Part shown: positions 1-64,000 of the stretch, piece after piece | Position numbering within the stretch: position 1 is the stretch's first letter | How the letters are laid out: each line of letters opens with the position of its first letter | Origin: Lentimicrobiaceae bacterium | GTDB taxonomy: Bacteria; Bacteroidota; Bacteroidia; Bacteroidales; JAGNHN01 | DNA: 64,000 bases | Reading direction: 5' to 3' | Assembly: GCA_018001695.1 (NCBI GenBank) | Contig: JAGNHN010000005.1 | Location: 1-64,000 of the forward strand | Translations under genes and position numbers: made by a program | Notes under the pieces: model-generated | What the model saw: only the letters and a program-made list of their open reading frames with translations | Database searches by the model: none | Told to the model about the DNA's origin: nothing

Positions 1-82
1 ATACACTCCCGGCTTGTATTTCGTAAAAGTTCAGGACAAATCCATGACAATATATTGTAAAAAATTCCTTGTTATTCACTAA
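1..82 (+). CDS. C-terminal tail of a T9SS type A cargo protein (partial)
   Basis: The first 82 bases read in frame 2 as 26 residues and a TAA stop. They begin YTPGLYFVKV and end in a basic stretch followed by FLVIH. This is the usual end of a type IX secretion type A sorting domain (pattern: L-x-PG-x-Y, then alternating hydrophobic residues, KK, hydrophobic end). The rest of the gene lies upstream of the window, so the body and function of the protein are unknown. In the family, this domain directs export across the outer membrane and is removed or attached to A-LPS at the surface. The call rests on a short piece but the pattern is characteristic and the reading frame ends cleanly. Confidence 0.6.
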   Translation, partial: YTPGLYFVKVQDKSMTIYCKKFLVIH

Positions 83-143
83 TCGACTTGTTTAGCATAA
101 AAGTAAGCCTCCGGCCAACTGCATCTTTTATATAGGGCTTTCA

Positions 144-176
144 GGGAGAGGAAGAGGGAGAGGAAGAGTGAGAGGG
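144..176 (+). repeat. Purine-only short tandem repeat
   Basis: A 12-base unit, GGGAGAGGAAGA, occurs twice without a mismatch (144-155, 156-167), followed by a degenerate third copy. It lies between the stop of the upstream cargo gene (82) and the stop of corA on the opposite strand (192). It has no obvious hairpin; it is probably neutral intergenic sequence. Confidence 0.6.
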
Positions 177-191
177 CTAATTGCCGGGATG

Positions 192-1097
192 CTATATCCA
201 TCTCTTGAATTTAAACAGAGATAGCATAAAAGCTGCGATAGCCGCCATGACCCCCAACGCGATCCAGAAAGCATTCGGATTCGTTTGAAAGGGCAGATCG
301 ACATTCATACCATACAATCCTGTCACGAAGGTCAACGGAAGAATGATGGATGAAATAATGGTCAGCATCTTGATGATCTCATTGGTGCGGTTGGTCTGCA
401 GGGAGTCGAAGGTCTTGCTCAATCCCTCGATCATTTCGGCATAGTCTTCCGTCATGTCCCACACCTTCTGATAAGAATCAAGGATATCGCCCCAGTAATC
501 CTCCATATTCTCAGCATACCCTTCTACCTCTCCCGATTCAAACTTGTGGAAAAGACGAAGCTGTGGTTTGAAAATGGTGTTGAGCAGGATCAGGTTCTTA
601 CGGGTTATGGAGATGCGTTCGATGGTGCGTTCCGCACGCTTACTGAAGAGGTCCCGGTTGATTAGTTCAACCTCCGTCCCCATCCTGCGGATTAACGTCA
701 TGGTCTCCAGCATCAGGCGCTCCAGGATTTTATACAGCAGCGCATCACTGGTCCCCACACTCATCACACCGGATGTGTCATCTTCACGCGCACTGTTGAA
801 CAGGGTCTTCACAACCCAATGTGAGGTCCCTATCGTGATGATAAAGTCGTTGCCCCAGAAAATCTTGACTTCCTTGGTTTTCAAAAAACGGTTGGAACGG
901 TCCAGGTAAGGAAAATGAAGGATGAGAAAGTAGTAGTCGTCGTAAATGTCAATCTTGGGTCGTTGGTTCCGGCTCCGGCAGTCCTCGATGTCCAGGGGGT
1001 GAAAGTGAAAATTGTCGCGCAGGTACTGCAGGTCGGTGTCGGAGGGATCAAGGATATGATGCCACTTGAGCGTCCCAATCTTCAACGTTTCGATCAT
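192..1097 (-). CDS. corA: CorA-family magnesium/cobalt transporter
   Basis: 301 residues, close to the usual size of CorA. The protein ends with two membrane segments; the first closes with the signature YGMN (GMN at residues 263-265), which forms the selectivity loop of the pentameric Mg2+ channel, and the second runs to a KFKRWI tail on the cytoplasmic side. The N-terminal two thirds are soluble, rich in charged helices, as in the cytoplasmic funnel of the family. It imports Mg2+ and possibly Co2+/Ni2+ through the inner membrane; the exact ion cannot be told from sequence. The ATG at 1097 fits a -7 box 73 bases upstream. It stands alone. Confidence 0.93.
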   Translation of the reverse strand: MIETLKIGTLKWHHILDPSDTDLQYLRDNFHFHPLDIEDCRSRNQRPKIDIYDDYYFLILHFPYLDRSNRFLKTKEVKIFWGNDFIITIGTSHWVVKTLFNSAREDDTSGVMSVGTSDALLYKILERLMLETMTLIRRMGTEVELINRDLFSKRAERTIERISITRKNLILLNTIFKPQLRLFHKFESGEVEGYAENMEDYWGDILDSYQKVWDMTEDYAEMIEGLSKTFDSLQTNRTNEIIKMLTIISSIILPLTFVTGLYGMNVDLPFQTNPNAFWIALGVMAAIAAFMLSLFKFKRWI

Positions 1098-1169
1098 AGG
1101 CCCTGGGTTTTAGCAACAGATATCGACATGCTTCTACATCCCGGTATTGTTTTGGTTAAGAATGAGCCT

Positions 1170-1177
1170 CAAATATA
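1170..1177 (-). promoter_or_regulatory. Bacteroidota -7 box upstream of corA
   Basis: TATATTTG on the minus strand, an exact TAnnTTTG match, 73 bases before the corA ATG. No clear -33 TTTG is seen. Confidence 0.45.
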
Positions 1178-1231
1178 CAGAAATTCCGAAACTGCGGTTT
1201 TTTTAACTCACGCTTATCCCTTATTCCCGCT

Positions 1232-3571
1232 TCACTGGCGAATAAACCTGAAAGACAAGGGTGGCTTGCCTTCACTCAGTATGCGGCCATGGTAATACCC
1301 CGGCGATAATTTCCGGATATCCAATTCTATGCGGCCTTCTGCCCAGGATCCGGCCTGGCGCATCAGACATTGCCCCTGACTACTGTAAATTTCTATCACG
1401 GATGGCCCATACGCATCCCGGGCTTCCCACTTCAAATTTATGTACCGGTCTGCAGGATTGGGAAAAACCTGCATGGAAGTGACGACATCTTCCATGATTC
1501 CAGCCGATATGTCGATGGTACTGATCTGAATATCATCGACATAGAATCCATCATATTGCTCATAGCCATCGCTGACAAATGAAAACCGTAGTCTGATGGT
1601 TTTGCCGTTGTAGGCGCTTAAATCAATGTATTCTTTGATCCAGCTTGTCTGAAAACCGTCATACACCCATTCCTGAAAAGGTTGTGTATTGATGGCGGGA
1701 TTGCTGTAATTCCCTCGCAGCGCGGTCCAGTTGAGCCCGTTATCATCACTTACCTTCACCTGAACATAGTCGTAACCGTCCTCAATTTCCCAGCGTGCCT
1801 GAAATGAGACCAGGGAATAAAGGGCGGAAGTCAGATTGACCGTGGTATTCAGGGTCATATTTGTGCTTGTATTATACCAATAGTTACCCGAAGGGGAATC
1901 GGCAAATGCGTAGGGAGCCGAGACGTAATGTGAGGATGCCAGTCCCCAGCCATTGGTACTCCAGTTTTGCATATTGGCGGCATGGTCCTGGAAAAGTGGC
2001 AAGGGTTGGCCGAAGACTTTTATCAGGGTGTCGTAGCGGGTAAAACCGCCATGGCTGATCCCGATCACAAAGCTGACAGGCTGGCCGGGCGTTACAGCCG
2101 GATTGAGCTGATAGGCAATAGAATCTGTGCGTTTCTCCAGCATGGTCAGTCCTGTCATACTAACAGGGCCCCCCACGGATAAGAAGCCGGTCAATCCCTG
2201 CAGGCTGATGGTATAGGTAGCTGTGTCAGCGCCCAGGCGTTGGACTTCAAAAGGAATATGTCCGGAGAGTGCGGGTAAAAATGGCTGGCTCAGGTCGTGC
2301 AGGTCGGCATAGGGACCTGCCACATGGGCAGCGATGAGGTTCTGCCACATATTTTCCTGACAAATGGGGATGATGCGGGAGGGACTGGCCCAGAACCCAT
2401 CGGAGGGTCCGCCCAGCTCAGGGGTGAAAGAGAGAATGGCGGGCTTCAGCAAGGTGTCGCCGTACATCCAGTCGTCCGATCCACCATTGGTGAAGTAGAT
2501 GGTGGTGGCACCCGGACCAAAAACATATTGATTATCCCGTGTCATACGAAGAGACAAAGCATGGAACAGTGAATCGTCAGGGGAAGGCTGGCTGGTCCAT
2601 CCCCAAGGATACAGCAAAAGGTTGCTGTAAGTATGGTAATTCAGGGCGAGGCGGAAGGTATGGCTGTTGCAGAAATCACGCAAGGCCTGGGTTTCGGGCT
2701 CAGAGAATGCCGATGGTCCGCGATAGGTGTCGTCCTGCGGAAAAGGAGATGAACCGGTATTATCCAATCCCCACTTATATCCATAGTTGCGGTTGATATC
2801 CACGCCAAAACTGCCGTCCCCATTGTTTCTGAGGTTCTTTCTCCACATGCCTCCCCCGTTGGGATTGGTGGACTGATTGAAGACATAACCATCGGGATTG
2901 ACAACGAGGACGAAGTACAAATCACGGTTATTGACAAGATACGTCACTTCCGGGTCATTTCCATAACCCTCCAGCAGGTAATACATATAATAAACCAGTG
3001 TCATCAATCCTGCCGGCTCCCTGGCATGGTGGAGGGAAGTATACAGAACCTGGGGCTCATTCTCTGCCACCTGGGGATTGTCAGATATCCTGACCCAGTA
3101 AATGGGGCGCCCCTGCTGGGTGAGATAGCTCCCGATGGGCTGTTTGGAGGTGATCAGATGGGGATAATGGGAAGCCATGGAATCCAGGATGTTCAGGATT
3201 TCCTGGTAGGTGAGGTGACCGCCCATGCTGCCCAACTGAAAGCCGGAAGGTACCGGCCATGATCTTCCGGAGGCAGGTCCCTGCACCTTGCTGTCCCTTG
3301 CACGGCCGGCATAATAGGAAGCCATGTCGGAGATGAGCAGGTCATACCGTACACCGTCCTGCTGCAACCGTTGCACCACCCTTTCACTCACTTCCAGTGT
3401 GGCCTCAACGCCGGGCCTGAGCATCGCTTCCTCCAGGGGTACACCATAGGAGGGCAGGGTCAGATAATCCGGGAAAGGGACACGTATCCTGACATAAGAG
3501 GGGAGGTCCTGCGCATATGATGCGGTCAGGATGCCACAGATCAACAGTAAGAGAAGACTAATGCGTTTCAT
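1232..3571 (-). CDS. Secreted M14 zinc carboxypeptidase with T9SS type A domain
   Basis: 779 residues. Residues 1-20 are a signal peptide ending in an A-S-Y-A cleavage site. The M14 peptidase domain (about 115-420) shows the zinc ligands H182-x-x-E185 in HHAREP, the third ligand H313 in NYHTY, and the catalytic glutamate E385 in FTPELGG. Next comes an immune-inhibitor-A/MAM-like beta domain (about 540-690, with DGYDYV and YDGFYVDDI motifs). The last 75 residues, from VFPNPA to the terminal RFIRQ, are a type A T9SS sorting domain. The enzyme should trim peptides from their C-terminal end at the cell surface or in the medium. All catalytic residues are present. Its own -7 box lies 17 bases before the ATG, so it is transcribed separately from gldD upstream. 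Confidence 0.93.
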   Translation of the reverse strand: MKRISLLLLLICGILTASYAQDLPSYVRIRVPFPDYLTLPSYGVPLEEAMLRPGVEATLEVSERVVQRLQQDGVRYDLLISDMASYYAGRARDSKVQGPASGRSWPVPSGFQLGSMGGHLTYQEILNILDSMASHYPHLITSKQPIGSYLTQQGRPIYWVRISDNPQVAENEPQVLYTSLHHAREPAGLMTLVYYMYYLLEGYGNDPEVTYLVNNRDLYFVLVVNPDGYVFNQSTNPNGGGMWRKNLRNNGDGSFGVDINRNYGYKWGLDNTGSSPFPQDDTYRGPSAFSEPETQALRDFCNSHTFRLALNYHTYSNLLLYPWGWTSQPSPDDSLFHALSLRMTRDNQYVFGPGATTIYFTNGGSDDWMYGDTLLKPAILSFTPELGGPSDGFWASPSRIIPICQENMWQNLIAAHVAGPYADLHDLSQPFLPALSGHIPFEVQRLGADTATYTISLQGLTGFLSVGGPVSMTGLTMLEKRTDSIAYQLNPAVTPGQPVSFVIGISHGGFTRYDTLIKVFGQPLPLFQDHAANMQNWSTNGWGLASSHYVSAPYAFADSPSGNYWYNTSTNMTLNTTVNLTSALYSLVSFQARWEIEDGYDYVQVKVSDDNGLNWTALRGNYSNPAINTQPFQEWVYDGFQTSWIKEYIDLSAYNGKTIRLRFSFVSDGYEQYDGFYVDDIQISTIDISAGIMEDVVTSMQVFPNPADRYINLKWEARDAYGPSVIEIYSSQGQCLMRQAGSWAEGRIELDIRKLSPGYYHGRILSEGKPPLSFRFIRQ

Positions 3572-3587
3572 AACCTGGAGTATGCGG

Positions 3588-3595
3588 CAAATATA
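3588..3595 (-). promoter_or_regulatory. -7 box of the M14 peptidase gene
   Basis: TATATTTG on the minus strand, ending 16 bases before the start codon of the M14 peptidase. It lies in the 36-base gap after gldD, so the two genes are probably separate units. Confidence 0.55.
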
Positions 3596-3607
3596 GATAA
3601 TTGCCGC

Positions 3608-4204
3608 TTAATCCTGCTTCCAGTGCAGGGTCTCCAGCAGATGGCGGATATCTTCCTCAATGTAGGAGATCACCGGTGCCAGACTGTCGTTGTTTGGGAC
3701 CAGGTTGAAATACAAGGCTCCCCGCAGAAAATGCCGGGTGCTGTCGGTGACATAGAACTGCAAGGGAGAAGCGGCAGCCGTACCCCGTATATCGTACAGG
3801 GTACCAAAAACACGGCGTTCAGGGTGTTCGTAGACATGCTCACGTATCCCCGATGACCTGGCAATGTGTTTCATGGCCATTTTATGGGAATCATCGATGT
3901 ACTGTGCAAGGTTGCCGTCGATCTTCTTGTAGCTGAGGTGTATACGGGCATTGAATTCAGGATAGTCGAGATTGGCCCAGTAGGGTTCGGCATCCTTCCC
4001 CTGATCCGGTATCAACAAGGCATTGCCCGGGATCTCAAAAAGATAAGGGAAGCCGGAGTCCGGGGAATGATAGGTTTTTTCAGGCAGATGAATCCGGAAG
4101 AAGGCCCTGGGCTTGGGAACCGGTGTTTCGTTGCATCCGGAAAACAGGACCACTGCGGAAAGCAACAACCCCCATAACCAGCCTGATGTTCTCTTATTCT
4201 TCAT
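3608..4204 (-). CDS. gldD: Gliding motility lipoprotein GldD
   Basis: 198 residues with a lipoprotein signal peptide whose lipobox reads LFSGC (Cys near residue 24). After it come the family features: a PKPRAFFRIHLPEK stretch, a YLFEIP segment, and LSYKKIDGNLAQYIDDS. GldD is a periplasm-facing lipoprotein needed for gliding and for T9SS function in Flavobacterium; its biochemical role is not known. The gene overlaps the 3' end of gldE by 11 bases, which indicates translational coupling and supports the paired assignment. Confidence 0.92.
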   Translation of the reverse strand: MKNKRTSGWLWGLLLSAVVLFSGCNETPVPKPRAFFRIHLPEKTYHSPDSGFPYLFEIPGNALLIPDQGKDAEPYWANLDYPEFNARIHLSYKKIDGNLAQYIDDSHKMAMKHIARSSGIREHVYEHPERRVFGTLYDIRGTAAASPLQFYVTDSTRHFLRGALYFNLVPNNDSLAPVISYIEEDIRHLLETLHWKQD

Positions 4205-5543
4205 CTTGAGAACGGGTAACGCGGATGCGGTGTATTCTTCGGCTGTCGGCAGCCTCTATCCTGAAAACGAAAGGAGGATGTTCAATCACTTCATGTTTCT
4301 GAGGGATCTTACCCACCAATTCCAGTATCAGACCGGCCAGGGTGTCACTTTCTCCCTTTACTTTTTCGAAAACACGGTCCTCGATGCCCAGTACCTTGCA
4401 GAAATCGTTCAGACTGGTCTTCCCTTCAAACAGCCAGGTGTTCTCATCCAGCTTTCGGTGGGTTCTCTCATCTGCCTCTATGTCAAATTCATCGTTGATT
4501 TCTCCAACGATCTCTTCAATGATATCTTCCAGTGTCAGCATGCCGGAGGTACCACCATACTCATCCACCACAATAGCGATATGTACCTTGCGTTCCTGGA
4601 TTTCCCTGAGCAGGTCGCTGATATTTTTGCTTTCCGGCACGAAGAAAGCGGGACGCAACAATTGCTGCCATGCAAATCCTTCATCTTCACCCAGGTGGGG
4701 GAGCAGGTCTTTGATATACAATATGCCTTGAATCTGGTCCAGGCTTTCAGTATAGGCCGGCACGCGGGAGTATCCGGCATCCAGGATTACTTTCAGCATC
4801 TCTTTGAAATTGAGCGCTGTATCCACGGCCGTGATGTCCATACGCGACTTCATGATCTCTTTGGCTTCGATGTCACCGAATTTCACAATGCCTTTGAGAA
4901 TCTTGCGCTCCTCTTCAGCCTGCGGGGTTTCGCCGGTGATATCAATGGCTTCTGAGAGGTCACTCATCGACAGGTTATGCCCCTTTTTCACCACACGCCG
5001 GTCGACGATGGCTGTGGAACGCACAAGCAAACTGCTGAAAGGATAGAATAACCGGATCAGAAAGGCCATAGGACGGGCCATGCGCAGCGCCATCTGAGCG
5101 GGACGCTGGGAGGCGTAGACTTTGGGCATAACCTCCCCGAATAACAAGATCAGGGCTGTGACCACCACCAGTTGGATCAGGAATCCCAACCAGGGGGTGT
5201 CGGAAAAATCGTAGAGCCGGACCATGATGAACATGGACAGGATTACGATGGAAACATTGACCAGATTATTGGAAATCAGGATGGTAGCCAGGAGTCTTTT
5301 GGGCTTTTGCAGAAGCTCTGCAATGCGTTGGCCTCGTGGTCCCTCCTTTTCTTTGAGGTTATCCAGCTCGTCCTGATCCAGCGAGAAGAAAGCAGTTTCG
5401 GAACCGGAGATCATGGCTGAAAACAATAACAAGACAGCCATGATAATCAGGCTAATGGCCACATCAGATGATAATGGTTGAAAAACGGAGGCATAGGCGG
5501 TGATATCGCACAGAATATGCTCCCAAGAGTCGGGTTCTTCCAA
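4194..5543 (-). CDS. gldE: Gliding motility protein GldE (CNNM/CorC-type membrane protein)
   Basis: 449 residues starting at a TTG (5541-5543). The N-terminal third is a CNNM (DUF21) domain with about four membrane segments, including the GSETAFFSLD motif. Two CBS domains follow (MKSRMDITAVDT... and ...KVHIAIVVDEYGG), then a CorC/HlyC C-terminal domain. Proteins of this type are membrane transporters or regulators linked to Mg2+/Co2+; GldE is the gliding-associated branch and acts with GldD. No ATG is available near the N-terminus, and a -7 box 28 bases upstream fits the TTG start. In many Bacteroidota gldE-gldD follow mutY-ssb; here that block lies about 40 kb away. Confidence 0.9.
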   Translation of the reverse strand: MEEPDSWEHILCDITAYASVFQPLSSDVAISLIIMAVLLLFSAMISGSETAFFSLDQDELDNLKEKEGPRGQRIAELLQKPKRLLATILISNNLVNVSIVILSMFIMVRLYDFSDTPWLGFLIQLVVVTALILLFGEVMPKVYASQRPAQMALRMARPMAFLIRLFYPFSSLLVRSTAIVDRRVVKKGHNLSMSDLSEAIDITGETPQAEEERKILKGIVKFGDIEAKEIMKSRMDITAVDTALNFKEMLKVILDAGYSRVPAYTESLDQIQGILYIKDLLPHLGEDEGFAWQQLLRPAFFVPESKNISDLLREIQERKVHIAIVVDEYGGTSGMLTLEDIIEEIVGEINDEFDIEADERTHRKLDENTWLFEGKTSLNDFCKVLGIEDRVFEKVKGESDTLAGLILELVGKIPQKHEVIEHPPFVFRIEAADSRRIHRIRVTRSQDEE

Positions 5544-5570
5544 GGTTAGTTACAAAATGGTTATGCGCTG

Positions 5571-5578
5571 CAAAAGTA
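5571..5578 (-). promoter_or_regulatory. -7 box of gldE-gldD
   Basis: TACTTTTG on the minus strand, 28 bases before the TTG start of gldE. It supports that non-ATG start, since a start further upstream would fall in the promoter. Confidence 0.5.
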
Positions 5579-5623
5579 ATCAATTCCCGGATATCCGGCC
5601 ATGCCTGCTGTGACAACGCCATC

Positions 5624-6334
5624 TTAGCGCATCGGCACTTCAATGGCCAGCAGATCGCCGGGCTTCAACACTTCGATCGCTACTTCTGCAGTTCCCTCCA
5701 ATCCGAGCGCATCCCGCTCCTGCAGCACGGTATCTGCTATGTTGGCGCTGCCCGAGATATTGAAGAAATACACCCCATTTTCCGGTTTATGCAATGTATA
5801 GCTGAAGGTTTGTCCGGGTACCGTCTGGATTCTGCTGATCCAGGCCTGCTGGTGGATCCACAAACCATCTCCCGCGTCTTTGGGATGCACCAGAACCTGC
5901 CAGTTTCCCTGTCTTACTGCAGGGTCAAACGAGCGCTGGTCATAGCGCGGAGGAACATTACGCTCCGCTGTGATGATCCAGATCTGCAACAGTTTCACCC
6001 ATTCCTCAGCGGATCCATTGAATTCTGAATGGCGCAGCCCCGAGCCGGCAGACATCACCTGGACTTCCCCGGTTTTCAGCTCCTCCTGATTGCCCATGCT
6101 ATCGGCATGTGCGAGGACACCTTCCAATGGAATGGTGATAATCTCCATATTGTCATGGGGATGCATACCAAAGCCCTCACCCGGTGCAACGGCATCGTCG
6201 TTCAGGACGCGCAGCATTCCGAAATGGATTTTGGCAGGGTCATAATATTGGCCAAAACTAAAAGAATGATGGGTTTTGAGCCATCCATGGTCAGCATGAC
6301 CACGGTCAGAAGCGATATGATGTGTCAGTTTCAT
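5624..6334 (-). CDS. Pirin family protein (YhaK-like cupin)
   Basis: 236 residues. The N-terminal cupin carries the family metal-binding pattern: HHSFSFGQYYDP near the start, then GMHPHDNMEIITI, and a later GSGLRHSEFN. These histidines plus a glutamate hold Fe2+ or another metal. The C-terminal half (from about residue 150) is the second, degenerate cupin typical of the YhaK/pirin family. Some members cleave quercetin, others act as redox sensors; the substrate here is unknown. The protein is cytoplasmic (no signal). The gene stands alone between gldE and the DUF362 gene and no -7 box was found upstream. Confidence 0.9.
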   Translation of the reverse strand: MKLTHHIASDRGHADHGWLKTHHSFSFGQYYDPAKIHFGMLRVLNDDAVAPGEGFGMHPHDNMEIITIPLEGVLAHADSMGNQEELKTGEVQVMSAGSGLRHSEFNGSAEEWVKLLQIWIITAERNVPPRYDQRSFDPAVRQGNWQVLVHPKDAGDGLWIHQQAWISRIQTVPGQTFSYTLHKPENGVYFFNISGSANIADTVLQERDALGLEGTAEVAIEVLKPGDLLAIEVPMR

Positions 6335-6465
6335 TGTTGTATCATGATTAATATCTTAAAAATAAACAGATAGAAACGCGAAAGGTTTTCCCGGGTGCTG
6401 GCAAAGGCCTTTCCTGATAAAGGGGGTCTTTCATCTCAGTTGGTCGTTGATTCGGCTGAAAAATG

Positions 6466-6473
6466 TACTTTTG
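6466..6473 (+). promoter_or_regulatory. -7 box of the DUF362/DUF6599 pair
   Basis: TACTTTTG, 18 bases before ATG 6491 and 27 before ATG 6500. It fits either start of the Tat-exported protein. Confidence 0.5.
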
Positions 6474-6490
6474 AATGACAGCATTAACCC

Positions 6491-7678
6491 ATGTCTTGTA
6501 TGAAAACAAGGAAACCCACCACCCACCTGAGCCGTCGCAGGTTCTTCCAGTTCGCCGCCCTGGGCAGTGTCGGCGCTGCTCTTATGCCTTCCTGGGCTGT
6601 CGGGGCAGCCACGGAAACGACGGATGAAAAGCCCGCTACCAATATTGCAGACGCACTGGCTTATCCGCGGACACCCGACTCCATGCCGGGCCGTTATCCC
6701 GGAAAAGTAGTGAAGGTGCATGATGAGCGATCGATTATCGACAATCAGATCCAGGAATCAGCCGCTTACGATATGATTGCCACAGCCATGCTGCAGCTCA
6801 CCGGGGCCCCGGATCTGAAAGCCGCCTGGCGGACCTTCGTAAGCCCGGATGACAGGATAGGACTCAAGGTCAACCCGATAGGCGCCAAGCTGCTCTCCAC
6901 CAGCCTGGAAGTGATACGCAGCGTGATCCGTCAACTAGAGGAGGCCGGCATCCCTCGGGACCATATCCTGATCTGGGACCGCCGTGAAACCCAGCTCTAC
7001 GAATGCGGCATTGATACTGCTTCCTTTCCAGGGATCACCATCAAAGGAACGGAATACCAGGACGAAGGTGGATCTTTTTACGATGCCGAAGGTCGTTTCC
7101 TGAGTGAACAGCGAATCGACAAGGACTGGTATTACTGGGCCGATGTGGAAGGTGAATACGATGCCTACACCCTGCCTTACATGGTCAATGGCGGCAAGTA
7201 TTCATATTTCAGCAGTATCGTCACAAAAGACCTGGACAAGATCATCAACCTCCCCATCCTCAAGAATGCCGGCTCTTCCGTGACTTTATGCATGAAGAAC
7301 CTGGCCTACGGTGCCATCACCAATACCGGCCGACTGCACAAACAGCTCTGGGGCGAGACAAGCGCACAGGTATGTGCCTTCCCTCCCCTGCGCGACAAGG
7401 TCGTTCTGAACATTGTCGATGGATTGCGTGGCTGCTATGACGGTGGACCGGGTGCCAATCCGCAGTTTTTTACCGATTATAAGACCATCCTGGCCGGTAG
7501 CGACCCTGTGGCTGTGGATAGAATCGGCTATGAGATGGTGGTAGCCAAGCGCATCCAGGAAGGGAAACAGGAAGCAGAAAAGCCTTCTTCCAGAAAATTT
7601 CTTGCACTCGCAGAAGAGTATGGCCTGGGAATTGCTGATATAAACAAGATTGACTTAAAAAGTATCGAGCAAGGATGA
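6491..7678 (+). CDS. Tat-exported DUF362 protein
   Basis: 395 residues. The N-terminus carries a twin-arginine signal, SRRRFFQFAALG, followed by a hydrophobic run and an A-V-G-A cleavage region near residue 37. The mature part matches the DUF362 fold by its pattern: D-R-I-G-L-K-V-N-P near residue 120, then a strand/loop series ending in a NILPILKN-type segment and a C-M-K-N-L-G-like CMKNLAYG. No ferredoxin cysteine cluster is seen, although some DUF362 proteins have one. Tat export suggests it folds with a cofactor in the cytoplasm before transport. The function is unknown. The next gene overlaps by 4 bases (ATGA), so the two act or are made together. ATG 6500 is an alternative start. Confidence 0.85.
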   Translation: MSCMKTRKPTTHLSRRRFFQFAALGSVGAALMPSWAVGAATETTDEKPATNIADALAYPRTPDSMPGRYPGKVVKVHDERSIIDNQIQESAAYDMIATAMLQLTGAPDLKAAWRTFVSPDDRIGLKVNPIGAKLLSTSLEVIRSVIRQLEEAGIPRDHILIWDRRETQLYECGIDTASFPGITIKGTEYQDEGGSFYDAEGRFLSEQRIDKDWYYWADVEGEYDAYTLPYMVNGGKYSYFSSIVTKDLDKIINLPILKNAGSSVTLCMKNLAYGAITNTGRLHKQLWGETSAQVCAFPPLRDKVVLNIVDGLRGCYDGGPGANPQFFTDYKTILAGSDPVAVDRIGYEMVVAKRIQEGKQEAEKPSSRKFLALAEEYGLGIADINKIDLKSIEQG

Positions 7679-8481
7679 TGAAGCAGAACATGTTTTTGAT
7701 TACCTGTATTCTGGGGGTTTCCCTGGCAGGATCAGGTTATGCGCAGGAAAACAGTAAGGTAGCCTTCACCGACAATGACTCTGTAAAGGTGTTGAAGGAG
7801 CAGAATTACGCCGGAAGTGGCCTGTGGGGATATATGAATGGTGGTGCAGACCTGTACCTGGAATATGGCGTTCATGCGCTTCTTGTTCAGGAGATTACAT
7901 GGAAGGAGCTGCCACTGAAAGCGGAGATCTTTTACATGAAAGGTGCGGAGCACGCTTTTGGGATTTTCAGCGTTCAGGCCGGCGACAAGTACACCTCCAA
8001 TGAGTTTGGATACAGAAGTGAAAATGCCTGGCAGTTTCAGGCTGCCATCGGGGAATACTATATCTCCCTGGTCAATACCTCTGGCAGTGCGGCCCATGCC
8101 GCCCTCACCGCTGAAGCCGGTTTATGGTTCATGCAGCAATTCGGGACAGGCCCGCTCCTGATACCTCCTATGCCGCCTGCCGGTAAGGGTTTCGGTCCGG
8201 TAAGGCATGCCCGCGGTATGCTTGGTATGCGGGCTGCCTGTGCAGAGATCAACCCGCTCTTCCGGGAACTGGAGGGTTATACACTGTGGCTGCGCGTGAA
8301 TCACAAGACCCGTGACATCGTGGCCAGATTTGAAGCGCCCGTGGCCATCATGAATTATGTGCAGGTAAAAGCCAGGGTGATGGATACCCCGCTGGGTGAT
8401 ATCTATGTCACAGAATTCAACCGGCTGGATACGAATACCGCTTTAATCAAATGCCAGTACCGGGATAAGAGCAAGGATTAA
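7675..8481 (+). CDS. Secreted DUF6599-like protein
   Basis: 268 residues with a Sec signal peptide that ends in G-Y-A-Q (about residue 23). The motif GLWGYMNGGADLYLEYG and the later EIFYMKGAEHAFGIFSVQ resemble the DUF6599 family, whose members are exported proteins of unknown function; this assignment is from memory of the pattern. It overlaps the stop of the Tat-exported DUF362 gene (ATGA), so it is probably co-translated and works with it in the periplasm. No catalytic motif is evident. Confidence 0.7.
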   Translation: MMKQNMFLITCILGVSLAGSGYAQENSKVAFTDNDSVKVLKEQNYAGSGLWGYMNGGADLYLEYGVHALLVQEITWKELPLKAEIFYMKGAEHAFGIFSVQAGDKYTSNEFGYRSENAWQFQAAIGEYYISLVNTSGSAAHAALTAEAGLWFMQQFGTGPLLIPPMPPAGKGFGPVRHARGMLGMRAACAEINPLFRELEGYTLWLRVNHKTRDIVARFEAPVAIMNYVQVKARVMDTPLGDIYVTEFNRLDTNTALIKCQYRDKSKD

Positions 8482-8510
8482 GCCTACTTGCTTCATTTTC
8501 TATAGCGTCA

Positions 8511-9680
8511 TCATACAGGATCTGACTGCGTCAGCTTGTTAAGAAGGATGCGGTACAGGCGGGTGGCGGTCTCCAGCAGATCATCATTGAAATCATAATC
8601 CGGCCTGTGAAGGTCGGGGTGGTTTTCGCCTGCCCCCAATCCAAACAAAGACCCGGGATAACGGGCTGTGAAGTGACCGAAATCCTCCGACCAGCGAAAT
8701 GGCCTTTCCAGATAGGTGCAATCAAGGCCTGCTTCCGCCGCCGATAGCGCAATAAGCCTGTTGATGGCAGGATCATTCAGGGTGGCCGGAAAATCCTCAT
8801 GGTGGGTCAGCGAGAAGGTAAGCCGGTATTTTTTCGCCATCTCAGCCGTCAGTTTTTCCAGCGTATTGGTCAAGCTTCCCATGTCCTTATCCGTTTCTGC
8901 CCGCAGGGTAAAAAGGATACGCCCCTGGCCCGGACTGATGCCGTAAGCAGGTTCTCCAAGTGACATATGGACGAGGGTGCACTGCGCCAATCCCGAAAAA
9001 GCGCCGGTAGACAGGTATTTCTTCATGTATGCATGAAGCTGGTGCATGGCCTCATAGGGGTTCCTGCCTTGTTCCGGGTGGGCAGCATGCGATGTAATAC
9101 CTTGAAAATCAATTTTAACTCCCCGTGAAGCGCAGGCAAAGGCAGGATCACGAAGGATGACCTGACCTGCCGGTGCCCCCGGGATATTGTGAAGGGCCAG
9201 CACGTAGTCCGGTATAAGGGGTTGAAAAAGAGGGTCCTCCAATACAGCGCCTGCCCCCTGCCCATTTTCTTCTGCCGGTTGGAACAGCAGCACGACCTCG
9301 CCAGCTGCCGGGGGTATGTCATGGAGCCATCGCGCCAGTCCAAGCAGGATGGCCATATGGCCGTCATGCCCGCATAGATGGGCCCTCCCTGGAAAAGCAG
9401 AGGCATACGGCTTGTTCGTGCTTTCTGCAACAGGGATAGCGTCCAGCTCAGCCCGGACCAGGATACGCGGGCCAGGCTTCCTTCCCCGGAAGAGGGCCGC
9501 AACGCCCTGTCCGCCCAGCCCGGATACCAGCAAATCCGGATAGCAGTCTTCCAGATGATTCTTGATCAATCCAGCTGTAGCATGTTCAAAACCTGAAAGC
9601 TCTGGCATGGCATGCAGGCGATGGCGTTCTTGACGCATCCAGTCCACGATGGGAGTCAGGTTATCGGAATGATGCCGCAT
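8511..9680 (-). CDS. M20 family amidohydrolase (peptidase M20D-like)
   Basis: 389 residues. Near the N-terminus is HAMPELSGFE, the start typical of hippurate/IAA-amino-acid hydrolases. Metal-binding motifs are CGHDGHMA (Cys and His ligands) and PAEENGQGA; a further histidine lies in ALHNIPG, and HAAHPEQGRNP is the dimerisation lid. The C-terminus has the ligand-bearing SEDFGHF. The enzyme should hydrolyse N-acyl amino acids or amino-acid amides in the cytoplasm, with two metal ions. The true substrate cannot be read from the sequence. It is monocistronic, with a -7 box 24 bases upstream. Confidence 0.92.
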   Translation of the reverse strand: MRHHSDNLTPIVDWMRQERHRLHAMPELSGFEHATAGLIKNHLEDCYPDLLVSGLGGQGVAALFRGRKPGPRILVRAELDAIPVAESTNKPYASAFPGRAHLCGHDGHMAILLGLARWLHDIPPAAGEVVLLFQPAEENGQGAGAVLEDPLFQPLIPDYVLALHNIPGAPAGQVILRDPAFACASRGVKIDFQGITSHAAHPEQGRNPYEAMHQLHAYMKKYLSTGAFSGLAQCTLVHMSLGEPAYGISPGQGRILFTLRAETDKDMGSLTNTLEKLTAEMAKKYRLTFSLTHHEDFPATLNDPAINRLIALSAAEAGLDCTYLERPFRWSEDFGHFTARYPGSLFGLGAGENHPDLHRPDYDFNDDLLETATRLYRILLNKLTQSDPV

Positions 9681-9703
9681 CAGTCAGGTCTATGGCAGTC
9701 AGG

Positions 9704-9711
9704 CAAAGGTA
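9704..9711 (-). promoter_or_regulatory. -7 box of the M20 amidohydrolase
   Basis: TACCTTTG on the minus strand, 24 bases before the ATG at 9680. Confidence 0.5.
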
Positions 9712-9846
9712 GGGAATCGGGAGGGGAAATAGACTCCAGGAGAGAGGGCAGATTGATCAATCCGTTTGCGTGTTTCTCGGATACCGGTAGCTAGTAGCTC
9801 AACAAAAGGGTCTTAATCGTATTTTCGCCCCATAAAGAACAATATC

Positions 9847-10512
9847 ATGTTTAAGTCCTGGATGACTGTCTTAGTGTTGTTAGGTTTCAGCCTGCACCAT
9901 GCTTGTGCCCAAAACCTGCAGCTTCATTACAATACTGGCAAGGATCGCGGATATTTTAACCATACCCTGGAAATGTTCAAGCCGGACACCTTTGGATCTA
10001 CCTTTTTATTTGTGGATCTGGATTACAATATGGCCGGCAACAAAACCATGTCGCTGGGCTATTTTGAAATCGCGCGCTATATCACCCTTCCGATAGGCAA
10101 TCGCAAACTGGATGTCACCGTGCAGTTCAATGACGGGGTGGATTACTTCATAGGCGCGCTGGGACAGGCGTGGCTGGCCGGTCTGAGCTATCCTCTCCGG
10201 ATTGGAAATTTCGAAATAAAAGCCGACGTACTTTACCGGGCAGCGCAGGGATCAGACGGACCGGATGCACAGCTTACCCTGGCATGGTATCATGCCTGGA
10301 TGAACAACAGGCTGGTTTTTACCGGGTATCTGGATGCATGGACACAGGGCCCCAGCGGTGATAAAAAAGGGGCCGTCATGGCTGAGCCTCAGTTGTGGTA
10401 CCGGTTCTGGAACGCCCTGTCCGCCGGATCAGAACTGAAAACGCATTATCATTTCATGCCGGATGATAAACTGCATGCTTATCCATCCCTGGCATTGAAA
10501 TGGGATTTCTAA
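9847..10512 (+). CDS. Outer-membrane DUF5020-like protein
   Basis: 221 residues with a signal peptide ending in A-C-A-Q (about residue 22). The mature protein alternates polar and hydrophobic residues throughout, contains YNTGKDRGYFNHTLEMF near its start, and ends in ALKWDF, a terminal aromatic as in outer-membrane barrels. This matches the DUF5020/Tsx-like channel group found in Bacteroidota. A nucleoside-channel-like or structural barrel role is an inference; no substrate is known. A near -7 box (TATTTTCG, one mismatch) lies 20 bases upstream. The gene ends 11 bases from the convergent efflux adaptor. Confidence 0.75.
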   Translation: MFKSWMTVLVLLGFSLHHACAQNLQLHYNTGKDRGYFNHTLEMFKPDTFGSTFLFVDLDYNMAGNKTMSLGYFEIARYITLPIGNRKLDVTVQFNDGVDYFIGALGQAWLAGLSYPLRIGNFEIKADVLYRAAQGSDGPDAQLTLAWYHAWMNNRLVFTGYLDAWTQGPSGDKKGAVMAEPQLWYRFWNALSAGSELKTHYHFMPDDKLHAYPSLALKWDF

Positions 10513-10523
10513 AGAAGGAAAGG

Positions 10524-11645
10524 CTATTCAACGTATAGATTATAGGCCCCTTTTGTCAACAGCCTGGGCAGGTCTGGAGGATTGACAATCTCGACAAATC
10601 CATTGAAATTCCGCCCTGTTTCAACTTCGATCTTCCTGAAAAGATAGTGATTGCCTTCTTCCTTCTCAAGTCCCAGAACGTATTGTTTTCCGCCTGAGCT
10701 GATGACGGCCTCTTCCGGGATTGCCTTGACGGAATCGACATTGGTGATAATGCGTGCCTCAACATAGGCATTGGAAAACATCGAAGCCTTGTCCAGAGCA
10801 TCTGGTTCGGCAACACAGGATATGGCCTTCGATTCCTGGTTTACCTTTTTTCCGATTGTGCTCAGCCGTGCCTCGTGGGTTACATCAGGATTCCCAACGA
10901 ACACAAAGCGAACATCCTGACCGGGACGGAGCATATGCATGTCTTTTTCAAAAACAGATATTTGCAGCTGCAGACTGTTCATGTCCACGACCTCTGCCAA
11001 TGCGGCTTGTGGCTCAGCATATTGGCCAGATACTATATTCAGTGAGGAAATATATCCGTTTATAGGTGAACGGATTATAAAACCTGAAGCGAACTTCCCG
11101 TCTTCCACCTGTTCAGCATCGAGCCCCAGTAAACGGATCTTCATTTGAAGCCCGGCATAGGTTGCCTGTGCCGATTTATATTCAGCCTCTGCTGAGATGA
11201 GATCCTTACCCGCCCCGATATTATCAGCATGCAGGGATTTAAGTCTATCATATTCAGCCTTATATTTTTTTAGCATATTGGCCGTACCGGCATATTCTTT
11301 CTGAAGGTTGATCATGTCGTTACCTGAGACCTCAAAAAGGGCCTGTCCTTTGCTTACCTCCTGGCCATGAGTAATATAGATCCTTTCAACCCTCCCTGGA
11401 AGCAGGGTGCTAACGATAGCACTGCCGCCCGGTTTTGAAACAAGATAGCCGTTACATTTGACCACTTCCTCAAAGCCGATCACTTCAAGGTTGCCAAATA
11501 GCATCTCTTCCATATTGAACTGTTCGTGTGTCAACTGGACAAGGGATTCACCCCCGCCATCTTCTACCTCCGGGTTTCCACTGCCACCGCATGACATCAC
11601 CAGGAGCCCGATTCCCACGAATAATAAAGCAAGTTTGAATTTCAT
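10524..11645 (-). CDS. RND efflux periplasmic adaptor lipoprotein (CusB/CzcB type)
   Basis: 373 residues. The signal peptide ends in the lipobox LVMSC (Cys about residue 19), so the adaptor is lipid-anchored. It has the membrane-fusion layout: a lipoyl-like half (GRVERIYITHGQEVSKGQALFEV), an alpha-hairpin (about 115-175), the second lipoyl half (FIIRSPINGYISSLNIVSGQYA), then beta-barrel and membrane-proximal domains. It should connect the RND pump to the outer-membrane channel. It lies 12 bases after the pump gene in the same operon, in the order pump-channel fusion, then adaptor. Confidence 0.92.
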   Translation of the reverse strand: MKFKLALLFVGIGLLVMSCGGSGNPEVEDGGGESLVQLTHEQFNMEEMLFGNLEVIGFEEVVKCNGYLVSKPGGSAIVSTLLPGRVERIYITHGQEVSKGQALFEVSGNDMINLQKEYAGTANMLKKYKAEYDRLKSLHADNIGAGKDLISAEAEYKSAQATYAGLQMKIRLLGLDAEQVEDGKFASGFIIRSPINGYISSLNIVSGQYAEPQAALAEVVDMNSLQLQISVFEKDMHMLRPGQDVRFVFVGNPDVTHEARLSTIGKKVNQESKAISCVAEPDALDKASMFSNAYVEARIITNVDSVKAIPEEAVISSGGKQYVLGLEKEEGNHYLFRKIEVETGRNFNGFVEIVNPPDLPRLLTKGAYNLYVE

Positions 11646-11657
11646 GACGATGAAAAT

Positions 11658-14600
11658 TTATTTCGAGACGTACTTTTGCTCCAGAATGAGGTGATTATAT
11701 TGCAGAATGTTATCCAAATGCTCCAACTGAAATTGAACCGCCGATTCATAACTGAACGTGAAATTGAAATAGTCGATTTCTCCAAGCTCATAACTTTTAA
11801 AGGCGGAACGGATAATTTCTTCCTGCAGTTGTCTTCCCTGTGTTTCATATAAGGTGATGCGCTCCATCATTCTCATCGCTTCTCTTTGATGGAAATTCAT
11901 CCTGGATTTCAACATGATCATTTCATTTTCAGTGAGCAGTTTTTGCGACTGCAAGGCAATTCCGGATGACCTGATCCTGGCTTTCTGGCTTCCGAAAAAC
12001 AGTGGTACAGCCAACCCGACCTGAAAGCCATTGTAACGTTGCGCATCCTCATATGCATTTGTGCCGACAAAATACTGAAGCGAAACATCAGGTAGCAATC
12101 TGTTCTTTTCTAGTTTCAGGAGGGCTTCATGCTGCCTGTCCTGAAACTTAAGTTGCTGGATGAAAGGATTTGATTCAGGGATTATTGTCGGGACTGGTTC
12201 AATTTCATTGGCGGTTGTCAGCTCAAAATCCAGTTCTGTATACATGCGGGCTTTGAGCAGTTGAAGACATTGTTCGATTTTATATTGATAGTCATTCAGC
12301 TGCAGGCGGATCTGCTGTTGTCTGGATTTGGTCTGTAAAAGCTCAAGCTGGCTTATATCTCCCCGTTGGTACCTTATCTCTGCCTGCCTGGCAAGTATGG
12401 CATACAGGCTGTCGAGATGATGAAATACTGCGTATTTGTTCAGGTAATTCTGAGTCTCATAATACAATGCAGATATTTCTTTCAGAAGTTTTTGCTGATG
12501 AATCTCAAGGCCAGCCTGGGCGATAGCGACATCCAATTTCCTGGCCCGGAGTTCAGCCGTATACACTGTAGGGAAACTAAAATTCTGTTGTATCCCCCAG
12601 ACCTTCAGCGGATAGCCATTCTCAGCGATGTTATTTTCATCCAGGCCATAATAAAGCTCCGTCTTTCCAAAATCAAAAGCAGCAGGCTGGCGTGCATTCC
12701 ATTCGCTTACCTTTAAAGAATAAGCCTGGATTTCTTTGTTGTTTTTCAGAGCGATGTCCAGGATCTCATTCAGGCTCAGCCTTTGTGGTTGTGCAAATGA
12801 GGCTGTTGCTGAAAATGCAAACAAGAGCAGAAGAATACAGACATTGGATCTGATGACGCGGAATGGAAAGAACCGGAAACCTTTCACATTATAGAATATT
12901 TCGAACAGCAATGGAAGGGCAATCATGGTGAGCATTGTTGAGGTTATCAATCCACCGATGACAACGGTTGCCAATGGGCGCTGCACTTCAGCACCAGCGC
13001 CTGTCGAGATGGCCATCGGGAGGAAGCCCATGGCAGCAGCCCCGGCGGTGAGCATTACTGGTCGCAGGCGGTCTCGTGTACCTTGCAGGATAATGGATCT
13101 CATATCTTTCATGCCGGCTTTTTGAAGATCCTTGAGATGTTCGATCAGCACGATACCGTTTAGGACAGCGATGCCAAAAAGCGCGATAAAGCCAACGCCG
13201 GCTGATACGCTGAAGGGCATGCCCCTGATCCAGAGAAGCACGACCCCTCCAATGGTGGCCAATGGAATGGCTGTGAATATCAAAGCCGCATCCCGGAATG
13301 ATTTAAAGGCGAAATGCAGGAAAATGAAGATCAGAAGCATGGCAATAGGAACGGCGAACATGAGGCGTTTTGTGGCATTTTCAAGGTTCTCAAACTGTCC
13401 TCCGTATTCAATATAGTTTCCGGGTTTGAGTTGAATGTTTTTATCTACAACGGATTGAATGTCTTCCACGACAGATTGCAGGTCGCGGTTACGGACGTTG
13501 ACACTGACGACGACCCTCCGGTGCGCATTCTCCCGGGAAATCTTGGCCGGTCCTTCCGTATAATGAATATCGGCAAGCTCCCTGAGTGGCACCTGATGCC
13601 CATTGTGCAAAGTAACCGGAAGCTCCCGGATATCCTCAATGTCAGTCCTGCTTTCTTTTTTCAACCTAACTACCATGTCAAATCGACGTTCACCTTCGAA
13701 GACGACACCAGCGACTTCACCTCCGAATGCCATGGCAACATATTTATTCAGTGTTTGAATATCCAGCGCATGGTGTGCAACCGCTGCACGATCATAGTTG
13801 ATACGGATCTGCGGAAGGCCAACGGTTTTTTCCAGGATAACGTCCCCGGCACCGGGTATGTCTGATATCAAGTCTTTTATTTCCAGCGCTTTTTTGTCGA
13901 TATATTCAAGGTCTTCGCCAAATATTTTTATCGCAATGTCGGAGCGCACACCTGTAATAAGTTCATTGAATCTCATTTCGATGGGTTGGGTAAATTCGTA
14001 TTCTATGCCTGGAATGACAGATAAGGCATCTTTGAATTTCTCCGCCAGTTCTTCTTTGCTCCTGGCATTGGTCCAGGTTTTCCGGGGCTTCAATTTGATA
14101 ATCATATCGATTTCTTCCATCGACATTGGGTCCGTCGGGACTTCGGCGGCACCAATGCGGCAGACGATCTGATCTACTTCGGGGAATTGATCGATAAGAA
14201 TGTTTTCCATCCGTGTCGTCATCTCTACGGTCTTCGACAAGGACGTTCCCGTCTTCAATACAGGCTGAATAACAAAGTCGCCTTCATCCAGGGTAGGCAC
14301 AAACTCCCCGCCCATCCTGCTGAATATGAAAAGAGTCCCGATAAGAGAAAGGATCGCTGCGCCCAGTACTGCCCGTTTATGGTTGCATGCCCATTTCATT
14401 ACATAAGAATAGGATTTGTATGCCTGTTTCATCAACCAGGCTGAGATCCCGGCGGTATTCTCTTTTTCGGGTCTCAGGAAGAGGGATGAGGCGACAGGCA
14501 ACCAGGTCAGGCCTAAAATCATGGCACCGATGATGGCAAATGAAAAGGATAATGCCATGGGGCGGAACATCTTTCCTTCAACACCTGTCAATGATAATAT

Positions 14601-15998
14601 GGGAATAAAGACAATGAGGATAATGATCTGACCAAAAATGGCAGAGTTCATCATCTTGGAAGCCCCTTCAAAGGAAATCCTGTCCATCAGGCTCAGACGC
14701 TCAGCGCCGGTTGCCATCTGCAGGTCATTTTTCTTTACAGATATTTTCAGGGCAATGAACTCAACGATAATAACAGCCCCATCAATGATAATACCGAAGT
14801 CGAGGGCCCCCAGGCTCATCAGGTTGGCATCGATACCAAATATGTACATCATGGAGATAGTAAACAGGAGCGCCAATGGGATGATCGAGGCAATGACGAG
14901 GGCTGAACGCAGATTTCCAAGCACCAGAAATACGGTAAGCATTACGATGAGTGCGCCAAGTATCAGGTTCTCGATAACAGTAGTAGTAGTCTTGGAGATC
15001 AGTTCACTCCTTTCCAGAATAGGGTTGATAAAAACGCCTTCTGGCAGGTTATCCTGGATTCCGGCAACCCGTGCTTTAACTTCCTCGATAACAAGCCTTG
15101 AGTTGGCATTTTTCAGCATCATGACCTGCCCAAGAACCGTTTCCCCTTTTCCGTTGGCTGTGATAGCGCCAAACCTGTTGGCAAAACCAAATCGAATTTC
15201 AGCTACATCTTTAATGAAAAGAGGAAGGCCGCTTTGGTTTTTTATCACAATATTTTCGATGTCTGCGATGGATTTCACCAGACCATCCCCACGGATGAAA
15301 TAGCTCTGGTTTGTCTTTTCAATATAGGCTCCCCCTGAAATACTATTGTTCGCCGAAAGGGCATCAAATACTTCCATCAGGCTTATGTCCAGGCTTTTCA
15401 ATCGCACAGGATCAATGGCGATCTCATATTGTTTCAGGTGGCCTCCCCAGCTATTTACTTCTACAACGCCATTGATGCCAGATAGCCTTCTTTTTACGAC
15501 CCAATCCTGGATGGTCCTCAACTCCATCGGACTATACCGGCCCTCGTAACCAGGCTTAACGTCAAGGGTATACTGGTATATCTCACCCAGTCCGGTAGTG
15601 ATCGGCCCCATTTCAGGTACACCAAAACCTACCGGAATCCTGGCACTGGCACTCTTAATTTTTTCGGCGATGAGCTGTCGGGGTAAATAGGTTCCCATGG
15701 ACTCTTTGAAGACGACAGTTACTACTGACAAACCAAATTTTGAGACAGACCGGATTTCGATGACGCCGGGCAAATTGGCCATCTCCATTTCCACCGGGGC
15801 TGTTATAAATTGCTCAATTTCCTGGGTTGAGAGATTGCCGGATGTTGTGATGACCTGAACCTGATTATTGGTAATATCCGGTACAGCACCAACCGGTATA
15901 TGATAGACAGCATACAGTCCAAACCCAGCAATCGTCAGAGTGAACAGGATGATTACCAGTTTATTATTGATGCCAAAATTTAGTATCTTATCCAACAT
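11658..15998 (-). CDS. Heavy-metal RND pump fused to a TolC-like outer-membrane factor
   Basis: 1446 residues in one frame. Residues 1 to about 1045 are a complete CzcA/CusA-type RND pump with 12 membrane segments; D400-F-G-I-I-I-D-G-A-V-I-I-V-E413 matches the divalent-cation (Zn/Co/Ni) signature rather than the Cu/Ag one, although the usual final Asn is Phe. Residues about 1050-1070 read R-S-N-V-C then a hydrophobic run ending S-F-A-Q, like a signal peptide with a signal peptidase I site. Residues about 1071-1446 are a TolC-type outer-membrane factor with the coiled-coil pattern (VSEWNARQP, ELRARKLDVAIAQAG, FKSYELGEIDYFNF). After cleavage the two parts would be separate proteins. Similar fusions occur in other Bacteroidota. 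The only break would be a frameshift, and none is seen. Confidence 0.9.
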   Translation of the reverse strand: MLDKILNFGINNKLVIILFTLTIAGFGLYAVYHIPVGAVPDITNNQVQVITTSGNLSTQEIEQFITAPVEMEMANLPGVIEIRSVSKFGLSVVTVVFKESMGTYLPRQLIAEKIKSASARIPVGFGVPEMGPITTGLGEIYQYTLDVKPGYEGRYSPMELRTIQDWVVKRRLSGINGVVEVNSWGGHLKQYEIAIDPVRLKSLDISLMEVFDALSANNSISGGAYIEKTNQSYFIRGDGLVKSIADIENIVIKNQSGLPLFIKDVAEIRFGFANRFGAITANGKGETVLGQVMMLKNANSRLVIEEVKARVAGIQDNLPEGVFINPILERSELISKTTTTVIENLILGALIVMLTVFLVLGNLRSALVIASIIPLALLFTISMMYIFGIDANLMSLGALDFGIIIDGAVIIVEFIALKISVKKNDLQMATGAERLSLMDRISFEGASKMMNSAIFGQIIILIVFIPILSLTGVEGKMFRPMALSFSFAIIGAMILGLTWLPVASSLFLRPEKENTAGISAWLMKQAYKSYSYVMKWACNHKRAVLGAAILSLIGTLFIFSRMGGEFVPTLDEGDFVIQPVLKTGTSLSKTVEMTTRMENILIDQFPEVDQIVCRIGAAEVPTDPMSMEEIDMIIKLKPRKTWTNARSKEELAEKFKDALSVIPGIEYEFTQPIEMRFNELITGVRSDIAIKIFGEDLEYIDKKALEIKDLISDIPGAGDVILEKTVGLPQIRINYDRAAVAHHALDIQTLNKYVAMAFGGEVAGVVFEGERRFDMVVRLKKESRTDIEDIRELPVTLHNGHQVPLRELADIHYTEGPAKISRENAHRRVVVSVNVRNRDLQSVVEDIQSVVDKNIQLKPGNYIEYGGQFENLENATKRLMFAVPIAMLLIFIFLHFAFKSFRDAALIFTAIPLATIGGVVLLWIRGMPFSVSAGVGFIALFGIAVLNGIVLIEHLKDLQKAGMKDMRSIILQGTRDRLRPVMLTAGAAAMGFLPMAISTGAGAEVQRPLATVVIGGLITSTMLTMIALPLLFEIFYNVKGFRFFPFRVIRSNVCILLLLFAFSATASFAQPQRLSLNEILDIALKNNKEIQAYSLKVSEWNARQPAAFDFGKTELYYGLDENNIAENGYPLKVWGIQQNFSFPTVYTAELRARKLDVAIAQAGLEIHQQKLLKEISALYYETQNYLNKYAVFHHLDSLYAILARQAEIRYQRGDISQLELLQTKSRQQQIRLQLNDYQYKIEQCLQLLKARMYTELDFELTTANEIEPVPTIIPESNPFIQQLKFQDRQHEALLKLEKNRLLPDVSLQYFVGTNAYEDAQRYNGFQVGLAVPLFFGSQKARIRSSGIALQSQKLLTENEMIMLKSRMNFHQREAMRMMERITLYETQGRQLQEEIIRSAFKSYELGEIDYFNFTFSYESAVQFQLEHLDNILQYNHLILEQKYVSK

Positions 15999-16066
15999 AT
16001 CCGGGAAATTTCAAAGTCAACACGAACGAACCATCAGTTGATAACCGCGAGGGCAGGGTGATCATT

Positions 16067-16074
16067 CAAATGTA
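16067..16074 (-). promoter_or_regulatory. -7 box of the metal-efflux operon
   Basis: TACATTTG on the minus strand, 69 bases before the ATG of the pump gene. No metal-responsive regulator gene is adjacent. Confidence 0.4.
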
Positions 16075-16144
16075 TCCTTTTCTAAGGTAAAAGAGAAGGA
16101 ATGGGTAGGGAATTTTTACCGATGATGGCCTAAGACATCATGCC

Positions 16145-16678
16145 TTACTTTAGAAGGTGCGCATATTCCTTTTGTAATTTCCTGAGCTTGGGAGATATCA
16201 CGATCTGGCAGTATGCCTGGTTTGGATTGCGTGCATAGTAATCCTGATGATAGCCTTCCGCTTTGTAGAAGGCCTTGAACTGACTGATTTCTGTCACTAC
16301 CTCTTCTCCGATTAGCCGCTGGACCTCAGCTTTGATCGCTATCGCCGTTTTCTGTTGGTCTTCATTCATCCAGAAAACGACCGAGCGGTATTGTGTCCCG
16401 ACATCAGCCCCCTGCCTGTTGAGCGTTGTAGGATCATGTGTGCCGAAGAAAGCCCTCAACAAATCGGCGAAAGGCAGGATCCCGCCGTCAAAGGTGATTT
16501 TGATGACCTCAGCATGTCCGGTAAGCCCGCTGGTAACTTCACGGTAGGTTGGATTGGCGATACCGCCTCCACTATATCCGGATTCTACCTTCACAACACC
16601 TTTGAGTTGCAGGAAGACTGCTTCGGTACACCAGAAGCATCCTCCCCCAATCACAGCCGTTTGCATTCCTTCCTCCAT
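16145..16678 (-). CDS. msrA: Peptide methionine-S-sulfoxide reductase MsrA
   Basis: 177 residues from the chosen start. The catalytic motif GGGCFWC lies at the start, with the attacking cysteine first; further family blocks are SGYSGG, NPTYREVTSG, GHAEVI and HDPTTLNRQGADVGTQYRS. MsrA reduces methionine-S-sulfoxide in proteins with thioredoxin. The start at 16678 follows the msrB stop by 19 bases, and a GGAGGAAGGA stretch favours the next ATG (16666) as an alternative. In frame, an ATG exists as far upstream as 16849, inside msrB; that extension would encode a lipoprotein-like signal (L-V-P-L-G-C then a Ser/Thr/Pro linker). The short start is the default because a 152-base overlap is unusual, but the longer form cannot be excluded. 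Confidence 0.93.
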   Translation of the reverse strand: MEEGMQTAVIGGGCFWCTEAVFLQLKGVVKVESGYSGGGIANPTYREVTSGLTGHAEVIKITFDGGILPFADLLRAFFGTHDPTTLNRQGADVGTQYRSVVFWMNEDQQKTAIAIKAEVQRLIGEEVVTEISQFKAFYKAEGYHQDYYARNPNQAYCQIVISPKLRKLQKEYAHLLK

Positions 16679-16697
16679 GGATGATATATCTGCCGCG

Positions 16698-17303
16698 TTA
16701 CTCGCTGATCCGGTTGATGCTGGCGGAGTTGATGCAGAACCGCAGCCCAGCGGGACCAGGGCCATCAGGGAAAACATGACCCAGGTGGGCATCACAGCTG
16801 TTGCAAAGCACTTCCACCCTGACCATACCATAACTCCTGTCTTTCTCATATTTGATCACATTATCTTTAACGGGTGTTGTAAAACTGGGCCATCCACTGC
16901 CTGAGTCAAACTTCTCATTAGCATCGAACAAGGGGGTATTGCAACAGATGCAGGCATAAATGCCCGGTGCATGTGAACTGCAATAGGCACCTGTGAAGGG
17001 ACGCTCTGTGCCTTTCTCACGTGTGATCTGATAAACATCCGGACTGAGAATGGCCTTCCATTCCGATTCTGTCTTTTCAATGCGCCTGTCTGGTGGGGGA
17101 CTACCTTTACGCGCAAGCTGAAGTACTTCGTTCCAATTCAACATATTACTGCTGTTGTGTGATGCTTTTTCCGGTATAAATGCCTTGTGCTGTGCGTCCG
17201 AAGGATTTTTGCACGACATAGTTGTCATGAGCAGGAAGATCATCCCTGTATAAACAAGACCACTGGAAAACAGTGATTTAGTTATGATCGATTTTTCAGG
17301 CAT
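16698..17303 (-). CDS. msrB: Lipoprotein methionine-R-sulfoxide reductase MsrB
   Basis: 201 residues. A signal peptide of about 30 residues ends in the lipobox LMTTMSC, so the enzyme is lipid-anchored outside the cytoplasm. The MsrB domain shows zinc-binding cysteine pairs (CICC and CNSC), the GSGWPSF block, and RFCINSAS, which contains the catalytic cysteine and ends near the C-terminus. It reduces methionine-R-sulfoxide. The start at 17303 (second ATG) lies one base after the stop of the His-rich gene; the ATG at 17321 would overlap that gene by 17 bases. It forms an operon with the His-rich protein upstream and msrA downstream. Confidence 0.93.
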   Translation of the reverse strand: MPEKSIITKSLFSSGLVYTGMIFLLMTTMSCKNPSDAQHKAFIPEKASHNSSNMLNWNEVLQLARKGSPPPDRRIEKTESEWKAILSPDVYQITREKGTERPFTGAYCSSHAPGIYACICCNTPLFDANEKFDSGSGWPSFTTPVKDNVIKYEKDRSYGMVRVEVLCNSCDAHLGHVFPDGPGPAGLRFCINSASINRISE

Positions 17304-17304
17304 G

Positions 17305-17793
17305 TTAAAATCCCAATCCAAAATGTACTCCCAGACTTAGATGATAGTCTTCACGGTCAATGGCGAATTCGAGCAAAGGCCCGATATGCAGGCCTTTTAC
17401 ATCAAAGCCATATGATACCTCAAAATGCATGGATAAATCCAGCTCAGTTTGTCCTTTCTCATGTATGGAGATACCAGGTGTGATGCTTAAATGCAAGTAA
17501 TCCCATGGATTGTAGCTTGCAATAAATCCGAAATTACTATGTTTATGCTCACCAAATATCTGCTCTGCCCCTAACCCTAGCCCAAATCTTGAATTACTGA
17601 TATTTCTGATGTAGTGCATATGCAGTCCGAACGCGCTGTGCTTTTCCTTCACAAAGTAAACGGGATACGCAGCCAGTCCTATCTCGTTCTTATGATGCTT
17701 GTGGGCATGATCCGGGTCACCATCACCGTGCGCCCTGACAGGAGTAATCACGGAAAGCAAGAATAAGAGGCAAATACCTGTTGTGAGCTTCAT
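17305..17793 (-). CDS. Secreted His-rich protein, probable small outer-membrane barrel
   Basis: 162 residues, not matched to a named family. A signal peptide ends around V-R-A (residue 21). The mature N-terminus is a histidine/aspartate-rich run (HGDGDPDHAHKHH) that could bind a metal, as such runs do in some Zn and Cu/Ni carriers. The rest alternates aromatic and small residues and ends in HFGLGF, a terminal Phe as in outer-membrane barrels. It is the first gene of an operon with msrB and msrA and lies near the metal RND pump, so a role in metal or oxidative stress is plausible but only inferred from position and the His run. Confidence 0.65.
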   Translation of the reverse strand: MKLTTGICLLFLLSVITPVRAHGDGDPDHAHKHHKNEIGLAAYPVYFVKEKHSAFGLHMHYIRNISNSRFGLGLGAEQIFGEHKHSNFGFIASYNPWDYLHLSITPGISIHEKGQTELDLSMHFEVSYGFDVKGLHIGPLLEFAIDREDYHLSLGVHFGLGF

Positions 17794-17903
17794 GGCTTAG
17801 ACTATGGGTTATGATGAGGGAAAAACATCAAGGAATTCAAAAAGTTCAGTCTCTTAAAAAGGAGTAGCTGATGAAACCAAATACTTCAAAGTTTCTGGGT
17901 CTG

Positions 17904-18698
17904 TCAAGCACCCCTGAAGATCTCCTCTTTGAGCCTGTCGCTCTGGTCGAAAGCAAAACGGTCTGAAAGCCAGATGGTCAGGATGACGGTGATCATCGAC
18001 GAAACGAAGACGGTGATCATGAGCATGATCTGGTATTTGATGGCAACGGCAGGGCTGGAACCGCCCAGGATCTGGCCTGTCATGGTGCCGGGCAGTGCGA
18101 TCAGTCCCATCACCGCCATCATGGCGATATTGGGGTTGAAGGACTCCTGCAAGGCGAGGCGGATATGTGGTGCCAATGCCTCCTGCCGGTTGGCTCCGTT
18201 GGCCAGATAATAACGGTAAGCCAGTTCGTCTTTTCTCAATCCTTTGAAGTAGGTATTTAATGCGATAACATTGGTTTTCATGCAGTTGCCAAGCAACATG
18301 CCGGTAATGGGGATGAAGTATTGTGATTCAAAAACATAATCTAACCGGATGACCAGGCCCAGGAACCAGGCATCGACGACCACCAGGGAGACCAGCAAGG
18401 CCAGCCCTACAGGAATAAGAAAATACCTGAACCGGAGGCGGCTTCTCCGCATATTGGTGTAGGCGGCCACCACGATCATGAGGATCATCCAGGCCAGGTT
18501 GATCCAGGCATTGTTCCAACGAAAGAGGTACTCAAGATATATCCCAACCAGGAAGAGCTGAACTGTCATCCTGAGGGTGGCCAGGAGGGTGTCGTTGACC
18601 AGCCCGGTTTTGTAACGATGAAAGACGTAGATGGGAATAAGCATGAGGAGGAATCCCAGTGCCAGATTGAGTATGCTGATATCCAGGCTTGCTTCCAT
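17904..18698 (-). CDS. fetB: ABC iron exporter permease FetB
   Basis: 264 residues with about seven membrane segments. The LRMTVQLFLVGIYLEYLF block, the PNIAMMAVMGLIALPGTMTGQILGG block and the LALQESFNPN stretch are typical of the UPF0014/FetB family. In E. coli FetAB exports iron and protects against oxidative stress. Only 2 bases separate it from fetA, so it closes the sucA-sucB-fetA-fetB operon. Confidence 0.92.
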   Translation of the reverse strand: MEASLDISILNLALGFLLMLIPIYVFHRYKTGLVNDTLLATLRMTVQLFLVGIYLEYLFRWNNAWINLAWMILMIVVAAYTNMRRSRLRFRYFLIPVGLALLVSLVVVDAWFLGLVIRLDYVFESQYFIPITGMLLGNCMKTNVIALNTYFKGLRKDELAYRYYLANGANRQEALAPHIRLALQESFNPNIAMMAVMGLIALPGTMTGQILGGSSPAVAIKYQIMLMITVFVSSMITVILTIWLSDRFAFDQSDRLKEEIFRGA

Positions 18699-18700
18699 GG

Positions 18701-19438
18701 TTATTGGGATTGGTGATTGGCAGGTACATCCACAACGCGATCCATAACGCCCGCCCAGTTGGGGTCATGCGAAACTGAAATGACAGTCAGGTCGTCGATA
18801 GCTCTAACAGCATTGGCAGCCAGTTGGGCACTATGGGCATCCAGGGCAGAAGTGGGCTCGTCCATCAACAGTATTCGCTTCTGCAGCAACAGGGCGGAGG
18901 CAATGGCCAGGCGCTGCCGCTGTCCACCCGAAACCGAAACCAGCGGTTGGGAGAGCAGGCTGGGTTCCAGGTCTAGCAGTGTAAGCATCTGCCGGATATT
19001 ATCCTGCGCAGGCAGGAGGTGTTTGTTGGTTCTGAAATGAAAAGGAAGTAACAGGAAATCGCTGGCAGTCTGGGCCGGGACATGTATGTCCTGTGGGATC
19101 CAGGCGGTTTGAGCACGTACCCATCGCGCTGTATCGGGCCTGAGCGGTCGGCCCATCACCTGAACATCCCCTTGTTCCGGGTAGACAAAGCCCATGATCA
19201 GGTTGAGCAAGGTGGTTTTCCCTGCACCTGAAGGTCCGGACAGGCAGATTTTTTCGCCAGGCAGAACATGTATTGAAAAACCGGTCAGGATGCGCTTCTC
19301 TCCAAAGGCTACTCTGATGTTCCGCATTTCAACCGCAGCGTTACCGTCGAAATCGATGTCCTTAGGTTGAGGTGCTGACATTGAAGCTGATGGCGCATGC
19401 CCGCCTGCTTCCTTTTGCCGCTGATCTGTTCGCTCCAT
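18701..19438 (-). CDS. fetA: ABC iron exporter ATPase FetA
   Basis: 245 residues. Walker A reads LSGPSGAGKTTL, the signature is SVSGGQRQRLA and Walker B is ILLMDEPTSALD; all ATPase residues are present, and a His in the switch (VISVSHD) completes the set. The first 25 residues are a variable, Gln/Lys-rich extension. It pairs with FetB and energises iron export. The ATG follows the sucB stop codon directly (TAA then ATG, no spacer), so translation is coupled to the 2-oxoglutarate dehydrogenase genes. Confidence 0.92.
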   Translation of the reverse strand: MERTDQRQKEAGGHAPSASMSAPQPKDIDFDGNAAVEMRNIRVAFGEKRILTGFSIHVLPGEKICLSGPSGAGKTTLLNLIMGFVYPEQGDVQVMGRPLRPDTARWVRAQTAWIPQDIHVPAQTASDFLLLPFHFRTNKHLLPAQDNIRQMLTLLDLEPSLLSQPLVSVSGGQRQRLAIASALLLQKRILLMDEPTSALDAHSAQLAANAVRAIDDLTVISVSHDPNWAGVMDRVVDVPANHQSQ

Positions 19439-20701
19439 TTATAATCCCAGCAGTGTCTCAAACGGGGTAGACCCCGGGAACAACATGCCCACAGGATTTT
19501 CCAGCAGGGTTTTCACCCTGACCAGGAAGCTTACGCTCTCTTTGCCATCGATTACACGGTGGTCATACGACAAGGCTACATACATCATCGGATGGATCTC
19601 TACCTTGCCGTCGACGGCAACCGGTCTCTCCTGTATGGTATGCATACCAAGGATCGCACTTTGAGGAGGATTCAGGATGGGTGTGGACAGGAGGGAGCCA
19701 AACACTCCGCCATTGGTGATGGTGAAGGTGCCACCCTGCATTTCTTCCAGTGTGATCTTGTTGGTACGGGCTTTCTCGGCCAGGACCTTGATGCCTTGTT
19801 CGATTTCCGCCAGGGAGAGGGATTCAGCACTGCGCAAGACCGGCACCATCAAGCCTTTGGGGGAACTGACGGCAATCCCGATATCGACGTAATCATGGAA
19901 GATGAGCGCATCTTCATCGAGGATTGCATTGACCTGGGGAAATTCTGCCAGAGCGATGGTTACAGCTTTGGTGAAGAAAGACATGAACCCCAACCCGATG
20001 CCATGCTGCTTCTGGAAGGCATCCTTATACTTACGGCGTATCTCCATGATAGCCGACATGTCCACTTCATTGAAAGTGGTCAGCATGGCCGTCTCATTCT
20101 TGACAGATACCAGGCGCTCCGACAACTTCATGCGCAAGGTCGACATCTTCCGTCGCTCGGTATCCCTGCTGCCTTCTTTCGGCGGCAAGGGCTGCTGGGT
20201 AACAACACCCTTCCCAGGGTAGGCAGCGATGTCCTCTTTGGTTACCCGGAGGCTGCGGAGAAATGAAATATAGTCTGCCTCGCTGATGCCTTTTTCTGCC
20301 ATCAGCTTGCGTGCCAGCGGTGTGAAATGCGGACCGTCCGATAATTCGGCTGTAACGGAGGCTTCCTCAACAGCAGGTTTACTGATTTCCTTCGCGGCAT
20401 CTGCTTCTGCTTTGACTACCGTTGCAGCAAGCGCAGGCTTCGCAGGTTCTCCCACCGGAGCAGCTGCATCAGCGTCTATCCTGGCGACAATGGCACCTAC
20501 TTCCAGCGTCTCACCTTCTTCGTGCAATAGCTCGATCTTACCTGACACAGGGGCATTAATACTCAGAGTCGCCTTGTCGGAATCGATCTCAGCCAATTCC
20601 TGATCCCGCTCAACATAATCACCATTCTTTACCAGCCAGGCGGCCAATTGTACCTGGGTGATGGATTCGCCAGGGCTCGGTATTTTAACTTCGGTTTTCA
20701 T
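19439..20701 (-). CDS. sucB: 2-oxoglutarate dehydrogenase E2, dihydrolipoyl succinyltransferase
   Basis: 420 residues in three domains: a lipoyl domain with the modified lysine in DSDKATL (about residue 43), an Ala/Pro/Glu-rich linker, a small E1/E3-binding domain ([15 protein letters not shown], about 125-160), and the catalytic acyltransferase domain with the SYDHRVIDG motif (active-site His and Asp) near the C-terminus. It moves the succinyl group from lipoyl to CoA in the TCA cycle. It follows sucA by 26 bases and abuts fetA. The E3 subunit (lpd) is not in the window. Confidence 0.95.
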
Positions 20702-20727
20702 GGGTTATGGTTCAAAAACGTAATGTC

Positions 20728-23568
20728 CTATTTCTTGTTGACTTCCGCGCTCTCCGCAGCTTCCGTAAGGTGCAGCTCCCGGGATACAAACTTCCATTCA
20801 TGGGGAGCACACAGCATTTTACACACCTCATTGACCCTTTCGCAGGTACATCCGCCAAAAGCTTTTTCGATGATCTTTTCCTGCCGTTGCTTGTGAAGCT
20901 GGCTGCTTCCGGTGGCAGGACTTCCGCTTTCCGGCCTGGCTACCAGCATGATACTGACATCGTTGAACTGCCTGGCGATGAAACTCCATGATCCCATATT
21001 GGCCGGCTCTTCCTGCACCCAGATATGCTTGTACGCATGCGGGTACATGCGGATGGCTTCCGACAATTGCTTTTTTGGGAAAGGGTATAACTGTTCCAGC
21101 CTGATGATGGCCGTATCCCACGCCTGGCGCCGCTCCCGCTCTTCAATCAGATCATAATAGACTTTCCCGGTGCAGAGCAATACCTTGGCAACCCCATTAG
21201 GATCTACCTTTTTATCGGTAATAACTTCCTGGAAACCACCCTGTGTGAAATCACCAAGGGGAGAAACACAGGCAGGATGACGCAGAAGGCTCTTGGGCGT
21301 AAGCACCACCAGGGGTTTTCGGAACGGACGGTGAAGCTGACGCCGCAACAGATGAAAGAAATTTGCCGGGGTCGTAGGTTGTGTGACCTGCATATTGTAG
21401 TCGGCGCAAAGCGTAAGGAAACGCTCCAGCCTGGCACTGCTGTGCTCCGGTCCCTGTCCTTCATAACCGTGGGGCAGGAACAACACCAGGTCGTTCATGA
21501 CATTCCATTTGTCTTCGGCACTGGACAGGAACTGGTCGATGATAATCTGCGCCCCGTTGTTGAAATCTCCGAACTGTGCTTCCCAAATGGTCAGGGAAAA
21601 AGGAGTGGCAAGGGCATAACCGTATTCAAATCCCAATACTCCGTATTCCGAGAGCGGCGAGTTATAGATTTCAAACCGGACATGTGGAATCTCCAGGTTG
21701 TTCAGTGGGATATAGGGCTCACCGTTGTCTTCCTGTGTCAATACCGCATGACGATGCGAGAAGGTTCCCCTTTCCACGTCTTGTCCGGAAATCCGGACAG
21801 GCTTGCCTTCATTGATCAGGCTGCCGTAAGCCAGCAACTCGGCCATGGCCCAGTCGAGCTGCCCCTTGTCAAACACCATCTGCCGGCGTTCTTCCTGCAG
21901 CTTCACAATCTTACGGAAAAGCTGTATGCCTTCCGGAATCTCCGTGATCCGGTAGGTAAGATGCCTGAGGATTTCTTCAGGTACACCGGTATCAGGCGAC
22001 TGATCGAAATCCCCGGGAACGGCCTTGCGAATATCTTTCCACGTCTTTTCAAGGAAAAACGTCAGTTTGGACTTCTCTCTCAGTTTTGCAGAGCTGAGGC
22101 TGTCCTCCATGCGCTGCAGGATCAGCGCCTGATTCTGATCAATCTCATCCTGGCTGACCTCTCCGCCTGAGCGCAGTTTCTCTGCATAGATGTAATGCGG
22201 ATCCGGGTGACGTTCAATCGCTTTATATAAAAGCGGTTGCGTAAACCGCGGTTCATCACTTTCGTTATGCCCGTATTTTCGATAGCAGAGCAGGTCGACA
22301 AAAACATCCCTGTTATAGGTGTTTCTGAAGTCCAGCGCCAGGGCCATGGTATGTACTACCGCTTCAACATCATCACCATTCACATGAAATACCGGGCTTT
22401 GTGTGACTTTGGCCACATCTGTGCAGTATGTGCTGGAACGGGCATCCAGGTAATTGGTGGTGAACCCGATCTGATTGTTGATGACCAGATGAACGGTTCC
22501 TCCTGTCTGGTAACCCCTAAGTTGAGACATCTGAAGTACCTCATAAACAATGCCCTGGCCTGCAATGGAGGCATCCCCGTGAATGAGCACAGGAATGACC
22601 TTATTGGGTTTTCCCTGGTAAAGATGATCTAGGCGGGCACGTGCTATGCCTTGAACGACGCCGATTACAGCTTCGAGATGCGAAGGATTGGGAGACAGGG
22701 TGAGCTTTACTTTGCTTCCGGACCGGGTGACACGCTCACTGGTAGCACCCAGATGGTATTTGACATCCCCCAGGAGGAAGCGGTCTTCAAAACTCTTGCC
22801 TTCGAATTCAGTGAAAATATCACTGTAAGGCTTTCCCATGATATTGGCCAGGACATTGAGCCGGCCCCTGTGCGCCATCCCGAAGATGAATTCCTCTGTC
22901 TCTGCCAGACTGCTACGCTCAATGAGGGCCTCTAATGCCGGGATGACAGATTCAGCTCCCTCCAGTGAAAAACGCTTTTGTCCCGGGAACTTCTTATGGA
23001 CAAATTTTTCAAAATTGACAGCCTCACTGAGCTTGAACAGGATGGCCTTTTTTTCATCCAATGAAAAGACGGGGCGGTTGCGGGTGCTTTCCATGCGCTC
23101 GCGCAGCCATGAATTCATTTCCTGATTCCGGATATAGACGTATTCTGCACCGATCGACTGGCAGTACGTCTCGTTGAGGTGATCCAGGATATCAGATAGC
23201 CGGGCCGGACCCAGACCAATTTCTGTTCCGGCCTGAAAGACTTTGCCCAGATCCTCATTTTTTAGTCCGAAGTTCTCAATATCCAGGGTTGGAAGGTACT
23301 GACGGCGGGTTCTTACCGGATTTGTCTTGGTAAACAAATGACCACGGTTACGGTAAGCATTGATCAGGTTGATCACCTTGAACTCGTCGGGCATGACGTG
23401 CGCACTGCCCGGACGTACCGGGAAATCCGTTCTGGCAAAATCAAAACCTTCAAAAAATCGCTTCCATTCAATGTCAACTGATTCGGGATCAGCTAGATAT
23501 TGCCGGTAAAGGCCTTCGATCGCGGCCGGATCCGCATTCCCAAGATAGCTGTCAGGCTTCATCTCCAA
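20728..23568 (-). CDS. sucA: 2-oxoglutarate dehydrogenase E1
   Basis: 946 residues, the usual length for this thiamine-diphosphate enzyme. An N-terminal LGNADPAAIEGLYRQYL segment is the E2-contacting helix; INAYRNRGHLF, HRGRLNVLAN and the ThDP motif HGDASIAGQG...NNQIGFTT follow in order, then the transketolase-like C-terminal part. It decarboxylates 2-oxoglutarate in the TCA cycle. A -7 box lies 23 bases before the ATG. It heads the operon sucA-sucB-fetA-fetB. Confidence 0.96.
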   Translation of the reverse strand: MEMKPDSYLGNADPAAIEGLYRQYLADPESVDIEWKRFFEGFDFARTDFPVRPGSAHVMPDEFKVINLINAYRNRGHLFTKTNPVRTRRQYLPTLDIENFGLKNEDLGKVFQAGTEIGLGPARLSDILDHLNETYCQSIGAEYVYIRNQEMNSWLRERMESTRNRPVFSLDEKKAILFKLSEAVNFEKFVHKKFPGQKRFSLEGAESVIPALEALIERSSLAETEEFIFGMAHRGRLNVLANIMGKPYSDIFTEFEGKSFEDRFLLGDVKYHLGATSERVTRSGSKVKLTLSPNPSHLEAVIGVVQGIARARLDHLYQGKPNKVIPVLIHGDASIAGQGIVYEVLQMSQLRGYQTGGTVHLVINNQIGFTTNYLDARSSTYCTDVAKVTQSPVFHVNGDDVEAVVHTMALALDFRNTYNRDVFVDLLCYRKYGHNESDEPRFTQPLLYKAIERHPDPHYIYAEKLRSGGEVSQDEIDQNQALILQRMEDSLSSAKLREKSKLTFFLEKTWKDIRKAVPGDFDQSPDTGVPEEILRHLTYRITEIPEGIQLFRKIVKLQEERRQMVFDKGQLDWAMAELLAYGSLINEGKPVRISGQDVERGTFSHRHAVLTQEDNGEPYIPLNNLEIPHVRFEIYNSPLSEYGVLGFEYGYALATPFSLTIWEAQFGDFNNGAQIIIDQFLSSAEDKWNVMNDLVLFLPHGYEGQGPEHSSARLERFLTLCADYNMQVTQPTTPANFFHLLRRQLHRPFRKPLVVLTPKSLLRHPACVSPLGDFTQGGFQEVITDKKVDPNGVAKVLLCTGKVYYDLIEERERRQAWDTAIIRLEQLYPFPKKQLSEAIRMYPHAYKHIWVQEEPANMGSWSFIARQFNDVSIMLVARPESGSPATGSSQLHKQRQEKIIEKAFGGCTCERVNEVCKMLCAPHEWKFVSRELHLTEAAESAEVNKK

Positions 23569-23590
23569 AAATATAATGTCAATTTATATA

Positions 23591-23598
23591 CAAAAGTA
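23591..23598 (-). promoter_or_regulatory. -7 box of sucA operon
   Basis: TACTTTTG on the minus strand, 23 bases before the sucA ATG. The facing mnmA promoter lies on the other strand of the same intergenic region. Confidence 0.55.
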
Positions 23599-23722
23599 AA
23601 TATATATTCTTTACTTCCATTGATTTTTGCCGGTTCATCAGGAACATTGTCGAAGCAAACAACCTAAGCTGCATAGGGTTCATGTACCGGATCCTAAAAC
23701 AACCCAGGTCAAATGGTATTGT

Positions 23723-23730
23723 TATTTTTG
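23723..23730 (+). promoter_or_regulatory. -7 box of mnmA
   Basis: TATTTTTG, 18 bases before the ATG at 23748. It lies downstream of an in-frame ATG at 23682, so it decides for the shorter mnmA start. Confidence 0.55.
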
Positions 23731-23747
23731 CAGGGAATGTTGGTTTT

Positions 23748-24821
23748 ATGGAAATAGCTGCCCTGGTTTCCGGGGGTGTCGATAGCTCAGTGACCATCCC
23801 CTTGCTGAAAGATGCCGGACTGGATCCGGTTATCTGCTATATCCGCATCACCCTGGCGGATGATCCGGCCTTCAAAGGATGTCCGCAGGAGGAAGATATG
23901 GAAATCACCAGCTACCTGGCCCGGAAATACGGATGCCGGTTGGAAGTTGTGGACCTGGAACAGGAATACAGGGAACAGATCATTTCCTATCTTATTGATG
24001 CCGTATCCAAAGGACTCACGCCCAATCCCGATGTCCTTTGCAACCGCCTGATCAAGTTCGGAGCTTTTGAGGAAAAGTTCGGTAAGCATTTCGATATGAT
24101 CACCACCGGTCATTATGCTTCCACCCAGGAGTACCAGGGCATAAAGTGGCTCACAACGGCCGCTGACAGGCACAAGGACCAGACGTATTTTCTATCCCGC
24201 ATCACCTCCACGCAGTTGAAGAAACTACATTTCCCACTGGGCCATTTGATGAAACAGGAGGTAAGGGATCTCGCAGAGCGGGAAGCACTACCCAGTGCCC
24301 ACCGTCCTGATAGCCAGGGTATCTGCTTTTTGGGAGAGATCAATTATAATGAGTTTATCGCAAGATATATCGGTGAGAAACCTGGGAAAATTGTGGAATG
24401 GGAAACAGGACGCATACTGGGCCAGCATAAAGGGTATTGGTTTCATACCATCGGACAGCGGAAAGGCCTGGGCCTGCCGCAGGGCCCCTGGTTTGTCGTT
24501 CGCAAGGAAACGGCCGACAATATCATCTTTGTTTCAAATGGATACGACCCTGTCAGCCAGTACCGTGAGCAGATTGTATTGCAGGATTTTCTGTTTATCG
24601 CCGGTAACCCGCTCGAAAATGATCCTTTCCCCTGGGAAGTCAGCCTGAAGATCAGGCATACACCGGAGTTTTTAAAGGCAAGCATCACCGCTTTCGGAGA
24701 TGGTGTCATGCGGATAAACCCGCAAGTGCCGGTACCTGGAGTTGCCCCCGGTCAGTTCGGGGTCATTTATGATGCGGACAACAGACGATGCCTGGGCAGT
24801 GGGGTGATCATGGAAGACTGA
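23748..24821 (+). CDS. mnmA: tRNA-specific 2-thiouridylase MnmA
   Basis: 357 residues. The ATP-pyrophosphatase P-loop SGGVDSSV is at the N-terminus; NPDVLCNRLIKFG holds the first catalytic cysteine and DSQGICFLG the second, the pair that transfers sulfur. TTGHYA and GYWFHTIGQRKGLG complete the family blocks. The enzyme adds sulfur to U34 of Lys/Glu/Gln tRNAs in the cytoplasm. The start at 23748 gives the standard N-terminus and fits the -7 box; the ATG at 23682 would add 22 unrelated residues and place the promoter inside the gene. Confidence 0.95.
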   Translation: MEIAALVSGGVDSSVTIPLLKDAGLDPVICYIRITLADDPAFKGCPQEEDMEITSYLARKYGCRLEVVDLEQEYREQIISYLIDAVSKGLTPNPDVLCNRLIKFGAFEEKFGKHFDMITTGHYASTQEYQGIKWLTTAADRHKDQTYFLSRITSTQLKKLHFPLGHLMKQEVRDLAEREALPSAHRPDSQGICFLGEINYNEFIARYIGEKPGKIVEWETGRILGQHKGYWFHTIGQRKGLGLPQGPWFVVRKETADNIIFVSNGYDPVSQYREQIVLQDFLFIAGNPLENDPFPWEVSLKIRHTPEFLKASITAFGDGVMRINPQVPVPGVAPGQFGVIYDADNRRCLGSGVIMED

Positions 24822-24822
24822 A

Positions 24823-24837
24823 CATCCGGTCCGGATG
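24823..24837. promoter_or_regulatory. Perfect palindrome between mnmA and the alcohol dehydrogenase
   Basis: CATCCGG-T-CCGGATG: two 7-base arms around one central base, starting just after the mnmA stop and 62 bases before the alcohol dehydrogenase ATG. The one-base centre is too short for an RNA hairpin loop, so a protein-binding site is more likely than a terminator, if it has any role. Confidence 0.3.
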
Positions 24838-24898
24838 AATGTTACCTCCTGATGAAGGCCACGCCGAATGGTGACAAGGCTGAAAATATAAAAACATC

Positions 24899-26035
24899 AT
24901 GGAAAATTTTGTGCTCTATAACCCTACATCCCTGCATTTCGGCAGGGGCGTTTGTGATAAACTTGGAACAACCGTGGCGGGGATTGGTCGCCGTGCACTG
25001 TTGGTATACGGCAAGGGATCTGTGAAAGCCTCCGGGGCCTATGATGCCGTCGTGTCCCAGCTCAGACAGCAAAATATCTCTTTTGTAGAATATGCCGGTA
25101 TCCGTTCCAATCCTGTAGTGGAAGATGTGGATGCCGCTGCACAGCTTGGCAGGCAGCATAATGTCGATGTTATCGTGGCCGTTGGAGGAGGAAGTGTGAT
25201 CGACTCTGCCAAGATGATAGCTATTGCAATTCCTGTGGATCATGGCGCCTGGGATTTCGTCGCAGGTAAAGCCAAACCCAAATCAGCCATTCCGTTGGTG
25301 GCTGTGCTCACCCTGGCCGCCACCGGTACGGAAATGAACCGTTTTGCAGTGGTGCAGAACCACGCTACGCAACAGAAACTCGGCTATCGCAGTGATCTGA
25401 TGTACCCCCGACACAGCTTTCTTGATCCTTCCTTCACTTTATCCGTGCCGGCCAATTATACCGCTTATGGTATCACCGACCTGATCGCACATGCCCTGGA
25501 GGCCTGGTTTGGGGAGGGAGATGCTCCCCTCAGCGATAAGTTTACCGGTGCCATCATCCGGGAAGCAATGGAAGCAGGACCGGCGCTGTTGCAGAACCTG
25601 CAGGATTATGACCTCAGGGCGCGCATCATGTATGCGGCGACCTCCGCTCTCAACGGCCTCACGCTCTATGGCAAGACCAGCGGCGATTGGGGCGTCCACA
25701 GCATTGGCCACATCCTTTCACTATTGTACGACGTCCCTCATGGCGCTTCACTGTCCATCGTTTATCCGGCCTGGATGAAATTGCTCAGCCAACGCATCCC
25801 GGAAAGAATCGCTCTCCTGGGCAAAGAGGTCTTCGGTGTTGATGATGTCGAAGTAACAATCCGCAGATTTGAAGATTTCTTCCTTTCCATTGGATCGCCG
25901 GTTCGACTGAAACCCTTTGCCCCCCAGGCCGATGCACAGGAAATAGTTCGCCTGATGAAGGATAACCGCGCAGCAACCTATGTTCATAAGCTCTCTGAAC
26001 CGGATTATCAGGTCCTGACAGATCTCTTTATGTAG
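24899..26035 (+). CDS. Iron-containing alcohol dehydrogenase (YqhD/butanol dehydrogenase-like)
   Basis: 378 residues. The NAD(P) site carries AVGGGSVIDSAK, the standard family motif; the metal ligands are the Asp and His in ITDLIAHALEAW and the two His in GVHSIGHILSLLYDVPHG. The N-terminus FVLYNPTSLHFG is the usual start of the YqhD/BdhA branch, which reduces medium-chain aldehydes or butanal with NADPH. The substrate here is unknown. It lies 77 bases after mnmA and may share its transcript. No -7 box was seen in its own gap. Confidence 0.92.
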   Translation: MENFVLYNPTSLHFGRGVCDKLGTTVAGIGRRALLVYGKGSVKASGAYDAVVSQLRQQNISFVEYAGIRSNPVVEDVDAAAQLGRQHNVDVIVAVGGGSVIDSAKMIAIAIPVDHGAWDFVAGKAKPKSAIPLVAVLTLAATGTEMNRFAVVQNHATQQKLGYRSDLMYPRHSFLDPSFTLSVPANYTAYGITDLIAHALEAWFGEGDAPLSDKFTGAIIREAMEAGPALLQNLQDYDLRARIMYAATSALNGLTLYGKTSGDWGVHSIGHILSLLYDVPHGASLSIVYPAWMKLLSQRIPERIALLGKEVFGVDDVEVTIRRFEDFFLSIGSPVRLKPFAPQADAQEIVRLMKDNRAATYVHKLSEPDYQVLTDLFM

Positions 26036-26533
26036 AAATCCTGCCTGAACACAGACGCGAGGCTGAATGATTCCTGATTTCCTTATTCTTCCTGGCTTTC
26101 CACACCCTCATGTGAATAACCACCCTTACTGAGAATGTTTTTCCGCGCATTCGCACCTTAACTTTACCAATGAACGTTCCTTGACCCATGATCTGCTTAT
26201 GATGGGTATCAAAAGGATGGTTTTCGTTGTAATATATTGATATAAAGTAATATACGGAGCTGCTGCCCATTAATGGTACGGAGGAGAACGCAGGGTGGTT
26301 TTTTTCGTATAAAGCAGTAAAAAAGCTGCTAAATATCAAGTGTTTACAGCGGAGCCAACTGCTGAAAAACATGGTTATTGCCTCGTATTTGGACTGGTAC
26401 CGGGCAAAGGAATGGTATTGAAGTTGTTTGATCCTGAATTCTGAAAATGGGTTGTGCTTTTTTTTTGCAGATGGAGGAATCCAGGAGTTATAAACAAATT
26501 ATTCATTGATATTCAGTAGTTTTGAAGTTAATT
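26036..26533. other. Intergenic stretch with no supported gene
   Basis: About 500 bases between the alcohol dehydrogenase and the type B surface protein. Short open frames exist on both strands but none has a start, coding pattern or recognisable motif. The last part is AT-rich and holds the putative promoter (TAGTTTTG at 26517-26524) of the next gene. No tRNA-like fold or strong hairpin is seen. Confidence 0.6.
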
Positions 26534-29356
26534 GTGAATAAGTTAAAATACACCGGTTTTTTTATTGGTTTGTTGTTGTTTGGATTTCAGGCTTTTACAC
26601 AGAATTACCCCATTAGCCAATATAATAACCAAACGATACAAACCTGTGCGGGCACCTTCCTGGACGCCGGTGGTGCATTTGCCAATTATACCTTCAATGA
26701 GGACTATACCGTAACTTTCTGTTCCAACGATCCCATATCAACGCATATTAAGCTCTATTTCAGTCAGTTCAATATTCATATATCGGATTCACTTCAGTTA
26801 TTTGATGGCCCTTCGGTCTTGTCTCCCTTGTTAGGAACCTTTAACAACCTAAACAGTCCATTCCTGAGTCCAATCCAGACAACGATACAGAATGCTTCCG
26901 GATGCATGACAGCAAGGTTCCGCTCAGATGGGCAGTTCAATGCCGCCGGCTGGGAGGCCCAGGTTTCATGCATTACCCTATGTCAACAGGTTTTGGTGGC
27001 CTTCGACAGTTTGCTTTCCAGCCATATCCCCAATGATAGTGGGTATATTGATCTGTGCAACGGACAATCCGTCACTTTCAGCGGCAGGGCAATTTTCCCC
27101 GAAAACAACCTGCTTTACCCCCAACACGATACTTCCTCTGTGTTTCTTTGGACTTTTGGTGATGGGAATACAGCTGCAGGAAAGGTAGTGACCCATCTCT
27201 TCGATTCAGTGAGGGGGTATAATGTGGGATTAAAGGTGATCGATGATCATGGCTGTATGAGCACCAACAGTCTGGGAATCCGCGTCAGGATTGCCGGTGA
27301 CCCTGTGGCTGCCATTGCCCCAATCCCTGCGATTTGCCTGGGCGACACACTGGAGGTCAGGATGGGTAGCCAATCTTCCGATCATATCCGCATCGTCCCT
27401 GTTTATCATCGCCAGACAGCAAGCTTGCGTTACGATAGCCTGACCTTTATTCCTGACGGAGGGGCTACCGGAGGACAATGCTATGAGGCTACTGTTGAAT
27501 TTAATATTTTCGATCCCAACCAGACAGTGCTGGATTCACTGGATATCCTGGCGGTGCGCGTTAATGCGGAGCATTCATGGGTGGGCGATCTCAAGTTCCG
27601 CCTCGTCTGTCCAACCGGGCAGAGTATTATCCTGAAGGACTATATCTCTGTTGGCAATGCCCATCTGGGAGACGCCAATACCAACGACTGCCTGCTCCCC
27701 TGGTGCGTGAACCAGGCCAATATGAATCCCCCGGGCACCGGATGGGACTATACCTGGTCGATGACACCGCAATATGGGTATATGAATGATTACGTGACAT
27801 TGTCACAGATCGACAGCAGCAGTTACCTGCCTGAGGAGAGTTTTGGAGGGCTCAGCGGTTGCCCGCTGAATGGTATATGGACACTGGAAGTATGCGATTA
27901 CTGGCAGTATGACAACGGATATGTCTTCTGGTGGCAATTGGAAATAGATCCCAATTTGATTCCCGATGCCTGGGAATACACAGTGAATATTGATTCTGTC
28001 GGAATCACGGGGCCAGGCATTGTTCAGCAAACCGACTCGACAGTGCTCATATCCCCCGCGGTACCGGGCTGGCATCAATATAACCTGCACATCGAGGATG
28101 AATTTGGCTGCACCTATGACAGTAGTTTCATGGTATGGGTCCATGCCTTACCGGAGCCCCAGCTGCCGGCAGATACGGTTGTTTGTCACGGAAGTGTCTT
28201 CCCATTGCTGCAGGCCGCCGACCTGGGTCCGGGGAGCGCTTATCAGTGGCTGTTCCAGGGAATCCCTGCGGGTAACAGCAGGTTTTTGCAACCGATGCAG
28301 ACAGGCATGTATGTGGTTCGTGTGATAGACCCCAATGGTTGCATGGCTGCTGACACTACCCTGATTGGGCATGCTGCCATTCCCGCCTGGCAGATGCATG
28401 CAAGCCCAACCCAGTGTAACCTCCCCAATGGTGAGGCATGGGTGACGGGTGATACCAACCTGGTTTATCTATGGAATACCAATCCTCCCTGGCACGGCGA
28501 CCAACTGACGGGATTAATGCCGGGCCAGTACCATGTCCAGATCAGTGATGGTGCATGTCAGTATGCGGATTCGGTCTGGGTTGGCAGTCTTAGCGTGCCA
28601 TCCTACAAAATCGTTTTCATCGACAGGGAGAATTGCGGCCAGGCCAATGGATCGGCCAGTATTACCGTGACGGGTGGTTATCCTCCCTATGAGATAACCT
28701 GGCTGACAAGCCCTCCGCAACAGGGGAACACAGCGTACAACCTGCCCAGCGGTGTCTGGGGTTTCGTCATCACCGACTCATTATGTCTTATCAGAGACAG
28801 TCTTTACGTTGGATATATTCCTGGTGCTGAAGCATCTTTTATGGTATTGCCTACTTCAGCCGAAATGCCCGATCCGGTCTTCCGCTTTATCGATGAGAGC
28901 GGAGATGGTGTCGTTCACTGGCACTGGGATTTCGGCGATGGCGCAGGAACATCAGACCAGCAACACCCTGTTTACCGGTATACTTATCCGGATAGTTTCA
29001 TGGTAAGCCTCTTCATTACAGACACCGCCGGATGTGAAGACAGTACCAGTCGACGGGTCAGTGTCAGAGACTTCCTGACATTTTATATGCCCAACTCATT
29101 CACACCCAATGGAGATGGCCTTAATGATCATTTTGGTCCTGCCTGGCATAACCTGGAAGTTGAGTCATACCAAATGCAGGTTTTCAACCGTTGGGGAAAG
29201 CGGGTTTTTCTTGGTCATAGACTGGACGAGCCCTGGAATGGCAGGGTGGATAATGCAGGCGAGCTGGTACCTCCGGGGGCTTATGTCTATAAGATTACCA
29301 TGAAAGTCAGGCACCGGCCCTTGCAGGAATACCGTGGCAGTGTGATTATATATTAA
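26534..29356 (+). CDS. Large secreted surface protein with T9SS type B (gliding-associated) C-terminal domain
   Basis: About 940 residues. A signal peptide (LLLFGFQAFTQ) is followed by a CUB-like domain with paired cysteines (about residues 36-145), a PKD repeat (FLWTFGDGNTAAG), a proprotein-convertase P-like domain (about 305-480, with HSWVGDLKFRLVCPTG), several Ig-like/SprB-like segments, another PKD (WDFGDGAG), and the terminal domain FYMPNSFTPNGDGLND...RWGKRVF...GAYVYKI, which is the type B T9SS signal. It should be displayed or released at the surface; adhesion is a likely role. No catalytic motif is visible. No ATG is available at the N-terminus: GTG 26534 is chosen over TTG 26522 because the -7-like box overlaps that TTG. 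Confidence 0.88.
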   Translation: MNKLKYTGFFIGLLLFGFQAFTQNYPISQYNNQTIQTCAGTFLDAGGAFANYTFNEDYTVTFCSNDPISTHIKLYFSQFNIHISDSLQLFDGPSVLSPLLGTFNNLNSPFLSPIQTTIQNASGCMTARFRSDGQFNAAGWEAQVSCITLCQQVLVAFDSLLSSHIPNDSGYIDLCNGQSVTFSGRAIFPENNLLYPQHDTSSVFLWTFGDGNTAAGKVVTHLFDSVRGYNVGLKVIDDHGCMSTNSLGIRVRIAGDPVAAIAPIPAICLGDTLEVRMGSQSSDHIRIVPVYHRQTASLRYDSLTFIPDGGATGGQCYEATVEFNIFDPNQTVLDSLDILAVRVNAEHSWVGDLKFRLVCPTGQSIILKDYISVGNAHLGDANTNDCLLPWCVNQANMNPPGTGWDYTWSMTPQYGYMNDYVTLSQIDSSSYLPEESFGGLSGCPLNGIWTLEVCDYWQYDNGYVFWWQLEIDPNLIPDAWEYTVNIDSVGITGPGIVQQTDSTVLISPAVPGWHQYNLHIEDEFGCTYDSSFMVWVHALPEPQLPADTVVCHGSVFPLLQAADLGPGSAYQWLFQGIPAGNSRFLQPMQTGMYVVRVIDPNGCMAADTTLIGHAAIPAWQMHASPTQCNLPNGEAWVTGDTNLVYLWNTNPPWHGDQLTGLMPGQYHVQISDGACQYADSVWVGSLSVPSYKIVFIDRENCGQANGSASITVTGGYPPYEITWLTSPPQQGNTAYNLPSGVWGFVITDSLCLIRDSLYVGYIPGAEASFMVLPTSAEMPDPVFRFIDESGDGVVHWHWDFGDGAGTSDQQHPVYRYTYPDSFMVSLFITDTAGCEDSTSRRVSVRDFLTFYMPNSFTPNGDGLNDHFGPAWHNLEVESYQMQVFNRWGKRVFLGHRLDEPWNGRVDNAGELVPPGAYVYKITMKVRHRPLQEYRGSVIIY

Positions 29357-29358
29357 AA

Positions 29359-29392
29359 GAAACCCCCGGAAAAGATGCCTTCCAGGGGTTTC
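29359..29392. terminator. Hairpin between convergent genes (bidirectional terminator candidate)
   Basis: Arms GAAACCCCCGGAA and TTCCAGGGGTTTC (13 bases, one mismatch) around an 8-base loop, between the stop of the type B protein (29356) and the stop of EF-G2 on the opposite strand (29411). It lacks a long T-run on either side, so the efficiency is uncertain. Confidence 0.55.
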
Positions 29393-29410
29393 ATGTAAGG
29401 CGCAACAGGC

Positions 29411-31546
29411 CTATTCTTCATCCTGCTGCTGCTCTTCGTATTCCTTGAGCAGCTTATCTTGAATATCAGGCGGCACCTGCGCATATTCGGCAAATCGCAA
29501 TGAATACATGGCGCGTCCGGATGTTACGGAGCTGAGGGAAGTGGAATAGCGGTTCATCTCAGCCAGCGGAACCCTTGCCTTAATTTTCTGGTAGTTTCCA
29601 TCGCTTTCCATTCCCAGGATCACGGCACGGCGTCCCTGCAGGTCGGTCATGACATCACCCATGCGGTCTTCCGGAACGATTACTTCCACGTCATAGATGG
29701 GTTCGAGGATCTTGGGACCGGCATTCTTGAATGCTTCCTTGAAGGCATTTCTGGAAGCGAGCTTGAAGGAGATTTCGTTGGAGTCGACCGGGTGCATCTT
29801 ACCATCATAAATATTTACGACGATGTCACGGGCGTAGGAACCGGTAAGCGGACCCTCCTCCATCTTTTCCATGAGGCCCTTCATGATGGCCGGCATGAAG
29901 CGTGTGTCAATGGAACCCCCAACGATACAGTTGTTCATGATCAGCTTACCACCCCAGGGCATCGTCACCGTGTCTGTGCCACGGATCGGGAATTCTTTTT
30001 GCATTTCGCCACCCTCAATATAAGGATGGACCAGCATATGCACTTCACCAAACTGCCCAGCTCCACCCGACTGCTTTTTATGACGGTACATGGATTTAGC
30101 TGATTTGGTAATGGTTTCACGGTAGGGGATACGGGGTGCAAAATATTCCATTTGCACCTTTTCCTGGGTTTCAACATGCCACTTCACGATGTTCAGGTGA
30201 AGTTCACCCTGGCCACTGACGAGCATTTGCTTGAGCTCCTTGCTGTACTCAACGAGGAAGGTCGGGTCCACTCTGTGCATTTCCTGCATGGCGGAAGACA
30301 GCTTCTCTTCATCTGTCGTGTTCTTAGCCTTGGCTGCCATGCGGATCTTTGGCTCAGGGAAAGCAATTGGCTCAATGACGACATCCGGATTCTTGAGAGA
30401 ATTAAGGGTGTCATTGGTCATGCTGTTTTTGAGCTTGATGGTTGCCCCGATATCGCCGGCTACAAGTTTCTCAACCTTGTTACGGTTCTTTCCATACATC
30501 GCAAAGAGCTGGCTGAGGCGTTCCTTGGAGGAGCGGTTGGCATTGTTCAGGTCAACGGCTTCTGTGATTTCACCCCCATACACCTTGAAAAAGGAGATTT
30601 CTCCAAGATGGGATTCAATGGAGGTCTTGAAAATCAATGCTGAAACAGGATCTGTGGCTTTACAATGCAGTTCTTTGCCTTCCTTGGTCTTTACGGGTGC
30701 AGCTTCATCCGGTGCCGGCGTGGAAGTTCCGATGAACTCCATCAGTGCCCCTGTGCCCATATTTTGCTTGGCATTTACACAAAACACCGGATACATCTGG
30801 CGGCTTGTGATCCCTTTCCTGAGACCCTGCTGCAACTCTTCTTCAGTCAGGGTGCCGTTCTCGAAGAACTTCTCCATCAGTGCTTCATCGGCTTCAGCTG
30901 CATTCTCGATCAGCATGTTCTGCAGCTCTTCTGCTTTGTCTTTCTCGTCTGCCGGAATATCCAGAATTTCAGGTGCACCACCCGTTTCAGGATACTTCAG
31001 CATCTTCATCTTCAGCAAATCGATGATGCTGTTAAATCCAACGCCATGGTTGTGGGGATATTGAGCTACGGTCACCTTGTTGCCAAACTGTGTCTTGAGC
31101 TGGCGTACTGTTTCATCAAAGTTGGAATTGTCATGCTCGAGGTGGTTCACTGCGAAAAGGACAGGCTTGTCATCGCGGCTGGTATACCGCCATGCGATCT
31201 CGGCGCCGACTTCAACCCCGTTCTGGGCATTGATCACCATAACAGCTGTATCGGCTACTTTTAAGGCTGCTACGACCTCTCCAACGAAATCATCGAAACC
31301 CGGGCAGTCTATTATATTGATTTTCTTGCCTTTATATTCAACGTACATGACTGTTGATGAGACAGAATTCTGTCTTTCAAGCTCGATCAGACGGTAGTCG
31401 GATACCGTGTTCTTGTCCTCCACCGAACCACGCCTGTTGATCAGTCCGGCTTCGAAGAGCATGCTCTCGGCCAGGGTGGTCTTGCCTGCTTTCGCACCGC
31501 CTACCAGGGCGATGTTACGAATCTCTGATGTTTGATAGATCTTCAT
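29411..31546 (-). CDS. EF-G paralogue (EF-G2 type) with altered GTPase centre
   Basis: 711 residues with all five EF-G domains. The P-loop GGAKAGKT (16-23) is intact, but three GTPase features differ from housekeeping EF-G: the motif DTPGHVDF reads DCPGFDDF, so the catalytic histidine is Phe84; the NKMD base-specificity motif reads NHLE (134-137); and switch I lacks the RGITI block. Housekeeping fusA must be elsewhere. In Bacteroides thetaiotaomicron an EF-G2 of this kind supports translocation during starvation with little or no GTP hydrolysis; the same role here is inferred from the replaced residues. The gene is monocistronic with a leader of about 45 bases that begins with a perfect hairpin. 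Confidence 0.92.
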   Translation of the reverse strand: MKIYQTSEIRNIALVGGAKAGKTTLAESMLFEAGLINRRGSVEDKNTVSDYRLIELERQNSVSSTVMYVEYKGKKINIIDCPGFDDFVGEVVAALKVADTAVMVINAQNGVEVGAEIAWRYTSRDDKPVLFAVNHLEHDNSNFDETVRQLKTQFGNKVTVAQYPHNHGVGFNSIIDLLKMKMLKYPETGGAPEILDIPADEKDKAEELQNMLIENAAEADEALMEKFFENGTLTEEELQQGLRKGITSRQMYPVFCVNAKQNMGTGALMEFIGTSTPAPDEAAPVKTKEGKELHCKATDPVSALIFKTSIESHLGEISFFKVYGGEITEAVDLNNANRSSKERLSQLFAMYGKNRNKVEKLVAGDIGATIKLKNSMTNDTLNSLKNPDVVIEPIAFPEPKIRMAAKAKNTTDEEKLSSAMQEMHRVDPTFLVEYSKELKQMLVSGQGELHLNIVKWHVETQEKVQMEYFAPRIPYRETITKSAKSMYRHKKQSGGAGQFGEVHMLVHPYIEGGEMQKEFPIRGTDTVTMPWGGKLIMNNCIVGGSIDTRFMPAIMKGLMEKMEEGPLTGSYARDIVVNIYDGKMHPVDSNEISFKLASRNAFKEAFKNAGPKILEPIYDVEVIVPEDRMGDVMTDLQGRRAVILGMESDGNYQKIKARVPLAEMNRYSTSLSSVTSGRAMYSLRFAEYAQVPPDIQDKLLKEYEEQQQDEE

Positions 31547-31574
31547 TATTTCGGATTAATAAGTTGCGTCTTAG

Positions 31575-31591
31575 TCCCTGTTTTACAGGGA
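31575..31591 (-). promoter_or_regulatory. Perfect hairpin at the 5' end of the EF-G2 leader
   Basis: TCCCTGT-TTT-ACAGGGA, 7-base arms, starting about 5 bases after the -7 box, so it would form at the very 5' end of the mRNA. Such a 5' stem can protect transcripts from decay; it could also be a DNA operator. Confidence 0.45.
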
Positions 31592-31595
31592 GGGG

Positions 31596-31603
31596 CAAAA
31601 ATA
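31596..31603 (-). promoter_or_regulatory. -7 box of EF-G2
   Basis: TATTTTTG on the minus strand, 50 bases before the ATG. Confidence 0.5.
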
Positions 31604-31743
31604 GGAAAAACTGTCCAATAAAGAAAAATACTTGAGTCAGGAAGCCAAAAAGGACCTCAGGAGAACAACTGCTTCGGTTCGAAAAGCGTAACCTGCTGTT
31701 GCAAGACATTAAAACCTGTATAGTGTCTTATTACAGGCTTATG

Positions 31744-32739
31744 CTATTGCTGAGGAAGGGTGCCCAGTAATGCCTGACTTTCCCGGAGGATCTGTTCCCA
31801 GGAGGTTTCAGGCATTTTTGTGCCGATCGTTTCAATCACACGGGTAGCGCAGACGACTCCCAGACGGGCTGCCGTTTCCGGGCTTTTATCCAGGGCAAGG
31901 GCAGCCAAAGCGCCGGAGGCGAAGAGATCTCCTGCGCCATTCGTGTCGATAACCTGTGCGGGTAGTGCTGGTATGAACCAGGTCTCATCGTCCATAGCAG
32001 CCATCACGCCCCCAGGTCCGATCTTCACAAATACCTTCTCACAATAACCTGCCATATCCAATAAGGCTTCTGCGGGTTGCTTCCCGGTGAAAGCCAGCGC
32101 CTCGGCTTCATTGGCGAAAAGGATATCCACATATGCTGCCGTGATATGATGCAGGAAGGAGAGATGTGCTTCCACAACGTTATAGCTGGCCAGGTCGAGC
32201 GATACCTCCATCCCCAGACGTGCCGCAATATCCAGGGCTCTTAGAATCAATGGCTCATTATGTACAAGGTAACCCTCCAGGTGTAACATCTGGTAGGGTT
32301 CAAACATTGTTGCATCCAGCTCATCGGCACGCAACTCCACAGCCGCACCAAGGTAGGTGGCGAATGTTCTCTCTGAGTCAGGTGTCAACAGGGTGATGGC
32401 CTGACCTGTCTCCAGATCGCTTTCCAGCATGTGCAGTTGTGCGCCGCTCAGCTCCATGTCCTTTCTGAAAAACCAGCCCAGATCATCGCTCCCAACCTTG
32501 CCGATATAACCGGCAGGTATTCCAAGTTTGGATAATCCATGTATGGTATTCGCAGCAGACCCTCCCGAACTCATTTTCATGGCATATCCTGCCAATAATC
32601 GCTTCAATCCAGATGCCCGCTCATGATCAACCAGTTGCATGCTTCCTTTGGGAAGTCCCAATGCAGAGAGGGCAGCATCATCCCCCAGTCTGACGATCAG
32701 ATCTACCAATGCATTCCCAAGTCCAAGAACCCGCTTCAT
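31744..32739 (-). CDS. PfkB family kinase, adenosine kinase-like
   Basis: 331 residues. The N-terminal LGLGNALVDL and SSGGSAANTIHGLSKLG motifs and the catalytic DTNGAGDLFASG (Asp as base) place it in the PfkB/ribokinase family. The sequence layout fits the adenosine-kinase-like group common in Bacteroidota, which phosphorylate ribosides, but ribokinase-like substrates are possible. It is cytoplasmic, on its own, with a -7 box 20 bases before the ATG. A weak stem (CCTGTA/TACAGG) and TTTT follow the stop. Confidence 0.88.
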   Translation of the reverse strand: MKRVLGLGNALVDLIVRLGDDAALSALGLPKGSMQLVDHERASGLKRLLAGYAMKMSSGGSAANTIHGLSKLGIPAGYIGKVGSDDLGWFFRKDMELSGAQLHMLESDLETGQAITLLTPDSERTFATYLGAAVELRADELDATMFEPYQMLHLEGYLVHNEPLILRALDIAARLGMEVSLDLASYNVVEAHLSFLHHITAAYVDILFANEAEALAFTGKQPAEALLDMAGYCEKVFVKIGPGGVMAAMDDETWFIPALPAQVIDTNGAGDLFASGALAALALDKSPETAARLGVVCATRVIETIGTKMPETSWEQILRESQALLGTLPQQ

Positions 32740-32758
32740 TTCATCATTATTTAAGGAT

Positions 32759-32766
32759 CAAAACTA
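32759..32766 (-). promoter_or_regulatory. -7 box of the PfkB kinase
   Basis: TAGTTTTG on the minus strand, 20 bases before the ATG at 32739. Confidence 0.5.
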
Positions 32767-32839
32767 AGAAAAGATCAAGGACGTATGGCGCTCCGTCCGG
32801 AAGTGCTCTAAAAATGCTCGTCACCTTGACGCAGAGCCG

Positions 32840-32847
32840 TATCTTTG
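32840..32847 (+). promoter_or_regulatory. -7 box of the rhodanese-like gene
   Basis: TATCTTTG, 24 bases before the ATG at 32871, and downstream of earlier in-frame ATGs, which therefore are not used. Confidence 0.5.
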
Positions 32848-32870
32848 TGCGACAAAACAAAGTTCCCGTG

Positions 32871-33305
32871 ATGGATTGGCATCTCATACAGAAGAAACGT
32901 GGCCTTTACAGGGGAGACCTGCATCACCTCAGTCCTTCCGAAGCCTTCGATTGTTGCATGGAAGGAGCGGTTCTCGTGGATGTCCGCGAAGATTATATGG
33001 GAAGATATAAAGCACCCGATGTCCCTCTCCTGATGCATCTTCCTTGCAGCACCCTTAGCCTTTGTCATACCGGACTGCCGAAGGATACGCTGCTGATCCT
33101 GGCAGATGTCGCCGGATTACGAAGCCGCGAAGCCTGTCAGACATTGCGGCAACTGGGATACACACAGATCTCCAATATGGCAGGTGGCCTGGTTGAATGG
33201 GAAAGAGCCGGACTGCCACTGAAAGTGGATAAGTCAGAAACGCCTACTGATCAAGTGATTATGAATCTGAAACAGGCGTCCAGGAAGAATAGGAGGAAAT
33301 CCTGA
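32871..33305 (+). CDS. Rhodanese-like domain protein, active-site cysteine replaced
   Basis: 144 residues: one rhodanese domain with the entry motif VLVDVREDYMGRY and the exit motif GLVEWERAGLPL. The active loop, normally C-x-x-G-x-R, reads DVAGLRS, so the catalytic Cys is Asp79 and sulfur transfer is not expected. Proteins like this serve as binding or sensing domains. The C-terminus is basic (KNRRKS). The earlier in-frame ATG (32709) would place the -7 box inside the gene, so 32871 is used. It is divergent from the PfkB gene and precedes the carotenoid operon by 184 bases. Confidence 0.82.
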   Translation: MDWHLIQKKRGLYRGDLHHLSPSEAFDCCMEGAVLVDVREDYMGRYKAPDVPLLMHLPCSTLSLCHTGLPKDTLLILADVAGLRSREACQTLRQLGYTQISNMAGGLVEWERAGLPLKVDKSETPTDQVIMNLKQASRKNRRKS

Positions 33306-33467
33306 GACCTGATTATATGTGTTTTTCAGTAAGTGTTTGCAAGTCTATTACTCACCATGATAGGGTCCTTTCATAAACCTGGGACCTCTTCCCGGACCCC
33401 TTTCCTTCAGAATCGCAATTGGCATTATTTTGCTGCAAACATTCGGCGCTGCGGGGGGTTTATTCAT

Positions 33468-33475
33468 TACATTTG
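33468..33475 (+). promoter_or_regulatory. -7 box of the carotenoid operon
   Basis: TACATTTG, 15 bases before the crtD-like ATG. It overlaps the operator-like palindrome 33474-33487. Confidence 0.55.
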
Positions 33476-33487
33476 AGTAATTACTCA
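33474..33487. promoter_or_regulatory. Perfect 14-base palindrome over the carotenoid transcription start
   Basis: TGAGTAATTACTCA, perfectly symmetrical, beginning at the end of the -7 box and ending 3 bases before the ATG. Its place over the predicted start of transcription makes it a good candidate for a repressor site controlling the carotenoid operon. No regulator gene is adjacent. Confidence 0.5.
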
Positions 33488-33489
33488 TT

Positions 33490-34950
33490 ATGCCAAAAAC
33501 CGCTGTCATAGGTGCCGGGGTCTCCGGTCTTGCCGCTGCCATACACCTGGCCAGAGCAGGTCATGATGTTGTAGTGTTCGAACAGGGAAGCCGATATGGA
33601 GGCAAAATGGGAGAAATCCGCTTTGATGGGTTCCGTTTTGATACAGGTCCTTCTCTTTTCACATGGCCAGAATTGATGGCCGAATTGCTCACACCCCCAG
33701 GTACAGAAGAGGGGAAAGCCTGGGAGAAGCTGGACCTGATCACCCGCTATTTCTGGGATGATGGAAAATGTGTAAACGCCCATGCTGACCCCCACACCCT
33801 CAGCCTGGAGCTGCAGGATAAACTGGGTGAGGACCCGGCCCGTGTCAGGACCTACCTGGCTGAATGTGAAACCCTGTTTCGTCTTACGAAGCCGGTATTC
33901 CTCGAGAAATATCCTATGAGCGCCAGGGCCTGGCTCTCGCGTGAGACGTTAAGAGCCCTGCCAAAACTTCCGTCAATCAAAGCATGGGAAAGTCTGCACC
34001 ATTACAACAGAAAGTTCTTCCGTAACCCCGCAACGGTCCAGCTTTTCGACCGCTACGCTACCTACAATGGCTCAAATCCTTATCAGGCGCCGGCTACTTT
34101 ACGGGTCATAGCCCACCTTGAACACAATGAAGGTGCTTTCTTTCCCGGAGGAGGGATGTACAGCCTAGCCACCCGGCTTTATGAGAAGGCTTGTGAGTTG
34201 GGTGTTGCATTTCGGTTTAATCACCCGGTAAAAGCGCTGCAGATACATAAATCAAAGGTTGTTTCACTGGAAGCAGAGGACCACATTTTCCCTGTGGAAC
34301 ATGTCGTCAGCACCATCGATATCATGCAGTTATCAAAGCTGTTGCCAGGGAAACAAATAAGATGCAATGAGCGCAAGCTGGAACGCTTTTCCAGTTCAGC
34401 GCTTGTGTTTTTCTGGGGAATGAACCAGCGCTTCCCGGAACTGAGCCTGCATAATGTATTTTTTTCCAATGATTACCAGGCAGAGTTCAATGCTTATTTT
34501 AATCAGGGCAGGCTTTCCGATGATCTGACCATTTACCTGTATATCAGTTCCAAACGACACGTAAATGATGCGCCTGGAGGTATGGAAAACTGGTTCGTTA
34601 TGGTGAATGCCCCGGTAAATCAGGGCCAGGACTGGGATTCCCTGGCTGCCGGAGCAAGGAAGGTCATCCTGCAGCGACTGAATAAGGTTTTGGGTAAGGA
34701 AATAGAGCCGGCTATTATAGTAGAAAAATTCTATAGCCCACGCGACTTACAGGATAAAACAGGTGCTTCCCTGGGGGCCATATATGGACAGAACTCCAAC
34801 AGCATATTCGCTGCCTTTCAGCGGCACCCCAACCGCTTACCTTCCGTGAAAAACCTCGCCCTGGCCGGAGGTACCGTTCATCCGGGGGGCGGTATCCCTC
34901 TCTGTCTGCTTTCAGCCCGCCTGGCCACCAATCTGATATTACAAAAATGA
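33490..34950 (+). CDS. crtD: CrtD-like carotenoid C-3',4' desaturase
   Basis: 486 residues of the phytoene-desaturase superfamily. An N-terminal FAD site (AVIGAGVSGLAAAIHLA), a GGKMGEIRFDGFRFDTGPSLFTWPEL block, and the C-terminal GGTVHPGGGIPLCLLSA, which is common to CrtI-type enzymes. GPSLFTWPEL fits the CrtD branch (acting on 1'-hydroxylated carotenoids) better than CrtI, which usually has GPTFYWMPD. The reaction would add the 3',4' double bond at the acyclic end. It heads the carotenoid operon; the next gene overlaps it by 4 bases (ATGA). A plain CrtI role remains the alternative. Confidence 0.78.
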   Translation: MPKTAVIGAGVSGLAAAIHLARAGHDVVVFEQGSRYGGKMGEIRFDGFRFDTGPSLFTWPELMAELLTPPGTEEGKAWEKLDLITRYFWDDGKCVNAHADPHTLSLELQDKLGEDPARVRTYLAECETLFRLTKPVFLEKYPMSARAWLSRETLRALPKLPSIKAWESLHHYNRKFFRNPATVQLFDRYATYNGSNPYQAPATLRVIAHLEHNEGAFFPGGGMYSLATRLYEKACELGVAFRFNHPVKALQIHKSKVVSLEAEDHIFPVEHVVSTIDIMQLSKLLPGKQIRCNERKLERFSSSALVFFWGMNQRFPELSLHNVFFSNDYQAEFNAYFNQGRLSDDLTIYLYISSKRHVNDAPGGMENWFVMVNAPVNQGQDWDSLAAGARKVILQRLNKVLGKEIEPAIIVEKFYSPRDLQDKTGASLGAIYGQNSNSIFAAFQRHPNRLPSVKNLALAGGTVHPGGGIPLCLLSARLATNLILQK

Positions 34951-35597
34951 AGAAAGGGAAAGGACATAACGGGACCATACTGTTCCTGCTGATCTTCTTC
35001 ATAACTGGCGCCGTGGGCCTCAACCTGGAGGTATCACGCTCCCTCTTTCTTATCATGGTTCCCTGGAGCCTGGTACTCAGTTACCTCTTTCTAGTTGCCT
35101 ACCACCGTTCTTCCATGAACGCAAAAGCCATCCTGGCCTTTTGTATCATCGCAGTTCTCGGGTTCTTCGTTGAAACTGCCGGGGTATTTACCGGCCATAT
35201 CTTTGGCTCATACGAATACGGCAAGACGCTGGGATTGAGTCTTTTTAGTGTCCCGCTGCTGATAGGAACCAACTGGGCCATGCTGGCCTATGCTGCGCAT
35301 CTTATGATGGAGCGGCTGAAAGGATCTCCTGTCTGGAAGGTCCTGCTCGGGGCACTGATGATGACAGCCTATGACTTTCTCATGGAACCGGTGGCCGTCG
35401 CCCTGGATATGTGGCAATGGAAAGATGGTATCATTCCCCTGCAAAACTATATCGCCTGGTTTGTGCTGTCAGTCATCATGCTCGGGATGCTGCAGGCCAT
35501 GAAACTGAAATACCGCAACCCGATTGCTATTGCGCTGTTTGTCATTCAGGCGTTATTCTTCGGAATCCAGCACCTCATCCTCTATATAAGGCCTTAA
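34947..35597 (+). CDS. cruF: CruF-like carotenoid 1',2'-hydratase
   Basis: 216 residues, about seven membrane segments. The TGHIFGSYEYGKTLG motif and the following VPLLIGTNWAM match the DUF422/CruF family, which adds water to the terminal 1',2' double bond of gamma-carotene or lycopene. It would act with the crtD-like product. The gene overlaps crtD by 4 bases and is followed by the acyltransferase after 3 bases. Confidence 0.85.
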   Translation: MKKGKGHNGTILFLLIFFITGAVGLNLEVSRSLFLIMVPWSLVLSYLFLVAYHRSSMNAKAILAFCIIAVLGFFVETAGVFTGHIFGSYEYGKTLGLSLFSVPLLIGTNWAMLAYAAHLMMERLKGSPVWKVLLGALMMTAYDFLMEPVAVALDMWQWKDGIIPLQNYIAWFVLSVIMLGMLQAMKLKYRNPIAIALFVIQALFFGIQHLILYIRP

Positions 35598-35600
35598 TAC

Positions 35601-36218
35601 ATGATCCGGGCAACCCACCATCCATTCTGGACTTCCTTTATGCGTTTCTTTACGCTTGTGAAGATGCGCCTGCATTTCAGGGACGTGATGATAGACGCTT
35701 CTGACGCAGTCCCGGGTCAACAAGCTGTGCTTCTCATCGGGAATCATTACAGCTGGTGGGATGGATTTGCAGCTAATTATCTAAACATAAAACACTTCAA
35801 CAAGAAATTCCACGTCATGATGTTGGAGGAAGAGCTGCGACAGCGGCGCTTCCTCAGCAAAGCCGGAGCCTATTCTATTCAGCCTTTCTCTCGTCAGGTC
35901 CTGGAAAGCTTGCATTACACAAATGAGCTGTTGAAAGACAATAATAACCTCGTTCTGCTTTTCCCACAGGGGCTGATTCAGTCGGTCTATCAACACCCAC
36001 TCAGGTTCGCATCAGGCTGGTATAAAGCATTGGACAGTCAGATGATGCCTTCCATCTTCTTCATGGTGACGCTGCCTGAATATGGTTCCTATGCGAAACC
36101 TACATTGTATATATATGTGAAGCAATATTATCCTTCGGAGAATTCCGGACCGGCAGACCTTGAAAAGGAATTCAATCTTTTTTTGGCGCATTGTATTTCC
36201 AAATCCAGGCTTGCATGA
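35601..36218 (+). CDS. PlsC-type acyltransferase (carotenoid acylation candidate)
   Basis: 205 residues. The catalytic motif NHYSWWD (H-x4-D) and LLFPQGLIQS (acceptor site) are those of the 1-acyl-glycerol-3-phosphate acyltransferase superfamily. Between a carotenoid hydratase and a carotenoid-type glycosyltransferase, it is a good candidate for the CruD-like acylation of a carotenoid glycoside, although a general phospholipid role is possible. Co-translated: 3 bases after cruF and ATGA overlap with the next gene. Confidence 0.8.
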   Translation: MIRATHHPFWTSFMRFFTLVKMRLHFRDVMIDASDAVPGQQAVLLIGNHYSWWDGFAANYLNIKHFNKKFHVMMLEEELRQRRFLSKAGAYSIQPFSRQVLESLHYTNELLKDNNNLVLLFPQGLIQSVYQHPLRFASGWYKALDSQMMPSIFFMVTLPEYGSYAKPTLYIYVKQYYPSENSGPADLEKEFNLFLAHCISKSRLA

Positions 36219-37309
36219 TAGAAGGACTGGCCATAGCTGCGTTTGCTTTTCTGGGCTTGCGGATATTGATCGCATTGGTCAATGCTGTGGGGCCGGCCAG
36301 GCTGAGAGGATCCGATCTGTCACACGAGGCGCTAGTTTCGGTCCTGATCCCGGCCCGCAATGAAGCCGGCCAACTTCCGGATCTACTCAAAGGGTTAGCA
36401 CTACAGTATCATAATAATCTGGAAATCATTGTTTATGATGACAACTCCGAGGATGAAACATGGGATGTTATTCAAAGGTTTGTGACTGAAGATAGCCGGA
36501 TCAGAAGTGTTAAAGGCTTGTCATTGCCGGCAGGTTGGCTGGGAAAGAACCATGCCTGTCACCAGCTTGCTCTCAATGCCAAAGGAGACTACTTACTTTT
36601 TCTGGATGCCGATGTCAGAACAGGGCCCTCCCTCATCACCGATCTGCTTACACACAGTAAACGTCATAACCTGGATCTTCTTTCCGTCTTTCCGGTTCAG
36701 CAAATGCTGACAATGGGGGAGTTGATCAGTGTTCCTCTGATGAACAGGATTCTTATAAGCCTGCTCCCCCTGCCCCTGTCCAGATTAAGCAAAATGTCCA
36801 GCTTATCAGCTGCGAATGGACAATGTATGTTTTTCAAAGCCGGATCGTATCATTCTCATCAGTTCCATCAGTTGATGAAGGAAGAGACAGTCGAGGATAT
36901 TCGTATCAGTCGTGAGATGAAGCGTCTGGGTATGAGGACGGAAGTCCTTCTCAGTGATGGTCAGATCCAATGCAGAATGTATACGGGGTACCTGGAAGCT
37001 GTGAAAGGCTTTGCGCGGAATTTTCATCATTTCTTTGGTAAAAGTGAGGTAGCCATGTGTGTATTTGGGGTTTGGACAAGCCTGGCTCCTGTTATTACCG
37101 GGATCGTCTTTGGTCTTTCGGGACTACTGGCCTACCTGGCGGGCACCCTGGGACTCCAGGCGCTTGTTTCAAGAGCAAGTCAATTCCCGTTGCTGCAGCA
37201 GTTGTGGCTGATGCCCTTGCAGCACATGGCCATGTTGCATATCATGGCCGCAGGCATCTATTATCGAAAACGTGGAAAGCTGGAGTGGAAAGGAAGAAGA
37301 ATATCTTGA
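36215..37309 (+). CDS. Family 2 glycosyltransferase (CruC-like carotenoid glycosyltransferase candidate)
   Basis: 364 residues from ATG 36215, which overlaps the preceding stop (ATGA). The GT2 fold shows VSVLIPARNEAGQLPDLL, YDDNSEDETW, the DxD motif in LFLDADV, and a C-terminal membrane region (VFGVWTSLAPVITGIVFGLSGLLA). It resembles the membrane glycosyltransferases that attach sugar to the 1'-hydroxyl of carotenoids (CruC type). A TTG 24 bases upstream is the only alternative start. Position in the operon supports the carotenoid role; the sugar donor is unknown. Confidence 0.82.
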   Translation: MIEGLAIAAFAFLGLRILIALVNAVGPARLRGSDLSHEALVSVLIPARNEAGQLPDLLKGLALQYHNNLEIIVYDDNSEDETWDVIQRFVTEDSRIRSVKGLSLPAGWLGKNHACHQLALNAKGDYLLFLDADVRTGPSLITDLLTHSKRHNLDLLSVFPVQQMLTMGELISVPLMNRILISLLPLPLSRLSKMSSLSAANGQCMFFKAGSYHSHQFHQLMKEETVEDIRISREMKRLGMRTEVLLSDGQIQCRMYTGYLEAVKGFARNFHHFFGKSEVAMCVFGVWTSLAPVITGIVFGLSGLLAYLAGTLGLQALVSRASQFPLLQQLWLMPLQHMAMLHIMAAGIYYRKRGKLEWKGRRIS

Positions 37310-37322
37310 ATATGAAGAAGAT

Positions 37323-38039
37323 ATGAAATCCGGTGCTGACAAACATGATCACAGTAATTTCTTACAATCCTTCCGTGGTGTAAAATACTGGGATTGTCAT
37401 ACGCATAGGACGCACCTGCCGGATGATGAATCAGCCATTATAAACCTGCGCATGCCTGCGACGCTTCCATTGGCTTCACAGGGTTTGTTTTCTGCCGGCC
37501 TGCATCCCTGGGATACTGTTGATGTGCTCGATGCGGAGGTTGAGATATACCTGACTTCCCAGCTTGCTTCGCCCCAGGTCGTGGCGATTGGGGAAGCCGG
37601 ACTGGATCGTCTGAGGGGAGCTTCCCTGGATGTTCAGAGCAGGCTTTTCAAAATACAGGCTAAATATGCTCAGGCCGCTAACAGGCCGGTAATCATCCAT
37701 CTGGTCAGGGCTATACCGGAATTGATTCGCCTGAAGCAGGACCTGAATCCTCAGATTCCCTGGATTATCCACGGCGTTAACCTGAACCCTGATAAAGCCC
37801 TTATGCTCATTAATGCAGGATGTCATCTGTCTTTCGGGGCTGCCATTCTTCATCCCACCAGCCCCGCTGCACAGGCATTGAAGGCCTGCCCATTGGACAA
37901 AATCCTGCTGGAAACGGATGACTGGAACGGAGATATTAAAGAGGTGTATACCGCAGCGGCCCGGCTCAGGAACATGCCCGTTGAGGAATTTTCCTCCATG
38001 ATCATGGAAACTTTCAGGCAAGTGTTTCGAATTACCTAA
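37323..38039 (+). CDS. TatD family metal-dependent hydrolase
   Basis: 238 residues. Metal ligands appear in the usual order: H-x-H in DCHTHR, the glutamate in GEAGLD, His in VIIHLV and IIHGVN, and the Asp in LETDDWN. The family contains DNases and other phosphodiester hydrolases; the Bacteroidota short form is poorly characterised. The start at 37323 follows the glycosyltransferase stop by 13 bases. It has no clear link to carotenoids and may only share the transcript. Confidence 0.85.
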   Translation: MKSGADKHDHSNFLQSFRGVKYWDCHTHRTHLPDDESAIINLRMPATLPLASQGLFSAGLHPWDTVDVLDAEVEIYLTSQLASPQVVAIGEAGLDRLRGASLDVQSRLFKIQAKYAQAANRPVIIHLVRAIPELIRLKQDLNPQIPWIIHGVNLNPDKALMLINAGCHLSFGAAILHPTSPAAQALKACPLDKILLETDDWNGDIKEVYTAAARLRNMPVEEFSSMIMETFRQVFRIT

Positions 38040-38048
38040 TTTAATCGC

Positions 38049-38774
38049 ATGGATTGGCAGGACAGGACAAGGTTACTTTTGGGTCAGGAAAAGGTGGACG
38101 TTTTCCAGCAAAGCCACGTGCTGGTCGCTGGTCTCGGCGGCGTCGGAGGAATGCTGGCAGAAATGCTTTGCCGTGCCGGAGTGGGAACACTGACGCTGGT
38201 CGATGGGGATACGGTTCATCTTACCAACCTGAATCGCCAGATCCCGGCCTTGCACTCCACCCTTGGTAAGCCCAAAGTTGAGGTGGTGGCGCAAAGATTG
38301 AAAGATATAAACCCGGAGATTAATCTGCACCTTGCCCCTGTATTTCTAAGGGATGAGATTATGCAGGAATACCTGAGCCGGCCTTATGATTATGTCGCCG
38401 ATGCCATCGATACCCTGTCTCCCAAAATGCATCTGATCAGGATCAGCCTGGAAAAGGGTCACCGCCTGGTAAGTGCCATGGGCGCCGGAGGAAAGACAGA
38501 TCCGCTGCAGATAAGAGTCTCCGATATCAGTAACTCCTACAATTGCAGACTGGCATACAGTATTCGGAAGCGCTTGCACCGGCAAGGTATATTTACCGGG
38601 TTTAAGGTAGTCTTCTCTCCTGAGCCGGTATCTGGCAAGGCGGTTCGCATGATCAGCGGTGAACAGAACAAACTCACCACGGTGGGAACCATTAGTTATA
38701 TGCCTGCTGTTTTTGGTGCACATATGGCCGCTGTAATATTAATGGATATGATTAATCAACAGGAAACGATATGA
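38049..38774 (+). CDS. tcdA: tRNA threonylcarbamoyladenosine dehydratase TcdA (ThiF/E1-like)
   Basis: 241 residues with the ATP motif VLVAGLGGVGGMLAEML, the adenylation Asp in VDGDTVHLTNLNRQ, and DAIDTLSPKMHLI. This matches TcdA (CsdL), which closes the ring of ct6A37 in tRNA. No CxxC zinc clusters of MoeB/ThiF are seen, in agreement with TcdA. The next gene overlaps by 4 bases (ATGA). Confidence 0.9.
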   Translation: MDWQDRTRLLLGQEKVDVFQQSHVLVAGLGGVGGMLAEMLCRAGVGTLTLVDGDTVHLTNLNRQIPALHSTLGKPKVEVVAQRLKDINPEINLHLAPVFLRDEIMQEYLSRPYDYVADAIDTLSPKMHLIRISLEKGHRLVSAMGAGGKTDPLQIRVSDISNSYNCRLAYSIRKRLHRQGIFTGFKVVFSPEPVSGKAVRMISGEQNKLTTVGTISYMPAVFGAHMAAVILMDMINQQETI

Positions 38775-39553
38775 CAACGATACCTATTTATCAGGTGGAT
38801 GCCTTCTCGGGCTGTCTCTTCAAAGGGAACCCTGCCGCTGTATGTCCATTGGTATCCTGGATTCCGGATGCAAGCATGCAGCGCATTGCCATGGAGAACA
38901 ACCTGAGCGAGACTGCATTTTTTGTGGAGGAAGGACGGAACTTCCATATCAGGTGGTTTACACCGCGGAGGGAAGTGGATCTGTGCGGACATGCAACACT
39001 GGCTGCCGCCCATGTGCTCATCAGGCACCTGGGGTATGGCGGACGAACAATAACCTTTCATACCATGTCCGGAATCCTGAACGTCACCATGTCGGGCGAC
39101 CTGCTCGTTCTTGATTTTCCCTCCAGGCCACCCGTCAGAAGCCATGCCCCTGAAACATTGGTGGCAGCAATCGGAAAGCTACCCCTGGAAGTGTGGGAAG
39201 GCAGGGATTACATGTTTGTCTATGAAACGGAAGAGGATGTCATCAATATTAAACCCGATTTTGAAAAACTGGCGCGGATAGCACCTCATGGCGTTATCGT
39301 AACCGCACCCGGCAATAAAGTCAATTTTGTGTCTCGCTTCTTTGCCCCGGCCCTGGGCATCCCCGAAGATCCTGTCACCGGCTCAGCCCATACCATGTTG
39401 ATCCCCTATTGGTCCAATCGACTGGGATGGAAAGAGATGAGTGCCCTTCAACTCTCGGAAAGGGGAGGAGAGATCTTCTGTGAGGATGCAGGTGAGAGGG
39501 TGCTCATCAAAGGAAGAGCGATAACCTATATGAAAGGAGAGATTTACCTGTGA
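38771..39553 (+). CDS. PhzF family isomerase
   Basis: 260 residues. The N-terminal IYQVDAFSGCLFKGNPAAVC is the family signature; CGHATLAAAHVL carries the DD-domain glutamate/cysteine-type acid-base region, and GIPEDPVTGSAHT is the second half-site. PhzF enzymes isomerise or epimerise small carboxylic acids; the Bacteroidota member has no known substrate. No phenazine genes are near. It overlaps tcdA by 4 bases; the cyclase follows after 44. Confidence 0.88.
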   Translation: MTTIPIYQVDAFSGCLFKGNPAAVCPLVSWIPDASMQRIAMENNLSETAFFVEEGRNFHIRWFTPRREVDLCGHATLAAAHVLIRHLGYGGRTITFHTMSGILNVTMSGDLLVLDFPSRPPVRSHAPETLVAAIGKLPLEVWEGRDYMFVYETEEDVINIKPDFEKLARIAPHGVIVTAPGNKVNFVSRFFAPALGIPEDPVTGSAHTMLIPYWSNRLGWKEMSALQLSERGGEIFCEDAGERVLIKGRAITYMKGEIYL

Positions 39554-39597
39554 TGGGATGTTCAATCAATATTTGGTATGCACGATAAACCTGGTCA

Positions 39598-40797
39598 ATG
39601 ATGTCGTCAGCCCAAGAGTACACAGATTTTCTTTTTGCCGGCGGAGGACTGGCCGGACTGAGCCTTGCCTGTCAGATCGAAACGGCTTTCCCTTCACGCT
39701 TTCAGATGCTCGTTGCCGACAAGGAGCGCAAGAACAGCAATGACCGGACCTGGTGCTTCTGGGAAAAGGAGGATAATCCATATCAGGATGTCGTGTTGCG
39801 GCAATGGGACCACCTGAAGGTGGAAGGACCCGGCTGGCAGCGCATACTCGATATTCATCCCTATCAATATAAGATGATCAGATCACGGGATCTGTATGAC
39901 TATATCCATCGGAAACTCGAGGGAAAACCGAATATCCGTTTTGTATATGGAGATATTAGTGATCTGAAGGACCTGGCAGATGGCGCTCAACTTAAAATAG
40001 ATGGCGTACCCTACAGGTCAAGGTGGTTGTTTAATTCAGCAATCAGACCAACAGTTCCACTGAATCATCCAAGATCCCTGCTGCAGCATTTCAAGGGGTA
40101 TTTCCTTACCTCTGACAGGGATGTTTTTGATCCCGGAATACCGGTTTTTATGGATTTCAGGGTGGAGCAGGGAAACGATGTGCGCTTCGTCTATGTGATT
40201 CCCTTCAACAAGCGCAGAGCCCTGGCAGAGTATACGGTCTTTTCTCCAACGATCTGGTCTGAAGATGCTTATGATAACCAGTTGAGGCATTATCTGGAAA
40301 ACATTCTCAAAATAGGCTCCTATCATATTGAAGAAGAAGAGTTTGGAGTCATCCCTATGACCGATTACCCCTTTCCGTTCAGGACAGGGAAGCATATACT
40401 TCATACGGGAACAGCCGGTGGATTAACGAAGGCTTCCACTGGATATACCTTTGTCAATGTGATGAGGATGAACCAGCGTGTCGTCGAGGCCATCAGACTG
40501 GAGAATCAGCCCGTCCCGGCTTCCAGGCGCTGGCATTTCAGATACGGTCTGTATGACAGTATTCTACTGGATGTTTTATGTAAACACAGGTACAGCGGCC
40601 AGGACATTTTCAGACTTATGTTCAATAAAACAGCGCCCGAGAAGATCATGGCCTTTTTGGGAGAGGAAAGCCGCTTTCCGGATGAGCTGAGGATGTTTGC
40701 CACCTTCCCCCAGCTCCCGTTCATTCGTGGTTTTCTGAATGTTGTGAATGCCCGTATGACCAGGTCAGTTCATTCTGTTTTTTCCCGTTCCGGTTGA
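39598..40797 (+). CDS. crtY: Lycopene cyclase, CrtY type
   Basis: 399 residues. The N-terminal FLFAGGGLAGLSLAC is the dinucleotide-binding motif; NDRTWCFWEKED is the cyclase signature, and GGLTKASTGYTF the conserved C-terminal block. CrtY makes beta-ionone rings at the end of lycopene; in the presence of CruF/CrtD it should act on one end only, giving a monocyclic product. ATG 39598 or 39601 are both possible. It closes the operon, and its 3' end overlaps the convergent RHH gene by 28 bases. Confidence 0.88.
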   Translation: MMSSAQEYTDFLFAGGGLAGLSLACQIETAFPSRFQMLVADKERKNSNDRTWCFWEKEDNPYQDVVLRQWDHLKVEGPGWQRILDIHPYQYKMIRSRDLYDYIHRKLEGKPNIRFVYGDISDLKDLADGAQLKIDGVPYRSRWLFNSAIRPTVPLNHPRSLLQHFKGYFLTSDRDVFDPGIPVFMDFRVEQGNDVRFVYVIPFNKRRALAEYTVFSPTIWSEDAYDNQLRHYLENILKIGSYHIEEEEFGVIPMTDYPFPFRTGKHILHTGTAGGLTKASTGYTFVNVMRMNQRVVEAIRLENQPVPASRRWHFRYGLYDSILLDVLCKHRYSGQDIFRLMFNKTAPEKIMAFLGEESRFPDELRMFATFPQLPFIRGFLNVVNARMTRSVHSVFSRSG

Positions 40798-40961
40798 GTA
40801 GGCGCCTGGCTCCTGGGTGAACGTCCTGCTTCTTTCAAGGCCCTTGCGATGATCCATTCAAGCTGGCCATTGACACTCCTGAATTCATCCGCAGCCCATT
40901 TCTCCACAGCCGCCAGCATTGCAGGATCCATCCTCAGTGCAAATGGTGTCTTTCTGGCCAT
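40770..40961 (-). CDS. Ribbon-helix-helix (Arc-like) DNA-binding protein
   Basis: 63 residues: a short beta strand (PFALRMDPAML), then two helices (AAVEKWAADEFRS; NGQLEWIIARALKEAG), the fold of Arc/MetJ-type dimers, and a basic/Pro-rich tail. It starts 1 base after the stop of the SPFH gene, so the two form one unit. SPFH genes are often followed by such an Arc-like gene. It is a likely autoregulator of the operator at 41815-41843. Its 3' end overlaps crtY convergently. Confidence 0.82.
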   Translation of the reverse strand: MARKTPFALRMDPAMLAAVEKWAADEFRSVNGQLEWIIARALKEAGRSPRSQAPTQPEREKTE

Positions 40962-40962
40962 C

Positions 40963-41814
40963 TCAGGTGTTTAACGTGCCGGTATTAATGACAGGCGATG
41001 CATCCTTATCTGAACACAACACAACCATCAGATTGCTGACCATGGCCGCCTTCTTCTCTTCGTCAAGTTCGATGATCTGCTTCCTGCTGAGCTGCTCCAG
41101 GGCAAGCTCCACCATCCCCACAGCGCCTTCCACGATTTTGATGCGCGCTGCCACAATGGCCGAGGCCTGCTGCCGCCTCAGCATCGCCCCGGCAATTTCC
41201 GAAGCATATGCCAGGTAACTGATCCGTGCCTCCATGACATGGATACCTGCAATGGAGAGTCGCTCTGAGAGCTCTGCTTCAAGTACATGATTTACTTCCT
41301 CCCCCCCAGATCGCAGCGTGATCTCATTGCCTTCATCATCAAAGTTATCATACGGATAATGCCCTGCGAGTTTTCGAATGGCTGCTTCGCTCTGAATATC
41401 AACAAAATGGGTAAACTCATCCACCTCAAAGGCAGCTTTGAAGGTGTCTTCCACACGCCAAACCAATACGATGCCTATCATGATGGGGTTCCCGATCTTA
41501 TCATTGACCTTGATAGGCTTGCTGTCCAGGTTACGCGCACGCAAAGAAATCTTCTTGCGGGAAAAGAAGGGATTAACCCAGAAGAAACCATTCTTCTTGA
41601 TCGTTCCTTTATAAGCACCAAATAGAACGAGAACGGCCGATTCATTAGGATTGACCACAACCAGTCCGCCGAGAAGGAAAAGCCCGATCAGGGGCAGGGG
41701 GATAAGCCACAGCAACTGCCAAATAAATACCCAGACAGAGGCAGCCAGGATGAGCAATGCAACAAGCAGGATGAGATACCCTGAAATCGGTGTGTAGGTG
41801 GTTTCTGTTTTCAT
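40963..41814 (-). CDS. SPFH domain membrane protein (stomatin/flotillin/HflK family)
   Basis: 283 residues. Two membrane segments at the N-terminus (about 10-55: LILLVALLILAAS; PLPLIGLFLLGGLVVV) are followed by an SPFH domain (NPNESAVLVLFGAYKGTIK; IMIGIVLVWRVEDTFKAAF) and a helical C-terminus rich in Ala/Glu that would form the oligomer cage. It organises membrane domains; no protease partner (HflC, NfeD) is next to it. It is co-transcribed with the RHH protein and has a -7 box 19 bases upstream. Confidence 0.88.
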   Translation of the reverse strand: MKTETTYTPISGYLILLVALLILAASVWVFIWQLLWLIPLPLIGLFLLGGLVVVNPNESAVLVLFGAYKGTIKKNGFFWVNPFFSRKKISLRARNLDSKPIKVNDKIGNPIMIGIVLVWRVEDTFKAAFEVDEFTHFVDIQSEAAIRKLAGHYPYDNFDDEGNEITLRSGGEEVNHVLEAELSERLSIAGIHVMEARISYLAYASEIAGAMLRRQQASAIVAARIKIVEGAVGMVELALEQLSRKQIIELDEEKKAAMVSNLMVVLCSDKDASPVINTGTLNT

Positions 41815-41843
41815 GATATTAAAATAATATCACAAAGATATTA
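41815..41843 (-). promoter_or_regulatory. Three-half-site operator over the SPFH/RHH promoter
   Basis: GATATTA (41815-41821), TAATATC (41825-41831) and GATATTA (41837-41843) alternate in orientation with 3- and 5-base spacers. All three are perfect matches to one another. They begin right at the SPFH start codon and cover the -7 box (41833-41840). The layout suits a dimeric repressor such as the RHH protein of the same operon. Confidence 0.6.
41833..41840 (-). promoter_or_regulatory. -7 box of the SPFH/RHH operon
   Basis: TATCTTTG on the minus strand, 19 bases before the SPFH ATG, embedded in the operator repeats. Confidence 0.55.
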
Positions 41844-41920
41844 TATTGAATCTGGCTTGTCAAGAAAAATCTTTGGATGAGGTGCATTTGAAAAACGCAA
41901 CTGCCCAACGGGCTTTTTTG

Positions 41921-41928
41921 TAACTTTG
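41921..41928 (+). promoter_or_regulatory. -7 box of flavodoxin
   Basis: TAACTTTG, 33 bases before the ATG at 41961. Confidence 0.5.
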
Positions 41929-41960
41929 AGGCCTGGCAACATCGCCACAACCCTCATCAT

Positions 41961-42485
41961 ATGAAAAAGACCTTGTTGATTTACTGGCCGGCAGGCGGCA
42001 ACGTAGAGCGTGTATCCAAGCTCATCTCCAAACAAATGGAAAATCTTGATCTGAAAATGGTCACCGAGTTGACGCCTTCGACGCTGGCTGATTATGATCT
42101 GATCATTGCCGGGGGATCTACCGTCGGTGCTGAGATATGGGAAGAAGCCATGCAGAACGACCGCTGGGCCCCTTTTCTGCTGAAAATGAGGGAGAAAAGT
42201 GTTGACCTTAGCGGAAAATGTCTCGCCTTGTTCGGATTAGGAGATCAGGTGCTTTACCCTGAACACTTCGTTGACAGCATGGCCATATTGCGGGATGAAT
42301 TTTCCAGGTTTGGTGTTAAAATGGTCGGTAAATGGCCCGCCGAAGGTTACAAATTCACTTCTTCGGAAAGTCTGGAAGGATCCTATTTTATTGGGCTGGC
42401 CCTCGATGAGGACAATGAGCCGGAGAAGACAGCCACGCGCCTTGCTTCATGGCTAGAGCAGGTGAAGAAGGAAGCCGGGTTCTAA
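41961..42485 (+). CDS. Flavodoxin
   Basis: 174 residues with a flavodoxin-like fold: an N-terminal phosphate loop in YWPAGGNVERVS (in place of the classical GSTGNT), LIIAGGSTVGAEIW as the second FMN contact, and LFGLGDQVLYPEHF as the third, the usual 90s-loop. It should carry FMN and act as a low-potential electron carrier in the cytoplasm, for example under iron limitation. The altered phosphate loop makes the FMN affinity uncertain. It stands alone. Confidence 0.85.
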   Translation: MKKTLLIYWPAGGNVERVSKLISKQMENLDLKMVTELTPSTLADYDLIIAGGSTVGAEIWEEAMQNDRWAPFLLKMREKSVDLSGKCLALFGLGDQVLYPEHFVDSMAILRDEFSRFGVKMVGKWPAEGYKFTSSESLEGSYFIGLALDEDNEPEKTATRLASWLEQVKKEAGF

Positions 42486-42531
42486 AAGAATCCCCGTATC
42501 CTGAAAATATTTCCTTTACCTGTCTTCAGTA

Positions 42532-43764
42532 CTAAGCTTCTGTGGGTTCTTGCTCGCCCGCAATATCATCATAACGCTGGTACAGGAAATCATCATATGG
42601 AAATCGTTTGGCATGAATTTCTGCAGCCATGCCATATAACTTTGCCCGCAGGAGATCGATATGCCGCCGTTGCAATGCTGATATAAAGACGGTATGATCA
42701 GGATTTTCGCGGGCCATCCATGTGCGTTCCAGTGCGTCCAGACTCATGTGCTCCGGAAGCGCAGGACCAAGGTCATCCTCCTCCCTGGGTACGTATGTGT
42801 AGCGGTCTATTTTATTGAATACGAGAATAGTGGGCTTATCTGCAGCCCCGATTTCCGTCAGGGTCTGGTTCACGGTGTGCACCTGGGCTTCAAAATCCGG
42901 GTGAGAGACATCGGCGATATGCAACAGAATATCGGCCTCCCTTACTTCATCCAACGTCGACTTGAAAGATTCAATCAGGCTATGGGGAAGTTTGCGGATG
43001 AACCCTACAGTGTCGCTGAGCAGAAGGGGCAGGTTTTCAATGACAACCTTGCGAACGGTTGTATCCAAGGTCGCAAAAAGCTTGTCCTCTGCCAGCACAT
43101 CCGACTTACTTAGCAGGTTCATCAGGGTGGATTTGCCGACATTGGTATAACCTACCAGGGCCACCCTCACCAGCTTGCCCCTGTGTTTCCGCTGTGTAGC
43201 CTTTTGTTTGTCGATGAGCTTGAGTTTGTTCTTTAACAGGGTTATGCGATCCCGGATGACCCTGCGGTCCGTTTCAATCTCTTTTTCACCCGGGCCTTTC
43301 ATCCCGATACCCCCCTTCTGCTTGCTGAGGTGGGTCCACATCCTGGTGAGCCGGGGCAACAGGTATTCATACTGGGCCAGTTCAACCTGGGTCTTGGCAT
43401 GGGATGTTCTTGCCCTTCTGGCGAAGATGTCAAGGATTAAATTATTGCGATCCAAAATTTTACATTCCAGGCCTTTCTCGATATTCCTGATCTGCGAAGG
43501 CGTCAGTTCATCATCGAAGATGACCACATCAATGGCAGCTTCCTTCACATACTGCGCAATTTCATTTAGTTTGCCGATGCCCACAAAAGTCTTGGGATCT
43601 TTCATGCTCAGCTTCTGGGTAAAACGTTCCATGACAAGGCCACCGGCTGTGTCGACAAGGAAAGCGAGTTCATCCAGGTATTCCCCGATGCGCTCTTCAT
43701 CTTCTTTGCTGCATACCACACCCACCAACACTGTCTTTTCAGGCTGCAGTGCCGTGGTGATCAT
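42532..43764 (-). CDS. hflX: Ribosome-associated GTPase HflX
   Basis: 410 residues from ATG 43764. An N-terminal HflX domain (EERIGEYLDELAFLVDTAGG; DELTPSQIRNIE; DRNNLILDIFARRARTSHAKTQVELAQ) precedes a GTPase domain with P-loop GYTNVGKST, DTVGFIR (G3) and NKID (G4). It splits stalled or hibernating ribosomes. A GTG at 43782 gives a 6-residue extension; ATG 43764 is preferred. No -7 box was found in its gap. Confidence 0.93.
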   Translation of the reverse strand: MITTALQPEKTVLVGVVCSKEDEERIGEYLDELAFLVDTAGGLVMERFTQKLSMKDPKTFVGIGKLNEIAQYVKEAAIDVVIFDDELTPSQIRNIEKGLECKILDRNNLILDIFARRARTSHAKTQVELAQYEYLLPRLTRMWTHLSKQKGGIGMKGPGEKEIETDRRVIRDRITLLKNKLKLIDKQKATQRKHRGKLVRVALVGYTNVGKSTLMNLLSKSDVLAEDKLFATLDTTVRKVVIENLPLLLSDTVGFIRKLPHSLIESFKSTLDEVREADILLHIADVSHPDFEAQVHTVNQTLTEIGAADKPTILVFNKIDRYTYVPREEDDLGPALPEHMSLDALERTWMARENPDHTVFISALQRRHIDLLRAKLYGMAAEIHAKRFPYDDFLYQRYDDIAGEQEPTEA

Positions 43765-43852
43765 TTTTTTCTCTAAAATCACAGTGAATGGACTTAGTTT
43801 AAGGTAAGCTCGAAATTATCATACCGGTGAAATGGGATTAACCGGGATGATG

Positions 43853-45403
43853 CTAAATCTTGATCTCGTCGTTGTTCTTATTAAACATATGATATTCAAG
43901 AAGATGATGAGAGTTGTCAGCTTTCATTCGGATCCATTTGCGGTATTGCCAGAACCACTTCTGCCGGATGGATGGCAACCCATTAGTCAGGAAAGCATAG
44001 ACATAAGGGTGTAGCGATAGCCTGAGGTATTTTTCATTTTGCTCCTGCAGCAGGTAGCGGATGGTATTCTCGATTTCATCTACCAGAAGAATACTGGGTT
44101 TAATCTGGCCGCTGCCTTCACAGGCTGGACATTTCTCCAGGATTTCCACATTCATTTCAGGGCGAACCCGCTGCCGTGTTATTTGCACCAGACCAAATTT
44201 GCTGGGAGGCAGAATAGTATGTTTGGCGCGGTCTTTGGCCATCTCTTCCCTGAGCTTCTGGAATAATTGTCTGCGGTTACTGGCGAGGTTCATGTCGATA
44301 AAATCAACCACGATGATCCCGCCCATATCTCTCAGCCTTAGCTGGCGTGCCAGCTCGGCGGCCGCTTCCAGGTTGACCTCCAGGGCATTGGTTTCCTGAT
44401 CCTGTCCTTTGTTGGTCCGGTGCCCACTATTGACATCAATCACATGCAGGGCTTCGGTATGTTCGATGATCAGATAGACGCCGCTCTTAATCGTGACGAT
44501 TTTGCCAAAAGTGCCCTTTATTTGCTTGTCAATTCCAAAATGCTCGAAGATGGGGACTTTCCCTTTATGCAACTTAACGATGCCGACCTTGTCCGGCGCG
44601 ATCCGCTGTATGTATTGCACCGTATCTTCATACAATACCGGGTCATTCACATGAATATGGTTGAATGACGCGTTTAAAAGGTCCCGAAGAATAGTGGAAG
44701 TCCTGTCAAGCTCGCTCAACAGTTTCTGGGGTGGTTTTGCAGTCGTTAGAACCCTTGCTATGGCCTCCCATTTCTTCAGGAGGTTCTGCAGGTCAGTGTC
44801 CAGGTCAGCCACCTTCTTGTTTTCTGCCACCGTGCGGATGATCACCCCGAAGTTCTTGGGTTTGATGCTGGTAATAAGACGCTTAAGTCTGTTTCTTTCT
44901 TCGCTCTGCCGAATCTTTTGGCTGACACTGATGCGGTTGGAGAAGGGGACTAAGACCAGATAACGTCCGGCCAGCGAGATTTCAGATGATATTCTCGGCC
45001 CTTTCGTTGAGATAGGTTCCTTGGCAATCTGAACGATAATGGACTGATTGGCAGCCAGTACCGTTCCTATTTTGCTGGTTTTTTCAATGTCTTCTTCCAG
45101 CTCAAAATCAGACAGGTTGGGCTGCAAGGGTTTTCCCCCCTGCATCAGTTTCATGAACTTCAACAGTGAACGGATCTGTGGTCCCAGATCAAGATAATGC
45201 AGGAACGCATCCTTCTCATACCCTACATCGACAAAAGCCGCATTGAGCCCGGGCATGATTTTCCTGACCCTGCCCAGGTAGATATCCCCAACTGCAAAGT
45301 TATTGTTGGTGTTATCCTTATGAAGCTCAACGAGTTGCTTGTCTTCAAGTAAGGCAATACTGACTTCGGATTGCCCCGAGTCGATAATCAGTTCTTTGTT
45401 CAC
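43853..45403 (-). CDS. rng: Ribonuclease G/E
   Basis: 516 residues from GTG 45403. An S1-like RNA-binding domain near the N-terminus (GDIYLGRVRKIMPGLNAAFVDVGYEKDAFLH) is followed by the RNase E/G catalytic core (DVNSGH with its two-metal Asp in VDFIDM) and the zinc-link region C-P-A-C. The enzyme cleaves AU-rich single-stranded RNA for rRNA processing and mRNA decay. TTG 45448 is the other possible start; GTG 45403 gives the family N-terminus NKELIIDSG. A long hairpin lies in the leader. Confidence 0.92.
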   Translation of the reverse strand: MNKELIIDSGQSEVSIALLEDKQLVELHKDNTNNNFAVGDIYLGRVRKIMPGLNAAFVDVGYEKDAFLHYLDLGPQIRSLLKFMKLMQGGKPLQPNLSDFELEEDIEKTSKIGTVLAANQSIIVQIAKEPISTKGPRISSEISLAGRYLVLVPFSNRISVSQKIRQSEERNRLKRLITSIKPKNFGVIIRTVAENKKVADLDTDLQNLLKKWEAIARVLTTAKPPQKLLSELDRTSTILRDLLNASFNHIHVNDPVLYEDTVQYIQRIAPDKVGIVKLHKGKVPIFEHFGIDKQIKGTFGKIVTIKSGVYLIIEHTEALHVIDVNSGHRTNKGQDQETNALEVNLEAAAELARQLRLRDMGGIIVVDFIDMNLASNRRQLFQKLREEMAKDRAKHTILPPSKFGLVQITRQRVRPEMNVEILEKCPACEGSGQIKPSILLVDEIENTIRYLLQEQNEKYLRLSLHPYVYAFLTNGLPSIRQKWFWQYRKWIRMKADNSHHLLEYHMFNKNNDEIKI

Positions 45404-45485
45404 ATGAGTATCAATTGGGTTCGCTTTCTCATTCGGCGGGATCCTCAAGGAACGGTTAAGCCCTTGGCTGGTACCTCTCTAATAC

Positions 45486-45524
45486 ATTTATCACACAATG
45501 CCATTTCAGCGTTGTGTGATAAAT
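45486..45524 (-). ncRNA. 16-base-pair stem-loop in the rng leader
   Basis: Arms ATTTATCACACAATGC and GCGTTGTGTGATAAAT pair over 16 positions with a single G-T wobble, around a 7-base loop. It lies between the small basic gene (stop 45550) and rng. On the minus strand no T-run follows it, so it is not a standard terminator. RNase E of E. coli controls itself through a leader hairpin; this could work in the same way, or mark a cleavage site that separates the HU and rng messages. Confidence 0.6.
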
Positions 45525-45549
45525 TGAAAGCCAGATCTGTATCTGGTTG

Positions 45550-45639
45550 TTATTTCTTCTTATGCCTGTTCTTCCGTAAGCGTTTTTTCCGCTTGTGTGT
45601 GGCCATCTTATGCCGTTTCCTCTTCTTTCCGCTTGGCAT
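45550..45639 (-). CDS. 29-residue basic protein, bL38-like candidate
   Basis: A 90-base frame with ATG and TAA codes for MPSGKKRKRHKMATHKRKKR followed by LRKNRHKKK: 17 of 29 residues are Lys or Arg. A small protein of this kind is conserved beside HU/rng in Bacteroidota; it resembles the Bacteroidota-specific ribosomal protein bL38, but that assignment is from memory and is not certain. It lies 32 bases after HU and 146 bases before the rng GTG, so it is probably in the HU transcript. It binds rRNA if it is a ribosomal protein. Confidence 0.65.
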   Translation of the reverse strand: MPSGKKRKRHKMATHKRKKRLRKNRHKKK

Positions 45640-45671
45640 CTGCTCGTTGTTTTGTAAGGTATTGAACTGAA

Positions 45672-45956
45672 TTACTTCACCTTATGCTTCACTTCGCTCA
45701 GGAAGGTCTTCGCGGGTTTGAAGGCGGGAATATTATGTGAAGGGATAATGATGGTCGTATTCCTGGAAATATTCCGGCCGGTTTTTTCAGCCCTCTTCTT
45801 GATGGTGAAGCTGCCAAAACCGCGCAGATAAACATTTTCTCCGTTTGTCAGGGAATTCTTTACTGATTCCATGAAGGCTTCAACGGTGGCTTGTACAGCG
45901 ACTTTCTCGATACCGGTCTTGTTGGCGATCTCGGCTACGATTTCTGCTTTGGTCAT
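45672..45956 (-). CDS. hup: HU family DNA-binding protein
   Basis: 94 residues, the usual length. The fold is a two-helix start (KAEIVAEIANKTG...VEAFMESV), then beta arms with the conserved GFGSF and the tip NIPAFKPAKTF, where FKP bends DNA. It is a dimeric nucleoid protein. Its promoter has both -7 and -33 boxes. It precedes a small basic protein and rng. Confidence 0.95.
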   Translation of the reverse strand: MTKAEIVAEIANKTGIEKVAVQATVEAFMESVKNSLTNGENVYLRGFGSFTIKKRAEKTGRNISRNTTIIIPSHNIPAFKPAKTFLSEVKHKVK

Positions 45957-46003
45957 GTCAAAATATTTTTAAAGGGTTAATAATGAATTTTTTATTGAGG
46001 CTG

Positions 46004-46033
46004 CAAATATAAAGTTTTTTAATCCATTACAAA
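46004..46033 (-). promoter_or_regulatory. Promoter of HU with both -7 and -33 boxes
   Basis: On the minus strand the -33 TTTG (46030-46033) is followed after 18 bases by TATATTTG (46004-46011), 48 bases before the HU ATG. It is the best Bacteroidota-type promoter in the window. mutY starts divergently. Confidence 0.65.
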
Positions 46034-46090
46034 AATATTGGATAAAAATCTCAGGAGGATGCACTTTTGCATTTTGCTGATAACGAACTC

Positions 46091-47182
46091 ATGACAATAA
46101 GCGATCACCTCATCCGGTGGTACCGGAAAAACCAGCGGAAGCTTCCCTGGCGGCTGAGCCGGGATCCATACAAGATATGGGTTTCGGAGATCATTCTTCA
46201 ACAGACCAGAGTTGAGCAGGGACTCCCATATTATCAGCGGTTTATGGAGAGATTCCCCAGTGTGGAGCTCCTGGCCGCTGCCGCTGAGGAGGAATTGCTC
46301 TATCAGTGGCAGGGCTTGGGTTATTATACCCGTGCAAGGAATATGCATAAGACTGCCAGGCTTGTTGTGGCATCACTGGGTTCAGTTTTTCCAACAGACC
46401 ATAGTGTTTTGCTCCGGCTTCCCGGCATCGGACCCTATACCGCTGCTGCCATTGCTTCTATTGCCGGTGGACACGCCACTCCAGTTGTAGATGGAAATGT
46501 GATCCGGGTGATTACACGGATCTTTGGGATAGATGGGGAGATCGGCAGACGGGAAACGATGGCTGCCATCCAGGACCGCGCACATTCCCTCCTTCGTGGT
46601 CAGGATCCCGGTGAAATGAACCAGGCCCTCATGGAGTTCGGAGCGCTGCAGTGTGTTCCTGTAAAACCAGATTGCACTACATGCCCGGTAGTCGATCAAT
46701 GTTCTGCTTTTGCCACTGATCGGGTGAGTGCCTTGCCGCGCAAAAAGCCAAAAACGTCTCCTCGGCCCCGTTTCCTGCATGCGCTTGTGTTCTATGAAAA
46801 GACTGTACCGGCTTTCACTTATCTCACCCGCCGGGATACCAACGACATCTGGAAAGGCTTGTATACCTTTCCTTTTATTGAGAAGGATGCGTTGTTATCC
46901 TGGGAAGAAATAATACAAGTAGCAGAATGTCAATCATATAATATTTCAAGCAACCTGGAGAAATCTCCTTCCTGTTTTGACTTGACGCATGTCCTTACAC
47001 ATCAGAAACTCTATGTGCGTTTCTTTGTCATACATATAAGCGGCTGCCCACAAATACCCTTTCTCCCTGAATCCTTGATCAGGGTTGAGATCGACTCCCT
47101 CATGAATTATCCTATGCCAAGACTGATGCACAGATTCCTCGATCGCTGGGATCCCAGGAAAAACGACCCGGCTCAGTTCTAA
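46091..47182 (+). CDS. mutY: Adenine DNA glycosylase MutY
   Basis: 363 residues from ATG 46091. The HhH-GPD fold carries the catalytic Glu in SEIILQQTRV, LPGIGPYTAAAI (helix-hairpin-helix) and VDGNV (Asp). The iron-sulfur cluster has C-x6-C-x2-C-x5-C (CVPVKPDCTTCPVVDQC). A C-terminal NUDIX-like domain recognises 8-oxoG. It removes A mispaired with 8-oxoG. A TTG 24 bases upstream is unlikely because it sits in the -7-like box (CACTTTTG). Confidence 0.94.
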   Translation: MTISDHLIRWYRKNQRKLPWRLSRDPYKIWVSEIILQQTRVEQGLPYYQRFMERFPSVELLAAAAEEELLYQWQGLGYYTRARNMHKTARLVVASLGSVFPTDHSVLLRLPGIGPYTAAAIASIAGGHATPVVDGNVIRVITRIFGIDGEIGRRETMAAIQDRAHSLLRGQDPGEMNQALMEFGALQCVPVKPDCTTCPVVDQCSAFATDRVSALPRKKPKTSPRPRFLHALVFYEKTVPAFTYLTRRDTNDIWKGLYTFPFIEKDALLSWEEIIQVAECQSYNISSNLEKSPSCFDLTHVLTHQKLYVRFFVIHISGCPQIPFLPESLIRVEIDSLMNYPMPRLMHRFLDRWDPRKNDPAQF

Positions 47183-47242
47183 TCCCATGAATATTCAAAT
47201 TTTTTAATGTCAATTTTCCGTTTTTAGCTCTTTCTTCGTATA

Positions 47243-47250
47243 TATATTTG
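47243..47250 (+). promoter_or_regulatory. -7 box of ssb
   Basis: TATATTTG, 35 bases before the ssb ATG. Confidence 0.5.
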
Positions 47251-47284
47251 TATTCAAACATTCATTCACAAAAAAACCGAGGCG

Positions 47285-47713
47285 ATGGCAAACGGAGTAA
47301 ACAAGGTGATCCTGATCGGACACCTGGGGAGGGATCCAGAAGTAACCAGTTTTGAGAACGGGGTGAAAAAAGCAACGTTTACACTGGCAACAACGGAGAG
47401 TTACAAGAACAAGGAAGGCCAGCGGGTTGATCAAACGGAATGGCATAACATTGTGCTTTGGCGGGGCCTGGCAGAGGTGGCCCAATCTTACCTCAAAAAG
47501 GGGAACCAGGTCTTCATTGAAGGCCGGATCAAGACCAGATCATATGATGACAAGGATGGCAACAAGCGGTATATCACAGAAATACTCGCTGACAACATGA
47601 CCATGCTTGGAGGACGCCGTGAGGCTGGACAGGATTACGCTGAACAAACACCAGCGGCTACCGAAGTTCCGGATACGATGCTTGCCGCCGAAGAGGATGA
47701 CCTCCCATTCTAG
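47285..47713 (+). CDS. ssb: Single-stranded DNA-binding protein
   Basis: 142 residues: one OB fold (NKVILIGHLGRDPEV; KKATFTLAT; TEWHNIVLWRGLAEVA; KKGNQVFIEGRI) and a disordered tail ending EEDDLPF, the tip that recruits repair and replication proteins. It forms tetramers on ssDNA. It lies after mutY, as in many Bacteroidota, but here gldE does not follow. Confidence 0.96.
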   Translation: MANGVNKVILIGHLGRDPEVTSFENGVKKATFTLATTESYKNKEGQRVDQTEWHNIVLWRGLAEVAQSYLKKGNQVFIEGRIKTRSYDDKDGNKRYITEILADNMTMLGGRREAGQDYAEQTPAATEVPDTMLAAEEDDLPF

Positions 47714-47728
47714 TCACAAATCAGGTGT

Positions 47729-47785
47729 CAGTGAGCAGTAAGTGCTAGTGGATTTGTTTCCATCTCCAGACCAAGCTGCTCACTG
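47729..47785. repeat. Inverted repeat after ssb
   Basis: CAGTGAGCAG (47729-47738) and CTGCTCACTG (47776-47785) are perfect 10-base inverted arms with a 37-base loop. It may act as a 3' stem of ssb or be a remnant of repeats. Confidence 0.45.
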
Positions 47786-47842
47786 TCATCTGTTTGTTGA
47801 TATAACCCGTGATCAGTTCACAGCGATCAGTCATCAACAACC

Positions 47843-48017
47843 ATTCGTAATTCGTAATTACCTGAATATCAATTCGTAATTCGTAATTCGTAATTTGTAA
47901 TTACCTGAATATCAATTCGTAATTCGTAATTCGTACTTTGTAATTACCTGAATATCAATTCGTAATTCGTAATTCGTAATTTGTAATTACCTGATCCCTA
48001 ATTCCTAATTCCTAATT
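47843..48017. repeat. Nested tandem repeat: TTCGTAA heptamers in a 43-base unit
   Basis: A 43-base unit is formed by A, three TTCGTAA, one TTTGTAA and TTACCTGAATATCA. It occurs as a 29-base form (47843-47871), two full copies (47872-47914, 47915-47957, with one heptamer changed to TTCGTAC) and a 37-base partial (47958-47994), then degenerates to TTCCTAA copies that run up to the stop of the carbonic anhydrase gene (48018). Copies are nearly identical, so the array is recent. It fills the gap between the convergent ssb and carbonic anhydrase genes. Confidence 0.85.
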
Positions 48018-48530
48018 TCATTCGTACCACGACGCGTACATCCCATAGCTTTTCGCAATGCGGAGTACCTGGCCTTCCAGCAATGACTTGTCGATATCCT
48101 TGATCTTCTTAGCAGGAACGCCTGCAAAGACGCTGCCCGAGGGGACGACCGTATTCTCTGTCACCAATGCACCTGCCGCAATAATGCTATGTGATTCAAC
48201 CACAGCGCCATCCATTATGATTGCACCCATCCCGATTAAAACATTGTCGTGTATGGTGCAGCCATGGACAATGGCCCGGTGAGCAATCGAGACGTTATTC
48301 CCAATATTGACCGGGGCCTTCTGATAGGTGCAGTGGATAATGGCGCCGTCCTGAATGTTGACATGGTTTCCAATGCGTATGCTGTGCACATCTCCGCGCA
48401 CAACAGCATTGAACCATACACTGCAACCTTCGCCCATGACCACATCACCTGTGATCGTTGCATTATCGGCCAACCAGCAGCCTTCGCCAAGGCTGGGCCA
48501 TATCCCTTTCACGGCTTTGATCAGTGCCAT
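48018..48530 (-). CDS. Gamma-carbonic anhydrase-like hexapeptide protein
   Basis: 170 residues of left-handed beta-helix (I/V-x-G-x repeats such as VVMGEGCSV and AIIMDGAVV) with the metal-binding His in NIQDGAIIHCT, IAHRAIVHGC and the Cam-like arrangement. The C-terminus (VFAGVPAKKIKDID) is typical of the YrdA/PaaY group. Zinc or iron binding and carbonic anhydrase activity are possible but many members are inactive. It follows nadB by 13 bases on the same strand. Confidence 0.85.
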   Translation of the reverse strand: MALIKAVKGIWPSLGEGCWLADNATITGDVVMGEGCSVWFNAVVRGDVHSIRIGNHVNIQDGAIIHCTYQKAPVNIGNNVSIAHRAIVHGCTIHDNVLIGMGAIIMDGAVVESHSIIAAGALVTENTVVPSGSVFAGVPAKKIKDIDKSLLEGQVLRIAKSYGMYASWYE

Positions 48531-48543
48531 AGGTGTTCTTTCT

Positions 48544-50142
48544 TTAAAGTTCGTGTCTGTTATAAAATCCCGGACGACTCATATCCTTAGGATAGTCTAT
48601 GTTAAAATGCAGTCCCCGGCTTTCCTTCCGCTCCTGTGCCATCTTTGTGATGAGGTAGGCCACATTGATCATGTTCCTCAGCTCACATATGCTTGAGGTC
48701 ACAACAGATTTGTTGTACAGATCTTCTGTTTCACGATAGATAATCCTCAGCCTGTCCAGGGCGCGTTTCAATCGCAGGTTGGAGCGCACGATCCCAACGT
48801 AGTTGCTCATGATGGCCTGTAGTTCTTTTAATGACTGGGTCACCAATACCAACTCCTCATTCAGTATCATACCTTCAGCATCCCAGTCCGGGATTTTATC
48901 ATTGAAAGAGGAGGTATGCAGGGTGCTGGCTGCATCCAGACTGGCACGGTGAGAAAATACTACTGCTTCCAGCAAAGAGTTGGAAGCCAGACGATTAGCG
49001 CCATGAAGGCCTGTGGATGCACATTCTCCGGTGGCATACAGGTTCTGAATGCTGGTTCGGGCGTGCTCGTCGACCACAATACCTCCGCACATGTAGTGGG
49101 CAGCCGGAACAACAGGTATCATTTCTTTTGTGATATCAAGTCCGATACTGAGGCATTTGGCGTAGATACCCGGAAAATGACCGATAAGGGCGTTGCGGTC
49201 CAGGTGCAGACAATCGAGGTAAACATGTTCCGACCCGCTAAGCTTCATCTCATTGTCGATGGCTCGCGCAACGATGTCACGGGGTGCCAATGAACCCCGC
49301 TCGTCATATTTATGCATGAATTCCTGACCGGCATGGTTTTTCAGCACAGCTCCGAACCCCCGCATGGCTTCGGTGATCAGGAAAGAAGGTTTTTCCCGGG
49401 GATTGTACAAAGCGGTAGGATGGAACTGATAGAACTCCATCTTATCTACCATCCCCTTGGCGCGATATACCATGGCAATTCCGTCTCCCGTACTGATGAC
49501 AGGGTTGGTGGTTGTGGCATACACATTGCCCGCACCACCTGTTGCCAGCAGGACTTTACGGGCCAGCAGGGTAAGGATGATGTTCTTGTCAATGTCGAGC
49601 ACATAGGCCCCAAAGCATTGGATATCCTGTGATCTCCTGTTTACTTCGACGCCGAGATGGTGCTGGGTAAGGAGGTCAATGGTGAAATGATTCTCCAGGA
49701 TTTCGATGTTGGGGTGTTCCTTAACCTGTTTCAGCAAGGCTTTTTCAATCTCCGCCCCGGTACTGTCTTTATGGTGAAGCACGCGATATTCTGAATGACC
49801 TCCTTCCCTGGCCAGGTCATACCTGCCGCTGGGCGTGCGGTCAAAATCGGCGCCCCAGGCTATCAGTTCCTTAATCCTATCCGTCGATTCCGTAATCGTA
49901 ATCCTTACGATACGTTCATCGCTCAGTTCATCCCCGGCGATCATGGTATCGCGGATGTGTTTTTCATAGGTATCCGGCGTGTACATCACAGCGGCGATCC
50001 CACCCTGGGCATAACGCGTGGCTGTTTCTTCCGCCCGTGTTTTCGTGACAATGCACACAGACCCATGACTGGCTACCTTCAGGGCATAGGACAAGCCTGC
50101 AATGCCGCTGCCGATGACCAGGAAATCGACTTTCTTTCTCAT
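48544..50142 (-). CDS. nadB: L-aspartate oxidase NadB
   Basis: 532 residues from ATG 50142. The FAD site FLVIGSGIAGLSYALKV leads, then RYAQGGIAAV, EGGHSEYRVLH, HYMCGGIVVDEHARTSI and the CASTGLHGANRLASNSLLEAVV block; all are family signatures. It oxidises L-aspartate to iminoaspartate for NAD synthesis. An ATG 24 bases upstream (50166) falls in the -7 box and is not used. nadA and nadC are outside the window. Confidence 0.94.
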   Translation of the reverse strand: MRKKVDFLVIGSGIAGLSYALKVASHGSVCIVTKTRAEETATRYAQGGIAAVMYTPDTYEKHIRDTMIAGDELSDERIVRITITESTDRIKELIAWGADFDRTPSGRYDLAREGGHSEYRVLHHKDSTGAEIEKALLKQVKEHPNIEILENHFTIDLLTQHHLGVEVNRRSQDIQCFGAYVLDIDKNIILTLLARKVLLATGGAGNVYATTTNPVISTGDGIAMVYRAKGMVDKMEFYQFHPTALYNPREKPSFLITEAMRGFGAVLKNHAGQEFMHKYDERGSLAPRDIVARAIDNEMKLSGSEHVYLDCLHLDRNALIGHFPGIYAKCLSIGLDITKEMIPVVPAAHYMCGGIVVDEHARTSIQNLYATGECASTGLHGANRLASNSLLEAVVFSHRASLDAASTLHTSSFNDKIPDWDAEGMILNEELVLVTQSLKELQAIMSNYVGIVRSNLRLKRALDRLRIIYRETEDLYNKSVVTSSICELRNMINVAYLITKMAQERKESRGLHFNIDYPKDMSRPGFYNRHEL

Positions 50143-50163
50143 GCTGATGGAAAGTATAGGGTG

Positions 50164-50171
50164 CAAAGATA
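50164..50171 (-). promoter_or_regulatory. -7 box of nadB
   Basis: TATCTTTG on the minus strand, 22 bases before ATG 50142. It overlaps the upstream ATG at 50166 and so fixes the nadB start. Confidence 0.55.
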
Positions 50172-50216
50172 GCTGAATCCTGCATTTTTACTTTTTGGTC
50201 AGGATCAATGGCTGGG

Positions 50217-50251
50217 AAATAAAAAAGAGGCTGCCGGAATGACAGCCTCTT
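50217..50251 (-). terminator. Rho-independent terminator of the SusC/SusD operon
   Basis: On the minus strand: AAGAGGCTG, a 9-base loop, CAGCCTCTT and then a T-run, just after the SusD stop (50274). It is the clearest intrinsic terminator in the window. Confidence 0.8.
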
Positions 50252-50273
50252 CTTTCTCTAACCTAAAACCAGA

Positions 50274-51704
50274 TTATTCGGTACCACCAGCCCACCAGGT
50301 TTTATCAAAGATGGTCCATTTGGGTACATTGGCGGAGTTCGAAGAAATCTCGCTCAAAGCCCAGGGGAACCTCCAGATAAAGCCAACGGTTGCGTTGTTG
50401 GGATTCTTCATTTCCGGAATACCGGTACGTTTGTAGTCATTGTATGCTTCAATGGCTTCCCTGTCGAAGAAGGCGATATACTTCTGGGTCAGGATTTCAT
50501 TGAGTTCGTTGCCGGCAGTCAACCTCGGGTCAACCTCGGTATTGAAATACGTGTCACCACCTGCTGTGCCAACAAAGGCGAATGAAGCTTCCACGGCGGC
50601 TTTAAGGGCGTCTTTCCAGGTAGCGTCACCGGTACGGAATTTGGCTTCAGCTTCGATGAATTTGAGTTCATGATAGGTGAACAGCAGGATGGGTGAAGCC
50701 ATGGCATCATAACCGCTGGTGAACAAGGACTGGGAATATCCACCCTGTACCTGTTCTGCTGCGCCGATGGGTGCAATGTCAGCAGGATCTGTTGAACTGA
50801 AATAATCAGCCATACGCGGGTCGTTGCGGGTATTCATCAGATCAAAGATCGTGGTGGATACCGAGAGATGATCCCTCCAATACCAGAATTCACCCCAGGG
50901 GTTGGAGCCAGGAAGGGCCACTGCGAATCCTTTCAGCAGCATGGCATCGGCGGCACTGGCATAGGCATTGGGGATAGCAGCCAAAGCGGCCGTGGCAGCA
51001 GCATTGCCGTTCACCTTGGTAAGGCGGAGGGCAAAACGGGCCTTCAATGCGTTGGCCGTCTTGATCCATGCAGCCTTGTTGTTGGCGTTGCTCAGACTTC
51101 CATAGATATAATCTTTATCTCTATAGAATACTGTGGCTTTGTTCATGTTGGAAATAGCACTGTCGAGCAGGGCCATGATTTTGGGATAGAGTGTGGATTG
51201 TTTGTCGTACTTGGGGTAGACATTTTCCAATCCCTGGAAAGCTTCCGTATAAGGTACTTCACCCCATCCATCGGTAGCAATAGCCAGGTTGTAAGCCATC
51301 ATGATCTGGGCGATACCACGGGGCCAGTATTCAGTAGGCTCATCTCCGGTTGCCGGGTCGGTCTTATTAATGATGGTTTTCGCAATGTTCATCACATCGT
51401 AAATAGCATTCCAGCTATTGTTGAGCAGGGAAGAAGCATTTTGCGCAATGCGGCGGTCAGCCTGATGTGACTGGTTCCAGGTGCCTGCATTGTGTTCGAC
51501 GTAGACAGTGGCATACCATGCAATATCGGTTGCCGTGGATTCGAAGGCGCTCTTCAGCAGCAGATCCGGAATCAGGTTCTTGGACTGCATATTGAGCGCG
51601 TTATTGCGATCCTGGTTGATCTCATCCATTAAATCCTCACTGCAGGAGAAGAGCATAACGGAGATCAACATCAATGACAATATCTTTTTCATATTCATAG
51701 TCAT
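50274..51704 (-). CDS. SusD/RagB family nutrient-binding lipoprotein
   Basis: 476 residues. A lipoprotein signal (LISVMLFSC, Cys about 21) anchors it outside. The protein is mostly helical with TPR-like repeats, as in SusD, e.g. YWPRGIAQIMMAYNLAIATDGWGEVPYTEAF, where the GDvPYtea-like motif is a family signature. It binds nutrient at the surface and forms a lid over the SusC partner 9 bases upstream. An ATG at 51692 is an alternative start. No carbohydrate enzyme is near. Confidence 0.92.
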   Translation of the reverse strand: MTMNMKKILSLMLISVMLFSCSEDLMDEINQDRNNALNMQSKNLIPDLLLKSAFESTATDIAWYATVYVEHNAGTWNQSHQADRRIAQNASSLLNNSWNAIYDVMNIAKTIINKTDPATGDEPTEYWPRGIAQIMMAYNLAIATDGWGEVPYTEAFQGLENVYPKYDKQSTLYPKIMALLDSAISNMNKATVFYRDKDYIYGSLSNANNKAAWIKTANALKARFALRLTKVNGNAAATAALAAIPNAYASAADAMLLKGFAVALPGSNPWGEFWYWRDHLSVSTTIFDLMNTRNDPRMADYFSSTDPADIAPIGAAEQVQGGYSQSLFTSGYDAMASPILLFTYHELKFIEAEAKFRTGDATWKDALKAAVEASFAFVGTAGGDTYFNTEVDPRLTAGNELNEILTQKYIAFFDREAIEAYNDYKRTGIPEMKNPNNATVGFIWRFPWALSEISSNSANVPKWTIFDKTWWAGGTE

Positions 51705-51713
51705 TTAAGGTGA

Positions 51714-54700
51714 TTAAAAGGTTAAGTTAAGGCTGAACCCGTATGAGGTCGTCTGCGGCAGTGACATATAGTCCATACCACTGGTCATATTACCTTGACC
51801 CTGTGAAGCTTCCGGATCAAAGTAGGGCAGTTCTGACCAGAGGATGATGTTTCTGGCCACGAAACCGATTTGAGCATTGGTCAGTTTCAGGTAGGAGATG
51901 TACTTCTTAGGCAGGTTGTAGTTGATACCCAGTTCCCTGATCTTTACAAAGCCTGTTCCATAAATATGGGCTTCGCTGAGCGCATCGAGAACGCTGGAAT
52001 ACAAGGTCTGATAAGCAAGGGCATCGTTTGGACCACCACGTACGATGTTGTTGGGCTGTCCATTGGCAAGATACCCATCATAGATGAAGGTGGATTCACG
52101 GTCTTCAGTGCGTTTGGAGGTACCATAGAGGTCCATCAGACGGTTGGTACCGCTGTACATCTGGCCACCCTTCTTCCAGTCGATCTGAGCAAAGATGTTG
52201 ATGTCTTTCAACACTTTGAAGTTGTTGGTCCAACTCAGGATGAAGTCAGGGGAAACAACGCCGATCTTACCAAACTCACCAACCATGGGGAGACCATAGC
52301 CTGGGTCATTGGGGTCTTCGTTCACCAGGATGCGTCCTTCGGAATCTTTGACATACATTTCACCGTAGATAGCGGGATAGATATCACCGGCAGATGCACG
52401 GATGTTCGGTGTTACATAACCACCGAGTGCAATGTTTTCCACACCTTCTGCCAGTTCTACGACTTCATTCACAATCTTGCTGAAGTTGAACGTCATGTCC
52501 CATTCCAGGTTCTTCATCTTAATGGGTTTCAGGCTGAGGATGATCTCATGACCAATGCCTTTCATTTCTCCGGCATTGACGACCATCTGGGCGAATCCGG
52601 TGGATCCGGCCATCGGAACGGCGAAGATCTGGTCCTTGGCAACCTGGTTGAAGAAACTGTAGTCCAGGCCGATTCTGTTGTTCAGGAAGCGAAGATCAAA
52701 CCCGAGTTCCAGTGTGTTTGTATTCTGGGGTTTGAGGTCGGGAGAATACAGTGTTTCGCTGTATTTGTAACCGGTCACACCCAGCCAGGGATACACAATA
52801 CCATTGGTAAGGAAGCCGCTGTTGGCACCACCCTGCACGAAGTAAGGATCTGCAAGGAATTCGGTGGCTGCCTGTCCGACCTGTGCATAAGAGATACGGG
52901 CCTTGCCGAAGGAGAGAATCTTGTTATCCTGAAGGGCATCCAGTTCGGTGAACACCCATGCCAGTGAAGTGGAAGGATAGAAGAACGTACGGTTGTCCCT
53001 GGGCATGGAGGACACGATGTCCTGACGGCCGGTCAGGTTGAAGTAGAACATATTCATATAATCCAGGTTGAGGTTACCGAAGAAACCTGCTGTTCTCCTG
53101 TTATATGTGTTGTAGCTGGAATTCTTGATGTTGGTATTGGCGAGGTTCTTCCAGCCCGGGGTGGTGAAGTTATTACCATTGGATCTGTAGAATTCGCTGT
53201 GGTTGTGGTCGATTTCATTTCCGACGACGAGATTTCCTTTCAGGTTGTCAGAGAAGTTATGGGAGAAAGTAGCTGTGAGCAGTGAGTTGACCACCCTTCT
53301 GGTTACCCCGTAGTTGTCGATGATACCGCCGGTAGGAGCAACATAGGCATACACAGGGTTGTTGGGTGTCGGGTACTGGGCTGCCGTTGGCAGGTCACCC
53401 TGTCCCATTTCTGTGTATTCTGCATTGTCGGTGGTATACTGGTCAACACCCAACTGATAACGGATGCTCACCCAGGAAGCCGGAACAAATTCAAGATAAC
53501 CATTTCCGAAGAAACGCTTGGTGGCCTCACGGTAGCTGCTATTTTCCAGTACCCAGTAGGGGTTCTTACCGACGGCGCCTCTGCGGTAGCTGATCTGACG
53601 GTATTTGCCGTTGGTTCCTTCCTGATTGTATGGTGTTCCAACCAGGTCATAGGATGGAGGAGCACCATAAACGGTGAACAGCCAGCTGTCGTTACCTGAA
53701 GGCAGCTTGTCGATCTTGGAATCAGCGTAATTACCGGCAAAACCCATGTTCCATTTGGGGTTCATTTTGAAATCCCCGGCCATCTTGGCGGTATACCTTT
53801 CCATACCGGTTTCCTTGATGATACCGGTCTGGTTCGTGCTACCGAAGCCGAAGGAGTAGTTCCCCATGCTGGTGGCGTTGCTGATATTAATGCTGTTGTT
53901 ATAGGTGTACCCGTTATTGTCATAGAATCCTTCCGGGTTGTTGTATGCGGTAGGAGTTACCCATTTCCCTTTGTATGGATCAAAGAACTGGCCTTCGAAG
54001 CCGGGATAATTGTTGCCGCCATAAGTTGTGTTCTTGGGAAGATCGGTGATCTTGGGCCCCCATGAGAAGGAGTTCGCTGCAGCAAAGGCACCGTTGAACC
54101 CCTGTGCATAGGTTTGCTGTACTTCAGGAAGCCTCGAGATATTGTCGATCGTCATGCTGCTGCTGAAGTTGACAACAGGTCTACCCATGCCGGCTGCGGC
54201 TTTTCCTTTTTTGGTGGTGATGATGATCACACCATTGGAAGCGCGCATTCCATAGAGTGCAGCAGCGGCCTGGCCCTTCAGGACGTTGATGGATTCAATG
54301 TCGTTCGGGTCGATATCCGCAGCGCGGTTTGAATAGGCGGCGCCTGTGACGTTGGATGCATAGTCATTGGTACTCGTGATCGGCAGTCCGTCCACTACAT
54401 ACAAAGGTGTATTGTCTCCGCTGAACGACCTTGCACCACGGATGAAGATCTGTGCCGGTGCACCGGGCATCCCGCTGGACTGCCTGACCTGAACCCCCGC
54501 GAACTTACCTGAGAGGGTAGTCTGGATGTTAGGGTTGGCAGCACGTGACATTTCAACACCGGAGGCTTCCTGAACGGCATACCCCAGGGATTTCTTTTCA
54601 CGGCTGATACCCAGTGCGGTAACGACCACACCCTCGATGTCCAAAACATCTGGGTCAAGTGTAACATTGATCGTTTTCTGGTTGCCAATGGCTACTTCCT

Positions 54701-54941
54701 TGGTTTTCATCCCGACAAAGGAGAATACCAGGATGCGGCCGCTACCCGGCACCTGCAGGCTGTACTTCCCGTCCAGGTCCGTGGTCATACCAACCGTAGT
54801 ACCCTTTACAAGTACAGTGGCTCCCGGGATAGGCTTGCCATCCTCCGAACTGGAAACCGTACCTGTAACGGTAACTTGCGCCAAAACTACCTGCATTCCG
54901 GCAAAAATCAGGAGTGCAAGCATCATCATAAATTTTCTCAT
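51714..54941 (-). CDS. SusC/RagA TonB-dependent outer-membrane transporter
   Basis: 1075 residues: signal peptide (GMQVVLAQ), a carboxypeptidase-like beta domain (TVTGTVSSSEDGKPIPGATVLV...FSFVGM), a TonB-linked plug (GVQVRQSSGMPGAPAQIFIRGARSFSGDNTPLYVVDG with NVLKGQAAAALYGMRASNGVIIITT), and a 22-strand barrel ending SFNLTF. It imports large nutrients with SusD. The operon has no ECF sigma or SusR-type regulator next to it. Confidence 0.94.
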   Translation of the reverse strand: MRKFMMMLALLIFAGMQVVLAQVTVTGTVSSSEDGKPIPGATVLVKGTTVGMTTDLDGKYSLQVPGSGRILVFSFVGMKTKEVAIGNQKTINVTLDPDVLDIEGVVVTALGISREKKSLGYAVQEASGVEMSRAANPNIQTTLSGKFAGVQVRQSSGMPGAPAQIFIRGARSFSGDNTPLYVVDGLPITSTNDYASNVTGAAYSNRAADIDPNDIESINVLKGQAAAALYGMRASNGVIIITTKKGKAAAGMGRPVVNFSSSMTIDNISRLPEVQQTYAQGFNGAFAAANSFSWGPKITDLPKNTTYGGNNYPGFEGQFFDPYKGKWVTPTAYNNPEGFYDNNGYTYNNSINISNATSMGNYSFGFGSTNQTGIIKETGMERYTAKMAGDFKMNPKWNMGFAGNYADSKIDKLPSGNDSWLFTVYGAPPSYDLVGTPYNQEGTNGKYRQISYRRGAVGKNPYWVLENSSYREATKRFFGNGYLEFVPASWVSIRYQLGVDQYTTDNAEYTEMGQGDLPTAAQYPTPNNPVYAYVAPTGGIIDNYGVTRRVVNSLLTATFSHNFSDNLKGNLVVGNEIDHNHSEFYRSNGNNFTTPGWKNLANTNIKNSSYNTYNRRTAGFFGNLNLDYMNMFYFNLTGRQDIVSSMPRDNRTFFYPSTSLAWVFTELDALQDNKILSFGKARISYAQVGQAATEFLADPYFVQGGANSGFLTNGIVYPWLGVTGYKYSETLYSPDLKPQNTNTLELGFDLRFLNNRIGLDYSFFNQVAKDQIFAVPMAGSTGFAQMVVNAGEMKGIGHEIILSLKPIKMKNLEWDMTFNFSKIVNEVVELAEGVENIALGGYVTPNIRASAGDIYPAIYGEMYVKDSEGRILVNEDPNDPGYGLPMVGEFGKIGVVSPDFILSWTNNFKVLKDINIFAQIDWKKGGQMYSGTNRLMDLYGTSKRTEDRESTFIYDGYLANGQPNNIVRGGPNDALAYQTLYSSVLDALSEAHIYGTGFVKIRELGINYNLPKKYISYLKLTNAQIGFVARNIILWSELPYFDPEASQGQGNMTSGMDYMSLPQTTSYGFSLNLTF

Positions 54942-55310
54942 AATCGATAGGTTTTGGTTAGAAATGGTTAAACATTAAGGTCAATATAAAGATAGATCAC
55001 CTTGTAGTGATCCCGGCAACGCATTGGTTACAATGACATAAACGGCATGCTAATCCCACTCTTTCGTACGTAAATCCCTGCAATATGGGTGCAAGTTATG
55101 CCAAATTGTGATTTGACGCAAGGTTTTTTAACAAAAAAATAATACTGGCTTAACAGCTGGTGTCGAAATGCCATCTTGTTCAATGACAGTCGATAAGAAA
55201 AGACAGATGGCGCGTATTAACAATATCAGAAAGCAAATGGATTATCATCGCTTTCCATTGAACGGCTTTGAAAAGGCCAGATTTGCGTTACAACCTGGAA
55301 AAAGGCCGGA
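54942..55310. other. Non-coding leader upstream of the SusC gene
   Basis: A 369-base stretch with no supported gene between SusC and the lyase. It holds a GATCAC/GTGATC inverted repeat (54995-55012) and a CAAAT/ATTTG repeat (55102-55115), each possibly a regulatory site. No exact -7 box was found; TATATTG, one T short, lies at about 54982. Downstream of the lyase stop no clear terminator is seen. Confidence 0.5.
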
Positions 55311-56834
55311 TTATTTCAACGAACCAATGGCTGCTTCAACGGTTTCCAGGATCTCACCCGATTTGACCAAGGCTTTCATGGCGTTGTGATCATTGTATAA
55401 CGGCCTGTCCACATCCAGAAAATCGACGTATTTTCTGATGACGCTATGGGCGGTTGTTGTCCCTTTTCCAAAAGCATACTCCCTGAAATCCAAAGCCTGG
55501 GCTGCGGCCATCATTTCTATTCCCAACACACCATAAGCGTTGTCCATGATCTGGAAATTCTTCAAAGCAGTATTCATGCCCATCGATACAAAGTCTTCCT
55601 GGTCAGCAGCAGCCGGAATCGACTGTATCGAAGCCGGCATGCTCAGGATCCTTTGTTCGACAATCTGCATATCAGCGGTATATTGGCTCAGCATCAGGCC
55701 GGAAAACATCCCTGCTCCCTTGGTTAGAAAAGCCGGCAGTCCGACACTCAAGGCAGGGTTATTCAACCTGTTCATCCGGCGTTCTGACAAGACACTGACC
55801 ATCGTGATCGCTGCACCGGCCATGTCCATGGGCAACGACACCGGCGAACCCTGGAAGTTGGCACCCGAGAGCTGGAGGTTTTCCTCCGGGAAGAAGATGG
55901 GGTTATCTCCGACACCATTTAACTCTATTTCGACCTGTGACCTGGCAAACACCAGGGCGTCGTGGGCAGCCCCGATGACCTGGGGCGTGCTCCGCATGGA
56001 ATAGGCATCCTGCACCTTGCATTTAACCCGGCCATCCATTAGGTCGCCGCCTTCAACCATCTTCCGGATGGCACGCGCAGATCTCACTGCTCCTGCAAAT
56101 CCCCGGACACTATGAATCCGGTCATTGTATGGCTTCATGTTGGCTTTCAATGCCTCCAGCGACATTGCTGCGGCGATCTCAGCCTGCCGCAGCCAACGAT
56201 CCGCATCATATAGAAATAACGCGCTCATGGCTGTAAGTACATTGGACCCATTGATCGTTGCCAGTCCATCCCTGGCCTGCAGCCCGGGAACCGGGATCCC
56301 GGCCCTGTCCAGGGCTTCCCTGCCTTCCAGCAATTCTCCCTGATAATAGGCCTGACCCTCTCCCATCATCAATAATGCAATCTGTGACATAGGCGCCAGA
56401 TCACCGCACGCGCCAACTGAACCCTTGGTGCATACATAGGGTGTTACACCCTTGTTCAGCATTTCCACCAATGTCTGGGTTATCTCCGGCCTGCAGCCTG
56501 AGTTGCCGTGGGCATGAACGTTTATCCTCCCCAACATGGCACCCCTAACCCAGTCCAAAGGCATGGGATCACCAATGCCGGCTGCATGATTGTAAATCAG
56601 GTAACGCTGAAACTGCTCAACCTGATCATCCGTCAGTACCACTTCGGAGAACTCACCGATGCCGGTGTTCACGCCATACATGATCTCCCTGGCTGTGATC
56701 TTGGCCTCCAGCATGGCCCTGCATTTCATAATGCGTTCAAGAGCTTCAGGATGTAAAGTAACTGTTTCACCATGCCGTGCTACCTGCACGACATGCTCAA
56801 TGGTAAGTCCGTTTCCTGTGATTACGAGTGCCAT
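55311..56834 (-). CDS. Aromatic amino acid ammonia-lyase/aminomutase with Ala-Cys-Gly MIO triad
   Basis: 507 residues of the HAL/PAL/TAL superfamily. The core motif reads GSVGACGDLAP: the MIO-forming triad is Ala142-Cys143-Gly144 instead of Ala-Ser-Gly. The Tyr of the catalytic loop is present in MYGVNTGIG, and the substrate-pocket motif NHAAGIG keeps His as in histidine lyases, but the C-terminal ADQEDFVSMG differs from the QEDHVS of HutH. The reaction is elimination of ammonia from an aromatic or histidine-like amino acid, or a 2,3-shift if it is an aminomutase. In HutH a Ser-to-Cys change keeps activity. The start at 56834 is chosen over GTG 56888, which would add 18 unrelated residues. 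Confidence 0.85.
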   Translation of the reverse strand: MALVITGNGLTIEHVVQVARHGETVTLHPEALERIMKCRAMLEAKITAREIMYGVNTGIGEFSEVVLTDDQVEQFQRYLIYNHAAGIGDPMPLDWVRGAMLGRINVHAHGNSGCRPEITQTLVEMLNKGVTPYVCTKGSVGACGDLAPMSQIALLMMGEGQAYYQGELLEGREALDRAGIPVPGLQARDGLATINGSNVLTAMSALFLYDADRWLRQAEIAAAMSLEALKANMKPYNDRIHSVRGFAGAVRSARAIRKMVEGGDLMDGRVKCKVQDAYSMRSTPQVIGAAHDALVFARSQVEIELNGVGDNPIFFPEENLQLSGANFQGSPVSLPMDMAGAAITMVSVLSERRMNRLNNPALSVGLPAFLTKGAGMFSGLMLSQYTADMQIVEQRILSMPASIQSIPAAADQEDFVSMGMNTALKNFQIMDNAYGVLGIEMMAAAQALDFREYAFGKGTTTAHSVIRKYVDFLDVDRPLYNDHNAMKALVKSGEILETVEAAIGSLK

Positions 56835-56987
56835 ATGATTTGGTTTTGAAAGATGTCTGACAGGTTTTCTGGATGAATGTGATGCCACCTACGCTTATGA
56901 TTTCACAAAGCAACAAAATTCATATGACCTTAAAAAATATTTAATACATGGGGATTAGCTTAACGGATCATGAGCCCTTGCTATTTG

Positions 56988-56995
56988 TAATTTTG
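56988..56995 (+). promoter_or_regulatory. -7 box of the thioredoxin-like gene
   Basis: TAATTTTG, 18 bases before the ATG at 57013. Confidence 0.5.
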
Positions 56996-57012
56996 CGCCC
57001 TGATAAGCTATT

Positions 57013-57360
57013 ATGGAAATCATGTTGTTGAAAGAAACGGATACCCTGGAAGATATTCGCAGCATAATCGCTTCACACCCGGCGGTTATGCTCTACTTCT
57101 ATAACGATCAGTGTCAGCCCTGTATGAGCCTGCGTCCGAAAGTGGAGGCCTTGCTGAAAGAAGAATTTGAAAAATTCAGGCTGGTGTATATCAACGGGTT
57201 TGAACACCCTCAGCTATCGGCCAGCTTCATGGTATTCAGCCATCCCACACTGATCATCTTCCTGGATGGGAATGAATATATCCGCGAAAGCAAGTATGTC
57301 TCTATAGCGCAACTGGAGCGGGCCATCAGAAGGCCGTATGAACTGCTCTTTGCATCCTGA
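57013..57360 (+). CDS. Thioredoxin-like protein
   Basis: 115 residues of thioredoxin fold. The active site is CQPC after the strand MLYFYND, and the later cis-Pro is in SHPTLIIFL. It has no signal peptide and should act in the cytoplasm, perhaps as a disulfide reductase for an unknown partner. It stands alone between two lyase genes, with convergent hutH 12 bases downstream. Confidence 0.85.
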   Translation: MEIMLLKETDTLEDIRSIIASHPAVMLYFYNDQCQPCMSLRPKVEALLKEEFEKFRLVYINGFEHPQLSASFMVFSHPTLIIFLDGNEYIRESKYVSIAQLERAIRRPYELLFAS

Positions 57361-57372
57361 ACCCTGAAGCCA

Positions 57373-58899
57373 TCAGAGTTTGTATATCGACGTATCTTCT
57401 CCGGGCAATACAACAGGGCATTGCTGCAAAAAGGTGATGGACGTCCGGATATCCGTATACATTATTTTATCCTGTGTTACAAAGGCAACATTCTCCCGGT
57501 ATAAGGCGAGGAAATCTTCCAATACCTGGCTGGTCCTGGACGGTCTTCTGAAATCCATGGCCTGTGCAGCATTATAGAGTTCAATGGCAAGGATACGCTC
57601 CAGGTTTTCCAGAACTCTGTAAGCTTTAGTGGCAGCATTGGCACCCATACTCACATGGTCTTCCTGCCCCTGTGAAGACTCAATGGAATCAACGGACGCC
57701 GGGGTGCAAAGCTGCTTATTCTGACTAACCATCGAGGCTGCCGTGTACTGAGGGATCATAAACCCCGAATTCAGGCCTGGATTGGCGACAAGGAAGGGCG
57801 GAAGTCCACGCTTACCTGCCAGCAGTTGATAGGTGCGCCGTTCACTGATATTGCCCAGTTCGGCCATTGCAATGCTCAGGTTGTCAAGGGCCAGGGCCAG
57901 AGGCTGTCCATGGAAATTCCCGGCCGAGATGATCAGGTCTTCGTCAGGAAAGATGGTGGGATTGTCGGTGACGGAATTGATCTCTTTGCGGAAAACATAG
58001 GACACATAATTAATAGAGTCCTTGGTGGCACCATGCACCTGGGGTATACAACGGAAAGAATAGGGGTCCTGAACATGGACTTTGTACCTGTTGATCAGCT
58101 GGCTGCCTTCCAACAGGCGCATGATGCGTTCCGCAGTCCGGATCTGCCCTTTGTGCGGGCGTATGGCCTGTATGAGTGGATGAAAAGGCTCCAGCCTGCC
58201 ATCGAAAGCATCCAGGCTGATGGCCGCGATAATATCTGCAAGGCGGCTGAGTTTGAATACCCGCAGACAACTCCAGACCCCATAGGCGCTCATGAACTGG
58301 GTACCATTCAATAGCGCCAGTCCAGCCTTAGACCTGAGTTCGATGGGTTCCCACCCCAGTTCTGCGTAAACTTCAGCAGTCGGCCGCTTCTTGTCCTGGT
58401 ACCATACATCTCCCAATCCCAGCAAGGGGAGTGAGAGATGGGCAAGGGGGGCCAGATCGCCAGAGGCTCCAAGGGATCCTGATTCATATACCACCGGCAG
58501 AATGTCATGGTTGAAGAAATCAATCAGACGCTGAACCGTATGGGGATGCACCCCGGAATGCCCATAGGAGAGGGATTGTATTTTGAGCAACAGCATGAGC
58601 TTCACGATGATGCGTGGGACCTCTGCCCCGGTTCCGCAGGCATGCGACATGACCAGGTTTCGCTGAAGCTGACCAAGGTCCTCCCGCGAAATCTTGCGGT
58701 CATACAAGGCCCCGAAACCGGTATTCACCCCGTAAATGGGCTCCTGGGTCTCGTCCATCTTGCGGTCCAGGTATTCCCGGCAGTGCCGGATGCGCTGCAG
58801 GCTGTCATCAGAAAGTGCCAGCAGGGAATGTTGGGTCAGAATCCTGTCAATATCCTCAAAATCCAGAGGGGCGGCAGAAATGAAGTGTGTATATGGCAT
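57373..58899 (-). CDS. hutH: Histidine ammonia-lyase
   Basis: 508 residues. The MIO triad Ala145-Ser146-Gly147 is in GSLGASGDLAP; YGVNTGFG holds the catalytic Tyr, and SSQGQEDHVSMG matches the histidine-specific region of HutH. It converts histidine to urocanate, the first step of histidine use. hutU, hutI and a formiminotransferase are not in the window. It lies 12 bases after hisS, an odd pairing of synthesis-side and breakdown-side histidine genes in one transcript. Confidence 0.9.
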   Translation of the reverse strand: MPYTHFISAAPLDFEDIDRILTQHSLLALSDDSLQRIRHCREYLDRKMDETQEPIYGVNTGFGALYDRKISREDLGQLQRNLVMSHACGTGAEVPRIIVKLMLLLKIQSLSYGHSGVHPHTVQRLIDFFNHDILPVVYESGSLGASGDLAPLAHLSLPLLGLGDVWYQDKKRPTAEVYAELGWEPIELRSKAGLALLNGTQFMSAYGVWSCLRVFKLSRLADIIAAISLDAFDGRLEPFHPLIQAIRPHKGQIRTAERIMRLLEGSQLINRYKVHVQDPYSFRCIPQVHGATKDSINYVSYVFRKEINSVTDNPTIFPDEDLIISAGNFHGQPLALALDNLSIAMAELGNISERRTYQLLAGKRGLPPFLVANPGLNSGFMIPQYTAASMVSQNKQLCTPASVDSIESSQGQEDHVSMGANAATKAYRVLENLERILAIELYNAAQAMDFRRPSRTSQVLEDFLALYRENVAFVTQDKIMYTDIRTSITFLQQCPVVLPGEDTSIYKL

Positions 58900-58911
58900 G
58901 AAAAAATGTTG

Positions 58912-60285
58912 TCAGATAGTTCGTAACATATTTATCAGCTGATCCTGTGGAATGGTCGTCTGTTGTCCGTCTTTCATGTTCTTGACAGTGACCTTGCCTT
59001 CCATCCGCTCTTGTTCTCCGGTCAGGATGACGTATTGAACCTGCAAGGTATCGGCATAGGACAGTTGTTTCTTGATTTTGGCCGCCTCGGGATACAACAT
59101 CGCGCTCACGCCCTGGTCGCGCAGGGTGCTCATCAGTCTCAGGGCTGTACGTTCCTCCTCTCCGCCAAAATTTACAAACATGGCTTCTACCGATGTCTCC
59201 ATATCCTGAGGAAATCCCTGCAAGGCCAGCAAGGTATCATAGATTCTGTCGGCGCCAAAAGAGATGCCCACGCCTGACATGCCTTCCAGACCAAAGATAC
59301 CCGTCAGGTCATCATAACGTCCACCCCCGCACAAGCTGCCGATTTCATGATCCATGCTGACCACTTCGATGATCGTTCCTGTATAGTAATCAAGGCCACG
59401 GGCCAGGCTCAGATCCAGCTCTACCTGGGTCTGCACGTTCAGAGCTTCGATGTATGATAAGAGCGTTTCCAGCTCCTGGATACCCAGCATACCAGTCTCG
59501 TCTGTTCCAAGGGTGTCGCGAAGCAGGTTCATTCGTTCATTCCGGCTTCCTTTGGCAGTCATCACGGGTACCAGTCGCTCAATACCTTCTTTCTCTATTC
59601 CCCTGGCCTCCATCTCTGCTTTAACCGCTTCCAGGCCGATCTTATCCAGTTTATCCAGCGCGGTGGTCAGCGCAATCATCTTATCCGCCTGCCCGATCAC
59701 ATTGGCCATGCCGGTCAGGATTTTCCGGTTATTGATCCGGATGAGGACCCTCAGCCCCAGCTTCTGGAAGACGGAATCCACCATTTTGATGAGCTCTGCC
59801 TCGTTCAGAAGCGAAGTGCTGCCAATCACATCCGCGTCACATTGATAAAATTCACGGTAACGTCCCTTCTGAGGCTTGTCGGCCCGCCACACGGGTTGCA
59901 TCTGGTAGCGGCGAAACGGAAACTGTATGGCATGCTGATGCTGCACGACGAAGCGGGCAAAGGGTACGGTCAGGTCATAGCGAAGCCCCTTCTCACTGAT
60001 CCTGGCGGCCATCTGCTGTGCACCCAGGCTACTACCCGCTTCTCCGATGCCGCTTGCCTCCAGAAAATTGCCTGAATTCAGGATGCGAAAAAGCAGCTTG
60101 TCTCCTTCCTCACCATATTTTCCCAGCAAAGTGCTGGAAAGCTCCATGGCAGGTGTTTCGATGGGCAGAAAACCAAAGGTTTGGAAAACCTGTTCAATGG
60201 TTCCCAGAATATATTTTCTCCTACGCATCTCGGTAGGAAGAAAGTCGCGGGTGCCTTTGGGGATGGCTGGCTTTTCTTTTGACAT
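58912..60285 (-). CDS. hisS: Histidyl-tRNA synthetase
   Basis: 457 residues, class II: motif 1 region (FGFLPIETPAMELSSTL), motif 2 (RYQMQPVWRADKPQKGRYREFYQCDADVIG) and motif 3 (GVGISFGADRIYDTL); histidine-binding LARGLDYYTGTIIEV and GSLCGGGRYDDL are intact. The C-terminus is the anticodon-binding domain. A -7 box lies 23 bases upstream. It charges tRNA-His. Confidence 0.96.
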   Translation of the reverse strand: MSKEKPAIPKGTRDFLPTEMRRRKYILGTIEQVFQTFGFLPIETPAMELSSTLLGKYGEEGDKLLFRILNSGNFLEASGIGEAGSSLGAQQMAARISEKGLRYDLTVPFARFVVQHQHAIQFPFRRYQMQPVWRADKPQKGRYREFYQCDADVIGSTSLLNEAELIKMVDSVFQKLGLRVLIRINNRKILTGMANVIGQADKMIALTTALDKLDKIGLEAVKAEMEARGIEKEGIERLVPVMTAKGSRNERMNLLRDTLGTDETGMLGIQELETLLSYIEALNVQTQVELDLSLARGLDYYTGTIIEVVSMDHEIGSLCGGGRYDDLTGIFGLEGMSGVGISFGADRIYDTLLALQGFPQDMETSVEAMFVNFGGEEERTALRLMSTLRDQGVSAMLYPEAAKIKKQLSYADTLQVQYVILTGEQERMEGKVTVKNMKDGQQTTIPQDQLINMLRTI

Positions 60286-60307
60286 GGACCATGAGGGTTA
60301 TGCGGGT

Positions 60308-60315
60308 CAAAGGTA
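60308..60315 (-). promoter_or_regulatory. -7 box of hisS-hutH
   Basis: TACCTTTG on the minus strand, 23 bases before the hisS ATG. Confidence 0.5.
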
Positions 60316-60378
60316 CGTAATTGCCATGAATGGCCGGGCCCGGCCATCCCTTAGGCATCAGTTTCTGAAGGGGCAGTT

Positions 60379-61593
60379 TCAGGAATCTATGTCAGATGAT
60401 GCGACTGATTCCGGGAACATTAGTACGGATAAACGCTTTGTTGTAGCGTCCCAGTCATAATGCCGGCCGACGTACTCACGTCCACGCTTACCAAGCTGCA
60501 ACGCTTCGTCAGGATGAGCCAGGAGTTTGAGAATATGTTGTGCCAAATCGTCAGCCGTGTCTGCTACCTGGATTGCCTCCCGCTTTTCCGCAAGTGCTGC
60601 GGCGGCCAGGGATGTTGTAATGCAGGGTAGCTCCATGGCCATGGCTTCCAGCAGTTTGTTCTGAAGGCCTGTGCCAATTCGCATGGGTGCGATGAATACC
60701 CTGCTGCGTGCATAAGCGCTGCGTATATCGTCCATCCATCCGGTCACCTCTACCCTGGAATCTGCGAGGGCTTTGACTTCCGGAGCAGGTGCAGCACCTG
60801 CAATGATCAGATGGGTGCCTGGCCTGGTTTTCCAAACAATAGGCATGATGTCCCTGACCAGGAACCGGCAGGCATCCACATTGGGAGGATAAGCCATATT
60901 TCCGGTAAAAAGTACATCATTGTCTTTCAGAATAGAGGTGTCATACTCAAAATATGAGGTGTCAACCCCGTTCGGGATCACGTGAATCTGATGGTTTTCG
61001 TGATGTGGTATGAGATCGCGGTCAGGTTCAGAAATGATGGAGTGATGATCGAAGAAAGGGAAAATGTGAGCTTCATATGACTTCAGCCTTTTGGATTCCA
61101 TGCGAAAAACCCATCTCATCCAACCCCTTGCTTTCCGTGATTGCCGCAATGCCCCCATAGAAAAAACATCCTGATAATCAAGAGTTTTTGGATAATCAGC
61201 ATGTTTTACATATTCGCTGGTCCGGATAAGCTGTGCATAAATGTGATCCGGTTGAATCTCCGCCAGGATGTGCTTTATTTTTCTGGCATGTCTGCAGTTA
61301 TAGAAATAGCCCACCTGCAGGGGCAAGCCTTTTATCCAGGCCTGCACAACCTGCCAGACCATAGAAAGCAGGGGTAGCGGAAGAATATGAAGGCTGGCAG
61401 CGTGTTTCTTGACTTCTGCAATGCTCGACGCATCCGGTTTTTGCTCTGTCAATGATATCAGATGCACTTCATGCCATTTCGCCAACGTCCGAAGCTGATG
61501 GAAAGCCCGCAGCTTATCCCCTTTCTCCAGTGGATAAGGGAAACGCGATACGATAAACACCACTCGCTTCTTCCTGAGGCTGCCCATTGTCAT
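60379..61593 (-). CDS. GT-B glycosyltransferase (family 4-like)
   Basis: 404 residues. The start VVFIVSRFPYPLEKGDKLRAFHQL and the C-terminal sugar-nucleotide site (APMRIGTGLQNKLLEAMAMELPCITTS) are those of GT-B family 4 enzymes. It resembles the sugar transferases of exopolysaccharide clusters. The gene overlaps the preceding glycosyltransferase by 4 bases (ATGA), so they act in one path, probably cell-surface polysaccharide or lipid glycosylation; donor and acceptor are unknown. Confidence 0.88.
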   Translation of the reverse strand: MTMGSLRKKRVVFIVSRFPYPLEKGDKLRAFHQLRTLAKWHEVHLISLTEQKPDASSIAEVKKHAASLHILPLPLLSMVWQVVQAWIKGLPLQVGYFYNCRHARKIKHILAEIQPDHIYAQLIRTSEYVKHADYPKTLDYQDVFSMGALRQSRKARGWMRWVFRMESKRLKSYEAHIFPFFDHHSIISEPDRDLIPHHENHQIHVIPNGVDTSYFEYDTSILKDNDVLFTGNMAYPPNVDACRFLVRDIMPIVWKTRPGTHLIIAGAAPAPEVKALADSRVEVTGWMDDIRSAYARSRVFIAPMRIGTGLQNKLLEAMAMELPCITTSLAAAALAEKREAIQVADTADDLAQHILKLLAHPDEALQLGKRGREYVGRHYDWDATTKRLSVLMFPESVASSDIDS

Positions 61594-62798
61594 TTTTTTT
61601 CATCACCCATCAGTGATGCGTACAAATCTACCAAAATGCCGCTTAGCCTGTGGCGGTCAAAGTATTTCCTCACCAGAAGCTGTGCATTGCCGCCTATTCT
61701 GGTCTGAAAATCAGGGTTTTTAATAAAGGTAAGGATAGCTTTGGAAAAGTCCTCAGGGGTATCAGCCCTCAGGTAGTGCTCACCGTCGATGGCTGGAATC
61801 CCTTCGGCTGCAATGGAGGTGGCCACAATGGCCCGCCTCCTCAGCATGCCTTCCACCATTTTGATCCTCATGCCGCTTCCAGCATGCAGGGGGATGACCA
61901 GGATTGCGTGTTGATCAAGGAAGGCCGTGGCATCGTCCACTTCACCCAGCACATAAACACCACTTTTCTCATCCGTTTTAAGGTCATCCGGCATATGTTT
62001 TCCTGCCAGAAAGAGCTGTGCCTGTGGCTCTTGCCTGATCACCCTGGGCCAAACTTCCTTCAATAGCCATCGAATCCCGTCAATGTTAGGCCACCAGTTC
62101 ATGGAACCGATATGGCAAACAGTGGACGAAGCGATGGGAGGCACGTTTTCTATATCCTCAGGGATTTCAATGCTGTAGGGTATAACGGATACCGGTGCCG
62201 CTGTATGCTGGCGGAACCATCCGGCATCCTCTTCCGTTATCGCGGCAATGGCATCGATGGATTTAACTATTTGGAATTCAAATTTTTTCAGTGACTGTGC
62301 CAGCTTACCGAGGTACCAGCGCTTTATTTTATTCCCTTCCTGAAGCGTGAGGCGTTCCCAGATCTGATGCTCAATGTTGTGAGCCCGCAGTACGACCGGC
62401 ACCTGAACTTGCTGACGGATGAGAGGGAGGTAAACGCCCATGAAAACAGATTCGAGCTGAATGATGTCGTAATTGTTGTTTTTAAGAAGAATAGTCAGCT
62501 TTGACAGGAAAGCTCCGGACAGAAATCTTGCTGCATGGTACGATCTACCTTTTAGCAGGCACACCAGGGCAGGGAAAGGACGGATGTGCAGATCCACCGG
62601 GGCGGAGTGAAACAGGAGTTTATCCTTAATAATATCAGGGATATCATCGGATGCTGCAGGGTGTTTGTGGCTGGAGGCGGCCAGTACCGTTATGTCATGT
62701 CCTGCTGCCAACAGCCCCCGGATGATGGCATCCATGGCCATGGGTCCTCCTTCATTCGAAGGATAGGGAGATTTGTTACATATTAACAGAATCCTCAT
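61590..62798 (-). CDS. GT-B glycosyltransferase
   Basis: 402 residues from ATG 62798. It begins RILLICNKSPYPSNEGGPMAMDAIIRGL and has the C-terminal VIPLHAGSGMRIKMVEGMLRRRAIVATS donor site. It belongs to the same family-4 group as the gene downstream. The ATG lies inside the 3' end of the permease gene, an overlap of 23 bases; an ATG 81 bases further upstream (62879) would be deeper inside it and is less likely. Confidence 0.88.
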   Translation of the reverse strand: MRILLICNKSPYPSNEGGPMAMDAIIRGLLAAGHDITVLAASSHKHPAASDDIPDIIKDKLLFHSAPVDLHIRPFPALVCLLKGRSYHAARFLSGAFLSKLTILLKNNNYDIIQLESVFMGVYLPLIRQQVQVPVVLRAHNIEHQIWERLTLQEGNKIKRWYLGKLAQSLKKFEFQIVKSIDAIAAITEEDAGWFRQHTAAPVSVIPYSIEIPEDIENVPPIASSTVCHIGSMNWWPNIDGIRWLLKEVWPRVIRQEPQAQLFLAGKHMPDDLKTDEKSGVYVLGEVDDATAFLDQHAILVIPLHAGSGMRIKMVEGMLRRRAIVATSIAAEGIPAIDGEHYLRADTPEDFSKAILTFIKNPDFQTRIGGNAQLLVRKYFDRHRLSGILVDLYASLMGDEKK

Positions 62799-64000
62799 CT
62801 CTTTGTTTCTTTTTCTGCAGCAGGGATTGCAGGGCTGAGATCCTGCGTCGCCAGATATCAGCATCCATGATGGGGGCATCGGCGGTAGCCCTCGCCGTCA
62901 GGAATACCCCCAGGGGTAGCAGAACGGCTGAAGCCAGCCACATGCCCTGCCAGGGTTCGAGGACACCTTCGCGCGCAAACTTTTCTCCGGTAATGGAGAG
63001 AATATGGAAAAAGACAAAAAGGAAGGTGGAGACAACCACGGGCAGGCCCAGTCCTCCTTTGCGGATGATGGCTCCCAATGGGGCGCCGATAAAGAAAAGC
63101 ACGAGGCATGCAAACGAAAGGGTAAACTTCCTGTGCCATTCAAGGTGGTGTTTGATAATGCGTTTCTCCCTCCGCGATAAGTCATCTTCAGTTCCAACAA
63201 CCCATTCCCGCAGCCCCCTGGACGATGACAGGGCGGTCTCCATTGCACGTTCACGCCGCTCCAGCGGAAGGGACTGGAACAGGCTGTCCCAGCCCATCCC
63301 TGACATCGTGTCGGGATACACGGTATCCTGTGCCCTTGACATATTATAATGACTGTAATGCCTGTCAAGGCCATTGGCAGCATCCCAGCGCCTGCCGGCC
63401 AGTTCCGTTAACAGGGAATCACCGGCATAGCGCAATTGCCGGAGGTTATACATGTGATAGTTATTCCTGAACAGCGCTTCGTCCGTTCTGTTGAGCTGAA
63501 ATCCACCCAGATCAAAACGCCGCATCTCTTCCTTGAAGTGGATACGCTGGAAGGGACGTGTGGTCATCTTACGGCGGTTGTCAACCTCCTCCTTGTAATT
63601 GTAACCATTATAAAGCGTGAAGATCAGGTATTTCTGATCAGGGGTGATTTCCATTCTTCCCCGTTCCGCCATGGTAAGGTTGACATTCCCATTTTGTTCC
63701 CGGTGGTCATAGATCATGATTCCTTCCATATCAACACCATTGTCATCCTTCTTGTCAACCCGGATCACGAAGTCATCGATGCCTTTGTAGAAAACCCCCT
63801 CTTTGATGTTGAGAGCAAGGCGTTGCTGACGCACATCGTAAAGAATGGAATGAAATTTCAGATTGGCCAGAGGAAGGATATTGTTGGAAAAATAGAAGGC
63901 GCTGATACTGATGATGATAGACAAGACAACCAAGGGTGCCATGATTTTCCGCAGGGATATTCCTGAAGCTTTCATGGCAACCAGTTCATAATGCTCGCCC
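62776..64000 (-). CDS. LptF/LptG family permease (5' part outside window)
   Basis: The visible part, about 407 codons, begins with GEHYELVAMKASGIS, an internal LptF/LptG motif, so the start lies beyond position 64000. Then follow membrane segments (LVVLSIIISISAFYFS), a large periplasmic beta-jellyroll domain and three more membrane segments near the C-terminus (SFACLVLFFIGAPLGAIIRKGG...). LptFG extract LPS from the inner membrane with LptB. It is translationally linked to two glycosyltransferases, consistent with envelope glycolipid work. Confidence 0.9.
   Translation of the reverse strand, partial: GEHYELVAMKASGISLRKIMAPLVVLSIIISISAFYFSNNILPLANLKFHSILYDVRQQRLALNIKEGVFYKGIDDFVIRVDKKDDNGVDMEGIMIYDHREQNGNVNLTMAERGRMEITPDQKYLIFTLYNGYNYKEEVDNRRKMTTRPFQRIHFKEEMRRFDLGGFQLNRTDEALFRNNYHMYNLRQLRYAGDSLLTELAGRRWDAANGLDRHYSHYNMSRAQDTVYPDTMSGMGWDSLFQSLPLERRERAMETALSSSRGLREWVVGTEDDLSRREKRIIKHHLEWHRKFTLSFACLVLFFIGAPLGAIIRKGGLGLPVVVSTFLFVFFHILSITGEKFAREGVLEPWQGMWLASAVLLPLGVFLTARATADAPIMDADIWRRRISALQSLLQKKKQRDEDSVNM

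Follow-up and report, generated by a model that had tools for sequence, protein, structure and literature searches.

The Arc repressor of phage P22, a ribbon-helix-helix (RHH) protein (PF03869) encoded among phage lysogeny genes, regulates its own expression and binds DNA as dimers, at sites spaced by one turn. MetJ, also an RHH protein, controls the methionine regulon through met boxes, tandem 8-bp palindromes that occur in two or more copies and each bind one dimer. RHH toxin-antitoxin operons are likewise short and are controlled by their own RHH protein. The SPFH scaffolds, relatives of stomatin, flotillin, and prohibitin, are found across life; to our knowledge, little has been described of how bacteria control the level of such a scaffold. 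In Escherichia coli, the SPFH gene qmcA leads a two-gene unit whose second gene, ybbJ, encodes a membrane NfeD protein. Such SPFH/NfeD pairs are described as widespread in one paper (PMC8656257), in which the term ribbon-helix-helix appears only inside a reference title.

In the window (the whole 64,000-nucleotide stretch analyzed), an open reading frame for a 283-aa SPFH/Band 7 protein (40963..41814, minus strand) is followed, 1 nt past its stop codon, by one for a 63-aa Arc-like RHH protein (40770..40961, minus strand). The unit is thus led by an SPFH gene, as is qmcA-ybbJ, but its second gene encodes a DNA-binding rather than a membrane protein and it carries a conserved operator. No NfeD gene adjoins the window SPFH gene: the next gene is that for the RHH protein, and lycopene cyclase and flavodoxin genes flank the pair. 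The flavodoxin gene (41961-42485, plus strand) points away from the SPFH operon across a shared 146-bp intergenic region. In a Pfam search, the Band_7 domain of the SPFH protein scored above its cut-off (3.3e-22). The AF2 model contains two N-terminal transmembrane-type helices, the SPFH domain, a long C-terminal helix (residues 205-244), and a short helix (252-267), followed by a disordered tail (residues 270-283, pLDDT <50) that ends ...PVINTGTLNT. The nearest solved folds in Foldseek were human stomatin (1.2e-14), HflK/C, prohibitin, and QmcA-YbbJ (8z5g, E 3e-11).

That the second gene encodes an Arc-like RHH protein, as the original prediction proposed, was borne out by a profile of 37 relatives, which in an hmmsearch of the PDB matched pArc (1u9p, 3.9e-6), Arc (1arq, 4.9e-4), and chain G of 9pio, a 79-aa protein named Arc family DNA-binding protein (6.7e-4). 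The window protein itself fell below the gathering cut-off of Pfam Arc (17.4 bits vs 20.4), and the same family matched 36 of the 37 relatives when E values as high as 1 were allowed, the best being 1.3e-7. NCBIfam yielded no match to the window protein at E up to 0.001; with the limit relaxed to 0.1, a single match appeared, which scored below cut-off. In the profile matches, the FxLR strand, the RSVN turn, and the helix pattern of Arc are shared, and the invariant residues Phe7 and Arg10 align with the Phe and Arg of the strand; in Arc, Arg13 contacts DNA. Unlike Arc, the window protein has a membrane scaffold as its partner, and the Arc operator differs in sequence from that described below. 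In the AF2 monomer, residues 1-12 lack helix and helices span 13-26 and 30-44 (mean pLDDT 72); the N-terminal strand of RHH proteins forms only in the dimer. A fold search with this model gave no significant match (best E 1.5), and a second gave a best Z of 3.5, to a plant TCP domain, with Arc absent from the matches listed; as an obligate dimer was predicted here as a monomer, this absence excludes nothing.

Exact copies of the heptamer GATATTA lie over the SPFH promoter at 41815-41821 (plus), 41825-41831 (minus), and 41837-41843 (plus), precisely as originally reported. The whole window holds 13 copies against 5.97 expected, a count that was reached by 2 of 100 shuffles, and this one promoter has three of them inside 29 bp; further, this promoter is the only place in the 3.2-Mb genome with the exact inverted pair GATATTA-N2-6-TAATATC. 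Along the minus strand, TTGACA is followed by 17 bp, TATCTT/TATCTTTG, TGATATTA, TTT, and TAATATCA. TTGACA (41858..41863, minus), found as TTGAC in relatives, was assigned as the -35/-33 element, and TATCTT/TATCTTTG (41833..41840, minus) as the -7 box; TATCTTTG is presumably a Bacteroidota-type -7 box (TAnnTTTG). On the gene strand, the site reads as an 8-bp palindrome, TGATATCA, in tandem with 11-bp start-to-start spacing. Unit 1, TGATATTA (41825..41832, minus), has an aligned counterpart in relatives, and 11 bp from it unit 2, TAATATCA (41814..41821, minus), overlaps the SPFH start codon, its last A being the A of the ATG. A third in-phase unit, TAATATCT (41836..41843, minus), lies over the -7 box and is weakly conserved. 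The array can also be read as alternating inverted half-sites, the geometry first proposed, since every unit is itself palindromic; the heptamers stand, but the units conserved among relatives are tandem 8-bp palindromes in 11-bp phase, not alternating half-sites.

We compared 79 promoters, comprising 78 loci found by SPFH homology and the window, and obtained the position weight matrix TAT-nn-TTG-(C/T)(A/G)ATATCA-nnn-T(A/G)ATATCA, in which the TATnnTTG of the -7 box is conserved. The pattern RATATYANNNTRATATY was present in 67 of these promoters, as against a mean of 0.025 and a maximum of 1 in 200 shuffled sets, and no other copy was found across 460 kb of these loci. TTGAC stands 22-24 bp ahead of the -7 element in 53/79 promoters and three or four in-phase units occur in 24/79; the unit that overlaps the -7 box persists (≤2 mismatches) in only 22/79. 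Beyond the closest relatives, the units tend toward the perfect palindrome TGATATCA. Loci L083 (start outside the match) and L086 (too near a contig end) were omitted from the promoter counts; L001 and L100 (copies from the genome of the window) and L002-L019 (of which L015 has no SPFH match) were excluded from counting.

The pair of units in 11-bp phase was recovered in each of three samples: all 79 promoters of the SPFH-homology set (window included), all 39 of an independent draw across the phylum, and nine of ten in a plasmid collection that includes phyla beyond Bacteroidota. Together, 127 of 128 SPFH promoters with an RHH gene present or presumed carry the pair with at most 4 mismatches in 16 positions, although these are not 128 independent events, as they include five loci where the contig runs out too early for an RHH gene to be visible, as well as some close relatives. 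When the spacing was scanned in the same 128 promoters at ≤2 mismatches, 92 had 11 bp and none had 8-10 or 12-15 bp; 16 bp occurred in five, 22 bp (twice 11) in nine, and each of the other spacings in 0-4. In the phylum draw, an exact TGATATCA unit was present in 35/39 promoters and the pair with ≤3 mismatches in 39/39. The plasmid-collection operons with the site belong to Deinococcus, Nonomuraea, Qipengyuania, Bosea, and Acetoanaerobium. The Acetoanaerobium operator is a perfect TGATATCATTATGATATCA, and that of the GC-rich Nonomuraea is TGATATCACTTTGCTAGCA, whose unit 2 differs symmetrically from unit 1. Gene pair and operator thus occur together in five phyla (Bacteroidota, Deinococcota, Actinomycetota, Pseudomonadota, and Bacillota). 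The sole miss, a Rhizobium locus (L210), has the SPFH gene, the RHH gene, and the conserved SPFH tail discussed later, and no 11-bp pair (best 6 mismatches).

The original prediction had named the presence of such repeats before other SPFH-RHH pairs as a test, and the repeats were found there, in contrast to SPFH genes without an adjacent RHH gene, where the pair was seen in 0/6 (best 6-9 mismatches, shuffle p at least 0.46). These six controls, two Deinococcus plasmids, two Firmicute-like contigs with phage names, a Vibrio plasmid, and a Pseudomonas plasmid, represent about four lineages, and RHH absence was judged within the fetched stretch. The RHH-less SPFH proteins of D. radiophilus and D. 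proteolyticus are 62-64% identical to the SPFH protein of Deinococcus NW-56, which has both RHH gene and operator, and the RHH-linked proteins of Nonomuraea and Qipengyuania are no closer to it (61% and 58%). Records labelled as a Pseudomonas aeruginosa plasmid and as Listeria and Enterococcus phages (L215, L221, L222) carry near-identical or similar Firmicute-like SPFH genes, those of L215 and L222 being almost the same, and the three records look like misassigned bacterial DNA.

The linkage of the two genes is itself strongly conserved. Of 80 loci retrieved by SPFH similarity, 75 have an RHH gene after the SPFH gene, on its strand, and in the remaining five the contig ends 73-568 bp past the SPFH match. 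One or two genes (alpha/beta hydrolase, DUF6141-like, or unassigned) are inserted between SPFH and RHH in L022, L035, L044, L058, and L090, apparently placing them under the same predicted operator. The RHH gene was found in 43 of 198 drawn Bacteroidota genomes, and the loci of 40 were used, the genome of the window and two with weak RHH matches (G112, G224) being left out. An SPFH gene adjoins the RHH gene in 39 of the 40, although in L164 it is apparently truncated; the other, L185, has an RHH gene without an adjoining SPFH gene and, about 230 bp upstream of it, no more than a degenerate repeat. Conversely, among 80 genomes chosen from the 155 without RHH, an SPFH ortholog was absent from 79 (E up to 1e-10), and the single match was 30% identical. 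On a Thermus thermophilus plasmid (L206), the gene ahead of the RHH relative is that of an ABC transporter rather than an SPFH protein, and no TGATATCA site was found.

Among the sites listed with ≤1 mismatch in 30 RHH-containing genomes, 16 of 18 are SPFH promoters, and the predicted regulon looks like one operon; a wider regulon was not supported by these sites. In one genome (G000), a 1-mismatch site inside an open reading frame is closer to the consensus than the SPFH site, and a consensus-like site in another (G162, 570990) has no SPFH or RHH match nearby and no clear reading. The genome of the window has four other sites with ≤2 mismatches, all inside open reading frames. When RATATYANNNTRATATY was scanned against the 198 genomes it was present in 95; many of these lack RHH, so the pattern is too loose for genome-wide use.

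Taken from sequence comparison, it is highly probable that the repeats are the operator of an SPFH-RHH operon that is repressed by its own Arc-like RHH dimers. This agrees with the self-repressing operon originally envisaged: the putative operator overlaps both the -7 box and the start codon, where a repressor site would be expected, and its conservation over the operon's own promoter is that of an autoregulated RHH operon. RHH dimers, the product of the second gene, would bind side by side on TGATATCA-type subsites 11 bp, or one helical turn, apart; in the window, the dimer array would run from the end of the -7 box through the presumed start region to the SPFH start codon, and the bound dimers would block RNA polymerase and hold both genes down. 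As the dimer is two-fold symmetric and the unit palindromic, one dimer per unit, on one helix face, would be the natural reading by analogy with Arc and MetJ. The MetJ operator, too, is an array of 8-bp palindromes in two or more copies, but it repeats every 8 bp and serves a regulon, whereas the units here repeat every 11 bp and appear to serve a single operon. We infer both that the RHH protein is the binder and that its binding represses.

Were the site instead to belong to a different transcription factor, with the RHH protein acting elsewhere, an RHH-containing locus with an absent or poor operator, such as the Rhizobium one, would be readily explained. We consider this improbable: site and RHH gene co-occur across phyla, the RHH-less controls lack the site as well, the listed sites with ≤1 mismatch are almost private to the RHH-encoding operon, and 11-bp phasing, recalling the spacing of Arc, suits RHH dimers. 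Palindromic units would also let the tandem form a stem, and a hairpin in the mRNA leader near the start codon might control translation. An 8-bp stem is possible in only 8/79 promoters, however, with three of its eight pairs (8-26, 9-25, and 14-20) failing in at least half of the sequences, and the features conserved are direct-repeat identity and 11-bp phase; we therefore rejected the hairpin as very improbable.

A toxin-antitoxin type module, with the SPFH protein in the place of the toxin and the RHH protein as antitoxin and repressor, would account for the small RHH gene, the tight operon, and the autorepression layout, and some members (Qipengyuania) are annotated as HicB-family antitoxins. 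Its likelihood is nonetheless slight. The partner is a two-transmembrane SPFH scaffold without a toxin domain, and the RHH gene comes last in the operon, whereas antitoxin genes are more often first. Nor was a HicB identity supported: HicB gave no match to the window protein at E up to 1, and matched 7 of the 37 relatives weakly (best 0.019). Chance repetition is the least credible of these readings; a heptamer is a short sequence and this promoter is rich in A and T, but the RATATYANNNTRATATY shuffles, the spacing scan, and the presence of the site in GC-rich phyla all contradict it.

The original prediction described autorepression by RHH dimers with no known signal, and we likewise know of no corepressor for this repressor; the signal may nevertheless be not wholly obscure, as the conserved C-terminal tail of the SPFH protein is a candidate. 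When SPFH C-termini were compared up to the stop codon, the terminal pattern P-x-x-N-x-G-[TSN]-[LIV] was present in 132 of 133 RHH-linked proteins (81/81, 38/39, and 13/13), the miss being L164; the core of the tail is N-x-G-[TS]-L, with an extended form N-x-G-[TS]-L-[YHN]. In the window, it corresponds to the codons for VINTGTLNT (40966..40992, minus strand). The tail was seen in 0/6 RHH-less SPFH proteins, which end in NSGR, NSGR, NTGDVSS, NTGDMKDRK, NIDN, and TLPLS, though the correlation covers few lineages and the Vibrio and Pseudomonas proteins, being more distant, make weak controls. Within one genus, Deinococcus sp. NW-56 and QL22 have tail, RHH gene, and tandem TGATATCA units, and D. 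radiophilus and D. proteolyticus have none of the three. Since the tail is conserved, disordered, and lost together with the repressor, it may be a docking motif for the RHH protein, a sign that the repressor could dock on the SPFH scaffold encoded with it. Repression might be relieved if the tail titrated the repressor away. Much more tentatively, and as a possibility we regard as rather doubtful, the operon may be a pan-bacterial module in which the tails of the SPFH oligomer capture the RHH repressor at the membrane, or act as its corepressor, so that the scaffold reads its own assembly state; operon output would then track the amount or state of assembled scaffold.

Autorepression by an RHH protein is of a known kind; as far as we have seen, the novelty lies in the SPFH partner, in how deeply the operator is conserved, and in the tail. 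In the open-licence full-text literature, no account of an SPFH-RHH operon or of such an operator was found, although this does not prove that none exists. It is unusual, given that operators mostly drift within their family, that the predicted site of a dedicated repressor can still be recognized in lineages as far apart as AT-rich Bacteroidota and GC-rich Actinomycetota. The operator can serve as a sequence tag for finding SPFH-RHH operons, and the co-conserved tail gives a concrete, testable hypothesis for the missing signal. Similar arrays also occur in an IMG/VR phage contig (L220), in which four arrays of 3-5 TGATATCA units with an 11-bp period lie within 500 bp (6570-7060). The same contig carries a distant Arc-like RHH gene (1039-1263, E about 4e-7), as if this phage RHH protein used the same type of site.
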